The position numbers and the translations under genes are program-made. A DNA stretch of 40,864 nt from Patescibacteria group bacterium (lineage in GTDB: Bacteria > Patescibacteriota > Patescibacteriia > UBA2591 > JAQWAS01), in assembly GCA_028707495.1 (NCBI GenBank), contig JAQWAS010000008.1, positions 1 through 40,864 of the forward strand, written 5' to 3'. Under the pieces are notes generated by a model. It did no database searches, had not been told where the DNA came from, and saw only the letters and a program-made list of their open reading frames with translations. Numbering within the stretch: the first letter of the stretch is position 1; each line of letters opens with the position of its first letter. Shown in pieces: positions 1 to 40,864 of this stretch.

Positions 1-136
1 CTAAGGTAAAATGTTTGTAGGGCATATTGTTTATCAAGTTAATTATTGATTGCTCAATAATCATTTTACTTGAAAACGTGTGCCCCTTTAAGTTGTCTTG
101 ATGTTTCACTTCGGAGTAGAATGCACCAGTTAGCTA

Positions 137-165
137 TTGACAAAAAATTTATAAAGTGCTACTAT
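137..165 (+). promoter_or_regulatory. sigma70-type promoter
   Basis: TTGACA at 137-142 and TACTAT at 160-165 with a 17-bp spacer, upstream of the gene at 274. The first 15 bases from the -35 box are identical to those of the promoter at 861. Confidence 0.7.
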
Positions 166-273
166 TTAATTAGTAAATAATTTAGATAGATCTTTTTATA
201 AAAAATTTTTTGAAAAAATTTATCGCGTAAAGGTAGATAGCTACCTTGCGAAAAGGAAAAGTAAGGAGGTTGA

Positions 274-723
274 ATGAACAAAAACATTCTCATTGTTATG
301 CTGATGTTGTTCATTGCTATGGCAATGATGGCATCACACGATCTCGATCGCGATCTCGATCCGGCTTTGGCTCCCAGTAACGCAACGATTATCCCGGCTG
401 TCGACCCCGATCCTGGCGGTCTGGTCATCGCCAAAGAATATAATAATTACATCGACATCGTCGACATCACCGACGTCACGACCATCGCCACCGCCACCGC
501 CATCGGCGCCGCCAGTCCAATAAGACCAATCAGCACCGTCGCTGACCGAAATCGAGATGGAATTCACGACTACTTATTCGCCGCGACACCGCCAGGATAC
601 AATCTGAAGATTGTTTCCTTGACGGCCGAGGAATCGGCTGTTAAATCCGGTTATAATAAATATTTTCCATCCGATCTCGCGGTTATTCCTGACAACTATG
701 GCCGGGTGATGAAAATCACCTAG
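274..723 (+). CDS. small secreted protein of unknown function
   Basis: I do not recognise this 149-residue protein. Residues 1-20 form a short hydrophobic stretch after MNKN, rich in Met, Leu and Ile, and look like a signal peptide ending near the acidic DLDRDLDP segment. The mature part is acidic, with an EYNNYIDIVDITD segment and a DRNRDGIHDY segment that resembles a calcium-binding or propeller-type loop. The start is fixed by a strong SD (AAGGAGGT) 5 bases before ATG. A promoter at 137 and a terminator at 756 make it a single-gene unit. Codon use is visibly GC-richer than that of the neighbouring core genes, which suggests an accessory or acquired gene. Exported localisation is inferred. 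Confidence 0.75.
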   Translation: MNKNILIVMLMLFIAMAMMASHDLDRDLDPALAPSNATIIPAVDPDPGGLVIAKEYNNYIDIVDITDVTTIATATAIGAASPIRPISTVADRNRDGIHDYLFAATPPGYNLKIVSLTAEESAVKSGYNKYFPSDLAVIPDNYGRVMKIT

Positions 724-755
724 CCGTGCGCCTCTTTGAATCAGAGGCAAAACAT

Positions 756-790
756 GAGGCGTTCCCAGTGGAACGCCTCTTTTAATTTTT
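756..790 (+). terminator. rho-independent terminator
   Basis: A perfect 10-bp stem GAGGCGTTCC/GGAACGCCTC with a 4-base loop (756-779), then a T-rich tail. A smaller hairpin (GCCTCT/AGAGGC, 730-748) precedes it, just after the stop codon. Confidence 0.85.
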
Positions 791-860
791 TATAAATTAA
801 AAGTGGGATTACTTTGAAATTAGGTTTTGTAAAAGTTTAAAATTATCCATCCAGATTGGG

Positions 861-888
861 TTGACAAAAAATTTAGATGTTGTATTAT
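861..888 (+). promoter_or_regulatory. sigma70-type promoter
   Basis: TTGACA at 861-866 and TATTAT at 883-888 with a 16-bp spacer, about 65 bases before the start codon at 954. Confidence 0.65.
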
Positions 889-953
889 ATAAATAGATAC
901 AGAAAAGGTTTCTGTGTCAGAACATTCACAAAATTAACAAGGAGGAATTGCTC

Positions 954-1664
954 ATGGGAAACCAAGAGACAGTCCAAACAATGACCGCAGGTCAAATGAA
1001 AGAATTAACCGCCGCTTTGATTGAAGCTGTTCCGGCTGATCTAACTAAAGCGGAAGCACAGAAAGTTGTCGGGTCAAAGGAAAAAATAAGAGAGGCGATG
1101 GAACGAGCTATCAAAGAGATTGTCGGCAATACGACACTCAATGAATGGTCTCGTTTTTACCTCGAGGTTTTTGGTCTCAAAATTGACTTTTCTAACGTGC
1201 TAATGCCGAAGCCTCAAGGCGACATCGATTTCCCGATTTGTGTTGCTCAAGGCATGACGCCTAATCGTCTTTTCGAGAAAATGGCTTCTCGTTTCGCATC
1301 TTGGCGTTACATCGACAATCTCAATACCATCACCTCGATCAGAAAAACAGATCATAACTATATTGTTTTGGTTCGTTATCGCGTCGAGGCCGATAAAGAG
1401 CTCAAAAATTTTTCTGCCAATGATCTTAAAGCAAAAAATATCAATGTTATCACTTTAGAAGAGCGCCAGATATTGGAACTCTTCTATCACTGGAAGTCTG
1501 GTAAACATCTCGATGGCGAGAACTGGACTATTTGCGCCGGCTCGCGCTATGCCGATGGTGATGTCCCTGGCGTCGGTTTCTGCGACGGCAAGGTTAGGGT
1601 CCGCTACTGCGTTCCTTCGAACTCGGGTGAGGATCTGCGTGGCCGCCAAGTAGTTTCAATCTAA
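954..1664 (+). CDS. conserved hypothetical protein, CPR type
   Basis: This 236-residue soluble protein has no signal peptide or membrane segment and no catalytic motif I can name. The first half is helical (TAGQMKELTAALIEAVPADL). The C-terminal third contains TLEERQILELFYHWKSGKHLD followed by WTICAGSRYADGDVPGVG. I recall similar C-terminal blocks in hypothetical proteins of CPR genomes, but not a function. ATG at 954 is preferred over an in-frame TTG at 948 because the SD GGAGG at 941-945 is 8 bases from 954 and only 2 from 948. It has its own promoter and a hairpin after the stop. Base composition is GC-richer than the core genes. Confidence 0.8.
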   Translation: MGNQETVQTMTAGQMKELTAALIEAVPADLTKAEAQKVVGSKEKIREAMERAIKEIVGNTTLNEWSRFYLEVFGLKIDFSNVLMPKPQGDIDFPICVAQGMTPNRLFEKMASRFASWRYIDNLNTITSIRKTDHNYIVLVRYRVEADKELKNFSANDLKAKNINVITLEERQILELFYHWKSGKHLDGENWTICAGSRYADGDVPGVGFCDGKVRVRYCVPSNSGEDLRGRQVVSI

Positions 1665-1694
1665 CCCCCACTCACCAATTTATTGGTGAGGGGG
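1665..1694 (+). terminator. hairpin after the 954 gene
   Basis: Near-perfect stem CCCCCACTCACCAAT / ATTGGTGAGGGGG just after the stop codon at 1664. No strong T-run follows, so termination strength is uncertain. Confidence 0.6.
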
Positions 1695-1724
1695 TAAATC
1701 TTGTAACTTGTACCTTTTAACCTT

Positions 1725-1753
1725 AATCCCTTTTGCCAATTGGCAAGAGGGAT
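1725..1753 (-). terminator. hairpin downstream of elp3
   Basis: Palindrome with outer stem ATCCCT/AGGGAT and inner stem TTGCCAATTGGCAA, 5 bases beyond the stop of the minus-strand elp3. It can serve as the end of that transcript and is symmetrical enough to act on both strands. Confidence 0.5.
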
Positions 1754-1757
1754 AATT

Positions 1758-3338
1758 TTATACATTTTTTACCATATACGTCCCATCCAATTTATATCCC
1801 AATTTTCGATAATATTCACGCACACCAATTCCGGCGATAACCGCTAATTTAGAATAGTTATTTTTTTGAGTTATTTTTTCCGCTTGTATCATTAATTTTT
1901 TTCCCCAACCTTTGTGTTGGCTGGCCTGCTTATTTTTGGAATTTAAATTTATTAATTGACCATAAGTATGCAGCTCGCGCACCAAGGCGCAATCAATTAA
2001 ATTTAAATTTTGTAGAAAAGGGTTAAATTTTTTTTCTGGCAATCTTAATCTTAAAAAAGCTAGCAGTTTATTATTTTTAACATCTTCATAACTTAAAAAA
2101 TATTCTATACCACCTGAAGCTGAGTATTGAATTATTTTAAATTTAACATTTTTAAAATTGATTTGTTCGTTTTTAATTTCACGACAACGAATACATTGGC
2201 AAGCTAAATTTTGCTGAGCCATTTTTTTTTGTATAATTTCTCGCAAGTTGGTGACTTTGTTGCCAGCCTCAATTGAAATGGACGGAATATCGCGAATTAA
2301 GCGATTGACTCGAGTATAAGGTGGTAAAATAAGCTTAATTTTAATTAGTAAATCAATTAATTGTTTTTGAGTATAAGGTTTATATTTATTCTGTTGCCAA
2401 ATTTTATATAAGGGCGAACCCTTTACCACCGTGCAAGGATAAATTTTTAACATGTCAGGTTGAAAGTCTGGACTAGAAAATAATTTTTTAAACATGGCTA
2501 AATCTTTTTTTAAAGTAGAACTGGGTAAATTCGGCATCATATGATAGCAGATTTTAAAGCCAGCTTGTTTTAATAATTTAGTGGCTTGGATAGTCGCTTG
2601 GACTTGATGACCACGTTTATTTTTTTGCAAAATATCATTAAAAATAGTTTGGACACCGATTTCAATACGCGTGCATCCTAATTTTCTTAAACGAATAACT
2701 TCTTTTTCGTTAACTAGATTTGGTCGGGTTTCAATTGACAAACCAATAATACGATGTTGGGTGGTTTGATTAATTTTTTGAGCCTGAGATAAACTTTGTT
2801 TTAGAGGTTGATTGCGTTTATTGAAATCATTAGCGGCTTGAAAACAACGTTTAATAAACCAAGTTTGATATTGTCGAGGATAAGCTGACCAAGTCGCACC
2901 CAAAATTATCAACTCAATTTTATCAGTTGGATGGCCAGTTTGATATAAACTTTTTAAACGACCCTGAACTTGTTTGTAGGGATCAAATTGACACAAAATA
3001 GCTCGCATCACCGCTGGTTCGTTAGATAAATAACTTTTTGGCATATTTTTTTCTTGGGGGCAATATAAACATTTTCCCGGACAAGGATAGGGCTTAGTTA
3101 AGACAGTGATAATAGCTACGCCAGATAAAGTTCTAACGGGTCGGCAGACTAAAAGTTTTTCTAAATTTTTATTCGATTGGATTTTTTTATTTTTAATCAA
3201 TTGACGATAAGTTTTTAATAAATTAACATTAGAAATTATTTTTTTAGAATCACAAAATTGACGCTTGGCTTTATCCAAATCTTTTTTAGTGATATGATGA
3301 CTATGAATTAAGTTTTGAATTATTTTTTCGTTAGACAT
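1758..3338 (-). CDS. elp3: Elp3 family tRNA U34 carboxymethyltransferase (radical SAM/GNAT)
   Basis: At 526 residues this is full length for Elp3. The family uses S-adenosylmethionine, an Fe-S cluster and acetyl-CoA to add a carboxymethyl group to C5 of uridine 34 in the tRNA anticodon. The radical SAM cluster motif CPGKCLYCPQ is visible with cysteines 86, 90 and 93. The TIM-barrel part continues through GLSIETRPNLV and CTRIEIGVQT. The C-terminal part (about residues 385-526) is a GNAT acetyltransferase domain with GWGKKLMIQAEKI and the IAGIGVREYYRKLGY segment. It faces a Trm9-like methyltransferase across a 259-bp divergent intergenic region; in eukaryotes Trm9 acts on the next step of the same modification. 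No SD is seen. Confidence 0.93.
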   Translation of the reverse strand: MSNEKIIQNLIHSHHITKKDLDKAKRQFCDSKKIISNVNLLKTYRQLIKNKKIQSNKNLEKLLVCRPVRTLSGVAIITVLTKPYPCPGKCLYCPQEKNMPKSYLSNEPAVMRAILCQFDPYKQVQGRLKSLYQTGHPTDKIELIILGATWSAYPRQYQTWFIKRCFQAANDFNKRNQPLKQSLSQAQKINQTTQHRIIGLSIETRPNLVNEKEVIRLRKLGCTRIEIGVQTIFNDILQKNKRGHQVQATIQATKLLKQAGFKICYHMMPNLPSSTLKKDLAMFKKLFSSPDFQPDMLKIYPCTVVKGSPLYKIWQQNKYKPYTQKQLIDLLIKIKLILPPYTRVNRLIRDIPSISIEAGNKVTNLREIIQKKMAQQNLACQCIRCREIKNEQINFKNVKFKIIQYSASGGIEYFLSYEDVKNNKLLAFLRLRLPEKKFNPFLQNLNLIDCALVRELHTYGQLINLNSKNKQASQHKGWGKKLMIQAEKITQKNNYSKLAVIAGIGVREYYRKLGYKLDGTYMVKNV

Positions 3339-3429
3339 TTTTTTAGGTTGTAGTGAGTAGTGTGTAGTGAGTAGATAACATCATTTCTGTTCACTAGTCG
3401 GTGGCGAAGAACATCGTTGTTTTAAAGTG

Positions 3430-3532
3430 TCATTGCGAGGGAGCCCGTCGACTCGGCGGACGACCGTGGCAATCCCGTAAATTGGCACACGAGGCATTTA
3501 TTTACGAGATTGCTTCGCTACGCTCGCAATGA
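3430..3532 (+). repeat. 103-bp palindromic repeat, copy 1
   Basis: Starts TCATTGCGAGGGAGCC and ends GCTACGCTCGCAATGA, so its ends are inverted repeats of each other (TCATTGCGAG/CTCGCAATGA). The reverse complement of 19468-19570 matches it along the full 103 bp with few differences. This looks like a non-autonomous palindromic element of the widespread ATTGCGAG type. It occupies the divergent region between elp3 and the methyltransferase gene. Confidence 0.9.
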
Positions 3533-3597
3533 CCAGTTATTTTCTATTTCTCTTTAATAAGGAATAGAAAAATTGACCAATTTGTAAAATTATTAAA

Positions 3598-4287
3598 ATG
3601 CAAAAAAATAAAGTTAAAAATTTAATTAGCAAGACACGACAGGACTATGAATTAATTGCTAATCATTTTTCGCAGACTCGGGTCAAGCCTTGGCCAGAAA
3701 TGTTAGAATTTAAAAAATATGTTCAGTCAAATGATAAAATTTTAGATCTGGGTTGTGGCAATGGTCGTTTGATTCAAGTTTTTACCGATCTAAATATAGA
3801 TTACACTGGAATTGACATTAGCGCAAATCTAATAAAATTGGCTCGAGTTAATTATCCAGCCTCAAATTATAAATTTTTAGTTGGTGACATGACTCAATCC
3901 TTGCCCCTTGAAGACAAAAAATTTGATGCAGTGTTTTGTATTGCTGCTTTTCAGCACATTCCAGATGTGGATTTACGACAGCAAGTTTTAAAAGAAATTA
4001 AACGTATTATTAAGCCTGGTGGATATTTAATTATGACCAATTGGAATCTTAGAAAATGGAATTTAATTTTTAAATATAAATTGTGGCATTTATTATTAAA
4101 TTTTAAATCTAAAAATTTAGAAAAAGGAGACACTTTAATTCCTTGGAAATTACAAAATAAAATTATTCAACGTTATTATCATGCCTTTACTTTAAAAGAG
4201 CTAGAAAGATTATTTAAATATACAAGTTGGCAAATAATTAAACAATATAAAATTAAAGATAATTTAATTAGCATAATCAGGGCTTGA
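3598..4287 (+). CDS. Trm9-like class I SAM methyltransferase (putative tRNA U34)
   Basis: A 229-residue class I SAM-dependent methyltransferase. Residues 16-33 carry DYELIANHFSQTRVKPWP, which closely matches the segment before motif I in yeast Trm9 as I remember it (IAPHFSQTRYKPWP). Motif I is DLGCGNG at about 50-56, followed by GIDIS and later IKPGGYLIMTNW. Trm9 converts 5-carboxymethyluridine 34 to its methyl ester (mcm5U), using the product of Elp3. The gene is divergent from elp3, which supports a shared pathway. The substrate is inferred from the motif and the neighbour. No SD precedes the ATG. I saw no Trm112-like partner in the window. The stop codon overlaps the promoter of the next gene. 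Confidence 0.8.
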   Translation: MQKNKVKNLISKTRQDYELIANHFSQTRVKPWPEMLEFKKYVQSNDKILDLGCGNGRLIQVFTDLNIDYTGIDISANLIKLARVNYPASNYKFLVGDMTQSLPLEDKKFDAVFCIAAFQHIPDVDLRQQVLKEIKRIIKPGGYLIMTNWNLRKWNLIFKYKLWHLLLNFKSKNLEKGDTLIPWKLQNKIIQRYYHAFTLKELERLFKYTSWQIIKQYKIKDNLISIIRA

Positions 4288-4311
4288 CAAAATATTTTAA
4301 AAGATTAAACT
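4284..4311 (+). promoter_or_regulatory. sigma70-type promoter
   Basis: TTGACA at 4284-4289 overlaps the stop codon of the methyltransferase gene; TAAACT at 4306-4311, spacer 16 bp. The same -10 sequence is used at 25361 (minus strand). Confidence 0.6.
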
Positions 4312-4357
4312 ATATTTAGTTCTTAATAATATAAACTATTTTTATCAGGAGGAAAGA

Positions 4358-4645
4358 ATGGTTTCTAATGAGCAAGAGTCTAGCGGTAATGGCAATTATT
4401 TGCCAGAGGTAGTTTGGATATATAAGGGGGTTGATGATCGATATTATTATTCGGCTCTAGGTCCAGATTATCCTCAAGATAGACCCATAAGTCAAATTAA
4501 TTGTGGTCAAGATAGTTTCGAAATCGCCTTTGAGCTAGTTAGACAAATTAATTTTGGTCAACCCGAACAAAGACAAGCGGTTCTAGATCTTTTAGAAAAA
4601 AATCAAAGAATCACTAGAAAAAAACATGCCACTAGTCCTAACTAG
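4358..4645 (+). CDS. small acidic hypothetical protein
   Basis: I do not recognise this 95-residue protein. It has no signal peptide or membrane segment. It contains an aromatic patch VVWIYKGVDDRYYYSALG and a Gln-rich helical C-terminal half ending in a basic tail (RITRKKHATSPN). SD AGGAGG lies 6 bases before ATG, and the gene has its own promoter and terminator. The stop codon TAG lies inside the right arm of the terminator stem, so the last codons double as terminator sequence. Confidence 0.7.
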   Translation: MVSNEQESSGNGNYLPEVVWIYKGVDDRYYYSALGPDYPQDRPISQINCGQDSFEIAFELVRQINFGQPEQRQAVLDLLEKNQRITRKKHATSPN

Positions 4646-4656
4646 AGGCATTTTTA
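4626..4656 (+). terminator. terminator overlapping a stop codon
   Basis: Stem ATGCC-CTAGT / ACTAG-GGCAT with a CCTA loop, followed by TTTTATTTG. The TAG stop of the upstream gene (4643-4645) is part of the stem. Confidence 0.75.
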
Positions 4657-4657
4657 T

Positions 4658-4686
4658 TTGTTTTAAGCCGAAAAGCGTGTTAAAAT
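4658..4686 (+). promoter_or_regulatory. sigma70-type promoter for the phosphohexomutase gene
   Basis: TTGTTT at 4658-4663 and TAAAAT at 4681-4686, spacer 17 bp; the start codon follows 35 bases later with no SD. Confidence 0.5.
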
Positions 4687-4721
4687 ATGTTAATAAACAT
4701 TAATTTTTAAATTTTATTTTT

Positions 4722-6089
4722 ATGGATAAAACAATTTTTAAAGCTTACGATATTCGAGGTGTTTTTCCGGAACAAATTAATCCCGAAATCGCCGAGAAAA
4801 TCGCTCAGACTTTGATTTATATTTTATCGCAAAAATTAAATAAACCCATTTCAGAATTAAAATTAGCAGTCGGGCGAGATATTCGTCAATCGTCCGAACC
4901 TTTGATCAAAAAATTAATTGAAACGATTTTAAAATATGGCGTTAAAATTGATGATTTGGGTTTAATTTCAGTTAATGATCTATATTTTGCAGTGGGGCAT
5001 TATCAATATGATGGTGGGATTATGGGCACAGCTTCGCACAATCCACCAGAATACGGTGGTTTTAAAATGGTGATGGCTGATCCAGATTTAAAAAATAGTA
5101 TTTTATTTATTAGTGGCGAAGAATTATATCAGGTTATGCAAGAAATAGATTTACCTCTAAAAGCCGAAGAATTAGCTGGTACATTACAAACTAAAGATAT
5201 TTTTAATGATCATTTAAAACATATTTTAAATTTTATAGACTTAACTAAAATTAAGCCCTTAAAAATAGTTGTGGATGCTGGCAATGGTATGAATGGTAAA
5301 ATGGCGATGACAATTTTAGAAAAAATGGGTTGTCAGCCGATACCATTATTTATTGAGCCAGATGCAGATTTTCCTAATCGTCCGCCCAATCCCTTAACTC
5401 AATGTGCGGAAGAAAAAATTGCGACTAAAATTACTCAAGAGGGTGCAGACTTTGGCGTGATGTTTGACGTTGATGGCGATCGGATGTTTTTAGTTGATGA
5501 AGTCGGTAATTTTATACCTGGCGACATGGTCTTGTTGGTTTTAGCTCGGGCCTTTTTAAAATTACATCCAGGGTCGGGCATTGCTTATAATTTAATTTGT
5601 TCACACGCAGTACCGGAATTAATTCAACAATGGGGTGGCAAAGCGATTCGGAGTGAAGTGGGTTATCGCAATTTAGCGCGACATATGAAAGAAGAGGGGG
5701 GTTTAATGAGTGGTGAGGTTTCAGCTCATTTTGCTTTTAAAGATAATTTTTATGCTGATAATGGTTTTATTGCTCTGGCTTTAGCTACACAAGCCATTTC
5801 AGAAGATGGCCGCTTGCTTTCTGAAATTATTAAAGATTTTAAATTATACTATCGAGCCGATGAAGTTAATTTAAAAATAGATGATAAAGACATAGCCTCA
5901 GATTTGATTCGACAACATTATAAAGATAATATTCGCGACGAAATAGACGGCATTACAATTGAATTTGATGATTGGTGGTTTAATGTGCGACCTTCAAACA
6001 CAGAACCAATTTTGCGCTTAACAGTTGAGGCTCGAGATAAAGAAATGGCAAAGGAAAAAATTGATGAGATTTTGAAGATTATAAATTAA
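4722..6089 (+). CDS. manB: phosphomannomutase/phosphoglucomutase
   Basis: A full-length 455-residue alpha-D-phosphohexomutase of the bifunctional phosphomannomutase/phosphoglucomutase type (AlgC/ManB). It interconverts hexose 6- and 1-phosphates through a phosphoserine intermediate, feeding nucleotide-sugar synthesis. Domain 1 opens with KAYDIRGVFP and carries the active serine loop GTASHNP at about 102-108 (Ser105). The Mg2+ loop DVDGDR is at about 249-254. The sugar-recognition loop is GEVSAHF, and the C-terminal phosphate-binding loop is RPSNTEP. All key motifs are intact. Which sugar it prefers cannot be read from the sequence. The start lacks an SD, like the other core genes. Confidence 0.93.
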   Translation: MDKTIFKAYDIRGVFPEQINPEIAEKIAQTLIYILSQKLNKPISELKLAVGRDIRQSSEPLIKKLIETILKYGVKIDDLGLISVNDLYFAVGHYQYDGGIMGTASHNPPEYGGFKMVMADPDLKNSILFISGEELYQVMQEIDLPLKAEELAGTLQTKDIFNDHLKHILNFIDLTKIKPLKIVVDAGNGMNGKMAMTILEKMGCQPIPLFIEPDADFPNRPPNPLTQCAEEKIATKITQEGADFGVMFDVDGDRMFLVDEVGNFIPGDMVLLVLARAFLKLHPGSGIAYNLICSHAVPELIQQWGGKAIRSEVGYRNLARHMKEEGGLMSGEVSAHFAFKDNFYADNGFIALALATQAISEDGRLLSEIIKDFKLYYRADEVNLKIDDKDIASDLIRQHYKDNIRDEIDGITIEFDDWWFNVRPSNTEPILRLTVEARDKEMAKEKIDEILKIIN

Positions 6090-6146
6090 GCAGTTTTAAA
6101 AAAATATTGTGTAAAGTTGGAAAAGAAGTGGGTTGAGTCGAGGAAT

Positions 6147-6194
6147 TTGACAAATGTATGTAAACAGCATACAATTGTATGTATATAACATACA
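6147..6194 (+). promoter_or_regulatory. promoter with two tandem 19-bp palindromic operators
   Basis: A promoter (TTGACA 6147-6152, 17-bp spacer, TACAAT 6170-6175) is overlapped by two palindromes of the form TGTATG-N7-CATACA at 6155-6173 and 6176-6194. Their centres are 21 bp apart, so they lie on the same face of the helix. The first covers the spacer and -10; the second covers the expected start site. This is the geometry of repression by a dimeric regulator. The regulator was not identified. Confidence 0.65.
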
Positions 6195-6217
6195 ACTAAA
6201 ATGATATTAAAATTTAT

Positions 6218-6311
6218 ATGGATAAAATTAAAAGTTTTATTGATGCCAAAGATCCTCAGTTAAAAATTTATTAATTTAAGAACATTGCCCAGAATTGGTT
6301 GGGGGGGGTGA
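6218..6311 (+). pseudogene. possible remnant of an HD-domain hydrolase gene
   Basis: Directly after the operator region an ATG opens an 18-residue reading frame (MDKIKSFIDAKDPQLKIY, stop at 6272-6274). One base shift near that stop gives NLRTLPRIGWGG and a second stop at 6309-6311. The joined pattern resembles the N-terminal start of HD-domain 5'-nucleotidase-like proteins (short helix, then L-x-x-x-PR-x-GW), but the rest of the domain is absent. A run of eight or more G follows the GW codons. The identification rests on one short motif and is tentative. The 476-bp gap up to 6566 holds no complete gene. Confidence 0.3.
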
Positions 6312-6346
6312 GTTAAAGAAACTAATTTAAAAGTGAAAACAGTGAG

Positions 6347-6399
6347 TTATCCACAGGTTTTACACAGAAAAATTGATTTTTTATAGAAAAAGTGGATAA
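6347..6399. other. DnaA-box-like sites
   Basis: TTATCCACA (perfect consensus) at 6347-6355 on the plus strand and AGTGGATAA (one mismatch to the reverse-complement consensus) at 6391-6399, facing each other. A further perfect TGTGGATAA is at 22673-22681. Two boxes alone do not define an origin, and dnaA/dnaN are not nearby. Confidence 0.35.
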
Positions 6400-6486
6400 G
6401 ATAGTCTTTTTAAGTATAAATCACAGGAAAATTTTAAAGATTTAATCTTTTTAAATATCAAGTACGTGGCTTAAATAAGCCATTTA

Positions 6487-6515
6487 TTGACTTTTTGGAC
6501 AAGATATGATATAAT
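6487..6515 (+). promoter_or_regulatory. strong sigma70-type promoter
   Basis: TTGACT at 6487-6492 and TATAAT at 6510-6515 with a 17-bp spacer, followed by an inverted repeat GCTAG-N6-CTAGC (6523-6538) at the start of the leader. It drives the 1185-residue surface protein gene. Confidence 0.75.
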
Positions 6516-6565
6516 GAAGTCAGCTAGTCAGAGCTAGCACATTTTAACTAATTTACAAAAAATCT

Positions 6566-9500
6566 ATGCAAAACAAAAAAAGGGTCACAAAAACAACTTT
6601 TAACAAGCTGATTTATTCAGTTTGTGTTATGGCTCTTGTCCTAGGTACGGGAGTTTTTTTAATGCCGAATGAGGTTGAGGCGAGTAGTTATACATTTACG
6701 GAAGATTTTTGGAATAAAACATATCAAGACAGCGTTTATACAAGCGCTTATTGGGAAAATTATGATTCTGTTAGGCTAACTAAAAATTATATTGCGGATA
6801 ATAATATTCCGTCTGAACAATTAGTTAATACTAACCTTACTGAAGTACAACAAGATCCCGCGGTAGATTCAGATATAAATGGTAATTTTGTAATAGTTTG
6901 GAGAGGTATAAATGAATCAGACAGAACACATGATATTTATAGCCAAAGGTTTGATTATAATGGAAATAAAATAGGTGGTGAATTTAAGGTTAATAATGAT
7001 GTACAGGCTGAACCTGCTTGGCCAGACGTTGCCACAGATGGACGCAATGAAACTGTAATTACGTGGGTTAGCTATGACCAACATGAAACTGGAAGTGGTT
7101 TTGATATTTATGCAAAGAAATATGATTCCTACTTTAATGAAATTCCCGTTTCATCACAGGCTCAAGGTTCTGGCGAGGGGAATGAATTTCAAGTGAACAC
7201 TTTTACAGATGGCTGGCAAATTAATCCGGTCGTGGCTGCAGATGCAAACGGTAATTTTGTTATCGCTTGGACAGACATGGAAAACAATGTGATTAAGGCT
7301 CAAAAATTTGATGCTAATTGCAATAAAATAAGTGGAGAAATCAGCGTAGGAGACACAACAGCAGAGATAACCCCCGCTATAGATATGAATCCGGATGGAA
7401 GTTATATAATTACTTGGCAAAAAAGTACTGGGACAAAAGGAATTTATGCGCAAAGGTTTTATAGTGATGGATATCCTGCTGGCGGAGAATTTAGAGTTGA
7501 CGTGGGTATTACTACTGTTAATGCCCCTACGGATCCAGACATCACTATTAGTAAGGATAATGGTTTTATAATAGTCTGGCATAGTTATGAACCGGGTCAG
7601 GATGTTATCGAGGACGTGGTACGTATACAGAGATTTAATAGTAATGGAGAACGCTTAGGTTCTTCTATTGAAGGACCACATGGTTTTACTTCTCCTGGCG
7701 AAGAAATTAGTCCCCCTAAAGTTATTTATAACCAACACAACTATGATTTTATTGTTATAATGTCTCGTTTAAGGGGGAGTTATCCCAGTGATGAAGACTG
7801 TTGTATTGTAGATGGTTTTCCAAGGAGTGATGATGTAATTGTTCAAAGATATTATAATGATGGTAATGAACATGGCGAAGAATTTAGAATTAGCTCATAT
7901 GAGAGAGGGTTGAGATATGATCCTGTTATTACGGCCGGTAGGCATGATGATTATATAGCAGTTTGGCAAAGTAAACCATATACAATAGAAGGGGAGATAG
8001 AAGGTTTAGAAGATGATTGGGACATTTATTTTCAAAGAATCAATTTAGCAATGCCTCGATATGAAAGGTCAAATATTGCTCAATCCAAAACAATAGATAC
8101 CACAAGCAAAAACATTACTAAGGCAACTACGGTCATAAACTACGACGAACCATGGGGAACTGATATTAATTATTATTTGAGTAATAATGGTGGAAAAAAT
8201 TGGATAGAGATTGCCCCGCGTGAACCAGAGCGTACTTTTGTTACAACAGGTTCTGATTTAAGATGGAAGGCGATTTTACAAACCATAGATGATACCATAA
8301 CACCGCAATTAATTAGTGTTGAGATTTCGTATTCCACCGATGCGGTTCCTCCAACTGAGACCTGCGCATCCTTCACCTATTCCGATTGGAGTGGATGTAA
8401 TAATGGCCAACAAACACGTACTATTTTGACTTCATCTCCTGCCGGTTGTACGGGGGGCAGTCCGGTTTTAACTCAAAGTTGTACACCATCATTGCCACCA
8501 TTACCAACAGGAGTTTGTACCTCCTTCACCTATTCCGACTGGGGTGAGTGTAACAACGGTATAAAAACTAGAACATTGTTAAATTCATCTCCAGAGGGTT
8601 GTACTGGTGGAACACCTATTTTGTCACGTAGTTGTAGTACAGAAGAAGATTTGCCAATTGTAGATTTAACCGATCCATCGACTTATCAAGGGCGAGTTCA
8701 CAATGTTAATGGCGTTTATTTTATCTTAGATAGTATTAAACTTGAACCCAAAGAATATAATTTATCACCAGCTCCATTACTAAACGGATTTATTTATCCA
8801 GAATCGGCTGCAATCTATATCGAGGAATCAAATATAGTTTTAGACGGTAATGGCGCAATTTTAAACGGTGGTAGTTTTGAAGGTCAGGAAGATTATTCGC
8901 ATGCTATTAAAATACATAACGCCAAGAATGTAACGGTTAAGAATTTTGAGATTAAAAACTATGTTTATGGCATTCATGCCGGCGATCATTATGGCCGGGC
9001 AGCTAAAGCAGTTACCAATTCAACTTTTCAAGATAATATTATTCATGATATAAAAACCGCCGCTATAGAAATGTTGTATTATTCAACTAATAATAGTGTT
9101 TTAGATAATGAAATTTATGATATTGGTCCAGGGAAAAATGGACATTCTTATTGTATCTCATTTTTTGGTCAATCCAATTATGGTCGTATAGAGGGTAATA
9201 AATGTAGTGGGTCGGCTGATGTGGGATTAAGAATTTTTGATGGTCCATTTGAAGTTATGAAAAATATTATTATTGACAACGATGGTTTCGATATTTATTC
9301 ATACGGTCATGCCGACAATTATGGTTTCTCTAATGCTTGCGGTTCAACAATTCTATGGAATGATGATGGAGAACAAGGTTGTACTTATATGCCATCTGGT
9401 GATCCAAGTGATATACCAGAAGATATCGATGCTTATCAACAATATTTAGGCGAATTAAAGTTGGCCAATGGCAGATATTATTTTACAAGTGATGATGGTA

Positions 9501-10123
9501 GTTTTAATTCAGCTTTGATTTTTAGTAATCAAGTCGACGATATTAATAAATATTTAAACAAAAAAATAGTTGTCACATTAAAACAAGCAACTGACAATAG
9601 TATAGAAATTTGTAATATTAAAGTTATTGATGAAACTTTAAGGCGTCGCTTGGGTGGTAAATTATTATTACAGGTTGAAAGCCGAGGTAGGGTTTGGTAT
9701 GTTGACAAACAAAAGAACACAAGATATTTGATTGAACAATATAAAGCCTTACCTTTATTCAGAGAATTGTCTTTGGGTATTACTGACGCAGACTTAAGTA
9801 AAATCCCAGTTAATACTAGTACCATTGATCCGAATTTGGACACAGATGGCGATGGCTATTCAGACAAACATGAGATAGAGAATGGTTACAATCCATATAA
9901 TCCAGCTCCAGTTAAATTACAAACAGACGCAAACTTAGCTAATCGATTAAAAGGTCAATTATTGTTACAAGTAGAAGAAGGTGGTCGGGTTTGGTATGTG
10001 CATGAAGATGGTCAGGCCTATCGTGTTGAACCCAAAAATATTTTGGAGATATTCAGAACATTAGCCTTGGGTATTACTAATGAAAATCTAGAGAAAATTC
10101 CTAACAATAGTTTGATTAAATAA
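6566..10123 (+). CDS. large secreted mosaic surface protein
   Basis: A 1185-residue exported protein. A basic start (MQNKKRVTK) and hydrophobic core (about 17-35) ending VEASS form a signal peptide. Residues about 85-500 hold repeats of the form D-x-x-GNFVIVW / DIYxQRFDxNGN-x-xGGEF, typical of beta-propeller-like blades. At about 599 and 651 are two Cys-rich modules (CASFTYSDWSGCNNG, CTSFTYSDWGECNNG) like thrombospondin type 1. Residues about 750-920 form a right-handed beta-helix (NVTVKNFEIKNYVYGIHAGD, NosD/pectate-lyase style). The C-terminus has two copies of a domain, at about 1028 and 1127, with LLLQVE-x-x-GRVWYV and L-x-LGIT-x-x-x-L-x-KIP, separated by a calcium-type loop DTDGDGYSDKHE. 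I recall that domain pair from CPR surface proteins. A role in attachment or carbohydrate binding is inferred. Confidence 0.88.
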   Translation: MQNKKRVTKTTFNKLIYSVCVMALVLGTGVFLMPNEVEASSYTFTEDFWNKTYQDSVYTSAYWENYDSVRLTKNYIADNNIPSEQLVNTNLTEVQQDPAVDSDINGNFVIVWRGINESDRTHDIYSQRFDYNGNKIGGEFKVNNDVQAEPAWPDVATDGRNETVITWVSYDQHETGSGFDIYAKKYDSYFNEIPVSSQAQGSGEGNEFQVNTFTDGWQINPVVAADANGNFVIAWTDMENNVIKAQKFDANCNKISGEISVGDTTAEITPAIDMNPDGSYIITWQKSTGTKGIYAQRFYSDGYPAGGEFRVDVGITTVNAPTDPDITISKDNGFIIVWHSYEPGQDVIEDVVRIQRFNSNGERLGSSIEGPHGFTSPGEEISPPKVIYNQHNYDFIVIMSRLRGSYPSDEDCCIVDGFPRSDDVIVQRYYNDGNEHGEEFRISSYERGLRYDPVITAGRHDDYIAVWQSKPYTIEGEIEGLEDDWDIYFQRINLAMPRYERSNIAQSKTIDTTSKNITKATTVINYDEPWGTDINYYLSNNGGKNWIEIAPREPERTFVTTGSDLRWKAILQTIDDTITPQLISVEISYSTDAVPPTETCASFTYSDWSGCNNGQQTRTILTSSPAGCTGGSPVLTQSCTPSLPPLPTGVCTSFTYSDWGECNNGIKTRTLLNSSPEGCTGGTPILSRSCSTEEDLPIVDLTDPSTYQGRVHNVNGVYFILDSIKLEPKEYNLSPAPLLNGFIYPESAAIYIEESNIVLDGNGAILNGGSFEGQEDYSHAIKIHNAKNVTVKNFEIKNYVYGIHAGDHYGRAAKAVTNSTFQDNIIHDIKTAAIEMLYYSTNNSVLDNEIYDIGPGKNGHSYCISFFGQSNYGRIEGNKCSGSADVGLRIFDGPFEVMKNIIIDNDGFDIYSYGHADNYGFSNACGSTILWNDDGEQGCTYMPSGDPSDIPEDIDAYQQYLGELKLANGRYYFTSDDGSFNSALIFSNQVDDINKYLNKKIVVTLKQATDNSIEICNIKVIDETLRRRLGGKLLLQVESRGRVWYVDKQKNTRYLIEQYKALPLFRELSLGITDADLSKIPVNTSTIDPNLDTDGDGYSDKHEIENGYNPYNPAPVKLQTDANLANRLKGQLLLQVEEGGRVWYVHEDGQAYRVEPKNILEIFRTLALGITNENLEKIPNNSLIK

Positions 10124-10138
10124 ATTCATATCAAAAAA

Positions 10139-10168
10139 ACGGCCTACATCGCGTAGGTCGTTTTTTTT
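10139..10168 (+). terminator. rho-independent terminator
   Basis: Stem ACGGCCTAC/GTAGGTCGT followed by a run of eight T. A-rich sequence before the stem may also let it end the minus-strand trpS transcript. Confidence 0.88.
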
Positions 10169-10180
10169 GATAATTTAAAT

Positions 10181-11161
10181 TTATTTTATCAAGCCAGTCA
10201 ATTTTTTTATTTCAGTCATATTTTTGCTGGCAATTTTTTCGGCTTGTTGCGCGCCTTGATCTAAAGTTTTCCAAACTTGATCAGGTTTTTGGATTAAAGT
10301 TTGATATTGCTTTTGAATTGGTTTTAATAAATCAACAACATTATCAGCTAAAACAGTTTTTAGCTCTGAGTACTTGATTTTATTGGTTTTATATTCTTGC
10401 TCAAATTTATCGGCAGTTTTTTTGTCAGCTACAATTTTTAATAAAGTAAATAAATTAATTACACCTGGACTCATGGTTTTAGAATCTCCAGTATCAGTTA
10501 CTGCTGACATGATTTTTTTTCTAATTATTTCTGGCTCATCAGTTAGGGCAATGTAAGTTTTTTCACCATGGCTTTTGCTCATTTTTTGAGTCGGATCAGT
10601 TAATGACATGATGCGTGGCGCTTGAGTAATGAGTTCTTTAGGCTCAGGGAAATAGTCGCCAAATTTATTGTTAAATTTTTTAGCAATTTTACGAGTTAAT
10701 TCAATGTGTTGGACTTGATCTTCACCAACCGGTACAGCATCAGCTTTATACAATAAAATGTCAGCGGATTGAAGGATGGGATAGGTAAAAAGTCCAGCGT
10801 TAATATTATTTTTGTGTTGTTGAGCTTTGTCCTTAAATTGCGTCATGCGTTCTAATTCGCTGATAGGCAGTAAAGTATTAAAAATCCAAGTCAATTCAGT
10901 GTGTTGAGGGACGTGCGACTGAACAAAAAATATGGATTTTTTAGGATCAATGCCACAAGCTAACAAAGTAGCAGCGGTTTCCAAAATGCGTTGTTGAAAA
11001 TTTTTAGCATCATAATCAACAGTCATGGCGTGCAGATCAACAATTGAATAAATACACTGATATTCCTTTTGGAGTTGCACCCAGTTTTGAATCGCGCCTA
11101 AATAATTACCTAAATGAATTTGACCTGAGGGCTGAATGCCAGAAAAAATAAGTTGAGACAT
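10181..11161 (-). CDS. trpS: tryptophanyl-tRNA synthetase
   Basis: A 326-residue class Ic aminoacyl-tRNA synthetase that charges tRNA-Trp with tryptophan using ATP. The N-terminus reads FSGIQPSGQIHLGNYLGA, where HLGN replaces the HIGH motif in the usual TrpS way. KMSKS follows near residue 195 (DPTQKMSKSHGEK). The GEDQVQHIELTRKIAKKF segment and the SVTDTGDSKTMSPGV-like region (AVTDTGDSKTMSPGV) are also typical. Length is normal for a bacterial TrpS. It lies 9 bp downstream of the RNase J gene and is probably co-transcribed with it. There is no SD before the ATG. Confidence 0.96.
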   Translation of the reverse strand: MSQLIFSGIQPSGQIHLGNYLGAIQNWVQLQKEYQCIYSIVDLHAMTVDYDAKNFQQRILETAATLLACGIDPKKSIFFVQSHVPQHTELTWIFNTLLPISELERMTQFKDKAQQHKNNINAGLFTYPILQSADILLYKADAVPVGEDQVQHIELTRKIAKKFNNKFGDYFPEPKELITQAPRIMSLTDPTQKMSKSHGEKTYIALTDEPEIIRKKIMSAVTDTGDSKTMSPGVINLFTLLKIVADKKTADKFEQEYKTNKIKYSELKTVLADNVVDLLKPIQKQYQTLIQKPDQVWKTLDQGAQQAEKIASKNMTEIKKLTGLIK

Positions 11162-11170
11162 AGATTTAAT

Positions 11171-12865
11171 TTAAAGACTAATAATGACTGGTAAAATTAA
11201 TGGTCGACGCTCAGTTTCTTTAAATAAGAATTTACCAATTTCGTCACGAATTTTATTTTTCAATTGATCTTCATTGCCAGGTTTAGACACGTCTTGATTT
11301 TGAACTAATTGTTTAACTTTATTGCGGACTTGTTCGATGAGTTTTCTATTTTCTTTCATGTAAATAAAACCACGTGAAATAATATCGGGATTATTTAATA
11401 ATTTACCGCTACTTTTATTAACGGTAGCAATAACCACCAACATACCGTCATCAGCCATAGTGCGTCGATCGCGGAGAACAATATTGCTGACATCACCAAC
11501 ACCAAGGCCATCAACCATAATGTCATTAGTACAAACTTTTTTGTTCGTTAATTTAGCTTGGCCGTTTGCAAATTCAACAATTTGACCATTGACTGGAATT
11601 AAAATATTTTTTTCTGGGAAGTTCATGCCTTTAGCTAAGCGTTCGTGGGCCTTTAAAAGAGATAGATTGCCTTCGATGGGAATTAAATATTTAGGACTAA
11701 CCAATTTTAACATTAATTTTAAATCTTCTTGCTTGGCGTGACCACCGGCATGGATATCAACCATTTGATAATGAATTACATCGGCGCCTTTACGATAGAG
11801 ATCATCTTTAAGTCTTTGCACACTAGTTTCATTACCTGGCACAACTGAAGAAGAAAAAATAACCGTATCGTTTTTACCAATTTTAATATCCTTGTGTTCA
11901 TCGTGAGCAATCCGCATTAAAGCGGCTCGATCTTCACCTTGAGCTCCAGTGCAAACGACGATTAATTTATTATCCGGAATATTTTGAGTTTTTCTCAATG
12001 AAATAATAGTATTTTTTTTATGTTTTAAATAGCCAAGCTGTTTAGCAATTTCAACATTAGTTTTCATACTAAAACCCTCAATGGCTACTTTTTTACCTAA
12101 TTTTTCAGCCAACCAAATAATTTGTTGAATACGATTTAAAAGCGAAGCAAAGGTGGCGACAATAATTCTGCCTTTGGCTTGGCGAAAAACTTCTTCTAAA
12201 TTATACTCAATTTGTTTTTCAGTAAATTGATGACCCGGACAATCAGCATTAGTGCTATCAGAAAGCAAAGCTAAAACATTGCGATTTTGAAATTGAGCAA
12301 TTTTAGAGATATCGGGCGGTTCAGAGGCGGTTGGATTCATATCTAATTTAAAATCGCCAGTGTGAATAATTATACCCTGTGGGGTATTAATCGCTACGCC
12401 CATACTGCCCGGAATATTGTGAGTAACCTTAAAAAATTCAAGCCTAAATCCGCCCAAAACCAATCTGGTTGTATTATTAATATTACGTAATCTTAATTTA
12501 ACCGGACAGTTCTTGTAGTCTTCTTGGCGTTTGCGAATAATAGCATTAGTTAAATCGGTGCCATAAATAATGGGATTGCCCAAGTCAGCCATTAAATGTG
12601 GGATACCACCAATATGGTCATAATGAGCATGAGTTATAATTACGCCACGGATTTTATTTAATTTATCTTTGAGATAAGAGATGTTAGGAATAATATAGTC
12701 AATTCCTGGCATATCTTCTTCTGGAAATTGTAAACCCATGTCAATAATAATGATATCATTTTGATTTTCAAGAATAGTCATGTTGCGACCGACTTCTTCC
12801 ATGCCACCAAGAAAAATTAGGCGTAATTTATCATTTTTGTTTTGAATTGTTTTTTGTTTTAACAT
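11171..12865 (-). CDS. rnj: ribonuclease J (metallo-beta-lactamase/beta-CASP)
   Basis: A 564-residue RNase J, a 5'-3' exo- and endoribonuclease of mRNA decay and rRNA maturation. The metallo-beta-lactamase zinc motif is THAHYDHIGG (H79, H81, D83, H84). More ligands lie in VTHNIPGSMG and HTGDFKLD. The beta-CASP region has the expected LLSDSTNAD, and the later HAGGHAKQEDLKLML motif completes the active site. The C-terminal part (about 450-564) matches the RNase J dimerisation domain (VDGLGVGDVSNIVLRDRR). First gene of a two-gene unit with trpS; tRNA-Leu lies just upstream. No SD. Confidence 0.95.
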   Translation of the reverse strand: MLKQKTIQNKNDKLRLIFLGGMEEVGRNMTILENQNDIIIIDMGLQFPEEDMPGIDYIIPNISYLKDKLNKIRGVIITHAHYDHIGGIPHLMADLGNPIIYGTDLTNAIIRKRQEDYKNCPVKLRLRNINNTTRLVLGGFRLEFFKVTHNIPGSMGVAINTPQGIIIHTGDFKLDMNPTASEPPDISKIAQFQNRNVLALLSDSTNADCPGHQFTEKQIEYNLEEVFRQAKGRIIVATFASLLNRIQQIIWLAEKLGKKVAIEGFSMKTNVEIAKQLGYLKHKKNTIISLRKTQNIPDNKLIVVCTGAQGEDRAALMRIAHDEHKDIKIGKNDTVIFSSSVVPGNETSVQRLKDDLYRKGADVIHYQMVDIHAGGHAKQEDLKLMLKLVSPKYLIPIEGNLSLLKAHERLAKGMNFPEKNILIPVNGQIVEFANGQAKLTNKKVCTNDIMVDGLGVGDVSNIVLRDRRTMADDGMLVVIATVNKSSGKLLNNPDIISRGFIYMKENRKLIEQVRNKVKQLVQNQDVSKPGNEDQLKNKIRDEIGKFLFKETERRPLILPVIISL

Positions 12866-12889
12866 TAATTTAAGTTATTTGTTTATAAA

Positions 12890-12973
12890 TGGGGACGGGG
12901 AGAGTTGAACTCCCACCCCGTAAACGGGACAACGCCCTGAACGTTGCGTGTCTACCAGTTTCACCACATCCCC
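12890..12973 (-). tRNA. tRNA-Leu (CAG)
   Basis: On the minus strand a class II tRNA begins GGGGATGTGGTGAAACTGG. The acceptor stem GGGGATG pairs with CGTCCCC. The anticodon stem CAACG/CGTTG encloses the loop TTCAGGG with anticodon CAG. A long variable arm (TCCCGTTTACGGG) and the T arm GGGAGTTCAACTCTCCC follow. The discriminator base is A, as usual for tRNA-Leu. CCA is not encoded. Confidence 0.95.
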
Positions 12974-13018
12974 TGATTTTAAAAAGGCGTGGGGTTTTTG
13001 CTAATTACATCGTTATAA

Positions 13019-14809
13019 TTAAAATTGTTTTTTACCTTCAATAAACCACCGATTAATAATATTAAAACGCGTTGAAAAGTCTGGCGCTTTAATTTCAGTT
13101 ATGCCTAAAATACGTTGATTAATTAAATAAGTGTAAGATTGATTGTAAAGAAATATAGCTGGTGTTTGTTCGATTAATAGCTCTTGAAACTGTTGGTAAT
13201 CTTGATTGCGAATAGTAGTATCAAAAACATGTCGGGCTTTTTCTAAAATTTTATCGACTTGGTCATTTTTAAAAACAGATAAATTAATTCCACTGCCGGC
13301 CTGACTTGAATGCCAAACGGGATAGGGATCAGGGTCGAGATTGGTTACAATTGAAAAAAGTAAAATTTGATAATCGCGTTGATTGATAATTTCTTCTTTG
13401 AGCTGAGAAACTGGATAGGTTTGAATAGCAGTTTCTATGCCAAGAGCTTGCCATTCCCGCTGAACGATTTGGGCGATTTTTTGATCGATGGGAGTGTCGG
13501 CTACACTTAAAGCTACACGTAGTTTTTTATCATCTTGTTGGTAAACGCCATCCTGTAATTGCCAGCCGTCAGCTTCTAAAAGTTGTTTGGCTATTTCAGG
13601 ATTAAAATCGTATTTTTCTGGTGCATTTTCAATGTTAATCAAATTAAAAGTTAGTGGAGAATTAATTAAATATGCCGGCGAGTTTAATTGAGTTAAAATT
13701 TCTTCTTTGTTAATCGCATAAGCTAAGGCTTGTCGCAAAGTTTTATTGGTAATTTTTTGATTATTAAAGAAAATAGCTGTGTATTGAGGGAGGTAGAGCG
13801 ATTGATGATTGATCCATTTTTTATCAATTAAATCCTGATAAATTTGGCGAACTAGAAAGCCATCAATTTGTTTACTTTCCAAGGCCGAGAGAGCATCTTC
13901 ATTTGAATAATAAAATTTAAAATTTAATTTATCAAAATAGGCTGGCTGATCGTAATAGTTGTTGTTTTTTTTCAGAGTATAAGTTTTAATAAAACCAAAT
14001 TTATCTTTAACTAAATTTTCAAATTGGAAAGGACCGCTCCCAATTGGTTTTAAATTATATTGAGCTAGAGTAAATTGATTTAAGGGGATAGTCTGCCAAA
14101 TGTGTTGAGGTAAAATGCCGACGGTTAAATAATTTAAAAATGGCGAGAAAATTTCTGGTAAAACAATTTTTAAACTAAAATCATCAATTTTTTCAATTTG
14201 AATATCTTTAAATTGCGATAAATATGGGCTTTGATATTCTTTAGTTTTTAATAATTCAAAAGTAAAAATAACATCATTAGCTGTTAAGCGTTGGCCATCA
14301 TGCCAATAAACATTATCCCGAATTTTAAAAGTTATAGTTTTATTAGGTTCGTCAATTGTATATTCTCTAGCCAAATCATTAACCAATTTATAAGGTTGGG
14401 TTGAATTTTGATCGTATTTTAACAAGCCTGAATAAATTAAAGTGCTGAGGTCTTGGTCAACTGAGTTTAATGGTGCTAAAACAGGATTAATGTATTGCGG
14501 ATTGCCAATTAAACCTTCACGATATTCGCCACCGGGAAGAGGTGTAATTTGGGTGTGAACAAGATAAGCTCTAATAGCCAAGAAAACTACACAAATTAGA
14601 ATAATAATGAGTAGAAGTCGTAGGATATTTTTTTCATAGTTATGTAAAAAACTGGGCAAATATTTTAATTGCTTAAGAGATGGCATTCTTTTTTTTGAAA
14701 GTTGGGTGACTAATTTTAAGTCAAGATCATTTTGCTGACGAAGGCGTTGATATTCTGGATTGTGCCATTTATGCCAAAAATTTTTAATTGTATTTAAAAA
14801 ATAGGCCAC
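13019..14809 (-). CDS. ABC transporter substrate-binding protein, family 5 (peptide type)
   Basis: A 596-residue extracellular solute-binding protein of the oligopeptide/nickel family (SBP_bac_5). Residues 1-56 are a basic cytoplasmic segment, and one membrane helix (LLRLLLIIILICVVFLAIRAYL) follows at about 62-83, so the protein is anchored rather than a lipoprotein. The binding domain has the family hallmarks: GLLKYDQNSTQPYKLVNDLA, ITFKIRDNVYWHDGQRLTANDVIFTFE, GSGPFQFENL and LRQALAYAINKEEIL. No ABC permease or ATPase lies beside it, so it may work with a distant transporter. It follows secG at 73 bp. The start is a GTG with no SD, so the exact N-terminus is uncertain. Confidence 0.88.
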   Translation of the reverse strand: MAYFLNTIKNFWHKWHNPEYQRLRQQNDLDLKLVTQLSKKRMPSLKQLKYLPSFLHNYEKNILRLLLIIILICVVFLAIRAYLVHTQITPLPGGEYREGLIGNPQYINPVLAPLNSVDQDLSTLIYSGLLKYDQNSTQPYKLVNDLAREYTIDEPNKTITFKIRDNVYWHDGQRLTANDVIFTFELLKTKEYQSPYLSQFKDIQIEKIDDFSLKIVLPEIFSPFLNYLTVGILPQHIWQTIPLNQFTLAQYNLKPIGSGPFQFENLVKDKFGFIKTYTLKKNNNYYDQPAYFDKLNFKFYYSNEDALSALESKQIDGFLVRQIYQDLIDKKWINHQSLYLPQYTAIFFNNQKITNKTLRQALAYAINKEEILTQLNSPAYLINSPLTFNLINIENAPEKYDFNPEIAKQLLEADGWQLQDGVYQQDDKKLRVALSVADTPIDQKIAQIVQREWQALGIETAIQTYPVSQLKEEIINQRDYQILLFSIVTNLDPDPYPVWHSSQAGSGINLSVFKNDQVDKILEKARHVFDTTIRNQDYQQFQELLIEQTPAIFLYNQSYTYLINQRILGITEIKAPDFSTRFNIINRWFIEGKKQF

Positions 14810-14882
14810 ACTTGATAATTAATAATTAAACAAGACATAGAGTTCTTCTCGCCTAACTATTAAAAAAATATTTAATTTAAAC

Positions 14883-15095
14883 TTAAATAAGTATATTAGC
14901 AATAGCTAAACCAAAAAAAATAATCGATAAAATAATAGTAGCTATAAAAATAAATTTTTCAGCTCCACGTTTGGTTTGGTAGATATTATCACCGCCACCA
15001 AAAACGCCTGATAAACCGCTACCACGACTTTGAAGTAAAATAGCTATGATTAATAAAACCGAAACAATAATTTGAGATAAGTTAATAATTTGCAT
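14883..15095 (-). CDS. secG: preprotein translocase subunit SecG
   Basis: A 70-residue SecG, the small accessory subunit of the SecYEG channel in the cytoplasmic membrane. It has two membrane helices (about 8-22 and 49-68) joined by the conserved loop LLQSRGSGLSGVFGGG, which contains the SecG glycine-rich signature. Length is normal for the short form of SecG. A promoter sits directly upstream on the minus strand, and the binding-protein gene follows in the same direction. Confidence 0.92.
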   Translation of the reverse strand: MQIINLSQIIVSVLLIIAILLQSRGSGLSGVFGGGDNIYQTKRGAEKFIFIATIILSIIFFGLAIANILI

Positions 15096-15120
15096 AAGAT
15101 TGTTTTAATAAATTATATTT

Positions 15121-15149
15121 ATTATAGCAAAGAGGATTTAAGAAGTCAA
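15121..15149 (-). promoter_or_regulatory. sigma70-type promoter for secG
   Basis: On the minus strand TTGACT (15144-15149) and TATAAT (15121-15126) are separated by 17 bp, about 25 bases before the secG ATG. Confidence 0.75.
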
Positions 15150-15163
15150 ATAAATTTAACCAC

Positions 15164-15192
15164 TTGACAAACGAATTTTAAAGATGTATGTT
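15164..15192 (+). promoter_or_regulatory. sigma70-type promoter
   Basis: TTGACA at 15164-15169 and TATGTT at 15187-15192, spacer 17 bp. Divergent from the secG promoter and upstream of the tiny gene pair at 15238 and 15327. Confidence 0.65.
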
Positions 15193-15237
15193 ATAAATTA
15201 TTGTTATTATTTATGCACATTCAAATGAGGAGTCAAA

Positions 15238-15306
15238 ATGAATAAAGAAGATTTTCGTCCTCCCAGTTGGAAAGATATTATATTTTTCCACAAAAATAAA
15301 TTTTAA
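15238..15306 (+). CDS. 22-residue leader-type small protein
   Basis: An ATG with SD GAGGAG 6 bases upstream opens a 22-residue frame starting MNKEDFRPPSWKDIIF. It lies between the promoter at 15164 and the next SD-led gene, 20 bp upstream of that gene's ATG. It may be a real microprotein or a translational leader. Nothing about its function can be said. Confidence 0.45.
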   Translation: MNKEDFRPPSWKDIIFFHKNKF

Positions 15307-15326
15307 TCCAAAGGAGGAGGAGGACT

Positions 15327-15557
15327 ATGTCGTTAGAACGTTGTGCCCATTGTGGGTCTATTAGTGTCCCCAGGGGAAAGATTCGTGACATTACCCGAGA
15401 AGACATCGAAAGTGGTAGAGTGTTAATTATGGGGAATGCTGTTTCTTACGGGCCATGTCAAGAAAAAAAATGCGGGAAACGCACATGGTGTATAGTTACT
15501 GTCCCAGATGAATTAGCTTATTTGGCTCAATTAGTACCTGCATGGCCGAGGTCATAG
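15327..15557 (+). CDS. small zinc-ribbon-like protein
   Basis: A 76-residue protein with CAHC near the N-terminus (residues 6-9) and a second pair C-x4-C (CQEKKC) near residues 44-49. This is the layout of a one-zinc ribbon, with a further Cys (TWCIV) following. The family is not recognised. The SD is an extended AGGAGGAGG 5 bases before ATG. It is the second gene of a unit with a promoter at 15164 and ends in a hairpin-rich 3' region (GTTCATCC/GGATGAAC at 15604-15626, then a terminator). GC-richer than neighbouring core genes. Nucleic-acid or protein binding is a guess from the zinc-ribbon pattern. Confidence 0.7.
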   Translation: MSLERCAHCGSISVPRGKIRDITREDIESGRVLIMGNAVSYGPCQEKKCGKRTWCIVTVPDELAYLAQLVPAWPRS

Positions 15558-15633
15558 CCAGAGACAGGGCGAGTCCTAGATGGGGGGGTCGGCACTTGGT
15601 GTCGTTCATCCGGAACTTGGATGAACAAATTAC

Positions 15634-15664
15634 GAGGGGGTGAGGATTCACTCCCTCATTTTTA
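15634..15664 (+). terminator. rho-independent terminator
   Basis: Stem GAGGGGGTGAG / CACTCCCTC with a short loop at 15634-15657, followed by ATTTTTATTTT. Confidence 0.75.
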
Positions 15665-15672
15665 TTTTACTC

Positions 15673-15701
15673 TTGATATGATTTTAAAAATATATTATAA
15701 T
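15673..15701 (+). promoter_or_regulatory. sigma70-type promoter for uvrA
   Basis: TTGATA at 15673-15678 and TATAAT at 15696-15701 with a 17-bp spacer. The expected transcript start leaves a leader of about 26 bases. No LexA-type operator is obvious. Confidence 0.7.
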
Positions 15702-15733
15702 AATTGCTAATAAAAAACAAATTTTTTAGATTT

Positions 15734-18577
15734 ATGTCTAAAGATCAAATTGTTATTCGTGGTGCTCGTGTCCACAATTTAAAAAACATTAACGTTGATA
15801 TTCCTAAAAATCAATTTACTGTCATTACAGGTGTTTCTGGTTCTGGTAAATCATCTTTGGCTTTTGACACGATTTATGCTGAGGGTCAGCGACGCTATAT
15901 TGAGAGTTTAGCTTCATATGCACGTCAGTTTTTGGGTATTATGGATAAACCAGCCGTGGATAAAATTGAAGGTTTGTCGCCGACGATTGCTATTGACCAG
16001 AGGACTTTAACCAAAAATCCACGTTCAACAGTGGGCACAATTACGGAAATTTACGATTATTTACGATTGCTATTTGCTCGCATTGGTCGACCGCATTGTC
16101 CAATTTGTGGACAGGAAATCGTTCAACAAAGCACAGACCAAATTATAAAAAAGATTTATAGTCAGTTTAAAAATACTAAAATTATTGTTTTAGCCCCCAT
16201 TTTCAAAGATAAAACTGGTCAAGTAAAAAAAATTATTCAGGCGATTAAAAATATGAATTATCTCAAAGTCAGATTCGACGATGAGATTTATTTTTTAGAA
16301 GAACTTGAATTATTGCCAATAGATAGAAATCAAGCTCACGATTTAGAAGTAGTAATTACCGAAGATTTGTTGGTTAATTCTCAGACGGATAAAGAATTAA
16401 TTCAAATTTTAAAACGATCCTTAGAGCTTGGCAAGGGCTTAGCTACCATTAAATCTACTAAAGATAATCGAGAGCTTATAGTTAGTCAATTTTTATCATG
16501 TCCTCAATGTGGTATTAATATTCCATTATTAGAACCACATTTTTTTTCTTTTAATTCGCCTTATGGTGCTTGTACTCATTGCGACGGTTTGGGGGTAACC
16601 TTTGAACCAGATAGTGATTTAGTTATACCGAATAAAAAATTAACCATCAATCAAGGAGCTATTCGACCGTGGTTAAAAATTCATTATAGCCAGTGGCAAA
16701 AATTATTACAGCAAGTAGCGACTAAATATAATTTTTCTTTGGATGTCGCAATTCAAGATTTACCAGTTAAGATTTTAGATATTATTTTACATGGAACGGG
16801 CGATGACTTTTATGTGGTGGATGGTGAAAAAATTGTATTTGAAGGAATTTTAAATCAACTTTATCAAAAATGTAAGGAAAGTCCTTCAGAATATATTCAG
16901 AGTGAAATTAAAAAATATATGCGTAAACGCACTTGTCCGAAATGTCAGGGTCAAAGATTAAAGCCTGAAGTTTTGGCGGTGACGGTCGGTGGACAGAATA
17001 TTGCACAGATTAGCCAGATGAGTATTCGGGTGGCTCAAAATTTTTTTTACCAATTACAAAATGATAAATTAGATAAAAAATTAATTCATCATCAATTAAC
17101 GCCCAAAGAAAAAATTATTAGTCAACAAATTTTAAAAGAAATAGATCAACGTTTGCGGGCATTAGAAAATGTAGGTTTGGAATATTTATCACTAGATCGT
17201 TCATCCTTAACTTTGTCTGGTGGTGAAGCTCAAAGGGTTAAATTAGCTACTCAAATTAATTCAGCTTTGTCGGGTTTGATTTATTTATTAGATGAACCAA
17301 CTATCGGTCTACATATGCGCGATGTGGAACATTTAATTAGCGTACTTAAGGATTTAAAAAAAATTGGCAATACAGTCATTGTAGTCGAACATGATGCTCA
17401 AACTATGCAAGTCGCCGATCAAATTATTGATATGGGGCCAGGAGCTGGAATTCAAGGCGGTGAAATTATTGCTCAGGGAACTTATCAACAAATTTTAAAA
17501 AATAAAAAATCTTTAACCGGCCAATATTTATCACACTGTAAAAAAATCGAGACTCCGCAACAAAGTAAACAAACGACAGGCAAATTTATAACAATTAAAG
17601 GTGCGCAACAATTCAATTTAAAAAATGTTAATGTTAAAATTCCTTTAGGCAAATTTGTATGTTTTACGGGGGTATCGGGTTCGGGTAAGTCAACCTTGTT
17701 AATTGAAATTTTAGCTAAAACCTTGGCACGTGAATTGCATCATGCCTCTGATTTGCCAGGTAAATGTAAAAGTTTAATTGGCGTGCAACATCTTGATAAA
17801 ATGATTAACATTGATCAATCACCAATCGGTCGTTCGCCACGTTCTAATCCGGCAACTTATACGGGTTTATTTACTTATATTCGCGATTTATTTGCTGAGT
17901 TGCCTGAATCAAAAATGAGAGGCTATACGGCTGGTCATTTTAGTTTCAATGTTAAAGACAAGGGTCGCTGTGAGACGTGTGGTGGTGAGGGAATGATTAA
18001 AGTTGAAATGCAATTTTTACCAGACGTCTATATTGAATGCGAAGAGTGCAAAGGTCAACGTTACAACGCCGAGACTTTAGAAATTTTATATCAAAATAAA
18101 AATATTGCTGAGGTTTTAGATATGACCGTAAGCGAAGCTAGTCAGTTTTTTAAAAATAATGAGTCGATCAAACAGAAGTTAGATATTCTTTTGGAAGTCG
18201 GGTTGGGCTATATGAAATTAGGTCAGCCAGCCACAACTTTATCTGGTGGTGAAGCTCAACGGGTTAAATTAGCGACCGAATTGTCACGTCGGGCGACTGG
18301 TAAAACTTTATACATTTTAGATGAGCCAACCACCGGTTTACATTTTGAAGATATTAATAAATTACTTAAAGTGTTGTATAAATTAGTTGAAAAGGGTAAT
18401 TCAATTTTGGTGATTGAACATAATCTTGATATAATAAAGTCAGCTGATTGGATAATTGATTTAGGTCCTGAAGGTGGTGATCGTGGTGGTCAAATTGTGG
18501 CTCAGGGTACACCTCAACAAGTAGCTCAAGTTAAAAATAGTTATACCGGGCAGTATTTAAAAAAAGTTTTAAAATAA
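15734..18577 (+). CDS. uvrA: excinuclease ABC subunit A
   Basis: A 947-residue UvrA, the damage-scanning ATPase of nucleotide excision repair. The first ATP site has Walker A GVSGSGKSSLAFDTIYAEG at about 33. The first zinc site includes CPICGQEI, with more Cys pairs in SCPQCG and ACTHCDG. The second half has Walker A GVSGSGKSTLL and the zinc module CETCGGEGMIKVEMQF-LPDVYIECEECKGQRY. ABC signatures TLSGGEAQRVKLA occur in both halves, each followed by a Walker B LLDEPTIGLH or ILDEPTTGLH. The ATG at 15734 fits the usual UvrA N-terminus better than an in-frame TTG 30 bases upstream that overlaps the -10 region. No SD. Confidence 0.97.
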   Translation: MSKDQIVIRGARVHNLKNINVDIPKNQFTVITGVSGSGKSSLAFDTIYAEGQRRYIESLASYARQFLGIMDKPAVDKIEGLSPTIAIDQRTLTKNPRSTVGTITEIYDYLRLLFARIGRPHCPICGQEIVQQSTDQIIKKIYSQFKNTKIIVLAPIFKDKTGQVKKIIQAIKNMNYLKVRFDDEIYFLEELELLPIDRNQAHDLEVVITEDLLVNSQTDKELIQILKRSLELGKGLATIKSTKDNRELIVSQFLSCPQCGINIPLLEPHFFSFNSPYGACTHCDGLGVTFEPDSDLVIPNKKLTINQGAIRPWLKIHYSQWQKLLQQVATKYNFSLDVAIQDLPVKILDIILHGTGDDFYVVDGEKIVFEGILNQLYQKCKESPSEYIQSEIKKYMRKRTCPKCQGQRLKPEVLAVTVGGQNIAQISQMSIRVAQNFFYQLQNDKLDKKLIHHQLTPKEKIISQQILKEIDQRLRALENVGLEYLSLDRSSLTLSGGEAQRVKLATQINSALSGLIYLLDEPTIGLHMRDVEHLISVLKDLKKIGNTVIVVEHDAQTMQVADQIIDMGPGAGIQGGEIIAQGTYQQILKNKKSLTGQYLSHCKKIETPQQSKQTTGKFITIKGAQQFNLKNVNVKIPLGKFVCFTGVSGSGKSTLLIEILAKTLARELHHASDLPGKCKSLIGVQHLDKMINIDQSPIGRSPRSNPATYTGLFTYIRDLFAELPESKMRGYTAGHFSFNVKDKGRCETCGGEGMIKVEMQFLPDVYIECEECKGQRYNAETLEILYQNKNIAEVLDMTVSEASQFFKNNESIKQKLDILLEVGLGYMKLGQPATTLSGGEAQRVKLATELSRRATGKTLYILDEPTTGLHFEDINKLLKVLYKLVEKGNSILVIEHNLDIIKSADWIIDLGPEGGDRGGQIVAQGTPQQVAQVKNSYTGQYLKKVLK

Positions 18578-18583
18578 GATAAA

Positions 18584-19456
18584 ATGGACTTAAAGAACAA
18601 ATTAGCCGTGTTAACTTATTTTGATATTTTTAATTTTCCATTAACAGAATTTGAATTACAAAAATGGCAATTTCAAAAAGATTTTTTACCAACCGTTGAA
18701 GTTGAAAAAAATATTCAGCAACACAACGGTTTTTATTTTTTAAAGAACAGATCAGAGATTATTCAAACCCGATTAACTCGTTATAGCATAGCTGAAAAGA
18801 AATTTAAAAAAGTCATCAAGATTAGCAAAGTTTTGCGTTGGATTCCGTTTATAAAAATGATCGCGGTCTGTAACAGTTTGAGTTATTCAAATGCGACAGT
18901 CGAGAGTGACATAGATTTGTTTATTATTACGCAAAAAAATAGAATTTGGCTAACCCGGTTTTTAGCAGTTAGTTGGTTAAAGATTTTTAAATTACGACCG
19001 AGAGAAAATGACACCCAAGATAAAATTTGTTTGTCGTTTTTTGTGAGTGAAGATAGTTTAAATCTAGAAAAATTATTATTACCAGCTAAAAATAATTTAT
19101 CTGATATCCATTTTATTTATTGGTTGTCGCAGTTTAAAATGATTTATGACAAAGATCGGACTTGGATTAAATTTACTCAAGCCAACGAATGGCTAAAAAA
19201 ATATTTACCAAATTTTGAATGGGCGCAATCTAATTTACGTCGCCAGATTAAAACCATAAAATTGCCTAGTTTTTGGGGTGGCTGGTTAGAAAAAATAGTT
19301 AGAAAATATCAACTTAAAATTTTACCTGTAACTATTAAAGATAAAATGAACCAAAATTCTAATGTGGTAGTGAATGATCAAATTTTAAAATTGCATACCA
19401 ACGATAGGCGCGAAGAGTATCGAGATAAATTTAAAAATAAAATTTTTCAGAAATAA
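18584..19456 (+). CDS. nucleotidyltransferase-fold protein
   Basis: A 290-residue protein starting only 6 bp after uvrA, so probably co-transcribed. Residues about 95-118 read CNSLSYSNATVESDIDLFIIT. This fits the polymerase-beta-type nucleotidyltransferase core: a G/N-S loop followed by D-x-D (SDIDLFII). The N-terminal part (LAVLTYFDIFNFPLTEFEL) resembles a winged-helix segment found before such domains in CPR proteins. The C-terminal part is basic and helical. The usual leading glycine of the GS motif is replaced by Asn, so activity is uncertain. The substrate is unknown. It precedes a membrane ligase gene across a palindromic repeat. Confidence 0.6.
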   Translation: MDLKNKLAVLTYFDIFNFPLTEFELQKWQFQKDFLPTVEVEKNIQQHNGFYFLKNRSEIIQTRLTRYSIAEKKFKKVIKISKVLRWIPFIKMIAVCNSLSYSNATVESDIDLFIITQKNRIWLTRFLAVSWLKIFKLRPRENDTQDKICLSFFVSEDSLNLEKLLLPAKNNLSDIHFIYWLSQFKMIYDKDRTWIKFTQANEWLKKYLPNFEWAQSNLRRQIKTIKLPSFWGGWLEKIVRKYQLKILPVTIKDKMNQNSNVVVNDQILKLHTNDRREEYRDKFKNKIFQK

Positions 19457-19467
19457 AATATAAAAAG

Positions 19468-19570
19468 TCATTGCGAGCGTAGCGAAGCAATCTCGTAAAT
19501 CAACGCCTCGTACACCAATTTACAGGATTGCCACGGTCGTCCGCCGACTCGGCGGGCTCCCTCGCAATGA
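19468..19570 (-). repeat. 103-bp palindromic repeat, copy 2 (inverted)
   Basis: Same element as 3430-3532 in opposite orientation and of identical length, with only scattered substitutions. It fills nearly all of the 124-bp gap between the nucleotidyltransferase gene and the next gene, ending 11 bp before that gene's ATG. Confidence 0.9.
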
Positions 19571-19580
19571 CACTATTTTT

Positions 19581-20873
19581 ATGTCAAAACTCAAAAAAAC
19601 AATTGAATATCTAACTTACTTATTAATTTTTTTATTACCATGGCAAACGCGGTGGATTTTTAAAATTAACAATTTAAACAATGGTTATTGGGAGTACGGT
19701 AGCTTGAGTTTATATTTTATTGACATTCTCTTAGCTTTAATTTGGGTATTCGGCATAATTTTTATTTTATCTAAAATTAAAGACGAAGATTTTTGGTTAA
19801 AAATAAAAAAACAAAAATATTTAATTTTGTTCGTCTCTCTTTTTATTGTTTGGTTATTTATCTCCATTATTTGGTCTCAAGATAAAATTTTAAATTTATA
19901 CTGGGCCGTTCGAATAGCTTTATTAATTGATGTAGCCTTTATTTTAAGTTTAATAAAAATATCATTTAAAAAAATAAGTTTAAGTTTAATTACCGCCGGA
20001 GTGATTCAATCGATTTTAGCTATTTGGCAATTTTTTAGTCAACAAGTTATAGCCAGCCAATGGTTGGGCATGGCCGGTCAGTTGGCTCGAGATTTAGGCG
20101 TATCGGTGGTTGAAGTGGGCGATCAGCGTTGGTTGCGAGTTTACGGTTCATTGCCCCACCCGAATATTTTAGCCGGTTTTTTAGTTATAACAATTTTATT
20201 AACGATTTATTTATTAGATAAATATCCGAGCAAAGTGCGTTATTTAAGTGCGGTCTTACCGATTTTGATTTTAGGTTTAATGTTAACTTTTTCCAGGGGC
20301 GCGATTCTAGCTTTAATAATTAGTTTTATTTTTTATAAAATTTTAATCAAAATTAAAATTAAACAAAATTTAATAAACAAATCAGTTTTAATCGGTTTGG
20401 TAAGTGTGATTATTTTTTCTATATTTTTATATCCATTGTTAATGACTCGTTTGCAAAATCAAGCTCGTTTGGAAGTTAAATCCAATCAAGAACGCATAGC
20501 TAGTTTACAACAAGCCAAAGAAATTATTCAACAAAATTGGTTGTTGGGCGTGGGCGTGGGGAATTATACTTTAGAATTACATAATTTATATCCTCAACAA
20601 GAAGTTTGGTGGTATCAACCAGCGCATAATGTTTATTTATTAATTTTATCAGAGCTGGGTTTAGTAGGATTAATTTTATTTTTAAGTATTATATTTTATT
20701 TAGTTTTTCAAATTTTTAAATCAGGTTTAAACTCGCAGAAAATAATTGGTTTAGCTTTACTATTAAGTTTGTTAATCATCGGCTTATTTGATCATTATTT
20801 ATGGTCAATGAATTGCGGGTTGTTGTTGTGCGGAATAATTTTGGCGATTGATATTCAAAATTTAAGCATTTAA
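19581..20873 (+). CDS. O-antigen ligase/polymerase-like membrane protein
   Basis: A 430-residue polytopic membrane protein with about 11-12 hydrophobic segments. The Wzy_C/WaaL-type family signature is visible: LRVYGSLPHPNILAGFLV before a membrane helix, LTFSRGAILALI, and the large extracytoplasmic loop LLGVGVGNYTLELHNLYP ending WWYQPAHNVYLLILSELGLVG. Such proteins attach or polymerise glycans at the outer face of the cytoplasmic membrane. Which glycan is not visible. No other glycan genes are adjacent except, loosely, the phosphohexomutase 14 kb upstream. The start lies just after the palindromic repeat, with no SD. Confidence 0.82.
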   Translation: MSKLKKTIEYLTYLLIFLLPWQTRWIFKINNLNNGYWEYGSLSLYFIDILLALIWVFGIIFILSKIKDEDFWLKIKKQKYLILFVSLFIVWLFISIIWSQDKILNLYWAVRIALLIDVAFILSLIKISFKKISLSLITAGVIQSILAIWQFFSQQVIASQWLGMAGQLARDLGVSVVEVGDQRWLRVYGSLPHPNILAGFLVITILLTIYLLDKYPSKVRYLSAVLPILILGLMLTFSRGAILALIISFIFYKILIKIKIKQNLINKSVLIGLVSVIIFSIFLYPLLMTRLQNQARLEVKSNQERIASLQQAKEIIQQNWLLGVGVGNYTLELHNLYPQQEVWWYQPAHNVYLLILSELGLVGLILFLSIIFYLVFQIFKSGLNSQKIIGLALLLSLLIIGLFDHYLWSMNCGLLLCGIILAIDIQNLSI

Positions 20874-20932
20874 ACTCTCGTATGCATTCTATCCTTTTAT
20901 AATTTTGTTTGTCTTGAACGGGCGAAAGAAGT

Positions 20933-21001
20933 TGTCATGCTGAATTTATTTCAGCATCTAGATTGGTATATAACAGATCCTGAAACAAGTTCAGGATGGC
21001 A
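20933..21001. repeat. 69-bp palindromic repeat
   Basis: Arm 1 is TGTCATGCTGAAT...TTCAGCATCT; arm 2, reverse complemented, is TGCCATCCTGAAC...TTCAGGATCT. The arms match with scattered differences around a 12-base spacer. Each arm is itself a hairpin (ATGCTGAA/TTCAGCAT and ATCCTGAA/TTCAGGAT). This is a widespread class of intergenic repeat. Confidence 0.75.
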
Positions 21002-21025
21002 GGTTTTAAAAATGACATAAATGAA

Positions 21026-21048
21026 AAAGCCCGCTTAGTGCGGGCTTT
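21026..21048 (-). terminator. terminator embedded in the end of a gene
   Basis: Stem AAAGCCCGC/GCGGGCTTT with a 5-base loop. On the minus strand the stop codon of the 103-residue gene (21035-21037) falls in the loop, and the stem runs into TTTTTC. Confidence 0.85.
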
Positions 21049-21346
21049 GTTGATGTAATAATAAGTCTCCCTCTAGAATCAGATCAATTTTTTCTTGAGC
21101 TGAAGGAGAAAGGAATATTCTTTTTCCGCCCTTTGTTTTTCTATCTGCAGCAATTATGTGAAAAATTTGCATTGCCGAACTATCTTGAATTGGACCTTTA
21201 CGTCTTTTATGGGTAGCTATAAGCGCAGAAATTTTTCTTTGAGTAGCTACAGAGAGTGTTCTTTTCTGTCTGCCCTTAGCGATGAGGCGGAAAATTTTAA
21301 AACATAGGTTTTTGCCATTATAGGGGGGGGTAATCTTGGTTGTCAT
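21035..21346 (-). CDS. small basic hypothetical protein
   Basis: A 103-residue protein with no signal peptide. It is Lys/Arg-rich in its first two thirds, with two similar blocks: SVATQRKISALIATHKRRKG and IFLSPSAQEKIDLILEGD. The repeated S-x-(A/S)-x-Q-x-KI-x-x-LI pattern suggests an internal duplication. The function is not recognised. The SD AAAGGA lies 6 bases before ATG. It is the last gene of a minus-strand unit that starts at 21990; its stop codon sits in the loop of the operon terminator. Confidence 0.6.
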   Translation of the reverse strand: MTTKITPPYNGKNLCFKIFRLIAKGRQKRTLSVATQRKISALIATHKRRKGPIQDSSAMQIFHIIAADRKTKGGKRIFLSPSAQEKIDLILEGDLLLHQQSPH

Positions 21347-21358
21347 TTTTTTCCTTTG

Positions 21359-21613
21359 TTATCCCTTTAAATGACCGTGGGTTCCTCCGGCTGCAGGTAT
21401 CCTTTCCCACCTGTCAGACTCCTTATTGAAAGAGCAATAGAAGAATGGCCTGAGGTACATAACTTCTAATTTGATGAATATCTGTTTTGCTAATGCCAAA
21501 TTTTTTAAGATTGCAGCAAATAGTAATAGAACGAGGCCAAACGGAATTGTTAAAGGTAATAACGGAATATTGAGCGCTATTATCTTTAAAATATCTTTTG
21601 TGTTTTCACTCAT
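21359..21613 (-). CDS. small membrane protein with conserved GGTHG tail
   Basis: An 84-residue protein with an SD (AAGGAA) 5-6 bases upstream. Residues about 9-38 are strongly hydrophobic (IIALNIPLLPLTIPFGLVLL) and would cross the membrane. The end reads WERIPAAGGTHGHLKG. The same tail, WEIIPSAGGTHGPLKG, ends the neighbouring interrupted gene, so the tail is conserved in two paralogues while the rest has diverged. The family and function are not recognised. It lies 12 bp upstream of the 103-residue gene in the same operon. Confidence 0.65.
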   Translation of the reverse strand: MSENTKDILKIIALNIPLLPLTIPFGLVLLLFAAILKNLALAKQIFIKLEVMYLRPFFYCSFNKESDRWERIPAAGGTHGHLKG

Positions 21614-21626
21614 TATTTTTCCTTTC

Positions 21627-21770
21627 TCATCCCTTTAAAGGACCGTGGGTTCCGCCAGCTGATGGTATTATTTCCCATATTCCGTGTTTTTGTTAAAGTG
21701 GACAAGGAAAAATGGGGCGAAGAATTAGGATGATTATTCTAACAAGAAAGTTTTCAATAGAATTTATCAT
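21627..21770 (-). pseudogene. paralogue of the GGTHG-tail protein, interrupted by TAA
   Basis: With SD AAAGGAG before ATG at 21770, the frame encodes 25 residues (MINSIENFLVRIIILILRPI, then FPCPL) and meets TAA at 21693-21695. The same frame continues for 21 residues, QKHGIWEIIPSAGGTHGPLKG in two parts, to TGA at 21627-21629. It aligns without gaps to the C-terminal half of the 84-residue neighbour (LRP-x-F-x-C ... W-E-x-IP-x-AGGTHG-x-LKG), with TAA opposite Asn. Either a recent nonsense mutation, or a short protein with suppression of the stop. The intact SD and tail argue for recent loss or for recoding. Confidence 0.6.
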
Positions 21771-21780
21771 TGTTTCTCCT

Positions 21781-21990
21781 TTAGAGATCAGAATTTTTGC
21801 CACGCGTTCTTACTGTAGCTCGATTGCGTTTTTTTTCTTCTGGCGATATGGGATATCCATCAGAATCCGTGTCACCATGTTCATTTGTTTTAGCAAATGC
21901 TTCTGGGTTGCCAATAGGTGAATTAGGCGGTAGGTTTGCTTCTTCTAATCGCTTTACGATTTTTTTCCCTAAAGATTCTTTCTTAGCCAT
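21781..21990 (-). CDS. small charged hypothetical protein
   Basis: A 69-residue hydrophilic protein beginning MAKKESLGKKIVKRLEEANL, followed by a Pro/Asn segment and GDTDSDGYPISPEEKKRNR, with a basic C-terminus. No membrane segment or catalytic motif. The SD AAAGGAG is 5 bases before ATG. It is the first gene of the minus-strand unit driven by the promoter at 22033-22061. It could bind nucleic acid given its charge pattern, but that is only a guess. Confidence 0.6.
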   Translation of the reverse strand: MAKKESLGKKIVKRLEEANLPPNSPIGNPEAFAKTNEHGDTDSDGYPISPEEKKRNRATVRTRGKNSDL

Positions 21991-22032
21991 TTTACTCCTT
22001 TTGTTTTAAATGATAATGTGCAATATATTCTT

Positions 22033-22061
22033 ATTCTAGCTTTTAAATTTAAAAAAGTCAA
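22033..22061 (-). promoter_or_regulatory. sigma70-type promoter of the small-gene operon
   Basis: On the minus strand TTGACT (22056-22061) and TAGAAT (22033-22038), spacer 17 bp. It begins right after the terminator at 22062, so the operon is a unit separate from the upstream RNA. Confidence 0.7.
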
Positions 22062-22088
22062 ATAAAATGGCCGGTTTTAAAGCCGGCC
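22062..22088 (-). terminator. terminator of the candidate RNA
   Basis: Minus-strand stem GGCCGG / CCGGCC with a short AT loop, followed by ATTTTATTTG. Confidence 0.75.
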
Positions 22089-22616
22089 GTTCTGAGGGGT
22101 GGATCACAACATTAGTTGATGGAGACCTCCATAAGTATTGTTTTGCGCATTTTACCCCCTTAAAAATACGCGGTTGGATTAGTGCTTCTCGTTTAACGAG
22201 AAGGGTGGATTGTAGATTTATACCGCTTGATTGAGAACTATATTGTCGTGGCTCAGCTACCAAATGGTGTGCCCGATTTTAGGATGAGCATTATACCTCC
22301 CAAATAGGGTTAAAAAGATCAAAATGGGTCTTTTCAGTAGCGAGATTAGTCACATACATATAAGCAAATACTTCGGCGTTGAACTGAAAAGACCCTGTCC
22401 AAGGATTTTAGCTCAACAAATCCATGACTGGAGGGTGGGTATTAAGCTATGGTGCGTAGGGCGTCCTTGGAATTCTTAGTCTCGGGGGAAGGGGTCAAAA
22501 TAACCTCGCTGGGGTGATGGTTGTGTTAAGTGGGATTGTCAAACAGCCAGTTTTTCGAGATATAGTGTTAACGCCCAGCGAGGTCTTTATAATTAAAAAG
22601 AACAAAATTATTTTAT
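22089..22616 (-). ncRNA. candidate structured RNA, unassigned
   Basis: A promoter at 22623-22651 and a terminator at 22062-22088 bound about 530 transcribed bases with no convincing long reading frame. Three perfect long-range stems are visible: 22503-22513 with 22574-22584 (ACCTCGCTGGG), 22398-22405 with 22464-22471 (TCCAAGGA), and 22326-22338 with 22383-22395 (GGGTCTTTTCAGT). They enclose loops of about 45-60 bases. Further 3', on the minus strand, two 12-codon frames with SD-like GGGAGG or GGGGGT lie at 22253-22291 and 22112-22150. A short hairpin TTCTCGTTTAACGAGAA is between them. I could not match RNase P, tmRNA or SRP RNA signatures. It could be a regulatory leader with tiny peptides or an independent RNA. 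Confidence 0.55.
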
Positions 22617-22622
22617 ATCTAT

Positions 22623-22651
22623 AATATATAATTAATAAAAGAGAATGTCAA
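22623..22651 (-). promoter_or_regulatory. sigma70-type promoter for the candidate RNA
   Basis: On the minus strand TTGACA (22646-22651) and TATATT (22623-22628) with a 17-bp spacer, divergent from the groES promoter. Confidence 0.65.
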
Positions 22652-22698
22652 ACAATTTTTTAAATATTTTTTTGTGGATAAAATGTTATTAGATATAA

Positions 22699-22763
22699 TT
22701 GACATGATTTTTAGGCATGTTATAATATAATTTCAGTTAGCAGTCTCAAGCTTAGATTGCTAA
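22699..22763 (+). promoter_or_regulatory. groES promoter with CIRCE operator
   Basis: TTGACA at 22699-22704 and TATAAT at 22721-22726 (spacer 16). The 27-bp CIRCE element at 22737-22763 reads TTAGCAGTC-N9-GATTGCTAA, one mismatch per half against TTAGCACTC-N9-GAGTGCTAA. It covers the transcription start, as for HrcA repression. hrcA itself is not in the window. Confidence 0.88.
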
Positions 22764-22789
22764 ATTAATTAGTTTAACATAATAAAAAT

Positions 22790-23080
22790 ATGTCATTACA
22801 ACCATTACATGATCAAGTTATTATTAAACCCATCCAAGAAGATGAGGTGACTAAAGCTGGTTTGGTGTTACCAGATACAGCTGAAAAAGAAAAACCAGAA
22901 AAGGGCGAAGTTTTAGCAGTTGGTCCAGGTAAAATTTTAACCACCGGCCAACGAGCTGAAATGAGCGTTAAAGTTGGCGATCAAATTGTCTTTAAAAAAT
23001 ATTCTCCAGATGAAATTAAAATTGATGATCAAGAGGTTTATGTTATTCGAGATGAAGATATTATTGCCATTATTAAATAA
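22790..23080 (+). CDS. groES: co-chaperonin GroES
   Basis: A 96-residue GroES, the heptameric lid of the GroEL chamber. It has the N-terminal strand LQPLHDQVIIKPI, the mobile-loop region around EVTKAGLVLPDTAEKEKPEKGEV, and the C-terminal VYVIRDEDIIAII. Length is normal. It is the first gene of the groES-groEL operon, 35 bp upstream of groEL, behind a strong promoter with a CIRCE operator, so heat-shock control by HrcA is likely. No SD before ATG. Confidence 0.97.
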   Translation: MSLQPLHDQVIIKPIQEDEVTKAGLVLPDTAEKEKPEKGEVLAVGPGKILTTGQRAEMSVKVGDQIVFKKYSPDEIKIDDQEVYVIRDEDIIAIIK

Positions 23081-23103
23081 AGATTAATAAATTAATAATT
23101 TAA

Positions 23104-24750
<1,647 letters not shown>

Positions 24751-24774
24751 TTAGTTGAATAAATTTAAAAAAAG

Positions 24775-24798
24775 GACCGGAGAATTCCGGTCTTTTTT
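24775..24798 (+). terminator. groESL terminator
   Basis: Stem GACCGG/CCGGTC around AGAATT, followed by TTTTTT; A-rich upstream sequence may let it also end the minus-strand gene at 24806. Confidence 0.88.
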
Positions 24799-24805
24799 GA
24801 TTGTC

Positions 24806-25309
24806 TTATTTTCTAGTTAGAATAAGATTGAGGCTGTATTGATGGTGCAAAAGCCATCTCGTGGCTGTCAGCGATTGGGTTAGAATCTGCAGCATATTTA
24901 TACACTGGGTCGAATCTTCCGAAAAGCAGACTGGAGTGGGTGGGTTGATTATAACCATATCCATTGAATAGGGAAAGTCTTCAATGGCAACCTGATAGTC
25001 GCCGTGATTGTCTAGGTTGTTTGGTAGTTGGTATGAGAACATAACAAAGCAGTTGATACTTTTAATTGCGTTTTCACTGCAGTCAATCAAGTTTTCAACC
25101 GCCGATTCAGGATCGTAATAGCCAAAAGCATCTTTAGGTAATTCTTGCCAATCTCCCAGGCAAGGTCCATCAGCGAAAGAATGGTCGTAAATGCCAGCAT
25201 GGCTGACACAGACGGTTTGGCGTTGAACTAACGATTGTTGAGAACAGCCGAAGCCGACCAATAGCAGACAGATTAGAGCTATCGTCCAGCTTAATTTAAA
25301 AGAACGCAT
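24806..25309 (-). CDS. small lipoprotein of unknown function
   Basis: A 167-residue exported lipoprotein. The basic start MRSFKLSW is followed by a hydrophobic core and the lipobox LVGFGC at about residues 17-22, with Cys22 as the lipidation site. The mature part is Cys-rich for its size (VCVSHAG, GPCLGDW, LIDCSEN, INCFVMF, TPVCFSED, TQCINML), suggesting disulfides outside the membrane. The family is not recognised. A strong SD (AAGGAGG) and a TTGACA promoter precede it. It is convergent with groEL and divergent from the exchanger gene. Confidence 0.75.
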   Translation of the reverse strand: MRSFKLSWTIALICLLLVGFGCSQQSLVQRQTVCVSHAGIYDHSFADGPCLGDWQELPKDAFGYYDPESAVENLIDCSENAIKSINCFVMFSYQLPNNLDNHGDYQVAIEDFPYSMDMVIINPPTPVCFSEDSTQCINMLQILTQSLTATRWLLHHQYSLNLILTRK

Positions 25310-25360
25310 ACGTCCTCCTTCGAAATAAAAGAAATTGAAACAGAGGGTGACTATTTAATG

Positions 25361-25401
25361 AGTTTAGCGCATTTGGTTTTTTTTGTCAAGAGTGGTATAA
25401 T
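25361..25401. promoter_or_regulatory. overlapping divergent promoters
   Basis: Minus strand: TTGACA (25384-25389), 17-bp spacer, TAAACT (25361-25366) for the lipoprotein. Plus strand: TTGGTT (25373-25378), 17-bp spacer, TATAAT (25396-25401) for the exchanger gene. The two overlap, so they may exclude each other. Confidence 0.65.
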
Positions 25402-25429
25402 AAAAAAAAGAATTTTAAAAAATAAAAAT

Positions 25430-26365
25430 ATGTTAATAATTTGGATTTTAGTTTTTGCGGTGAGCTTATTTGTCTTAATTAAAGCGGCTGATTATTTTAC
25501 CGATGCTGCTTCAAAATTAGGTTTAATTTTAGGTTTGTCACCATTTATTGTTGGTGTAGTTATTGTGGGCGTTGGCACATCTTTACCGGAATTAGCATCT
25601 TCAATTAGTGCCGTTTTAAAGGGCACAACTGAAGTGGTGGCGGGCAATGTTGTTGGTTCTAATATTGCTAACATTTTATTAATTATTGGTTTGAGTGCTG
25701 TTATTTTTAAAAAAATAGAAGTCAAACGTGAATTAATTAATTTAGATTTACCCTTGTTGGCTGGAACTACGGTTATTTTAATTGTTTTATTATTGTGGGA
25801 TGGGGTATTTAATTTTTTTGAAGCATTAGTTGCTTTGTTGGTTTATGGAATTTATATTCATTACGTTTTTAAAAATCACGATCATGATTTTAAACCGATT
25901 AAAATTCATAAAGAAAAAATAGATTTTAAATTAATTGCTATTTTAATTTCAAGTGTTGTTTTTATTTGTTTAGGAGCGAATTATGTAATTGAATCGGTAA
26001 TTAAAATTTCACAAATTTTAAATATTGGCACGGCCATTATTTCTTTAAGTGCAGTAGCTTTGGGCACGTCTTTGCCAGAATTATTTGTTTCAATTAGTGC
26101 GGCTAAGAAAAAAGATTATGAAATGGCCTTGGGTAATGTTTTTGGTTCAAATATTTTTAATGGTTGTGTGGTGATTGGTATTCCAGCTTTAATCCATAAT
26201 TTAGAAATCTCAGCCACCATAATTACTATTGGTTTGCCCTTTTTAATTATAGCAACGATTTTGTATGTAATTTCAGGTATTAAACGGATGGTTTATGTTT
26301 GGGAGGGCGCTTTATATGTTTTAATATATTTTGTTTTTCTAGCTAAAATATTTAATTTATTTTAA
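25430..26365 (+). CDS. calcium/sodium antiporter family membrane protein
   Basis: A 311-residue cation/Ca2+ exchanger of the CaxA/YrbG type with about 10 membrane helices. The two inverted-topology repeats each carry the ion-binding motif: VGTSLPELASSISA...GNVVGSNIANILL in the first half and LGTSLPELFVSISA...GNVFGSNIFNGCV in the second. The conserved Glu and Asn/Ser residues are intact in both. An in-frame upstream start at 25358 would place the first residues upstream of and across the promoter, so ATG at 25430 is chosen. It is followed at 11 bp by a small membrane protein gene. Confidence 0.9.
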   Translation: MLIIWILVFAVSLFVLIKAADYFTDAASKLGLILGLSPFIVGVVIVGVGTSLPELASSISAVLKGTTEVVAGNVVGSNIANILLIIGLSAVIFKKIEVKRELINLDLPLLAGTTVILIVLLLWDGVFNFFEALVALLVYGIYIHYVFKNHDHDFKPIKIHKEKIDFKLIAILISSVVFICLGANYVIESVIKISQILNIGTAIISLSAVALGTSLPELFVSISAAKKKDYEMALGNVFGSNIFNGCVVIGIPALIHNLEISATIITIGLPFLIIATILYVISGIKRMVYVWEGALYVLIYFVFLAKIFNLF

Positions 26366-26376
26366 TTTTTAAAAAT

Positions 26377-26712
26377 ATGCCAGACAAAAAATTATCAGCT
26401 GAAACTTTAAATAATCAAGATAAAGTTTTGGCAGCCATCAGTTACATATGGATTTTATGGGTTATTCCTTTTGTTATTAATCATAAAAAAGATTTTGTGA
26501 TCCAGCACGCCAAACAAGGCCTACTTTTATTTATTTGCGAAATTGTAGCTTGGAGTTTGGGTGTTTTGCCGTTTATTGGTTTTCTTTTAGGATCAATGGC
26601 TTGGATGTTGTGTATTATTTTAGTGATAATTGGAATTATTAAAGCCATTAATGGCGAAGCTTGGCAAATTCCCTATATTGGCCATTTAGTTGATAAAATA
26701 AATAATAAATAA
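26377..26712 (+). CDS. DUF4870/Tic20-like small membrane protein
   Basis: A 111-residue membrane protein with about three hydrophobic segments. It has the family-typical order: a short N-terminal segment (QDKVLAAISYIWILWVIPFV), the motif KDFVIQHAKQGLLLFICEI, then VLPFIGFLLGSMAWMLCIILVIIGIIKAINGEAWQIPYIG (listed in parts). This is the arrangement seen in DUF4870 and Tic20-like proteins, whose bacterial role is not established. It lies 11 bp after the exchanger and 11 bp before ppsA, so the three genes probably form one transcript. Confidence 0.78.
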   Translation: MPDKKLSAETLNNQDKVLAAISYIWILWVIPFVINHKKDFVIQHAKQGLLLFICEIVAWSLGVLPFIGFLLGSMAWMLCIILVIIGIIKAINGEAWQIPYIGHLVDKINNK

Positions 26713-26723
26713 AAATAATTTTT

Positions 26724-29138
26724 ATGACACACACAAATAAATTTGTTTATTGGTTTAAGGAATTAAACATTAAAGATGTATCTCAAGTTGGAGGTAAAAA
26801 TGCTTCTTTGGGCGAAATGTATCAAAAATTAATTTCCAAGGGCGTGCGTGTGCCAAACGGTTTTGCAACGACCGCTGAAGCTTATCAATATTTTTTAAAA
26901 CAAAGTGGGTTAGCTGACGAAATTAAAACAACCCTACATGGTTTAGATGTGACCAATATCAAAGAATTAATGAAACGAGGTGAGAAAATTCGCCAAATGA
27001 TTTTGAAGGCCGATTTACCATTAGAACTAGAAAAACAAATTCGGCAGGCTTATCAAAAATTAGCCCAAGAATATAAAAATAAAAAAGTTGATGTCGCCGT
27101 GCGGTCATCAGCTACAGCTGAAGATTTACCAACAGCTTCTTTTGCTGGACAGATGGAGTCATATTTAAATATTCAAGGTGAAGACGAAGTTATAAAAATT
27201 GTTAAAAAATGTTTTAGTTCTTTGTTCACAAATCGAGCAATTGTTTATCGTGAAGAAAAAGGCTTTGATCATTTAAAAATTTCTTTATCAGCCGGAATTC
27301 AAAAAATGGTAAGATCCGATTTGGCTTGTTCGGGGGTGATGTTTTCCTGCGACACTGAGTCGGGTTTTGCTGATATGACAGTCATTAACTCTTCTTGGGG
27401 ATTGGGAGAAAATATTGTTCAGGGCAAAGTTACGCCAGATGAGTTTATGGTTTATGAGCCATTAATTGATAAATTTAAACCCATTGTTAGTCGTAAATTA
27501 GGTTTAAAAGAATGGCGCATGGTTTATGATTTAAAAGGATCTAAGCCAACTAAAAATTTAAAAACTACTGAGCAGGAACAAGAAAAATTTACCCTAACCG
27601 ACAAGGAAGTCATCGAATTGGCTAGATATTCAGTCGCCATTGAAAACCATTATAAAAGGCCGATGGATATTGAGTGGGCCAAGGACGGTCAGGATAAAAA
27701 ATTATATATTTTACAAGCGCGACCAGAAACCGTTCAATCACAAAAAAATGTTGATGTTTTAGAAAATTATATTTTTACTGATAAAATAAAGAAACATCAA
27801 TCGAAATTAATTGCCAGGGGAGTGGCTGTTGGTTCTAAAATTGCCAACGGGCGAGCACATATTATTCAAGACGTTAAAGATATCGAAAAATTTAAAGCTG
27901 GTGAAATTTTAGTGACTGAAATGACCGATCCGGATTGGGTACCAATTATGAAAATTGCTAAAGCGATTGTTACTAACGCTGGCGGTCGGGTGTGTCATGC
28001 GGCTATTGTTTCACGTGAATTAGGTATTCCTTGTATTGTGGGGACAGGCGAGGCGACAGCTAAAATCAAAAATAAACAAAAGATTACAGTTTCATGTGCT
28101 GAAGGCGAAGAGGGGTTAGTTTATAATGGTTTATTGCCGTTTAAAATTCAACGAACTTCAATTAAAAATATGCCTCAGCCTAGAACTAAGATTATGATGA
28201 ACGTGGGAGAGCCCGAGCAAGCTTTAAGTTTTAGTTTTATTCCAAATGATGGCGTAGGATTAGCGCGTGAGGAATTTATTATCAATAATTATATCAATAT
28301 CCACCCTTTAGCTTTAATTAATTACAATAAAATTAAAGACAAACAAGTTAAACAGCAAATAGATAAAATTACGGCAGGCTACAAAGACAAAAAGCAATTT
28401 TATATTGATAAACTAGCTGAAGGTATTGGTCGCATCGCAGCGGCTTTTTATCCTAAAGATGTAATTGTGCGCTTATCAGATTTTAAAACCAATGAATATG
28501 CCAATCTAATTGGCGGTCAAAATTATGAACCACAAGAGAGCAACCCTATGATTGGTTGGCGTGGAGCCTCACGTTATTATGATCCTAACTATAAACCAGC
28601 TTTTGATTTAGAATGTCTAGCTATTAAAAAAGTTAGACACGAAATGGGATTAGATAACGTAATTATTATGGTACCATTTTGTCGAACTATTAACGAAGGG
28701 CAAAAAGTGCTTAAAATTTTAGATGAACATAAGTTGAGAAATAAATATAAAAATTTAAAACCGCTTCAGGTTTATGTGATGTGTGAGATTCCGTCGAACG
28801 TAATTTTAGCTGATGAGTTTTCAAAACTTTTTGATGGCTTTTCAATTGGTTCAAATGATTTAACTCAATTAACTTTGGGTTTAGATAGGGATTCAAGTTT
28901 AGTGGCGCATATTTTTGACGAAAGAAATGAAGCTGTCAAAAAATTAATTCAACAGGTTATTCAGGTTGCTCACAAAAATAAATGTAAGGTTGGGATTTGT
29001 GGCCAAGCGCCGTCAGATTTTCCAGAGTTTGCTCAATTTTTGGTTGAATGCGGCATTGATTCAATCTCATTAAATCCAGATACCGTTATTAAAACCACTT
29101 TAGATATTGCCAAAACCGAGAGGAAAATAAAAAAGTAG
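26724..29138 (+). CDS. ppsA: phosphoenolpyruvate synthase
   Basis: An 804-residue PEP synthase (pyruvate, water dikinase), which makes phosphoenolpyruvate from pyruvate and ATP. The N-terminal nucleotide-binding domain begins with WFKELNIKDVSQVGGKNASLGEM and has VDVAVRSSATAEDLPTASFAGQ. The central phosphohistidine domain carries TNAGGRVCHAAIVSRELGIP (catalytic His in CHAAI). The C-terminal PEP/pyruvate barrel includes GVGLAREEFI, RLSDFKTNEYANLIGG, the GSNDLTQLTLGLDRD loop and the catalytic Cys in VGICGQAPSD. Length is normal. Its presence fits a fermentative, small-genome metabolism that runs lower glycolysis in both directions. Confidence 0.97.
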   Translation: MTHTNKFVYWFKELNIKDVSQVGGKNASLGEMYQKLISKGVRVPNGFATTAEAYQYFLKQSGLADEIKTTLHGLDVTNIKELMKRGEKIRQMILKADLPLELEKQIRQAYQKLAQEYKNKKVDVAVRSSATAEDLPTASFAGQMESYLNIQGEDEVIKIVKKCFSSLFTNRAIVYREEKGFDHLKISLSAGIQKMVRSDLACSGVMFSCDTESGFADMTVINSSWGLGENIVQGKVTPDEFMVYEPLIDKFKPIVSRKLGLKEWRMVYDLKGSKPTKNLKTTEQEQEKFTLTDKEVIELARYSVAIENHYKRPMDIEWAKDGQDKKLYILQARPETVQSQKNVDVLENYIFTDKIKKHQSKLIARGVAVGSKIANGRAHIIQDVKDIEKFKAGEILVTEMTDPDWVPIMKIAKAIVTNAGGRVCHAAIVSRELGIPCIVGTGEATAKIKNKQKITVSCAEGEEGLVYNGLLPFKIQRTSIKNMPQPRTKIMMNVGEPEQALSFSFIPNDGVGLAREEFIINNYINIHPLALINYNKIKDKQVKQQIDKITAGYKDKKQFYIDKLAEGIGRIAAAFYPKDVIVRLSDFKTNEYANLIGGQNYEPQESNPMIGWRGASRYYDPNYKPAFDLECLAIKKVRHEMGLDNVIIMVPFCRTINEGQKVLKILDEHKLRNKYKNLKPLQVYVMCEIPSNVILADEFSKLFDGFSIGSNDLTQLTLGLDRDSSLVAHIFDERNEAVKKLIQQVIQVAHKNKCKVGICGQAPSDFPEFAQFLVECGIDSISLNPDTVIKTTLDIAKTERKIKK

Positions 29139-29161
29139 TTTTGAATTAAAATAAAAAAAAG

Positions 29162-29190
29162 AAGGGCGTCCTAAAAAGGATGCCCTTTAT
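29162..29190. terminator. bidirectional terminator
   Basis: Stem AAGGGCGTCC/GGATGCCCTT with an AAAAA-type loop between ppsA and the convergent lipoprotein gene. The minus-strand side runs into a long T-run, so it is stronger for the minus-strand gene. Confidence 0.8.
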
Positions 29191-29197
29191 ATTCAGC

Positions 29198-29548
29198 CTA
29201 CGGTAGAGTAAAAAATGGATACCATTCTTCGCCTTCAATTTTAATGGTGATGGCGATTTGATCACCGCTTTGAAAGTAGGCAGTATGTTCATATGTTTTA
29301 CCACCGCCAACACTTCCATTATATATATCCAGCCAAGATCCGTCACTTAATCTTTCAATCTGAATGCGAGCGTAATTCCAGTTTAAATTTTTAATGACAA
29401 GCCGTTGGTTATTAATGTCGAAGGTTATTTCGACGTTAGCTTCTTTGATGGTAGTGACACCATCATCGGTTGTATATATGACTGGATTGTCACAGCCCGT
29501 TAGAACAAGCACCAGCCAAACAATGATGAAAGGAACTATTTTTTTCAT
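29198..29548 (-). CDS. small lipoprotein of unknown function
   Basis: A 116-residue lipoprotein. The signal peptide MKKIVPFIIVWLVLVLTGC ends in the lipobox LVLTGC with Cys19. The mature part is mostly beta in character, with alternating hydrophobic residues (VEITFDINNQRLVIKNLNW and ARIQIERLSDGSWLDIYNG). The pattern resembles a small immunoglobulin-like or jelly-roll sandwich, but no family is recognised. SD AAGGGAG lies before ATG. It has its own promoter and is divergent from the 121-residue gene. Confidence 0.75.
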   Translation of the reverse strand: MKKIVPFIIVWLVLVLTGCDNPVIYTTDDGVTTIKEANVEITFDINNQRLVIKNLNWNYARIQIERLSDGSWLDIYNGSVGGGKTYEHTAYFQSGDQIAITIKIEGEEWYPFFTLP

Positions 29549-29583
29549 TTTTTCTCCCTTTTTGTTTTTTTATCTTTTCATAC

Positions 29584-29612
29584 ATTTTATCATATCTAAA
29601 ATTTTTTGTCAA
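29584..29612 (-). promoter_or_regulatory. sigma70-type promoter for the lipoprotein
   Basis: On the minus strand TTGACA (29607-29612) and TAAAAT (29584-29589), spacer 17 bp. Confidence 0.7.
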
Positions 29613-29634
29613 GGTGACAACTTTATAATATCCC

Positions 29635-29663
29635 TTGACATGTTTTTATAAATAATATATACT
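29635..29663 (+). promoter_or_regulatory. sigma70-type promoter
   Basis: TTGACA at 29635-29640 and TATACT at 29658-29663, spacer 17 bp, for the gene at 29709. Confidence 0.7.
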
Positions 29664-29708
29664 GGATAATGTTTTTATCGCACATTTTAACCTTTTAAAA
29701 GGAGGCCC

Positions 29709-30074
29709 ATGTCAAGAAAGTTGTTGGTTGGAGAGATAAGAGGCTTCGGGTGTTTTCCCGTCAGAGGCATAAGTGGTGTGATCATGAATTTTTGTGGTCG
29801 CAAAATTTATATTAGCCCAAAAGGAACGGATCCTTCGACTAGAGTTTATCTTGAGACGCCAGACAGAAGGCGTTTATGGCAAGAAGTTCCCCCTGGGGAT
29901 AAAAAAAGCTTAAGAGATGGAGACATTTTCTGTGTTGTTCGGATGGGTGGAAGCGAAAAAGAGGGAGTTTTTATCCGCAGATTCATAGTTAAAATCAAGC
30001 CAGGCAATTCCTTGGCTTATAGAAAAAGGGTAGTCAAACGTTCACCTCGTCCACGTCATGGTTCTTTTTCTTAG
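29709..30074 (+). CDS. small basic hypothetical protein
   Basis: A 121-residue soluble protein with a mainly beta pattern (KIYISPKG, TRVYLETP) and the segment SLRDGDIFCVVRMGG, which recalls the loop-strand ending of small beta-sandwich domains such as FHA, though the key FHA residues are not evident. The C-terminus is strongly basic (RKRVVKRSPRPRHG), which suggests nucleic-acid contact. The SD AGGAGG is 4 bases before ATG. It is a stand-alone unit with a promoter at 29635 and a terminator at 30084. GC-richer than core genes. Confidence 0.7.
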   Translation: MSRKLLVGEIRGFGCFPVRGISGVIMNFCGRKIYISPKGTDPSTRVYLETPDRRRLWQEVPPGDKKSLRDGDIFCVVRMGGSEKEGVFIRRFIVKIKPGNSLAYRKRVVKRSPRPRHGSFS

Positions 30075-30083
30075 CTCAGATTT

Positions 30084-30110
30084 AAAAGTCCTCTCCGGAG
30101 GGCTTTTTTA
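30084..30110 (+). terminator. rho-independent terminator
   Basis: Stem AAAG-CCTC/GAGG-CTTT with one mismatch, followed by a T6 run. Confidence 0.75.
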
Positions 30111-30155
30111 TTTTCAAAAAATATGTTAAGTTAATTATATCAATTATATTAAAAA

Positions 30156-30210
30156 GGAGAGATCGCATATGTGCCCAAGGCACACCCGCCTAGGGCGGGG
30201 TGGTCGAGCA
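30156..30210 (+). repeat. 5' fragment of tRNA-Ser split by a 30-bp palindromic insert
   Basis: GGAGAGATCGCATA (30156-30169) and GTGGTCGAG (30200-30208) are identical to the first 23 bases of the intact tRNA-Ser 150 bp downstream. A 30-bp insert at 30170-30199 separates them, made of two adjacent hairpins (TGTGCC/GGCACA and CCCGCC/GGCGGG). The similarity stops after the D-arm region. This is a partial duplicate carrying an insertion. Confidence 0.7.
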
Positions 30211-30306
30211 AAAATCAAAACTAAAATTAAATAAATTGAAGAACTATTTTTTAAAACAGGCAAAGGAAGAGAAAGATTAAAATATTTATTGAGAGATATA
30301 TTTTAT

Positions 30307-30394
30307 GGAGAGATCGCATAGTGGTCGAGTGCGCACGCTTGGAAAGCGTGTATACCGCAAGGTATCGGGGGTTCGAATCCCCCTCTCTCCGCCA
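30307..30394 (+). tRNA. tRNA-Ser (GGA)
   Basis: A class II tRNA with acceptor stem GGAGAGA/TCTCTCC. The anticodon stem CACGC/GCGTG encloses TTGGAAA with anticodon GGA. A long variable arm (TATACCGCAAGGTAT) and the T arm GGGGGTTCGAATCCCCC follow. The discriminator is G and CCA is encoded (30392-30394), unlike tRNA-Leu in this window. Confidence 0.96.
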
Positions 30395-30418
30395 ATTAAT
30401 TTTTAACAAATTAAAATT

Positions 30419-31666
30419 ATGGCAATCATTAGACCATTTAAAGCTTTGCGACCAAGTCAAGAAAAAGTTAATTTAGTTGCAAGCGTGCCTTATGATGTAG
30501 TTAATCGTCAAGAGGCCAAAGATTTAGTTCAAAATAACGAATTAAGTTATTTAAAAATTACTCGCGCCGAGATAGATTTACCTGAAGAAATAGATGCTTA
30601 TGCGGAAGAAGTTTATTTAAAAGCTAAAGAAAATTTAGAAAAAATTATTCAGCAAGCACTGCTTAATGTTGATGATCGTCCGCGTTTTTATCTTTATAGA
30701 TTAATTATGGATGGTCGAAGCCAAACTGGCATTTGTGCAACCTTTTCAGTTGATGATTATGATAATGATATTATTCTTAAACATGAGAAAACCCGCAAAG
30801 CGAAAGAAGACGATAGAACAAGACATATTATTACCACCAACGCGCAAACCGGAGTAGTTTTTTTAACTTATCGAGGCGTTGAAAAGGTAAATGAAATTAC
30901 AAATAAAGTTTTAAATGAAATTACACCAGAATATGATTTTATTTCAGCTGATGGTATTCAACATTCAATCTGGCTATTACCAGATGAATATAATCAAACA
31001 ATTCAAGATGAGTTTACTAAAATTAATAATCTTTATGTAGCCGATGGACACCATCGAGCCAAAAGCGCTAGTCGAGCCAGAGAGGAAAAAATGAAAAATA
31101 ATCCCAATCATACCGGCGAAGAAGAATATAATTATTTTATTGCAGTGGCTTTTCCGGCTGGAGAGTTAAAAATTTTACCATACAATCGAGTTGTCCTTGA
31201 TTTAAATAATTTAAGTCAAGAAGAATTTTTAAATAAAATTCAAGAAAATTTTGACATACAAAAAACGGAAATTAAAGAACCACAAAACCAAAGAGAATTT
31301 TGTATGTATTTTAATCAAGAATGGTATTTGTTAAAACCTAAAAATGAGATTATTCAAAATTTAGAACAAGTTGAATCGGTTGGTGAAAAATTAGATGTAA
31401 GTATTTTGCAAAATTATTTATTAAATCCTATTTTAGGAATTGATGATCCGCGAACTAATAATCGAATTGATTTTATTGGTGGAATTCGAGGAACTCAAGA
31501 ATTGGAAAAATTGGTTGAGACTGGTAAAGCGGTTGTGGCCTTTTCACTTTACCCGGTTAGTCTGGACGATCTAATGAATATTTCTGATAATGGTGAAGTG
31601 ATGCCACCCAAATCAACTTGGTTTGAGCCAAAATTAAGGGATGGATTGCTGACACATTTGATTTAG
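30419..31666 (+). CDS. DUF1015 family protein
   Basis: A 415-residue DUF1015 protein. Family blocks visible are the N-terminal IRPFKALRPSQEKVNLVASVPYDVVN, then ILKHEKTRKAKEDDRTRHI, and LYVADGHHRAKSASRAREE. The YVADGHHR block is the most conserved in the family and looks like an active-site or nucleotide-binding element. Some DUF1015 relatives are linked to serine phosphorylation, but I cannot assign that here. It starts 24 bp after tRNA-Ser with no SD. It is the last chromosomal gene before the cassette array: its terminator ends about 30 bp before the first attC-like site. Confidence 0.88.
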   Translation: MAIIRPFKALRPSQEKVNLVASVPYDVVNRQEAKDLVQNNELSYLKITRAEIDLPEEIDAYAEEVYLKAKENLEKIIQQALLNVDDRPRFYLYRLIMDGRSQTGICATFSVDDYDNDIILKHEKTRKAKEDDRTRHIITTNAQTGVVFLTYRGVEKVNEITNKVLNEITPEYDFISADGIQHSIWLLPDEYNQTIQDEFTKINNLYVADGHHRAKSASRAREEKMKNNPNHTGEEEYNYFIAVAFPAGELKILPYNRVVLDLNNLSQEEFLNKIQENFDIQKTEIKEPQNQREFCMYFNQEWYLLKPKNEIIQNLEQVESVGEKLDVSILQNYLLNPILGIDDPRTNNRIDFIGGIRGTQELEKLVETGKAVVAFSLYPVSLDDLMNISDNGEVMPPKSTWFEPKLRDGLLTHLI

Positions 31667-31695
31667 TAAAATAAAGTTATAAAATTAAAATAAAA

Positions 31696-31722
31696 ATCCG
31701 TCATTTTTTGACGGGTTTTTGT
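31696..31722 (+). terminator. rho-independent terminator
   Basis: Stem ATCCGTCA/TGACGGGT with a T loop, followed by TTTTTG. It ends the DUF1015 transcript before the array. Confidence 0.82.
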
Positions 31723-31749
31723 TTTTAAATAATGCGCTTCGCGCATTTT

Positions 31750-31902
31750 GGCTAACGTTTCCCGATGAAGCGAAGTTTCAATTCTTTCTTCCTTATTATC
31801 AATAAAGAAAAGAAAGGATTGAAATTTGGGTCGGAAGAAAATTTTATTCATTATTATATTAATAAAGGAAATTTTCTGGAGTCGCTTATCGCGGTGTTAG
31901 AC
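31750..31902 (-). repeat. attC-like site A (terminal)
   Basis: Minus-strand boxes: R'' GTCTAAC, R' GTTAGCC. Outer arms CCCGAT-AAGCGA / TCGCTTATCG (plus strand). Inner arms TTTCAATTCTTTC / GAAAGGATTGAAA, then the conserved ATTTGGGTCGGA. It carries no gene and abuts the chromosome. Confidence 0.85.
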
Positions 31903-31920
31903 GTAGTTTTTGTAAACACG

Positions 31921-32541
31921 TTACTTAATTCTTTGGGCAATTACGTTAAGTTTAGTAAAATCAAGCTCTTCTTTTTTTTCGGCTTTTCTCTCATGTCGTT
32001 TTAAGATCTTAAATCCAATGTCATTTAACAAACTTTCGATTTCATCTGAAGCAATGATATTTAGAAATAACTTTTCATCTGGTTTAAATGGTTCGTCTAT
32101 AAATAATTCTTCTGACTGGCCAGACTGCAAGCCGATGTACATAACGCCATCGTCGCTTAACATACGTGAAAAATTTTCTAGAGTTTTTGGAACGTCAACT
32201 TTGGGTATGTGAATAAGCGAGCAAGAAGCAATAACACCATCAAATTTCTTATCTTCAAATTTTAAATGTCTAATATCTTCTAAACGAAAATCAATCTGAG
32301 GATAATTGCTTTTTGCGGTTTCGAGCATTTTCTCGGAAAGGTCAACACCAACCACATTGCAACCTTTTGACGTTGCATATTTAGAATCAATGCCAACTCC
32401 ACAACCAACGTCTAAGATACTAGCGTTTCTAGGTAGAAGTTCCAAAAACTCGTCGAGGTATTCCGAAGGTTCGTTAAATTCATCGGCGTATGCTTTAGAT
32501 ATTTTGTTGTATACATTAACTGCTTTATAGCTATTATCCAT
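31921..32541 (-). CDS. cassette gene: class I SAM-dependent methyltransferase
   Basis: A 206-residue methyltransferase. Motif I is ILDVGCGVGIDSKYA (about 43-57), followed by VVGVDLSEKMLETAK and the motif around FDGVIASCSLIHIPK. The fold is a small generic Methyltransf_11/25 type; the substrate cannot be told. It is the gene of cassette A-B. The interval is framed by a 24-bp near-perfect inverted repeat (GTTAGACGTAGTTTTTGTAA... at the left, its complement ending CGTCTAAC at the right). The orientation agrees with the array. No SD is evident. Confidence 0.88.
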   Translation of the reverse strand: MDNSYKAVNVYNKISKAYADEFNEPSEYLDEFLELLPRNASILDVGCGVGIDSKYATSKGCNVVGVDLSEKMLETAKSNYPQIDFRLEDIRHLKFEDKKFDGVIASCSLIHIPKVDVPKTLENFSRMLSDDGVMYIGLQSGQSEELFIDEPFKPDEKLFLNIIASDEIESLLNDIGFKILKRHERKAEKKEELDFTKLNVIAQRIK

Positions 32542-32606
32542 AGAGAAAAAAGAAGAGCGGTTGTTTAGATTAAACGTTAATATTAGAAAGTGTTTACAAA
32601 AATTTC

Positions 32607-32804
32607 GTCTAACGTCCGCGTGTATCTGAAGTTTTCATCCCGATTAAATTGAATAATTTTGATTATCAGATGCACGCTTTTTGATAGAACTCCACCCAAA
32701 TCCTCATCTATATTAAGGGATGAAAATTTGGGCGGAGGAAAATTGGCACTCCTTAAAGATTTAATTAACGCCAATTTTCCGTAGCTAGATACACGCTGTT
32801 TTGT
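32607..32804 (-). repeat. attC-like site B, with an inverted half-site inside
   Basis: Minus-strand boxes: R'' ACAAAAC (atypical), R' GTTAGAC. Outer arms GCGTGTATCT/AGATACACGC; inner arms TTTTCATCCC/GGGATGAAAA followed by ATTTGGGCGGAGG. A third hairpin is GGAAAATTGGC/GCCAATTTTCC. Between the inner arms lies an inverted partial copy (CAGATGCACGC ... ACTCCACCCAAAT), so the site is compound. Confidence 0.85.
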
Positions 32805-32849
32805 GATGTAAACAGAAATTTCTTTTCCTTAATGTAATTTTTTGGCAAT

Positions 32850-33263
32850 TTATTTTCCCAAGGCGGAAATCAATTCCTCCAAATCGTTATTATCTCCAAT
32901 CTTACTACCTTTGTGCGTGAGTAACACTCCGAGTGTAAAACCATTTTTATCTGTATCTAGTGCTTCTTGTGCACTCGTAGCAAACCATTCGATATCACGC
33001 ATAATTCTTTGTTTTTTTTCCGGATCTATTCCTTCAAGCACAGTAGATAAACGATTTGGAAGATTGATTAAAAGTTGAGCTCTTTCCTCAAGTTTTTGCT
33101 GACGGGTCGTAGTATCTTCTTTTGAGTGAAGTGCGGTATCAGCCTCTTGCTTCAAAGAGCGAAACTTTTCCGCCGTTTCCTTGAGAATTTGAAGAACTGG
33201 CTGAATCGACTCATTTTCTACATTCTCTTGTGGTGGAATGCTACCTTCAAATTTTTCTGACAT
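32850..33263 (-). CDS. cassette gene: helical hypothetical protein
   Basis: A 137-residue, highly charged protein with long helical stretches (ILKETAEKFRSLKQEADTAL, RQQKLEERAQLLINL, DPEKKQRIMRDIEWFATSAQ) that look like coiled coil. No signal peptide, membrane segment or catalytic motif; the family is not recognised. It is the gene of cassette B-C. It is flanked by extended inverted arms: CAGAAATTTCTTT and TTTTTTGGCAATTTATTT at the left end, with complements AAATAAATTGCCAAAAAA and AAAGAAATTTCTG at the right. Confidence 0.7.
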   Translation of the reverse strand: MSEKFEGSIPPQENVENESIQPVLQILKETAEKFRSLKQEADTALHSKEDTTTRQQKLEERAQLLINLPNRLSTVLEGIDPEKKQRIMRDIEWFATSAQEALDTDKNGFTLGVLLTHKGSKIGDNNDLEELISALGK

Positions 33264-33374
33264 AGTTTTTATAGTTAAATTATTAAACTGACTAAATTAT
33301 ATCACAAGCTATGTTCGACCGAAATAAATTGCCAAAAAAATCTTAAAAATAATAAAGAAATTTCTGGCTATTTC

Positions 33375-33477
33375 ACATAACGTTACGAGTATCCGAAGTT
33401 TTTCTGAAGCGGAGCGGAAGAAAAATTTGGGTGGAGGCTTTTGAATAAAAGCCGTAACCGGATACTCGTTGTTAGCT
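33375..33477 (-). repeat. attC-like site C
   Basis: Minus-strand boxes: R'' AGCTAAC, R' GTTATGT. Outer arms ACGAGTATCCG/CGGATACTCGT; inner TTTTTCT...AGAAAAATTTGGGTGGAG; extra hairpin GGCTTTTGAATAAAAGCC. At 103 bp this is one of the compact sites and shows the whole pattern clearly. Confidence 0.88.
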
Positions 33478-33569
33478 GATGTATTCCTTTTCTTTTTTCC
33501 GACAGCAGTCGGAATTGTTTTAAAAAATTTTAAAATTTCTTTTTCCGTTTTGGATTTTGGGCAGAGGGG

Positions 33570-34235
33570 TTAGGGGTGAATTTTGCGAGCCAACCTATTT
33601 TCTTTTAGAAGTTTTACTAATCTCATTGTACCATATCCAGTTATTAGAATTCCTACAATTATGTTCAATATTTGCATAACAATTGTTGGTATTGTGCCTT
33701 TGAGTAAAGAAAAAATCAAAACAGCACCACCCATAAATATCAAAGTTGATAATCCAGTCCCTAGACCAAAAAAATACAGTTCTTTTTTCGTATAATTATA
33801 TTCAATTGCTTTTGTTGAAAACAGACTTGTAAAAAAGACAATGCTCAATGGATTAGAAATCGCAAGTAAAAAAACGGATGTAAAGCTAGAAAAAAGACTT
33901 GATGTATTGATCACACTATCAGAAACTCCGCTACTTAAAGCTCCTTTTATAATTATTCCTCCAAAAATTATTAGAACAATTGAACTAATTGCTGCAAATA
34001 TTTTACTTGTTTTTTTATTTTCGAGCAATTTTCCGATACCAAAAGCAGAAAGAGCAATGTAAATGTATCCAACAATTGTCGCCGCAAAAACTCCCATTAG
34101 CCCATCAAGAATGGTTTTCTGAAGAGTAAGATTAATCACAAAAAAGAAGATTGGTCCAATTGCCAATTGAATTACAAACCCTGTGAATAAACCGTTTTTT
34201 ATAACTCCTAAATTTTTTTTCATTAATTTTTTCAT
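33570..34235 (-). CDS. cassette gene: LysE family transporter
   Basis: A 221-residue membrane protein with about six helices, of the LysE/RhtB amino-acid exporter family. The N-terminal part GLFTGFVIQLAIGPIFFFVINLTLQKTILDGLMG carries the family's G-x-x-x-x-x-x-x-GP-x-x-x-x-V pattern (read in parts). ISNPLSIVFFTSLFS matches the NP motif in the second half. The likely role is export of an amino acid or a small metabolite, substrate unknown. It is the gene of cassette C-D, oriented with the array. Confidence 0.85.
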   Translation of the reverse strand: MKKLMKKNLGVIKNGLFTGFVIQLAIGPIFFFVINLTLQKTILDGLMGVFAATIVGYIYIALSAFGIGKLLENKKTSKIFAAISSIVLIIFGGIIIKGALSSGVSDSVINTSSLFSSFTSVFLLAISNPLSIVFFTSLFSTKAIEYNYTKKELYFFGLGTGLSTLIFMGGAVLIFSLLKGTIPTIVMQILNIIVGILITGYGTMRLVKLLKENRLARKIHP

Positions 34236-34347
34236 TAATTTAGATAAAAAAGTTCCTTATCCCCCTCCTTAAAAAATCAAAAATCTTGTTTTGTTTCCTG
34301 ATTTCAATTCTGACTTTCAACCGTAGAAGAGATAAAAAATGTATGTC

Positions 34348-34833
34348 GCCTAACGTATCAAGTATATGGGAAGTTTTAGCTACGGAGTAGCTAAAATTTG
34401 GATGGAGCTAAAAATATAATTTATTTTCTGTTAATACCTGCTACCAACTCTATCAGTGCACTCAAAGTGAATTTTATCATCGTTGAATACTTCTACCACC
34501 TTATAAGTCCCTTTAGTATATATTTGCTCATTATCCATAAAATGACAAACTTCTAATATTTTAATACTGGCTTTTGGCTTTGACCACTTACCATTACCCA
34601 TAGTTTCGATCAAGGGCACCTCACCCCAGAGCCAATAGCACCTTTGCTCACTTTTTAAAAAAGAATAAATCTTATCTACTTCTAAAACTTCAGGAATACA
34701 CTCCTCAAGTTTTCTATTACCTTCTTTATACTCCTTAATGTTTCTGAGCGCTAACTCAGGATTGAATTCTACTTTTATACCCATAAAAAATAAATTATAT
34801 TTTTAAAGCGTAATCCTATATACTTTGTTATAC
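34348..34833 (-). repeat. attC-like site D, gene-bearing giant palindrome
   Basis: Minus-strand boxes: R'' GTATAAC, R' GTTAGGC. Outer arms AAGTATATGG / CCTATATACTT; inner hairpin TTTTAGCTAC/GTAGCTAAAA then ATTTGGATGGAGC. Third arms CTAAAAATATAATTTATTTT and AAATAAATTATATTTTTAAA enclose the 117-residue gene. The 486-bp site therefore holds a gene between its arms, and the next interval (D-E) is empty. Confidence 0.8.
34431..34784 (-). CDS. hypothetical protein inside attC-like site D
   Basis: A 117-residue soluble protein. The centre reads YSFLKSEQRCYWLWGEVPLI, then KASIKILEVCHFMDNEQIYT and GTYKVVEVFNDDKIHFECTD. The second half looks like a small beta-barrel ending. I recall similar hypotheticals in CPR genomes but know no function. 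It is unusual in lying between the arms of site D instead of in a normal cassette slot. No SD precedes ATG. Composition is AT-rich like most array genes. Confidence 0.72.
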   Translation of the reverse strand: MGIKVEFNPELALRNIKEYKEGNRKLEECIPEVLEVDKIYSFLKSEQRCYWLWGEVPLIETMGNGKWSKPKASIKILEVCHFMDNEQIYTKGTYKVVEVFNDDKIHFECTDRVGSRY

Positions 34834-34866
34834 GACAGTTTGCTGAAGCAGCAAATTTCGTATAAC
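34827..34866. other. empty 40-bp cassette interval D-E
   Basis: Between sites D and E only a palindrome remains: GTTATACGA at the left, its complement TCGTATAAC at the right, and AGTTTGCTGAAGCAGCAAATT in between (AGTTTGCTG/CAGCAAATT). It cannot hold a gene; the cassette's gene is inside site D. Confidence 0.8.
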
Positions 34867-34955
34867 ATCAGGGATAAAAGAAGTTTTCGTAGCGTAGCGG
34901 AGAAAATTTGGGAAAATTGCGAGCCGAGCAATTTTCCTTTTATCCCTTGTTATAT
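34860..34955 (-). repeat. attC-like site E
   Basis: Minus-strand boxes: R'' ATATAAC, R' GTTATAC. Outer arms AGGGATAAAAG/CTTTTATCCCT; inner TTTTC...GAAAATTTGGG; extra hairpin AAAATTGC/GCAATTTT. At 96 bp this is a compact canonical site. Confidence 0.88.
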
Positions 34956-35109
34956 GACCCGAGCGTAACGCAGTGGAGCGAGAGCGCAGCGTGGCTTTAG
35001 CGTATTTTGGTGGCAATTTATCCATATTATTCTAAAAACTTTTATTTCCCGTGAGCGATAGCGAACACATTATTAGGGGGCGAAAAAATTTTGTCGCGAT
35101 AGCGACTCC

Positions 35110-36486
35110 TTATTTTTCCATTGAAATAACTTTGATTTGACAAAGTTCTCTGAATCCAATTACACCATGCTCTCTACCCATACCCGACTTTTTGTATCCT
35201 CCAAATGGGTTACAAGACAACCAGTGGAGAGCATTATTAATTTCAACTGTCCCGGAATTTATTTTCGAGGCGACACCTTTAGCACGTTCCAAATCCTTTG
35301 TAAAAACAATAGAACCTAGCCCATACACGGTGTCGTTAGCAAGAGATATGGCTTCTTCTTCTGTTTCAAAAGTAATTACTGGCAATACTGGACCAAAAAC
35401 TTCTTCATTCCAAACTTGCATGTCTTTGGTTATGCTTGTAAGTAAAGTAGGTAAGTAGAAAGCACCATTCACATCTTTAGGCGAACTTCCTCCAGTAATA
35501 ATTTTAGCTCCTTTATCAAGCGCATCTTTTATCTGGCTTTCTAATAAATCAAGCTGTCTTTTCGCTACTAAACTTCCCATGTCAGTTTCTGGGTTTTCAG
35601 GATCACCAATCTTCTGCGATTCAATTTTTTGCTTCAGAGCCTCAATTAATTTATCAGCGATTGATTCATGAACGATTAATCTCTTTAGGGCGTCGCATGT
35701 TTGCCCGCAAAGCTTGAATCTTTTGGCGTAAATTTTATCAACAATTTTTTCAATATCTACATCCTCGAAAACAACACATGGATTGGAACCACCTAGTTCT
35801 AAAATTGCCTTGATAAATTTTTCTCCTGCCAATTTGAATAATTGTTGTCCGACTTTGGTGCTTCCAGTAAACCAGATCAAGTCAATATTTTCTTGTGCTA
35901 ACTTCCAGCCGACTTCTCCGTCTCCGTAAACCTCGGAAAAAACTCCTTCAGGAAGATTGTGGGAAAGCATAATGTCTTCAATTAACTTTCCAACCAGCGG
36001 ACACTCTTCTGAAATTTTAAAAACTACTGTATTGCCAGCAAGAAGATTAGGAACTACTCCCCAAACGAACATTCCGAACGGATGATTCCAAGGAGTTATA
36101 ACTGCTGCTGTGCCAATGGGCTCATAAATAATTTTATGAATTGACTCGTTATCTTCATGCGTTATCTCATCAGAAAGTGCCGATTCCGCATTATCTAAAA
36201 ACCATTTAATTTTATTTATATGACCATTAACAATTGCCTTACTTTCAGTAATTGCTCTACCAGTCTCTTTTGTTGCTAATATAGCAATTTTGTCAGCGTT
36301 ATCTTGAAAGTCTTGATATATGGGTTTTAGTAGTTCAATCCTTTTTTTTATACTCATTTCTTTCCACATGGTTTTTATCTGATTAGCACGATATACTTTT
36401 TCAGAAATACCTTTGTCTGTTGAGATTTCTATTTCGCCAACTACTTCGTAGTTTTTTGCGGGATTTGTTGATATTAGTTTAGCCAT
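35110..36486 (-). CDS. cassette gene: NAD(P)-dependent aldehyde dehydrogenase
   Basis: A 458-residue aldehyde dehydrogenase, near succinate-semialdehyde dehydrogenase in style. Visible motifs are PWNHPFGMFVWGVVPNLLAGN (substrate channel and Asn), FTGSTKVGQQL (dinucleotide binding), LELGGSNP (general-base Glu), GQTCDALKR (catalytic Cys) and EEVFGPVLPV, ending NPFGGYKKSGMGREHG. All catalytic residues are intact. It is the gene of cassette E-F. Two perfect inverted arms flank it: ATTTTGGTGGCAATTT (35004-35019) with 36601-36616, and GGGGGCGAAAAAATTTT (35076-35092) with 36512-36528. Metabolic enzymes are common integron cargo. Confidence 0.93.
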   Translation of the reverse strand: MAKLISTNPAKNYEVVGEIEISTDKGISEKVYRANQIKTMWKEMSIKKRIELLKPIYQDFQDNADKIAILATKETGRAITESKAIVNGHINKIKWFLDNAESALSDEITHEDNESIHKIIYEPIGTAAVITPWNHPFGMFVWGVVPNLLAGNTVVFKISEECPLVGKLIEDIMLSHNLPEGVFSEVYGDGEVGWKLAQENIDLIWFTGSTKVGQQLFKLAGEKFIKAILELGGSNPCVVFEDVDIEKIVDKIYAKRFKLCGQTCDALKRLIVHESIADKLIEALKQKIESQKIGDPENPETDMGSLVAKRQLDLLESQIKDALDKGAKIITGGSSPKDVNGAFYLPTLLTSITKDMQVWNEEVFGPVLPVITFETEEEAISLANDTVYGLGSIVFTKDLERAKGVASKINSGTVEINNALHWLSCNPFGGYKKSGMGREHGVIGFRELCQIKVISMEK

Positions 36487-36621
36487 AGTAATAGTAATTA
36501 CATTAGTATTTAAAATTTTTTCGCCCCCATTTTGCGTAACGATAGTGAAGCAAAATTTAATAAAATAAAGGGAAATAAAAGTTTTTTCATTTTAAAATTC
36601 AAATTGCCACCAAAATATGTC

Positions 36622-36792
36622 ATATAACATTTCCGCATGATGCGAAGTCCAAATCGATACATTATTAAAATTAATAATAAAAGAGATTTGGATTTGGGTG
36701 AAAGAAATTTATATTCCTTAATTTATTTTGCAGCGGAGCGGAAAAAGTTTAGATTATGTAAATTTCTGGAACCGCATATGCAGGTGTTATAT
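36622..36792 (-). repeat. attC-like site F
   Basis: Minus-strand boxes: R'' ATATAAC, R' GTTATAT. Outer arms CCGCAT-ATGCG / CCGCATATGC-GG; inner TCCAAATC/GATTTGGA followed by ATTTGGGTGAAAG, with a further AT-rich hairpin (TTATTAAAATTAATAA). About 140 bp between the arms hold no gene. Confidence 0.82.
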
Positions 36793-36800
36793 GATGTACA

Positions 36801-37601
36801 TCACAAAATTTCGAGTTTATATAGATTAACTGCGTTAAGAAAAAAAATCTTTTCCTCGGTTTTAGAATCTAACCCTAAATCTTTGATTAACTCTATATGT
36901 TTATCGACAGGGCACATTGGCCAGTCAGTGCCAAACAAAACATTATCAGGTTTTTTCGTAACAGTTTTTTTCAATGTTTGTACAACTAAATCCCAACCTC
37001 CACTAGTTTCTATTACTTCATCATCCGCCATTGCCGAAGTATCGTAATAAATATTTTTCAAGTCTTTGGTAATCTCATAACAATATTCCATCTTAGGCCA
37101 AAAAAAATGTGAAATGACGACTTTTAAGGTTTTATATTTTTCTACGATTTCAACTAGATATTTTGGGTCATTATACTTTGCACAATCATCATCTCCAGTG
37201 TTTACCCCAGTATGAAAAACAACGGGAATATCGTGCTCAGTGCATAAATCATAAACTGGTTGACATTTCTCATCTGTGGGATAAAAGGGGTCGTGTCCTG
37301 GAAAAAGCTTGATAGCGCAAATTTTTTTGGCCATTATCAATGATTCTAGATTTAATATTTGTTTTTCTATGTCTTGAAAAATATTTATGGCTCCCATTGA
37401 AAAAAACTGTTTATCGTCTCCAATGATTTCAAACATGGTTTTCATATCAGCACATTTTGGATTTGGCACGTTATCGGGAATAACAATCGAATAATCAATG
37501 CCGTATTTTTTCATTGATTCTAAAAGTTCTTTTTTTACTTCAAAAAGATTTTTTTTCTCTTCATCTAAGTAGGATATATGTAAATGGCTGTCGATTATCA
37601 T
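36801..37601 (-). CDS. cassette gene: amidohydrolase family (PF04909-type) hydrolase
   Basis: A 266-residue TIM-barrel metal-dependent hydrolase of the amidohydrolase-2 type. The metal site starts MIIDSHLHISYLD (H-x-H on strand 1). Further ligands are in PVVFHTGVNTGDD (His), VVISHFFWPKM (His) and NVLFGTDWPMCP (Asp after strand 8). Such enzymes hydrolyse or decarboxylate small molecules; the substrate is unknown. It is the gene of cassette F-G, whose ends form a 28-bp inverted repeat (GTTATATGA...ACATCACAAAATT and complement). Confidence 0.85.
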   Translation of the reverse strand: MIIDSHLHISYLDEEKKNLFEVKKELLESMKKYGIDYSIVIPDNVPNPKCADMKTMFEIIGDDKQFFSMGAINIFQDIEKQILNLESLIMAKKICAIKLFPGHDPFYPTDEKCQPVYDLCTEHDIPVVFHTGVNTGDDDCAKYNDPKYLVEIVEKYKTLKVVISHFFWPKMEYCYEITKDLKNIYYDTSAMADDEVIETSGGWDLVVQTLKKTVTKKPDNVLFGTDWPMCPVDKHIELIKDLGLDSKTEEKIFFLNAVNLYKLEIL

Positions 37602-37619
37602 AATTTTGTGATGTATTTC

Positions 37620-37717
37620 ATATAACGTTCCAGTATATCTGATGTTTGCCGTAGCGATAGCGGAGGCAAATATGGGTCGAGCGACGGCAGGAACGAGCCA
37701 GATATACTGTGTTGTGC
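37620..37717 (-). repeat. attC-like site G
   Basis: Minus-strand boxes: R'' GCACAAC, R' GTTATAT. Outer arms CAGTATATCTG/CAGATATACTG; inner TTTGCC/GGCAAA followed by TATGGGTCGAG. 98 bp, compact. Confidence 0.87.
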
Positions 37718-37852
37718 GAGGGTGATTTTCTGGAGTGATAACAGAAGAAAATCAAGTGCAACGACCCCGAAGCGTATTTTTCAATATTTTTTCATTCCTT
37801 ATTATTTTGTTGAAGAATTTTATCATTATTTGGAATTTTTATTTTTTTATCC

Positions 37853-38821
37853 TTATTTTAGTTCTAATATTTCAATAGTTGGTGGAATACCTAGTCTCAT
37901 TGGTAAACCTATTTCTCCAATTCCAGCTGTTACAAATACTTTTCCATAATTATTTTCTGTAAAAATGATATTTTCTGTTGATTGAACAGTAACATGTTGA
38001 GGTATTAAATCATACAAGCCTTGATCAAAATTATAAATGCACGGAATCACATCTTTGTATACAAAAGGGATTCTAATTTGTCCTCCGTGTGTATGTCCAG
38101 CAATGGTTAGGTCAGGAATAGAATTGCCATATCTCAGTGTTGTATCTGGATTATGAGTTAAAATAATCAAATTATCGTCTTTTGAAAAATTATCAATTAT
38201 TGAAATATCATCTTCATTTGCCCATCTATCTCCAAGTCCAATGATTTTTATGTTTTTATTTTTAATTATGCTATCTGTATTATGGAGAAACATTACACCA
38301 TTATCTTCTAAAACTTGTTGTAGTTTTTTTTGAATTGGTGGACCAGGTTTTTCACTATCATGATTTCCGAGGACTGCATAAATAGGAACTTTAATATTTT
38401 TTAGGGGAGTAAATAATTTATCTAAATTTTCAGGTGGATAATATGTGAAGTCACCTGGAATTAAAACTGCATCAATATTTTCTATTTCATTAATTTTGCT
38501 CACAACTCTTTCTAGGAAATTTACATCTTTATATACTCCTAAATGCATATCTGAAATAATTACTAATTTTGCAGAAAATCCAACATTAATTTCTGTCGTT
38601 TTTACAAAAATCAAATTTCTTTCTATAAACCTTGCATAAATAAATAACAGAGAAAGTATTAAAAGTAATATTAAAATGATTGACGATATTTTATTTTTTA
38701 AAAGGTTTTTTCTCTTCTTGTATAAAAGAAAAAGTAAAAAAAATAAAAATGGTAAAACAAGATAAGAAGAATAGAAAACAAAATTATGCATTATACTGTA
38801 TTTAAAAAATAAAAATTCCAT
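37853..38821 (-). CDS. cassette gene: membrane-anchored metallophosphoesterase
   Basis: A 322-residue calcineurin-like phosphoesterase of the YkuE type. Residues about 10-70 hold two membrane helices. The catalytic domain has the five family motifs: ISDMHLG (D-x-H), GDFTYYP (GD), LGNHDSE (GNHD), ILTHNPD (H) and AGHTHGGQ (GHTH). It probably acts outside the cytoplasmic membrane on a phosphorylated lipid or nucleotide; the substrate is inferred only from the family. It is the gene of cassette G-H, flanked by inverted arms (TTTTGTTGAAGAATTT and AAATTCTTCAACAAAATT; CAATATTTTTTC and GAAAAAATATTG). Confidence 0.92.
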   Translation of the reverse strand: MEFLFFKYSIMHNFVFYSSYLVLPFLFFLLFLLYKKRKNLLKNKISSIILILLLILSLLFIYARFIERNLIFVKTTEINVGFSAKLVIISDMHLGVYKDVNFLERVVSKINEIENIDAVLIPGDFTYYPPENLDKLFTPLKNIKVPIYAVLGNHDSEKPGPPIQKKLQQVLEDNGVMFLHNTDSIIKNKNIKIIGLGDRWANEDDISIIDNFSKDDNLIILTHNPDTTLRYGNSIPDLTIAGHTHGGQIRIPFVYKDVIPCIYNFDQGLYDLIPQHVTVQSTENIIFTENNYGKVFVTAGIGEIGLPMRLGIPPTIEILELK

Positions 38822-39030
38822 TCCTTTTTAAATTCTTCAACAAAATTCCTTTTGAGAAAAAATATTGAAAAATATGTCGCACAACGTTTCTGTGTATCTG
38901 AAGTTTTTGCCTTTCTTCCTTATTATATTCTAAAATAAAGGAAAGGCAAAAATTTGGGTGGAGTAAAAGAGAAAAATTAAATAATTTACCTTATATTAAA
39001 GCCCTTTTTCAATTTTTTTGGTCGCCGAGC

Positions 39031-39059
39031 TTGACATAGATTAAATAATCTGCTATACT
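39031..39059 (+). promoter_or_regulatory. sigma70-type promoter inside attC-like site H
   Basis: TTGACA at 39031-39036 and TATACT at 39054-39059, spacer 17 bp, between the third arm of site H and the small gene. Confidence 0.75.
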
Positions 39060-39110
39060 AAATAATCAGTAATTTTGCTGACAAATTGAACCCTAACAAA
39101 GGAGGAAGAA

Positions 39111-39266
39111 ATGGATCTTACAATGCTTGGCGTCGGATTTATAGTCGGACATTTGCTTGCTCGGTTAATCCGAAAAAATGATCCGAACAAAGTGTTTGAT
39201 TCCATCATGATCGGCATTGTTTTGGTTCTCATCCTGGGAAGCCGATACCATTTTTTCGGCGGCTAG
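39111..39266 (+). CDS. 51-residue membrane protein inside attC-like site H
   Basis: ATG at 39111, 5 bases after the SD AGGAGG, opens 51 codons to TAG at 39264. Two hydrophobic segments (MLGVGFIVGHLLARL and IMIGIVLVLILG) flank a short charged loop (IRKNDPNKVF), so it is a membrane hairpin. No family is recognised; a toxin, holin-like or transport-accessory role is possible but unsupported. It has its own promoter and terminator and reads against the array direction. Codon use is GC-richer than the surrounding array DNA. Confidence 0.7.
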   Translation: MDLTMLGVGFIVGHLLARLIRKNDPNKVFDSIMIGIVLVLILGSRYHFFGG

Positions 39267-39288
39267 GTTTAACCAGCCAGCCCCACAC

Positions 39289-39330
39289 GAGCCTTCGCGG
39301 AAATAAAATCTGCGAGGGCTCTTTTCTTTA
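39289..39330 (+). terminator. terminator of the 51-residue gene
   Basis: Stem GAGCC-TCGC-GA / TC-GCGA-GGCTC with small mismatches, then TTTTCTTT. It lies within attC-like site H. Confidence 0.75.
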
Positions 39331-39404
39331 AAAAAATTGAAAAAGGCTTATTAAAAATAAAGAATTATTTAATTTTTCTCTTTTTACGGAACCAGATACA
39401 CAGT

Positions 39405-39515
39405 GTTATCGGATGTAGCGACGGATTATATAGTTTTACGAACGGAGTATCACCGTTCTTTTTTAGTTGCTCAAATTTTTAATACTCATCATTACAAGTC
39501 GCTATTTCCGATAAC
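39405..39515. other. gene-less 111-bp cassette interval H-I
   Basis: The ends are inverted repeats (GTTATCGGA and TCCGATAAC; GTAGCGAC and GTCGCTA-type). A small AT-rich palindrome lies between. No reading frame of note; the cassette's gene is inside site H. Confidence 0.75.
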
Positions 39516-39747
39516 GTATCGGGATATGAGAAGTTCAGTCCCGATTTAATTAGCTAATATTTGAATTATCTCACGATTTATTAGAAATTACCAACTATTT
39601 ATTACTACCAGTAAAAGGGACTGAATTTGGGCGGAAAGAAATAATTTTTTTGTTATTTTTTTATTTTTTGGCAATACCTATTGATTTTTTTGGCTAATTG
39701 TGCTTAACTGTAGGGTCTATCAAATTCAACAAAAAGGAGGATAGCAG

Positions 39748-40200
39748 ATGGACATCAGGTCAAAGTTGGATTATCCGGCTGGGGCGCTCACAAATTTTGC
39801 TCCGTTTACTTTCGAGATAGACGGTGTAAAATGCGCTTCAATGGAGGGTTTTCTTCAGTCACTCAAGACTGACGACCCGCTCGTTCAAAAAGAGATTTGC
39901 CAATTGGTCGGCATCGAAGCCAAGAACTGGGGCAATGAACACAACATCATCTGGAAAGAAACTCAAACGCTATACTGGCAGGGTCGTGAATATGACCGCC
40001 AAGGTGACGAGTACCAGAAGCTTATCGACAGGGCATACGATGAACTCGCCAAAAACGAGGAATTCAGAAAAGCACTGTTGGCAACTGGGCAGGAGGTGTT
40101 GACCCACTCAATTGGCAAATCGGATCCGTTCGAAACAATCCTGACGGAAGACGAATTCTGTTCAAGGCTCATGAAGCTTAGGAGCAAAATTACTTCCTAA
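39748..40200 (+). CDS. NADAR/YbiA-like protein (DUF1768) inside attC-like site I
   Basis: A 150-residue protein that I place in the NADAR superfamily from its N-terminal half: YPAGALTNFAPFTFEIDGVK, then CASMEGFLQSLKTDDPLVQK and KEICQLVGIEAKNWG. The C-terminal half (LYWQGREYDRQGDEYQKLID, FRKALLATGQEVLTHSIGKS) fits the helical family end. NADAR proteins act on ADP-ribose-linked or riboflavin-pathway N-glycosides, and some occur in phage-defence loci. The activity here is inferred. The SD AGGAGG is 6-7 bases before ATG, and a terminator follows. It reads against the array and is GC-richer than its surroundings. Confidence 0.8.
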   Translation: MDIRSKLDYPAGALTNFAPFTFEIDGVKCASMEGFLQSLKTDDPLVQKEICQLVGIEAKNWGNEHNIIWKETQTLYWQGREYDRQGDEYQKLIDRAYDELAKNEEFRKALLATGQEVLTHSIGKSDPFETILTEDEFCSRLMKLRSKITS

Positions 40201-40215
40201 TGGCAGGAAGTCTGT

Positions 40216-40254
40216 CGGACGTCACAACCTACGAGGTTGAGACGTCCGTTTTTT
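40216..40254 (+). terminator. terminator of the NADAR-like gene
   Basis: Stem CGGACGTC/GACGTCCG with an inner AACCT/AGGTT stem, followed by TTTTTT. Confidence 0.88.
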
Positions 40255-40303
40255 ATTGCCAAAAAATAACAAAAAAATTATTTCTTTCCGCCTCATATCC
40301 CGT

Positions 40304-40350
40304 GTTAGGCGATGTGCTTTATCCTTTTCTCTTAAAGCATTTCGCCTAAC
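40304..40350. other. empty 47-bp cassette interval I-J
   Basis: Ends GTTAGGCGA and TTCGCCTAAC are complementary, with an inner TGCTTTA/TAAAGCA pair and a short T/C-rich loop. No gene fits; the cassette's gene is inside site I. Confidence 0.8.
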
Positions 40351-40416
40351 GTTTCTGCATGATCCGACGTACTTTTGAATGGAGTGAAAAAGTATGTTGG
40401 ATATGCGGTGTTATAC
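40344..40416 (-). repeat. attC-like site J
   Basis: Minus-strand boxes: R'' GTATAAC, R' GTTAGGC. Outer arms CTGCATGATCCGA / TTGGATATGCGG (mismatched); inner CGTACTTTT/AAAAAGTATG. At 73 bp it is the shortest site. The conserved ATTTGGGYGGAG block is missing; only TGGAG remains in the loop. Confidence 0.8.
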
Positions 40417-40443
40417 GTCGTAATAAAAAGTCGATTCCTTTTT

Positions 40444-40683
40444 TTATAGTTTATTTTTTATAATGTAATCTAAAGCTGTTATTGCTTTTTTAAGCGCTGT
40501 TTCGTATGTATATCCTTCACCACTACCTTCCTGACCAAGATCATTTTTTATAGTAACATCAGTCTTTTGTCCACGTTGGGATGTTTCTGTCACGACATAT
40601 CCTTTTTCTTCCAATTCTTTTTTAAGATTGTCTAATTCTTGATTTGGTGTTGATTGCGGTTCTCTTTGTTCTAGTGTTTTCAT
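40444..40683 (-). CDS. cassette gene: small hypothetical protein
   Basis: A 79-residue protein if the ATG at 40683 is used; an in-frame ATG at 40701 would add six residues. No SD marks either. It begins with a Gln/Glu-rich stretch (QREPQSTPNQELDNLKKELE). A compact alpha-beta domain follows: GYVVTETSQRGQKTDVTIKN, then GYTYETALKKAITALDYIIK. The family is not recognised. It is the gene of cassette J-K, whose ends form a 20-bp perfect inverted repeat (GTTATACGTCGTAATAAAAA and complement). Confidence 0.7.
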   Translation of the reverse strand: MKTLEQREPQSTPNQELDNLKKELEEKGYVVTETSQRGQKTDVTIKNDLGQEGSGEGYTYETALKKAITALDYIIKNKL

Positions 40684-40738
40684 AATTTTATAAGTTACCA
40701 AAATTATTAAAAAATATAAGGAGGATTTTTATTACGAC

Positions 40739-40864
40739 GTATAACGTTTACGCATCATCTGAAGTTTTCATCCCGACTTAGCGGAATAAACTTTTGCTTT
40801 CAGGCTATGCTTTGTTTAATTATCTCTACCCAAACCTTCATCAGACTAAGGGATGAAAATTTGG
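40739..40864 (-). repeat. attC-like site K, cut by the window edge
   Basis: Minus-strand R' GTTATAC. The left arm ACGCATCATCTGAAG and inner arms TTTTCATCCC/GGGATGAAAATTTGG match the site B pattern, including an inverted half-motif (CTCTACCCAAACCTTCATC) between the inner arms. The right half lies beyond the window. Confidence 0.8.

Follow-up and report, generated by a model that had tools for sequence, protein, structure and literature searches.

Inverted arms framing cassette genes in an integron-like array of Patescibacteria are probably split attC stems

In most integron cassettes, the two ends pair with each other over 9 to 11 nt (Bouvier et al. 2009, PMC2727003). We analyzed a window of 40,864 nucleotides (positions 1 to 40,864 of contig JAQWAS010000008.1, Patescibacteria assembly GCA_028707495.1) whose cassette array resembles those of class 1 and chromosomal integrons (PMC2727003) in its R''/L''/L'/R' layout, its predicted G|TTRRRY break, the location of the partner box in the same cassette, the orientation of the genes away from the integrase and the better folding of the bottom strand. 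Unlike those cassettes, the Patescibacteria ones self-pair over 20 to 75 nt, outside the canonical limit, carry a GATGTA/GAAATA junction and opposed side hairpins, hold genes inside attC loops, show the motif AAATTTGGGYGGAG in their branched inner attC and are associated with an integrase without the IntI insertion. Long self-pairing is known in kind and extreme in degree, and the Patescibacteria system is best filed as a new integron variant. Integrons in Archaea (PMC9668308) likewise appear as attC clusters in MAGs of a little-studied lineage, usually on contigs that lack an integrase, but they carry IntI; a word search of the main text of that paper returned no mention of Patescibacteria or CPR. 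Another report (eLife 2020, PMC7790495) links the shift toward single-strand recombination with the gain of the I2 helix, and the system described here offers a natural experiment on whether cassettes need the IntI insertion to recombine as single strands. No published description of such a system in Patescibacteria, Parcubacteria, CPR or Falkowbacteria turned up in a literature search, with preprints and most subscription papers lying outside the search. The system is apparently undescribed and would represent a large integron reservoir in ultra-small bacteria.

The array occupies positions 31745-40864 of the window as one row of alternating intervals. An A interval runs from a left box (RYYYAAC) to a right box (GTTRRRY) and is attC-like, and a B interval, which holds the cassette genes, extends from a right box to the left box that follows. 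We delimited 10 B intervals and 11 A sites, the latter being imperfect attC-like hairpins with R and L boxes that separate the cassettes. All features are given on the + strand unless noted. Hairpin 1 (R''-L''...L'-R', 31750-31902), with boxes GGCTAAC/GTTAGAC, forms the left end of the array and scored 35.9 bits with model R1. The same model gave 50.9 bits for hairpin 2 (32607-32804), 101.7 bits for hairpin 3 (33375-33477), 83.8 bits for hairpin 5 (34860-34955), 42.2 bits for hairpin 6 (36622-36792), 94.7 bits for hairpin 7 (37620-37717) and 71 bits for hairpin 10 (40344-40416). Hairpin 11 (40739-40864) is cut by the contig end, and a near-copy of it (67779-67905) ends contig C6 (G000). Since both contigs terminate in nearly identical attC sequence (window 40733-40864, C6 67774-67905), the assembly is broken at repeats, and several arrays may be one.

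The remaining attC-like hairpins hold genes in their loops. Hairpin 4 (34348-34833) encloses a 117-aa gene on the minus strand (34431-34784) between arms at 34409-34427 and 34787-34805 (19/19 complementary). Hairpin 8 (38879-39411) encloses a small gene (39111-39266) between arms at 38965-39019 and 39330-39384, and hairpin 9 (39509-40310) a GP30.3-family gene (PF08010, 39748-40200) between arms at 39630-39661 and 40261-40292 (32/32). The latter two genes lie on the +view strand, as do small genes in attC loops at L141:3950-4165 and L077:4320-4538 (placement unsure in L077). These small +view genes in attC loops are oriented opposite to normal cassette genes, and most have a promoter-like site and a terminator of their own. 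Hairpin cassettes without any gene were also found, of 40 bp (34827-34866), 111 bp (39405-39515) and 47 bp (40304-40350). The hairpin architecture is common to slot intervals and attC intervals, as the first-pass annotation had proposed.

That annotation had also described inverted arms around cassette genes between 32798 and 38885. All the arms that it quoted were present, and further pairs lay beyond this range. The methyltransferase cassette has arms at 31896-31922 and 32587-32613 (27 nt, 89% complementary), its left arm scoring 22 with its own partner and no higher than 11 with any other right arm, and the 85-aa cassette has arms at 40410-40429 and 40726-40745 (20/20, fold z = -6.4). The amidohydrolase gene had been assigned a 28-bp pair; its arms exist (36786-36810 and 37602-37626), but they measure 25 nt at 92% complementarity (joined-arm fold z = -7.5), and the 28-nt pair belongs to the 137-aa gene (32798-32825 and 33354-33381, 82%, z = -5.7). 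The left arm of the aldehyde dehydrogenase cassette (34949-35092) consists of the box, an inserted hairpin module (34959-35003) and helices at 35004-35019, 35038-35050 and 35076-35092 separated by a side hairpin. Its right arm (36512-36628) consists of 36512-36528, a side hairpin, 36570-36582, 36601-36616 and the box, giving the pairs 34949-34958/36619-36628, 35004-35019/36601-36616, 35038-35050/36570-36582 and 35076-35092/36512-36528. In the phosphoesterase cassette, the left arm (37711-37846: box, hairpin module, 37775-37793, 37804-37846) pairs with the right arm (38804-38885) at the boxes (37711-37719/38877-38885), at 37775-37793/38856-38874 (19/19) and at 37804-37846/38804-38846 (43 nt, 74%). 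Left arms with a hairpin module between box and arm form a second type, seen at 34959-35003 and 37720-37774 of the window and in many other left arms, with the module sequence GACCCGA..GCGCAGCGTGG or GAGGGTGA..GCGCAGCGTCCCC. Only in the LysE cassette (33471-34354) does this pattern fail, as the two arms do not match. Its left arm (33471-33545) belongs to a shared arm family (GTTAGCTGATGTATTCC...) that elsewhere frames N6-methylase, AAA_13/GmrSD, Fic, radical SAM and MFS genes.

We then compared the arms of 81 non-redundant intervals drawn from 21 genomes, that of the window and 20 others. In this sample, the complementarity flanking the genes begins exactly at the attC core boxes and extends for about 20 to 75 nt. 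Box-anchored arms of the window scored 10.35 with their own partners and 3.13 with the arms of other intervals, a difference reached in 1 of 20,000 permutations. Across the 81 intervals, the mate score was 26.1 for own arms, 14.4 for those of other intervals and 14.7 for shuffled arms (0 of 20,000 permutations). Chance palindromes might have been suspected in AT-rich DNA, the region having a GC content of 34% and a loose repeat search of 10.9 kb returning 183 inverted pairs, but these controls and the exact anchoring at the boxes refute that explanation, which we regard as having practically no chance of being right. Indeed, shuffled sequence, the comparison that the first-pass annotation had named as decisive, did not reproduce the arms. 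The inverted arms around the cassette genes are confirmed as real. Self-pairing had a median length of about 40 nt and reached 70 nt and more among the 73 of 102 cassettes that align. Long arms are not universal, with 34 of the 81 intervals (about 40%) above the 99th percentile of mismatched arms; some intervals without clearly long arms are chimeras, have module-bearing left arms or reflect a missed attC, which some B intervals may span. In a class 1 control from three plasmids, which had a higher GC content, 4 to 13 consecutive nucleotides paired (mean, 8.3), and long arms were found in 0 of 13 cassettes, bearing out for class 1 the earlier remark that ordinary cassettes do without them.

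The arms follow the boxes in a fixed register. After GTTxxxx come GA, a conserved mismatch (TG on the left and AA on the right, both read the same way), TA or a similar dinucleotide and then the cassette-private arm, with a conserved junction GTTxxxxGATGTA / GTTxxxxGAAATA over the 81 intervals. Beyond 13 nt, the arm sequences differ among cassettes and match their own partner only. In 15 of the 26 testable cases, the two arms carried opposed side hairpins of different sequence at the same position, mostly with GATA, GAA or GTTA loops on the +view strand. The architecture of the arms is conserved across the class. The arms had been taken to be distinct from the attC boxes; instead, they continue the same stem. 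Because the complementarity is in register with the boxes, each pair of arms is probably the outer stem of the attC that belongs to that cassette, a stem that would be whole in the excised circle and that recombination has divided between the two ends of the cassette in the array. Integrases of the integron type break at G|TT. With a break at this position, the boxes and arms flanking a gene would stem from one circle and the two boxes of an array attC from two cassettes. As expected, the four variable core-box letters were all equal across the gene in 47 of 81 intervals, compared to 7% for unrelated cassettes and 12 of 94 across the attC.

Read onward from the gene, the free circle would pass through the right arm, the RYYYAAC box, the inner attC hairpins, the GTTRRRY box and the left arm before returning to the gene. 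Recombination at G|TT (AA|C on the folded strand) would open the circle within the stem and place the stem halves at opposite ends of the cassette in the linear array, where they frame the gene. The folded single-stranded bottom strand of the circle would be captured at attI by the XerA-like enzyme. A stem of 20 to 75 bp instead of 9 to 11 may make the attC of an incoming circle more stable where the genome is low in GC, and may lengthen the duplex at the cleaved box for this integrase. Since the array attCs would lose the outer stem upon integration, excision would start from a weaker hairpin, and the arms may favor integration and retention over excision. In DNA folding, the re-formed circle attC was more stable than the array attC in 46 of 55 cases, by a mean of 13.6 kcal/mol that depends on the 70-nt flanks used. 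Strong sequence evidence argues for the fold and the split-stem history, while the activity and directionality of the system are what we infer from them. More tentatively, and with less than even confidence, we suggest a class-wide integron lineage of Patescibacteria that uses folded single-stranded attC DNA and a XerA-like recombinase without the IntI insertion, the split stem replacing the insertion and switching direction toward capture.

We next considered which strand folds. The DNA mini-hairpin GCGNAGC is unusually stable. It occurred 50 times on the +view strand of the arrays and 4 times on the complement (9 versus 6 in chromosomal DNA), and GCGNNAGC showed a similar bias (23 versus 4 in arrays, 4 versus 3 in chromosomal DNA). 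Hairpins with GNA/GNNA loops thus sit on the strand antisense to the genes, since 99 of 100 cassette genes lie opposite to the +view strand. The +view strand also folded better than its complement in 51 of 55 cases, and the joined arms folded with z = -3.9 to -7.5. The better-folding strand takes the place of the classical bottom strand and points to single-stranded DNA, not to RNA or terminators; of the roles first offered for the arms, single-strand folding is the best supported. Counts of G-T wobble mismatches, tried as a further strand test, went in the expected direction (40 versus 27) and were not significant (p = 0.14). Extrahelical bases of L'', considered as an orientation marker, gave a weak signal that does not fix the orientation: an extra G was found only in attC 1, 6 and 10, in the opposite arm relative to gene direction.

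The strand bias bears on the idea that the arms are two-way terminators, or structures protecting the 5' and 3' ends of the mRNA around each gene. The arms do lie just outside the coding regions, and T-rich DNA follows some hairpins, but an RNA role predicts the other strand: the conserved mismatch and the loop types favor the antisense strand, so the mRNA folds worse. Moreover, the arms run on from recombination boxes in register, and we counted 9 terminator-like sites against 6.1 +/- 2.4 in shuffled sequence, with no consistent placement at the arms. We consider this role unlikely, and the earlier suggestion of two-way terminators is not supported. Still less probable is a family of gene-carrying transposons with the arms as terminal inverted repeats. 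A gene between inverted repeats looks transposon-like and one arm family is common to several cassettes, but the cassette-specific pairing described above speaks against it. The cassettes of the window contain no transposase. In these arrays, cassettes and attC hairpins follow one another in turn, head to tail, beside a tyrosine recombinase and attI.

Genes might also have entered the tip of an existing hairpin cassette, the stem being the landing site instead of a substrate for recombination and the arms recording the birth of the cassette. The gene-less hairpin cassettes, found in the window and in L140 and L141 beside attI, fit such an event, as do the genes within attC loops with long arms and the unrelated genes framed by one arm family in several genomes. 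However, no hairpin was found in both a gene-bearing and a gene-less form, recombination between cassettes could equally give shared arms, and tip insertion alone leaves the box agreement and the strand bias unexplained. We regard it as a possibility that is rather doubtful, and one that can be true together with the split-stem explanation. The proposal that the arms record how cassettes form is retained in part: under the split-stem explanation they would record which two ends shared one circle, whereas gene entry at tips is only possible. Each cassette keeping both stem halves, the history of the circles would be legible from the array.

On their right, the arrays end at the gene of a XerA-like recombinase of about 270 to 285 aa that is directed away from them, and an attI-like site (box-AAC TCGTTTATATGCGAA) is kept upstream of it in many lineages, between the integrase and the first cassette. 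At 25 loci, with Cohnella L192 set aside, all 47 attC matches near a recombinase were upstream of it and on its strand, and cassette genes pointed away from the integrase in 99 of 100 cases. The linked recombinases resemble XerA, XerC and XerD (NF040815, TIGR02224, TIGR02225) in length and exceed the NF040815 cut-off, but differ in their setting, next to an attI-like site and to a cassette array, and in clustering in the tree (11 changes versus 19.1 in shuffles, 0 of 500). The resident recombinases scored 195 to 234 bits with TIGR02249, below its cut-off of 265, since the IntI-specific insertion is missing. In the genome of the window, the recombinase lies at the end of contig C14, which ends in the first cassette, and we infer its link to the window array. 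A TIGR02249 IntI (436 bits; G000:C17, L006:2594-3580) was rejected as the array integrase: its higher-GC gene lies, unlinked to the array, on a short contig of 3.8 kb that differs in composition and has no attC of this type. It is possibly a binning contaminant, and no other TIGR02249 IntI was found in the genomes of the order.

A covariance model built from ten sites, all from the genome of the window, matched 13 of 26 genomes in the order and 131 of 286 in the class, and some distant matches may be false; a pattern search of the family gave matches in the genome of the window only. Hosts include Falkowbacteria, Buchananbacteria, Kuenenbacteria, Moranbacteria, Uhrbacteria, Peregrinibacteria and Wolfebacteria. 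The genomes are nearly all draft MAGs with contigs that break inside arrays, the closed Wolfebacteria chromosome CP011209 being complete. Two cassettes of the window, LysE (33570-34235) and 85-aa (40444-40701), recur side by side in contig C5, in a different order (L035:9173-10000). The same attC type, arms and recombinase were seen in a contig binned as archaeal (L217, Pacearchaeota MAG BS150m-G67), by transfer or mis-binning. Finally, Cohnella endophytica (L192, Bacillota) has seven weak, regularly spaced attC-like matches on the minus strand (7612-11802) near a XerA-like recombinase.
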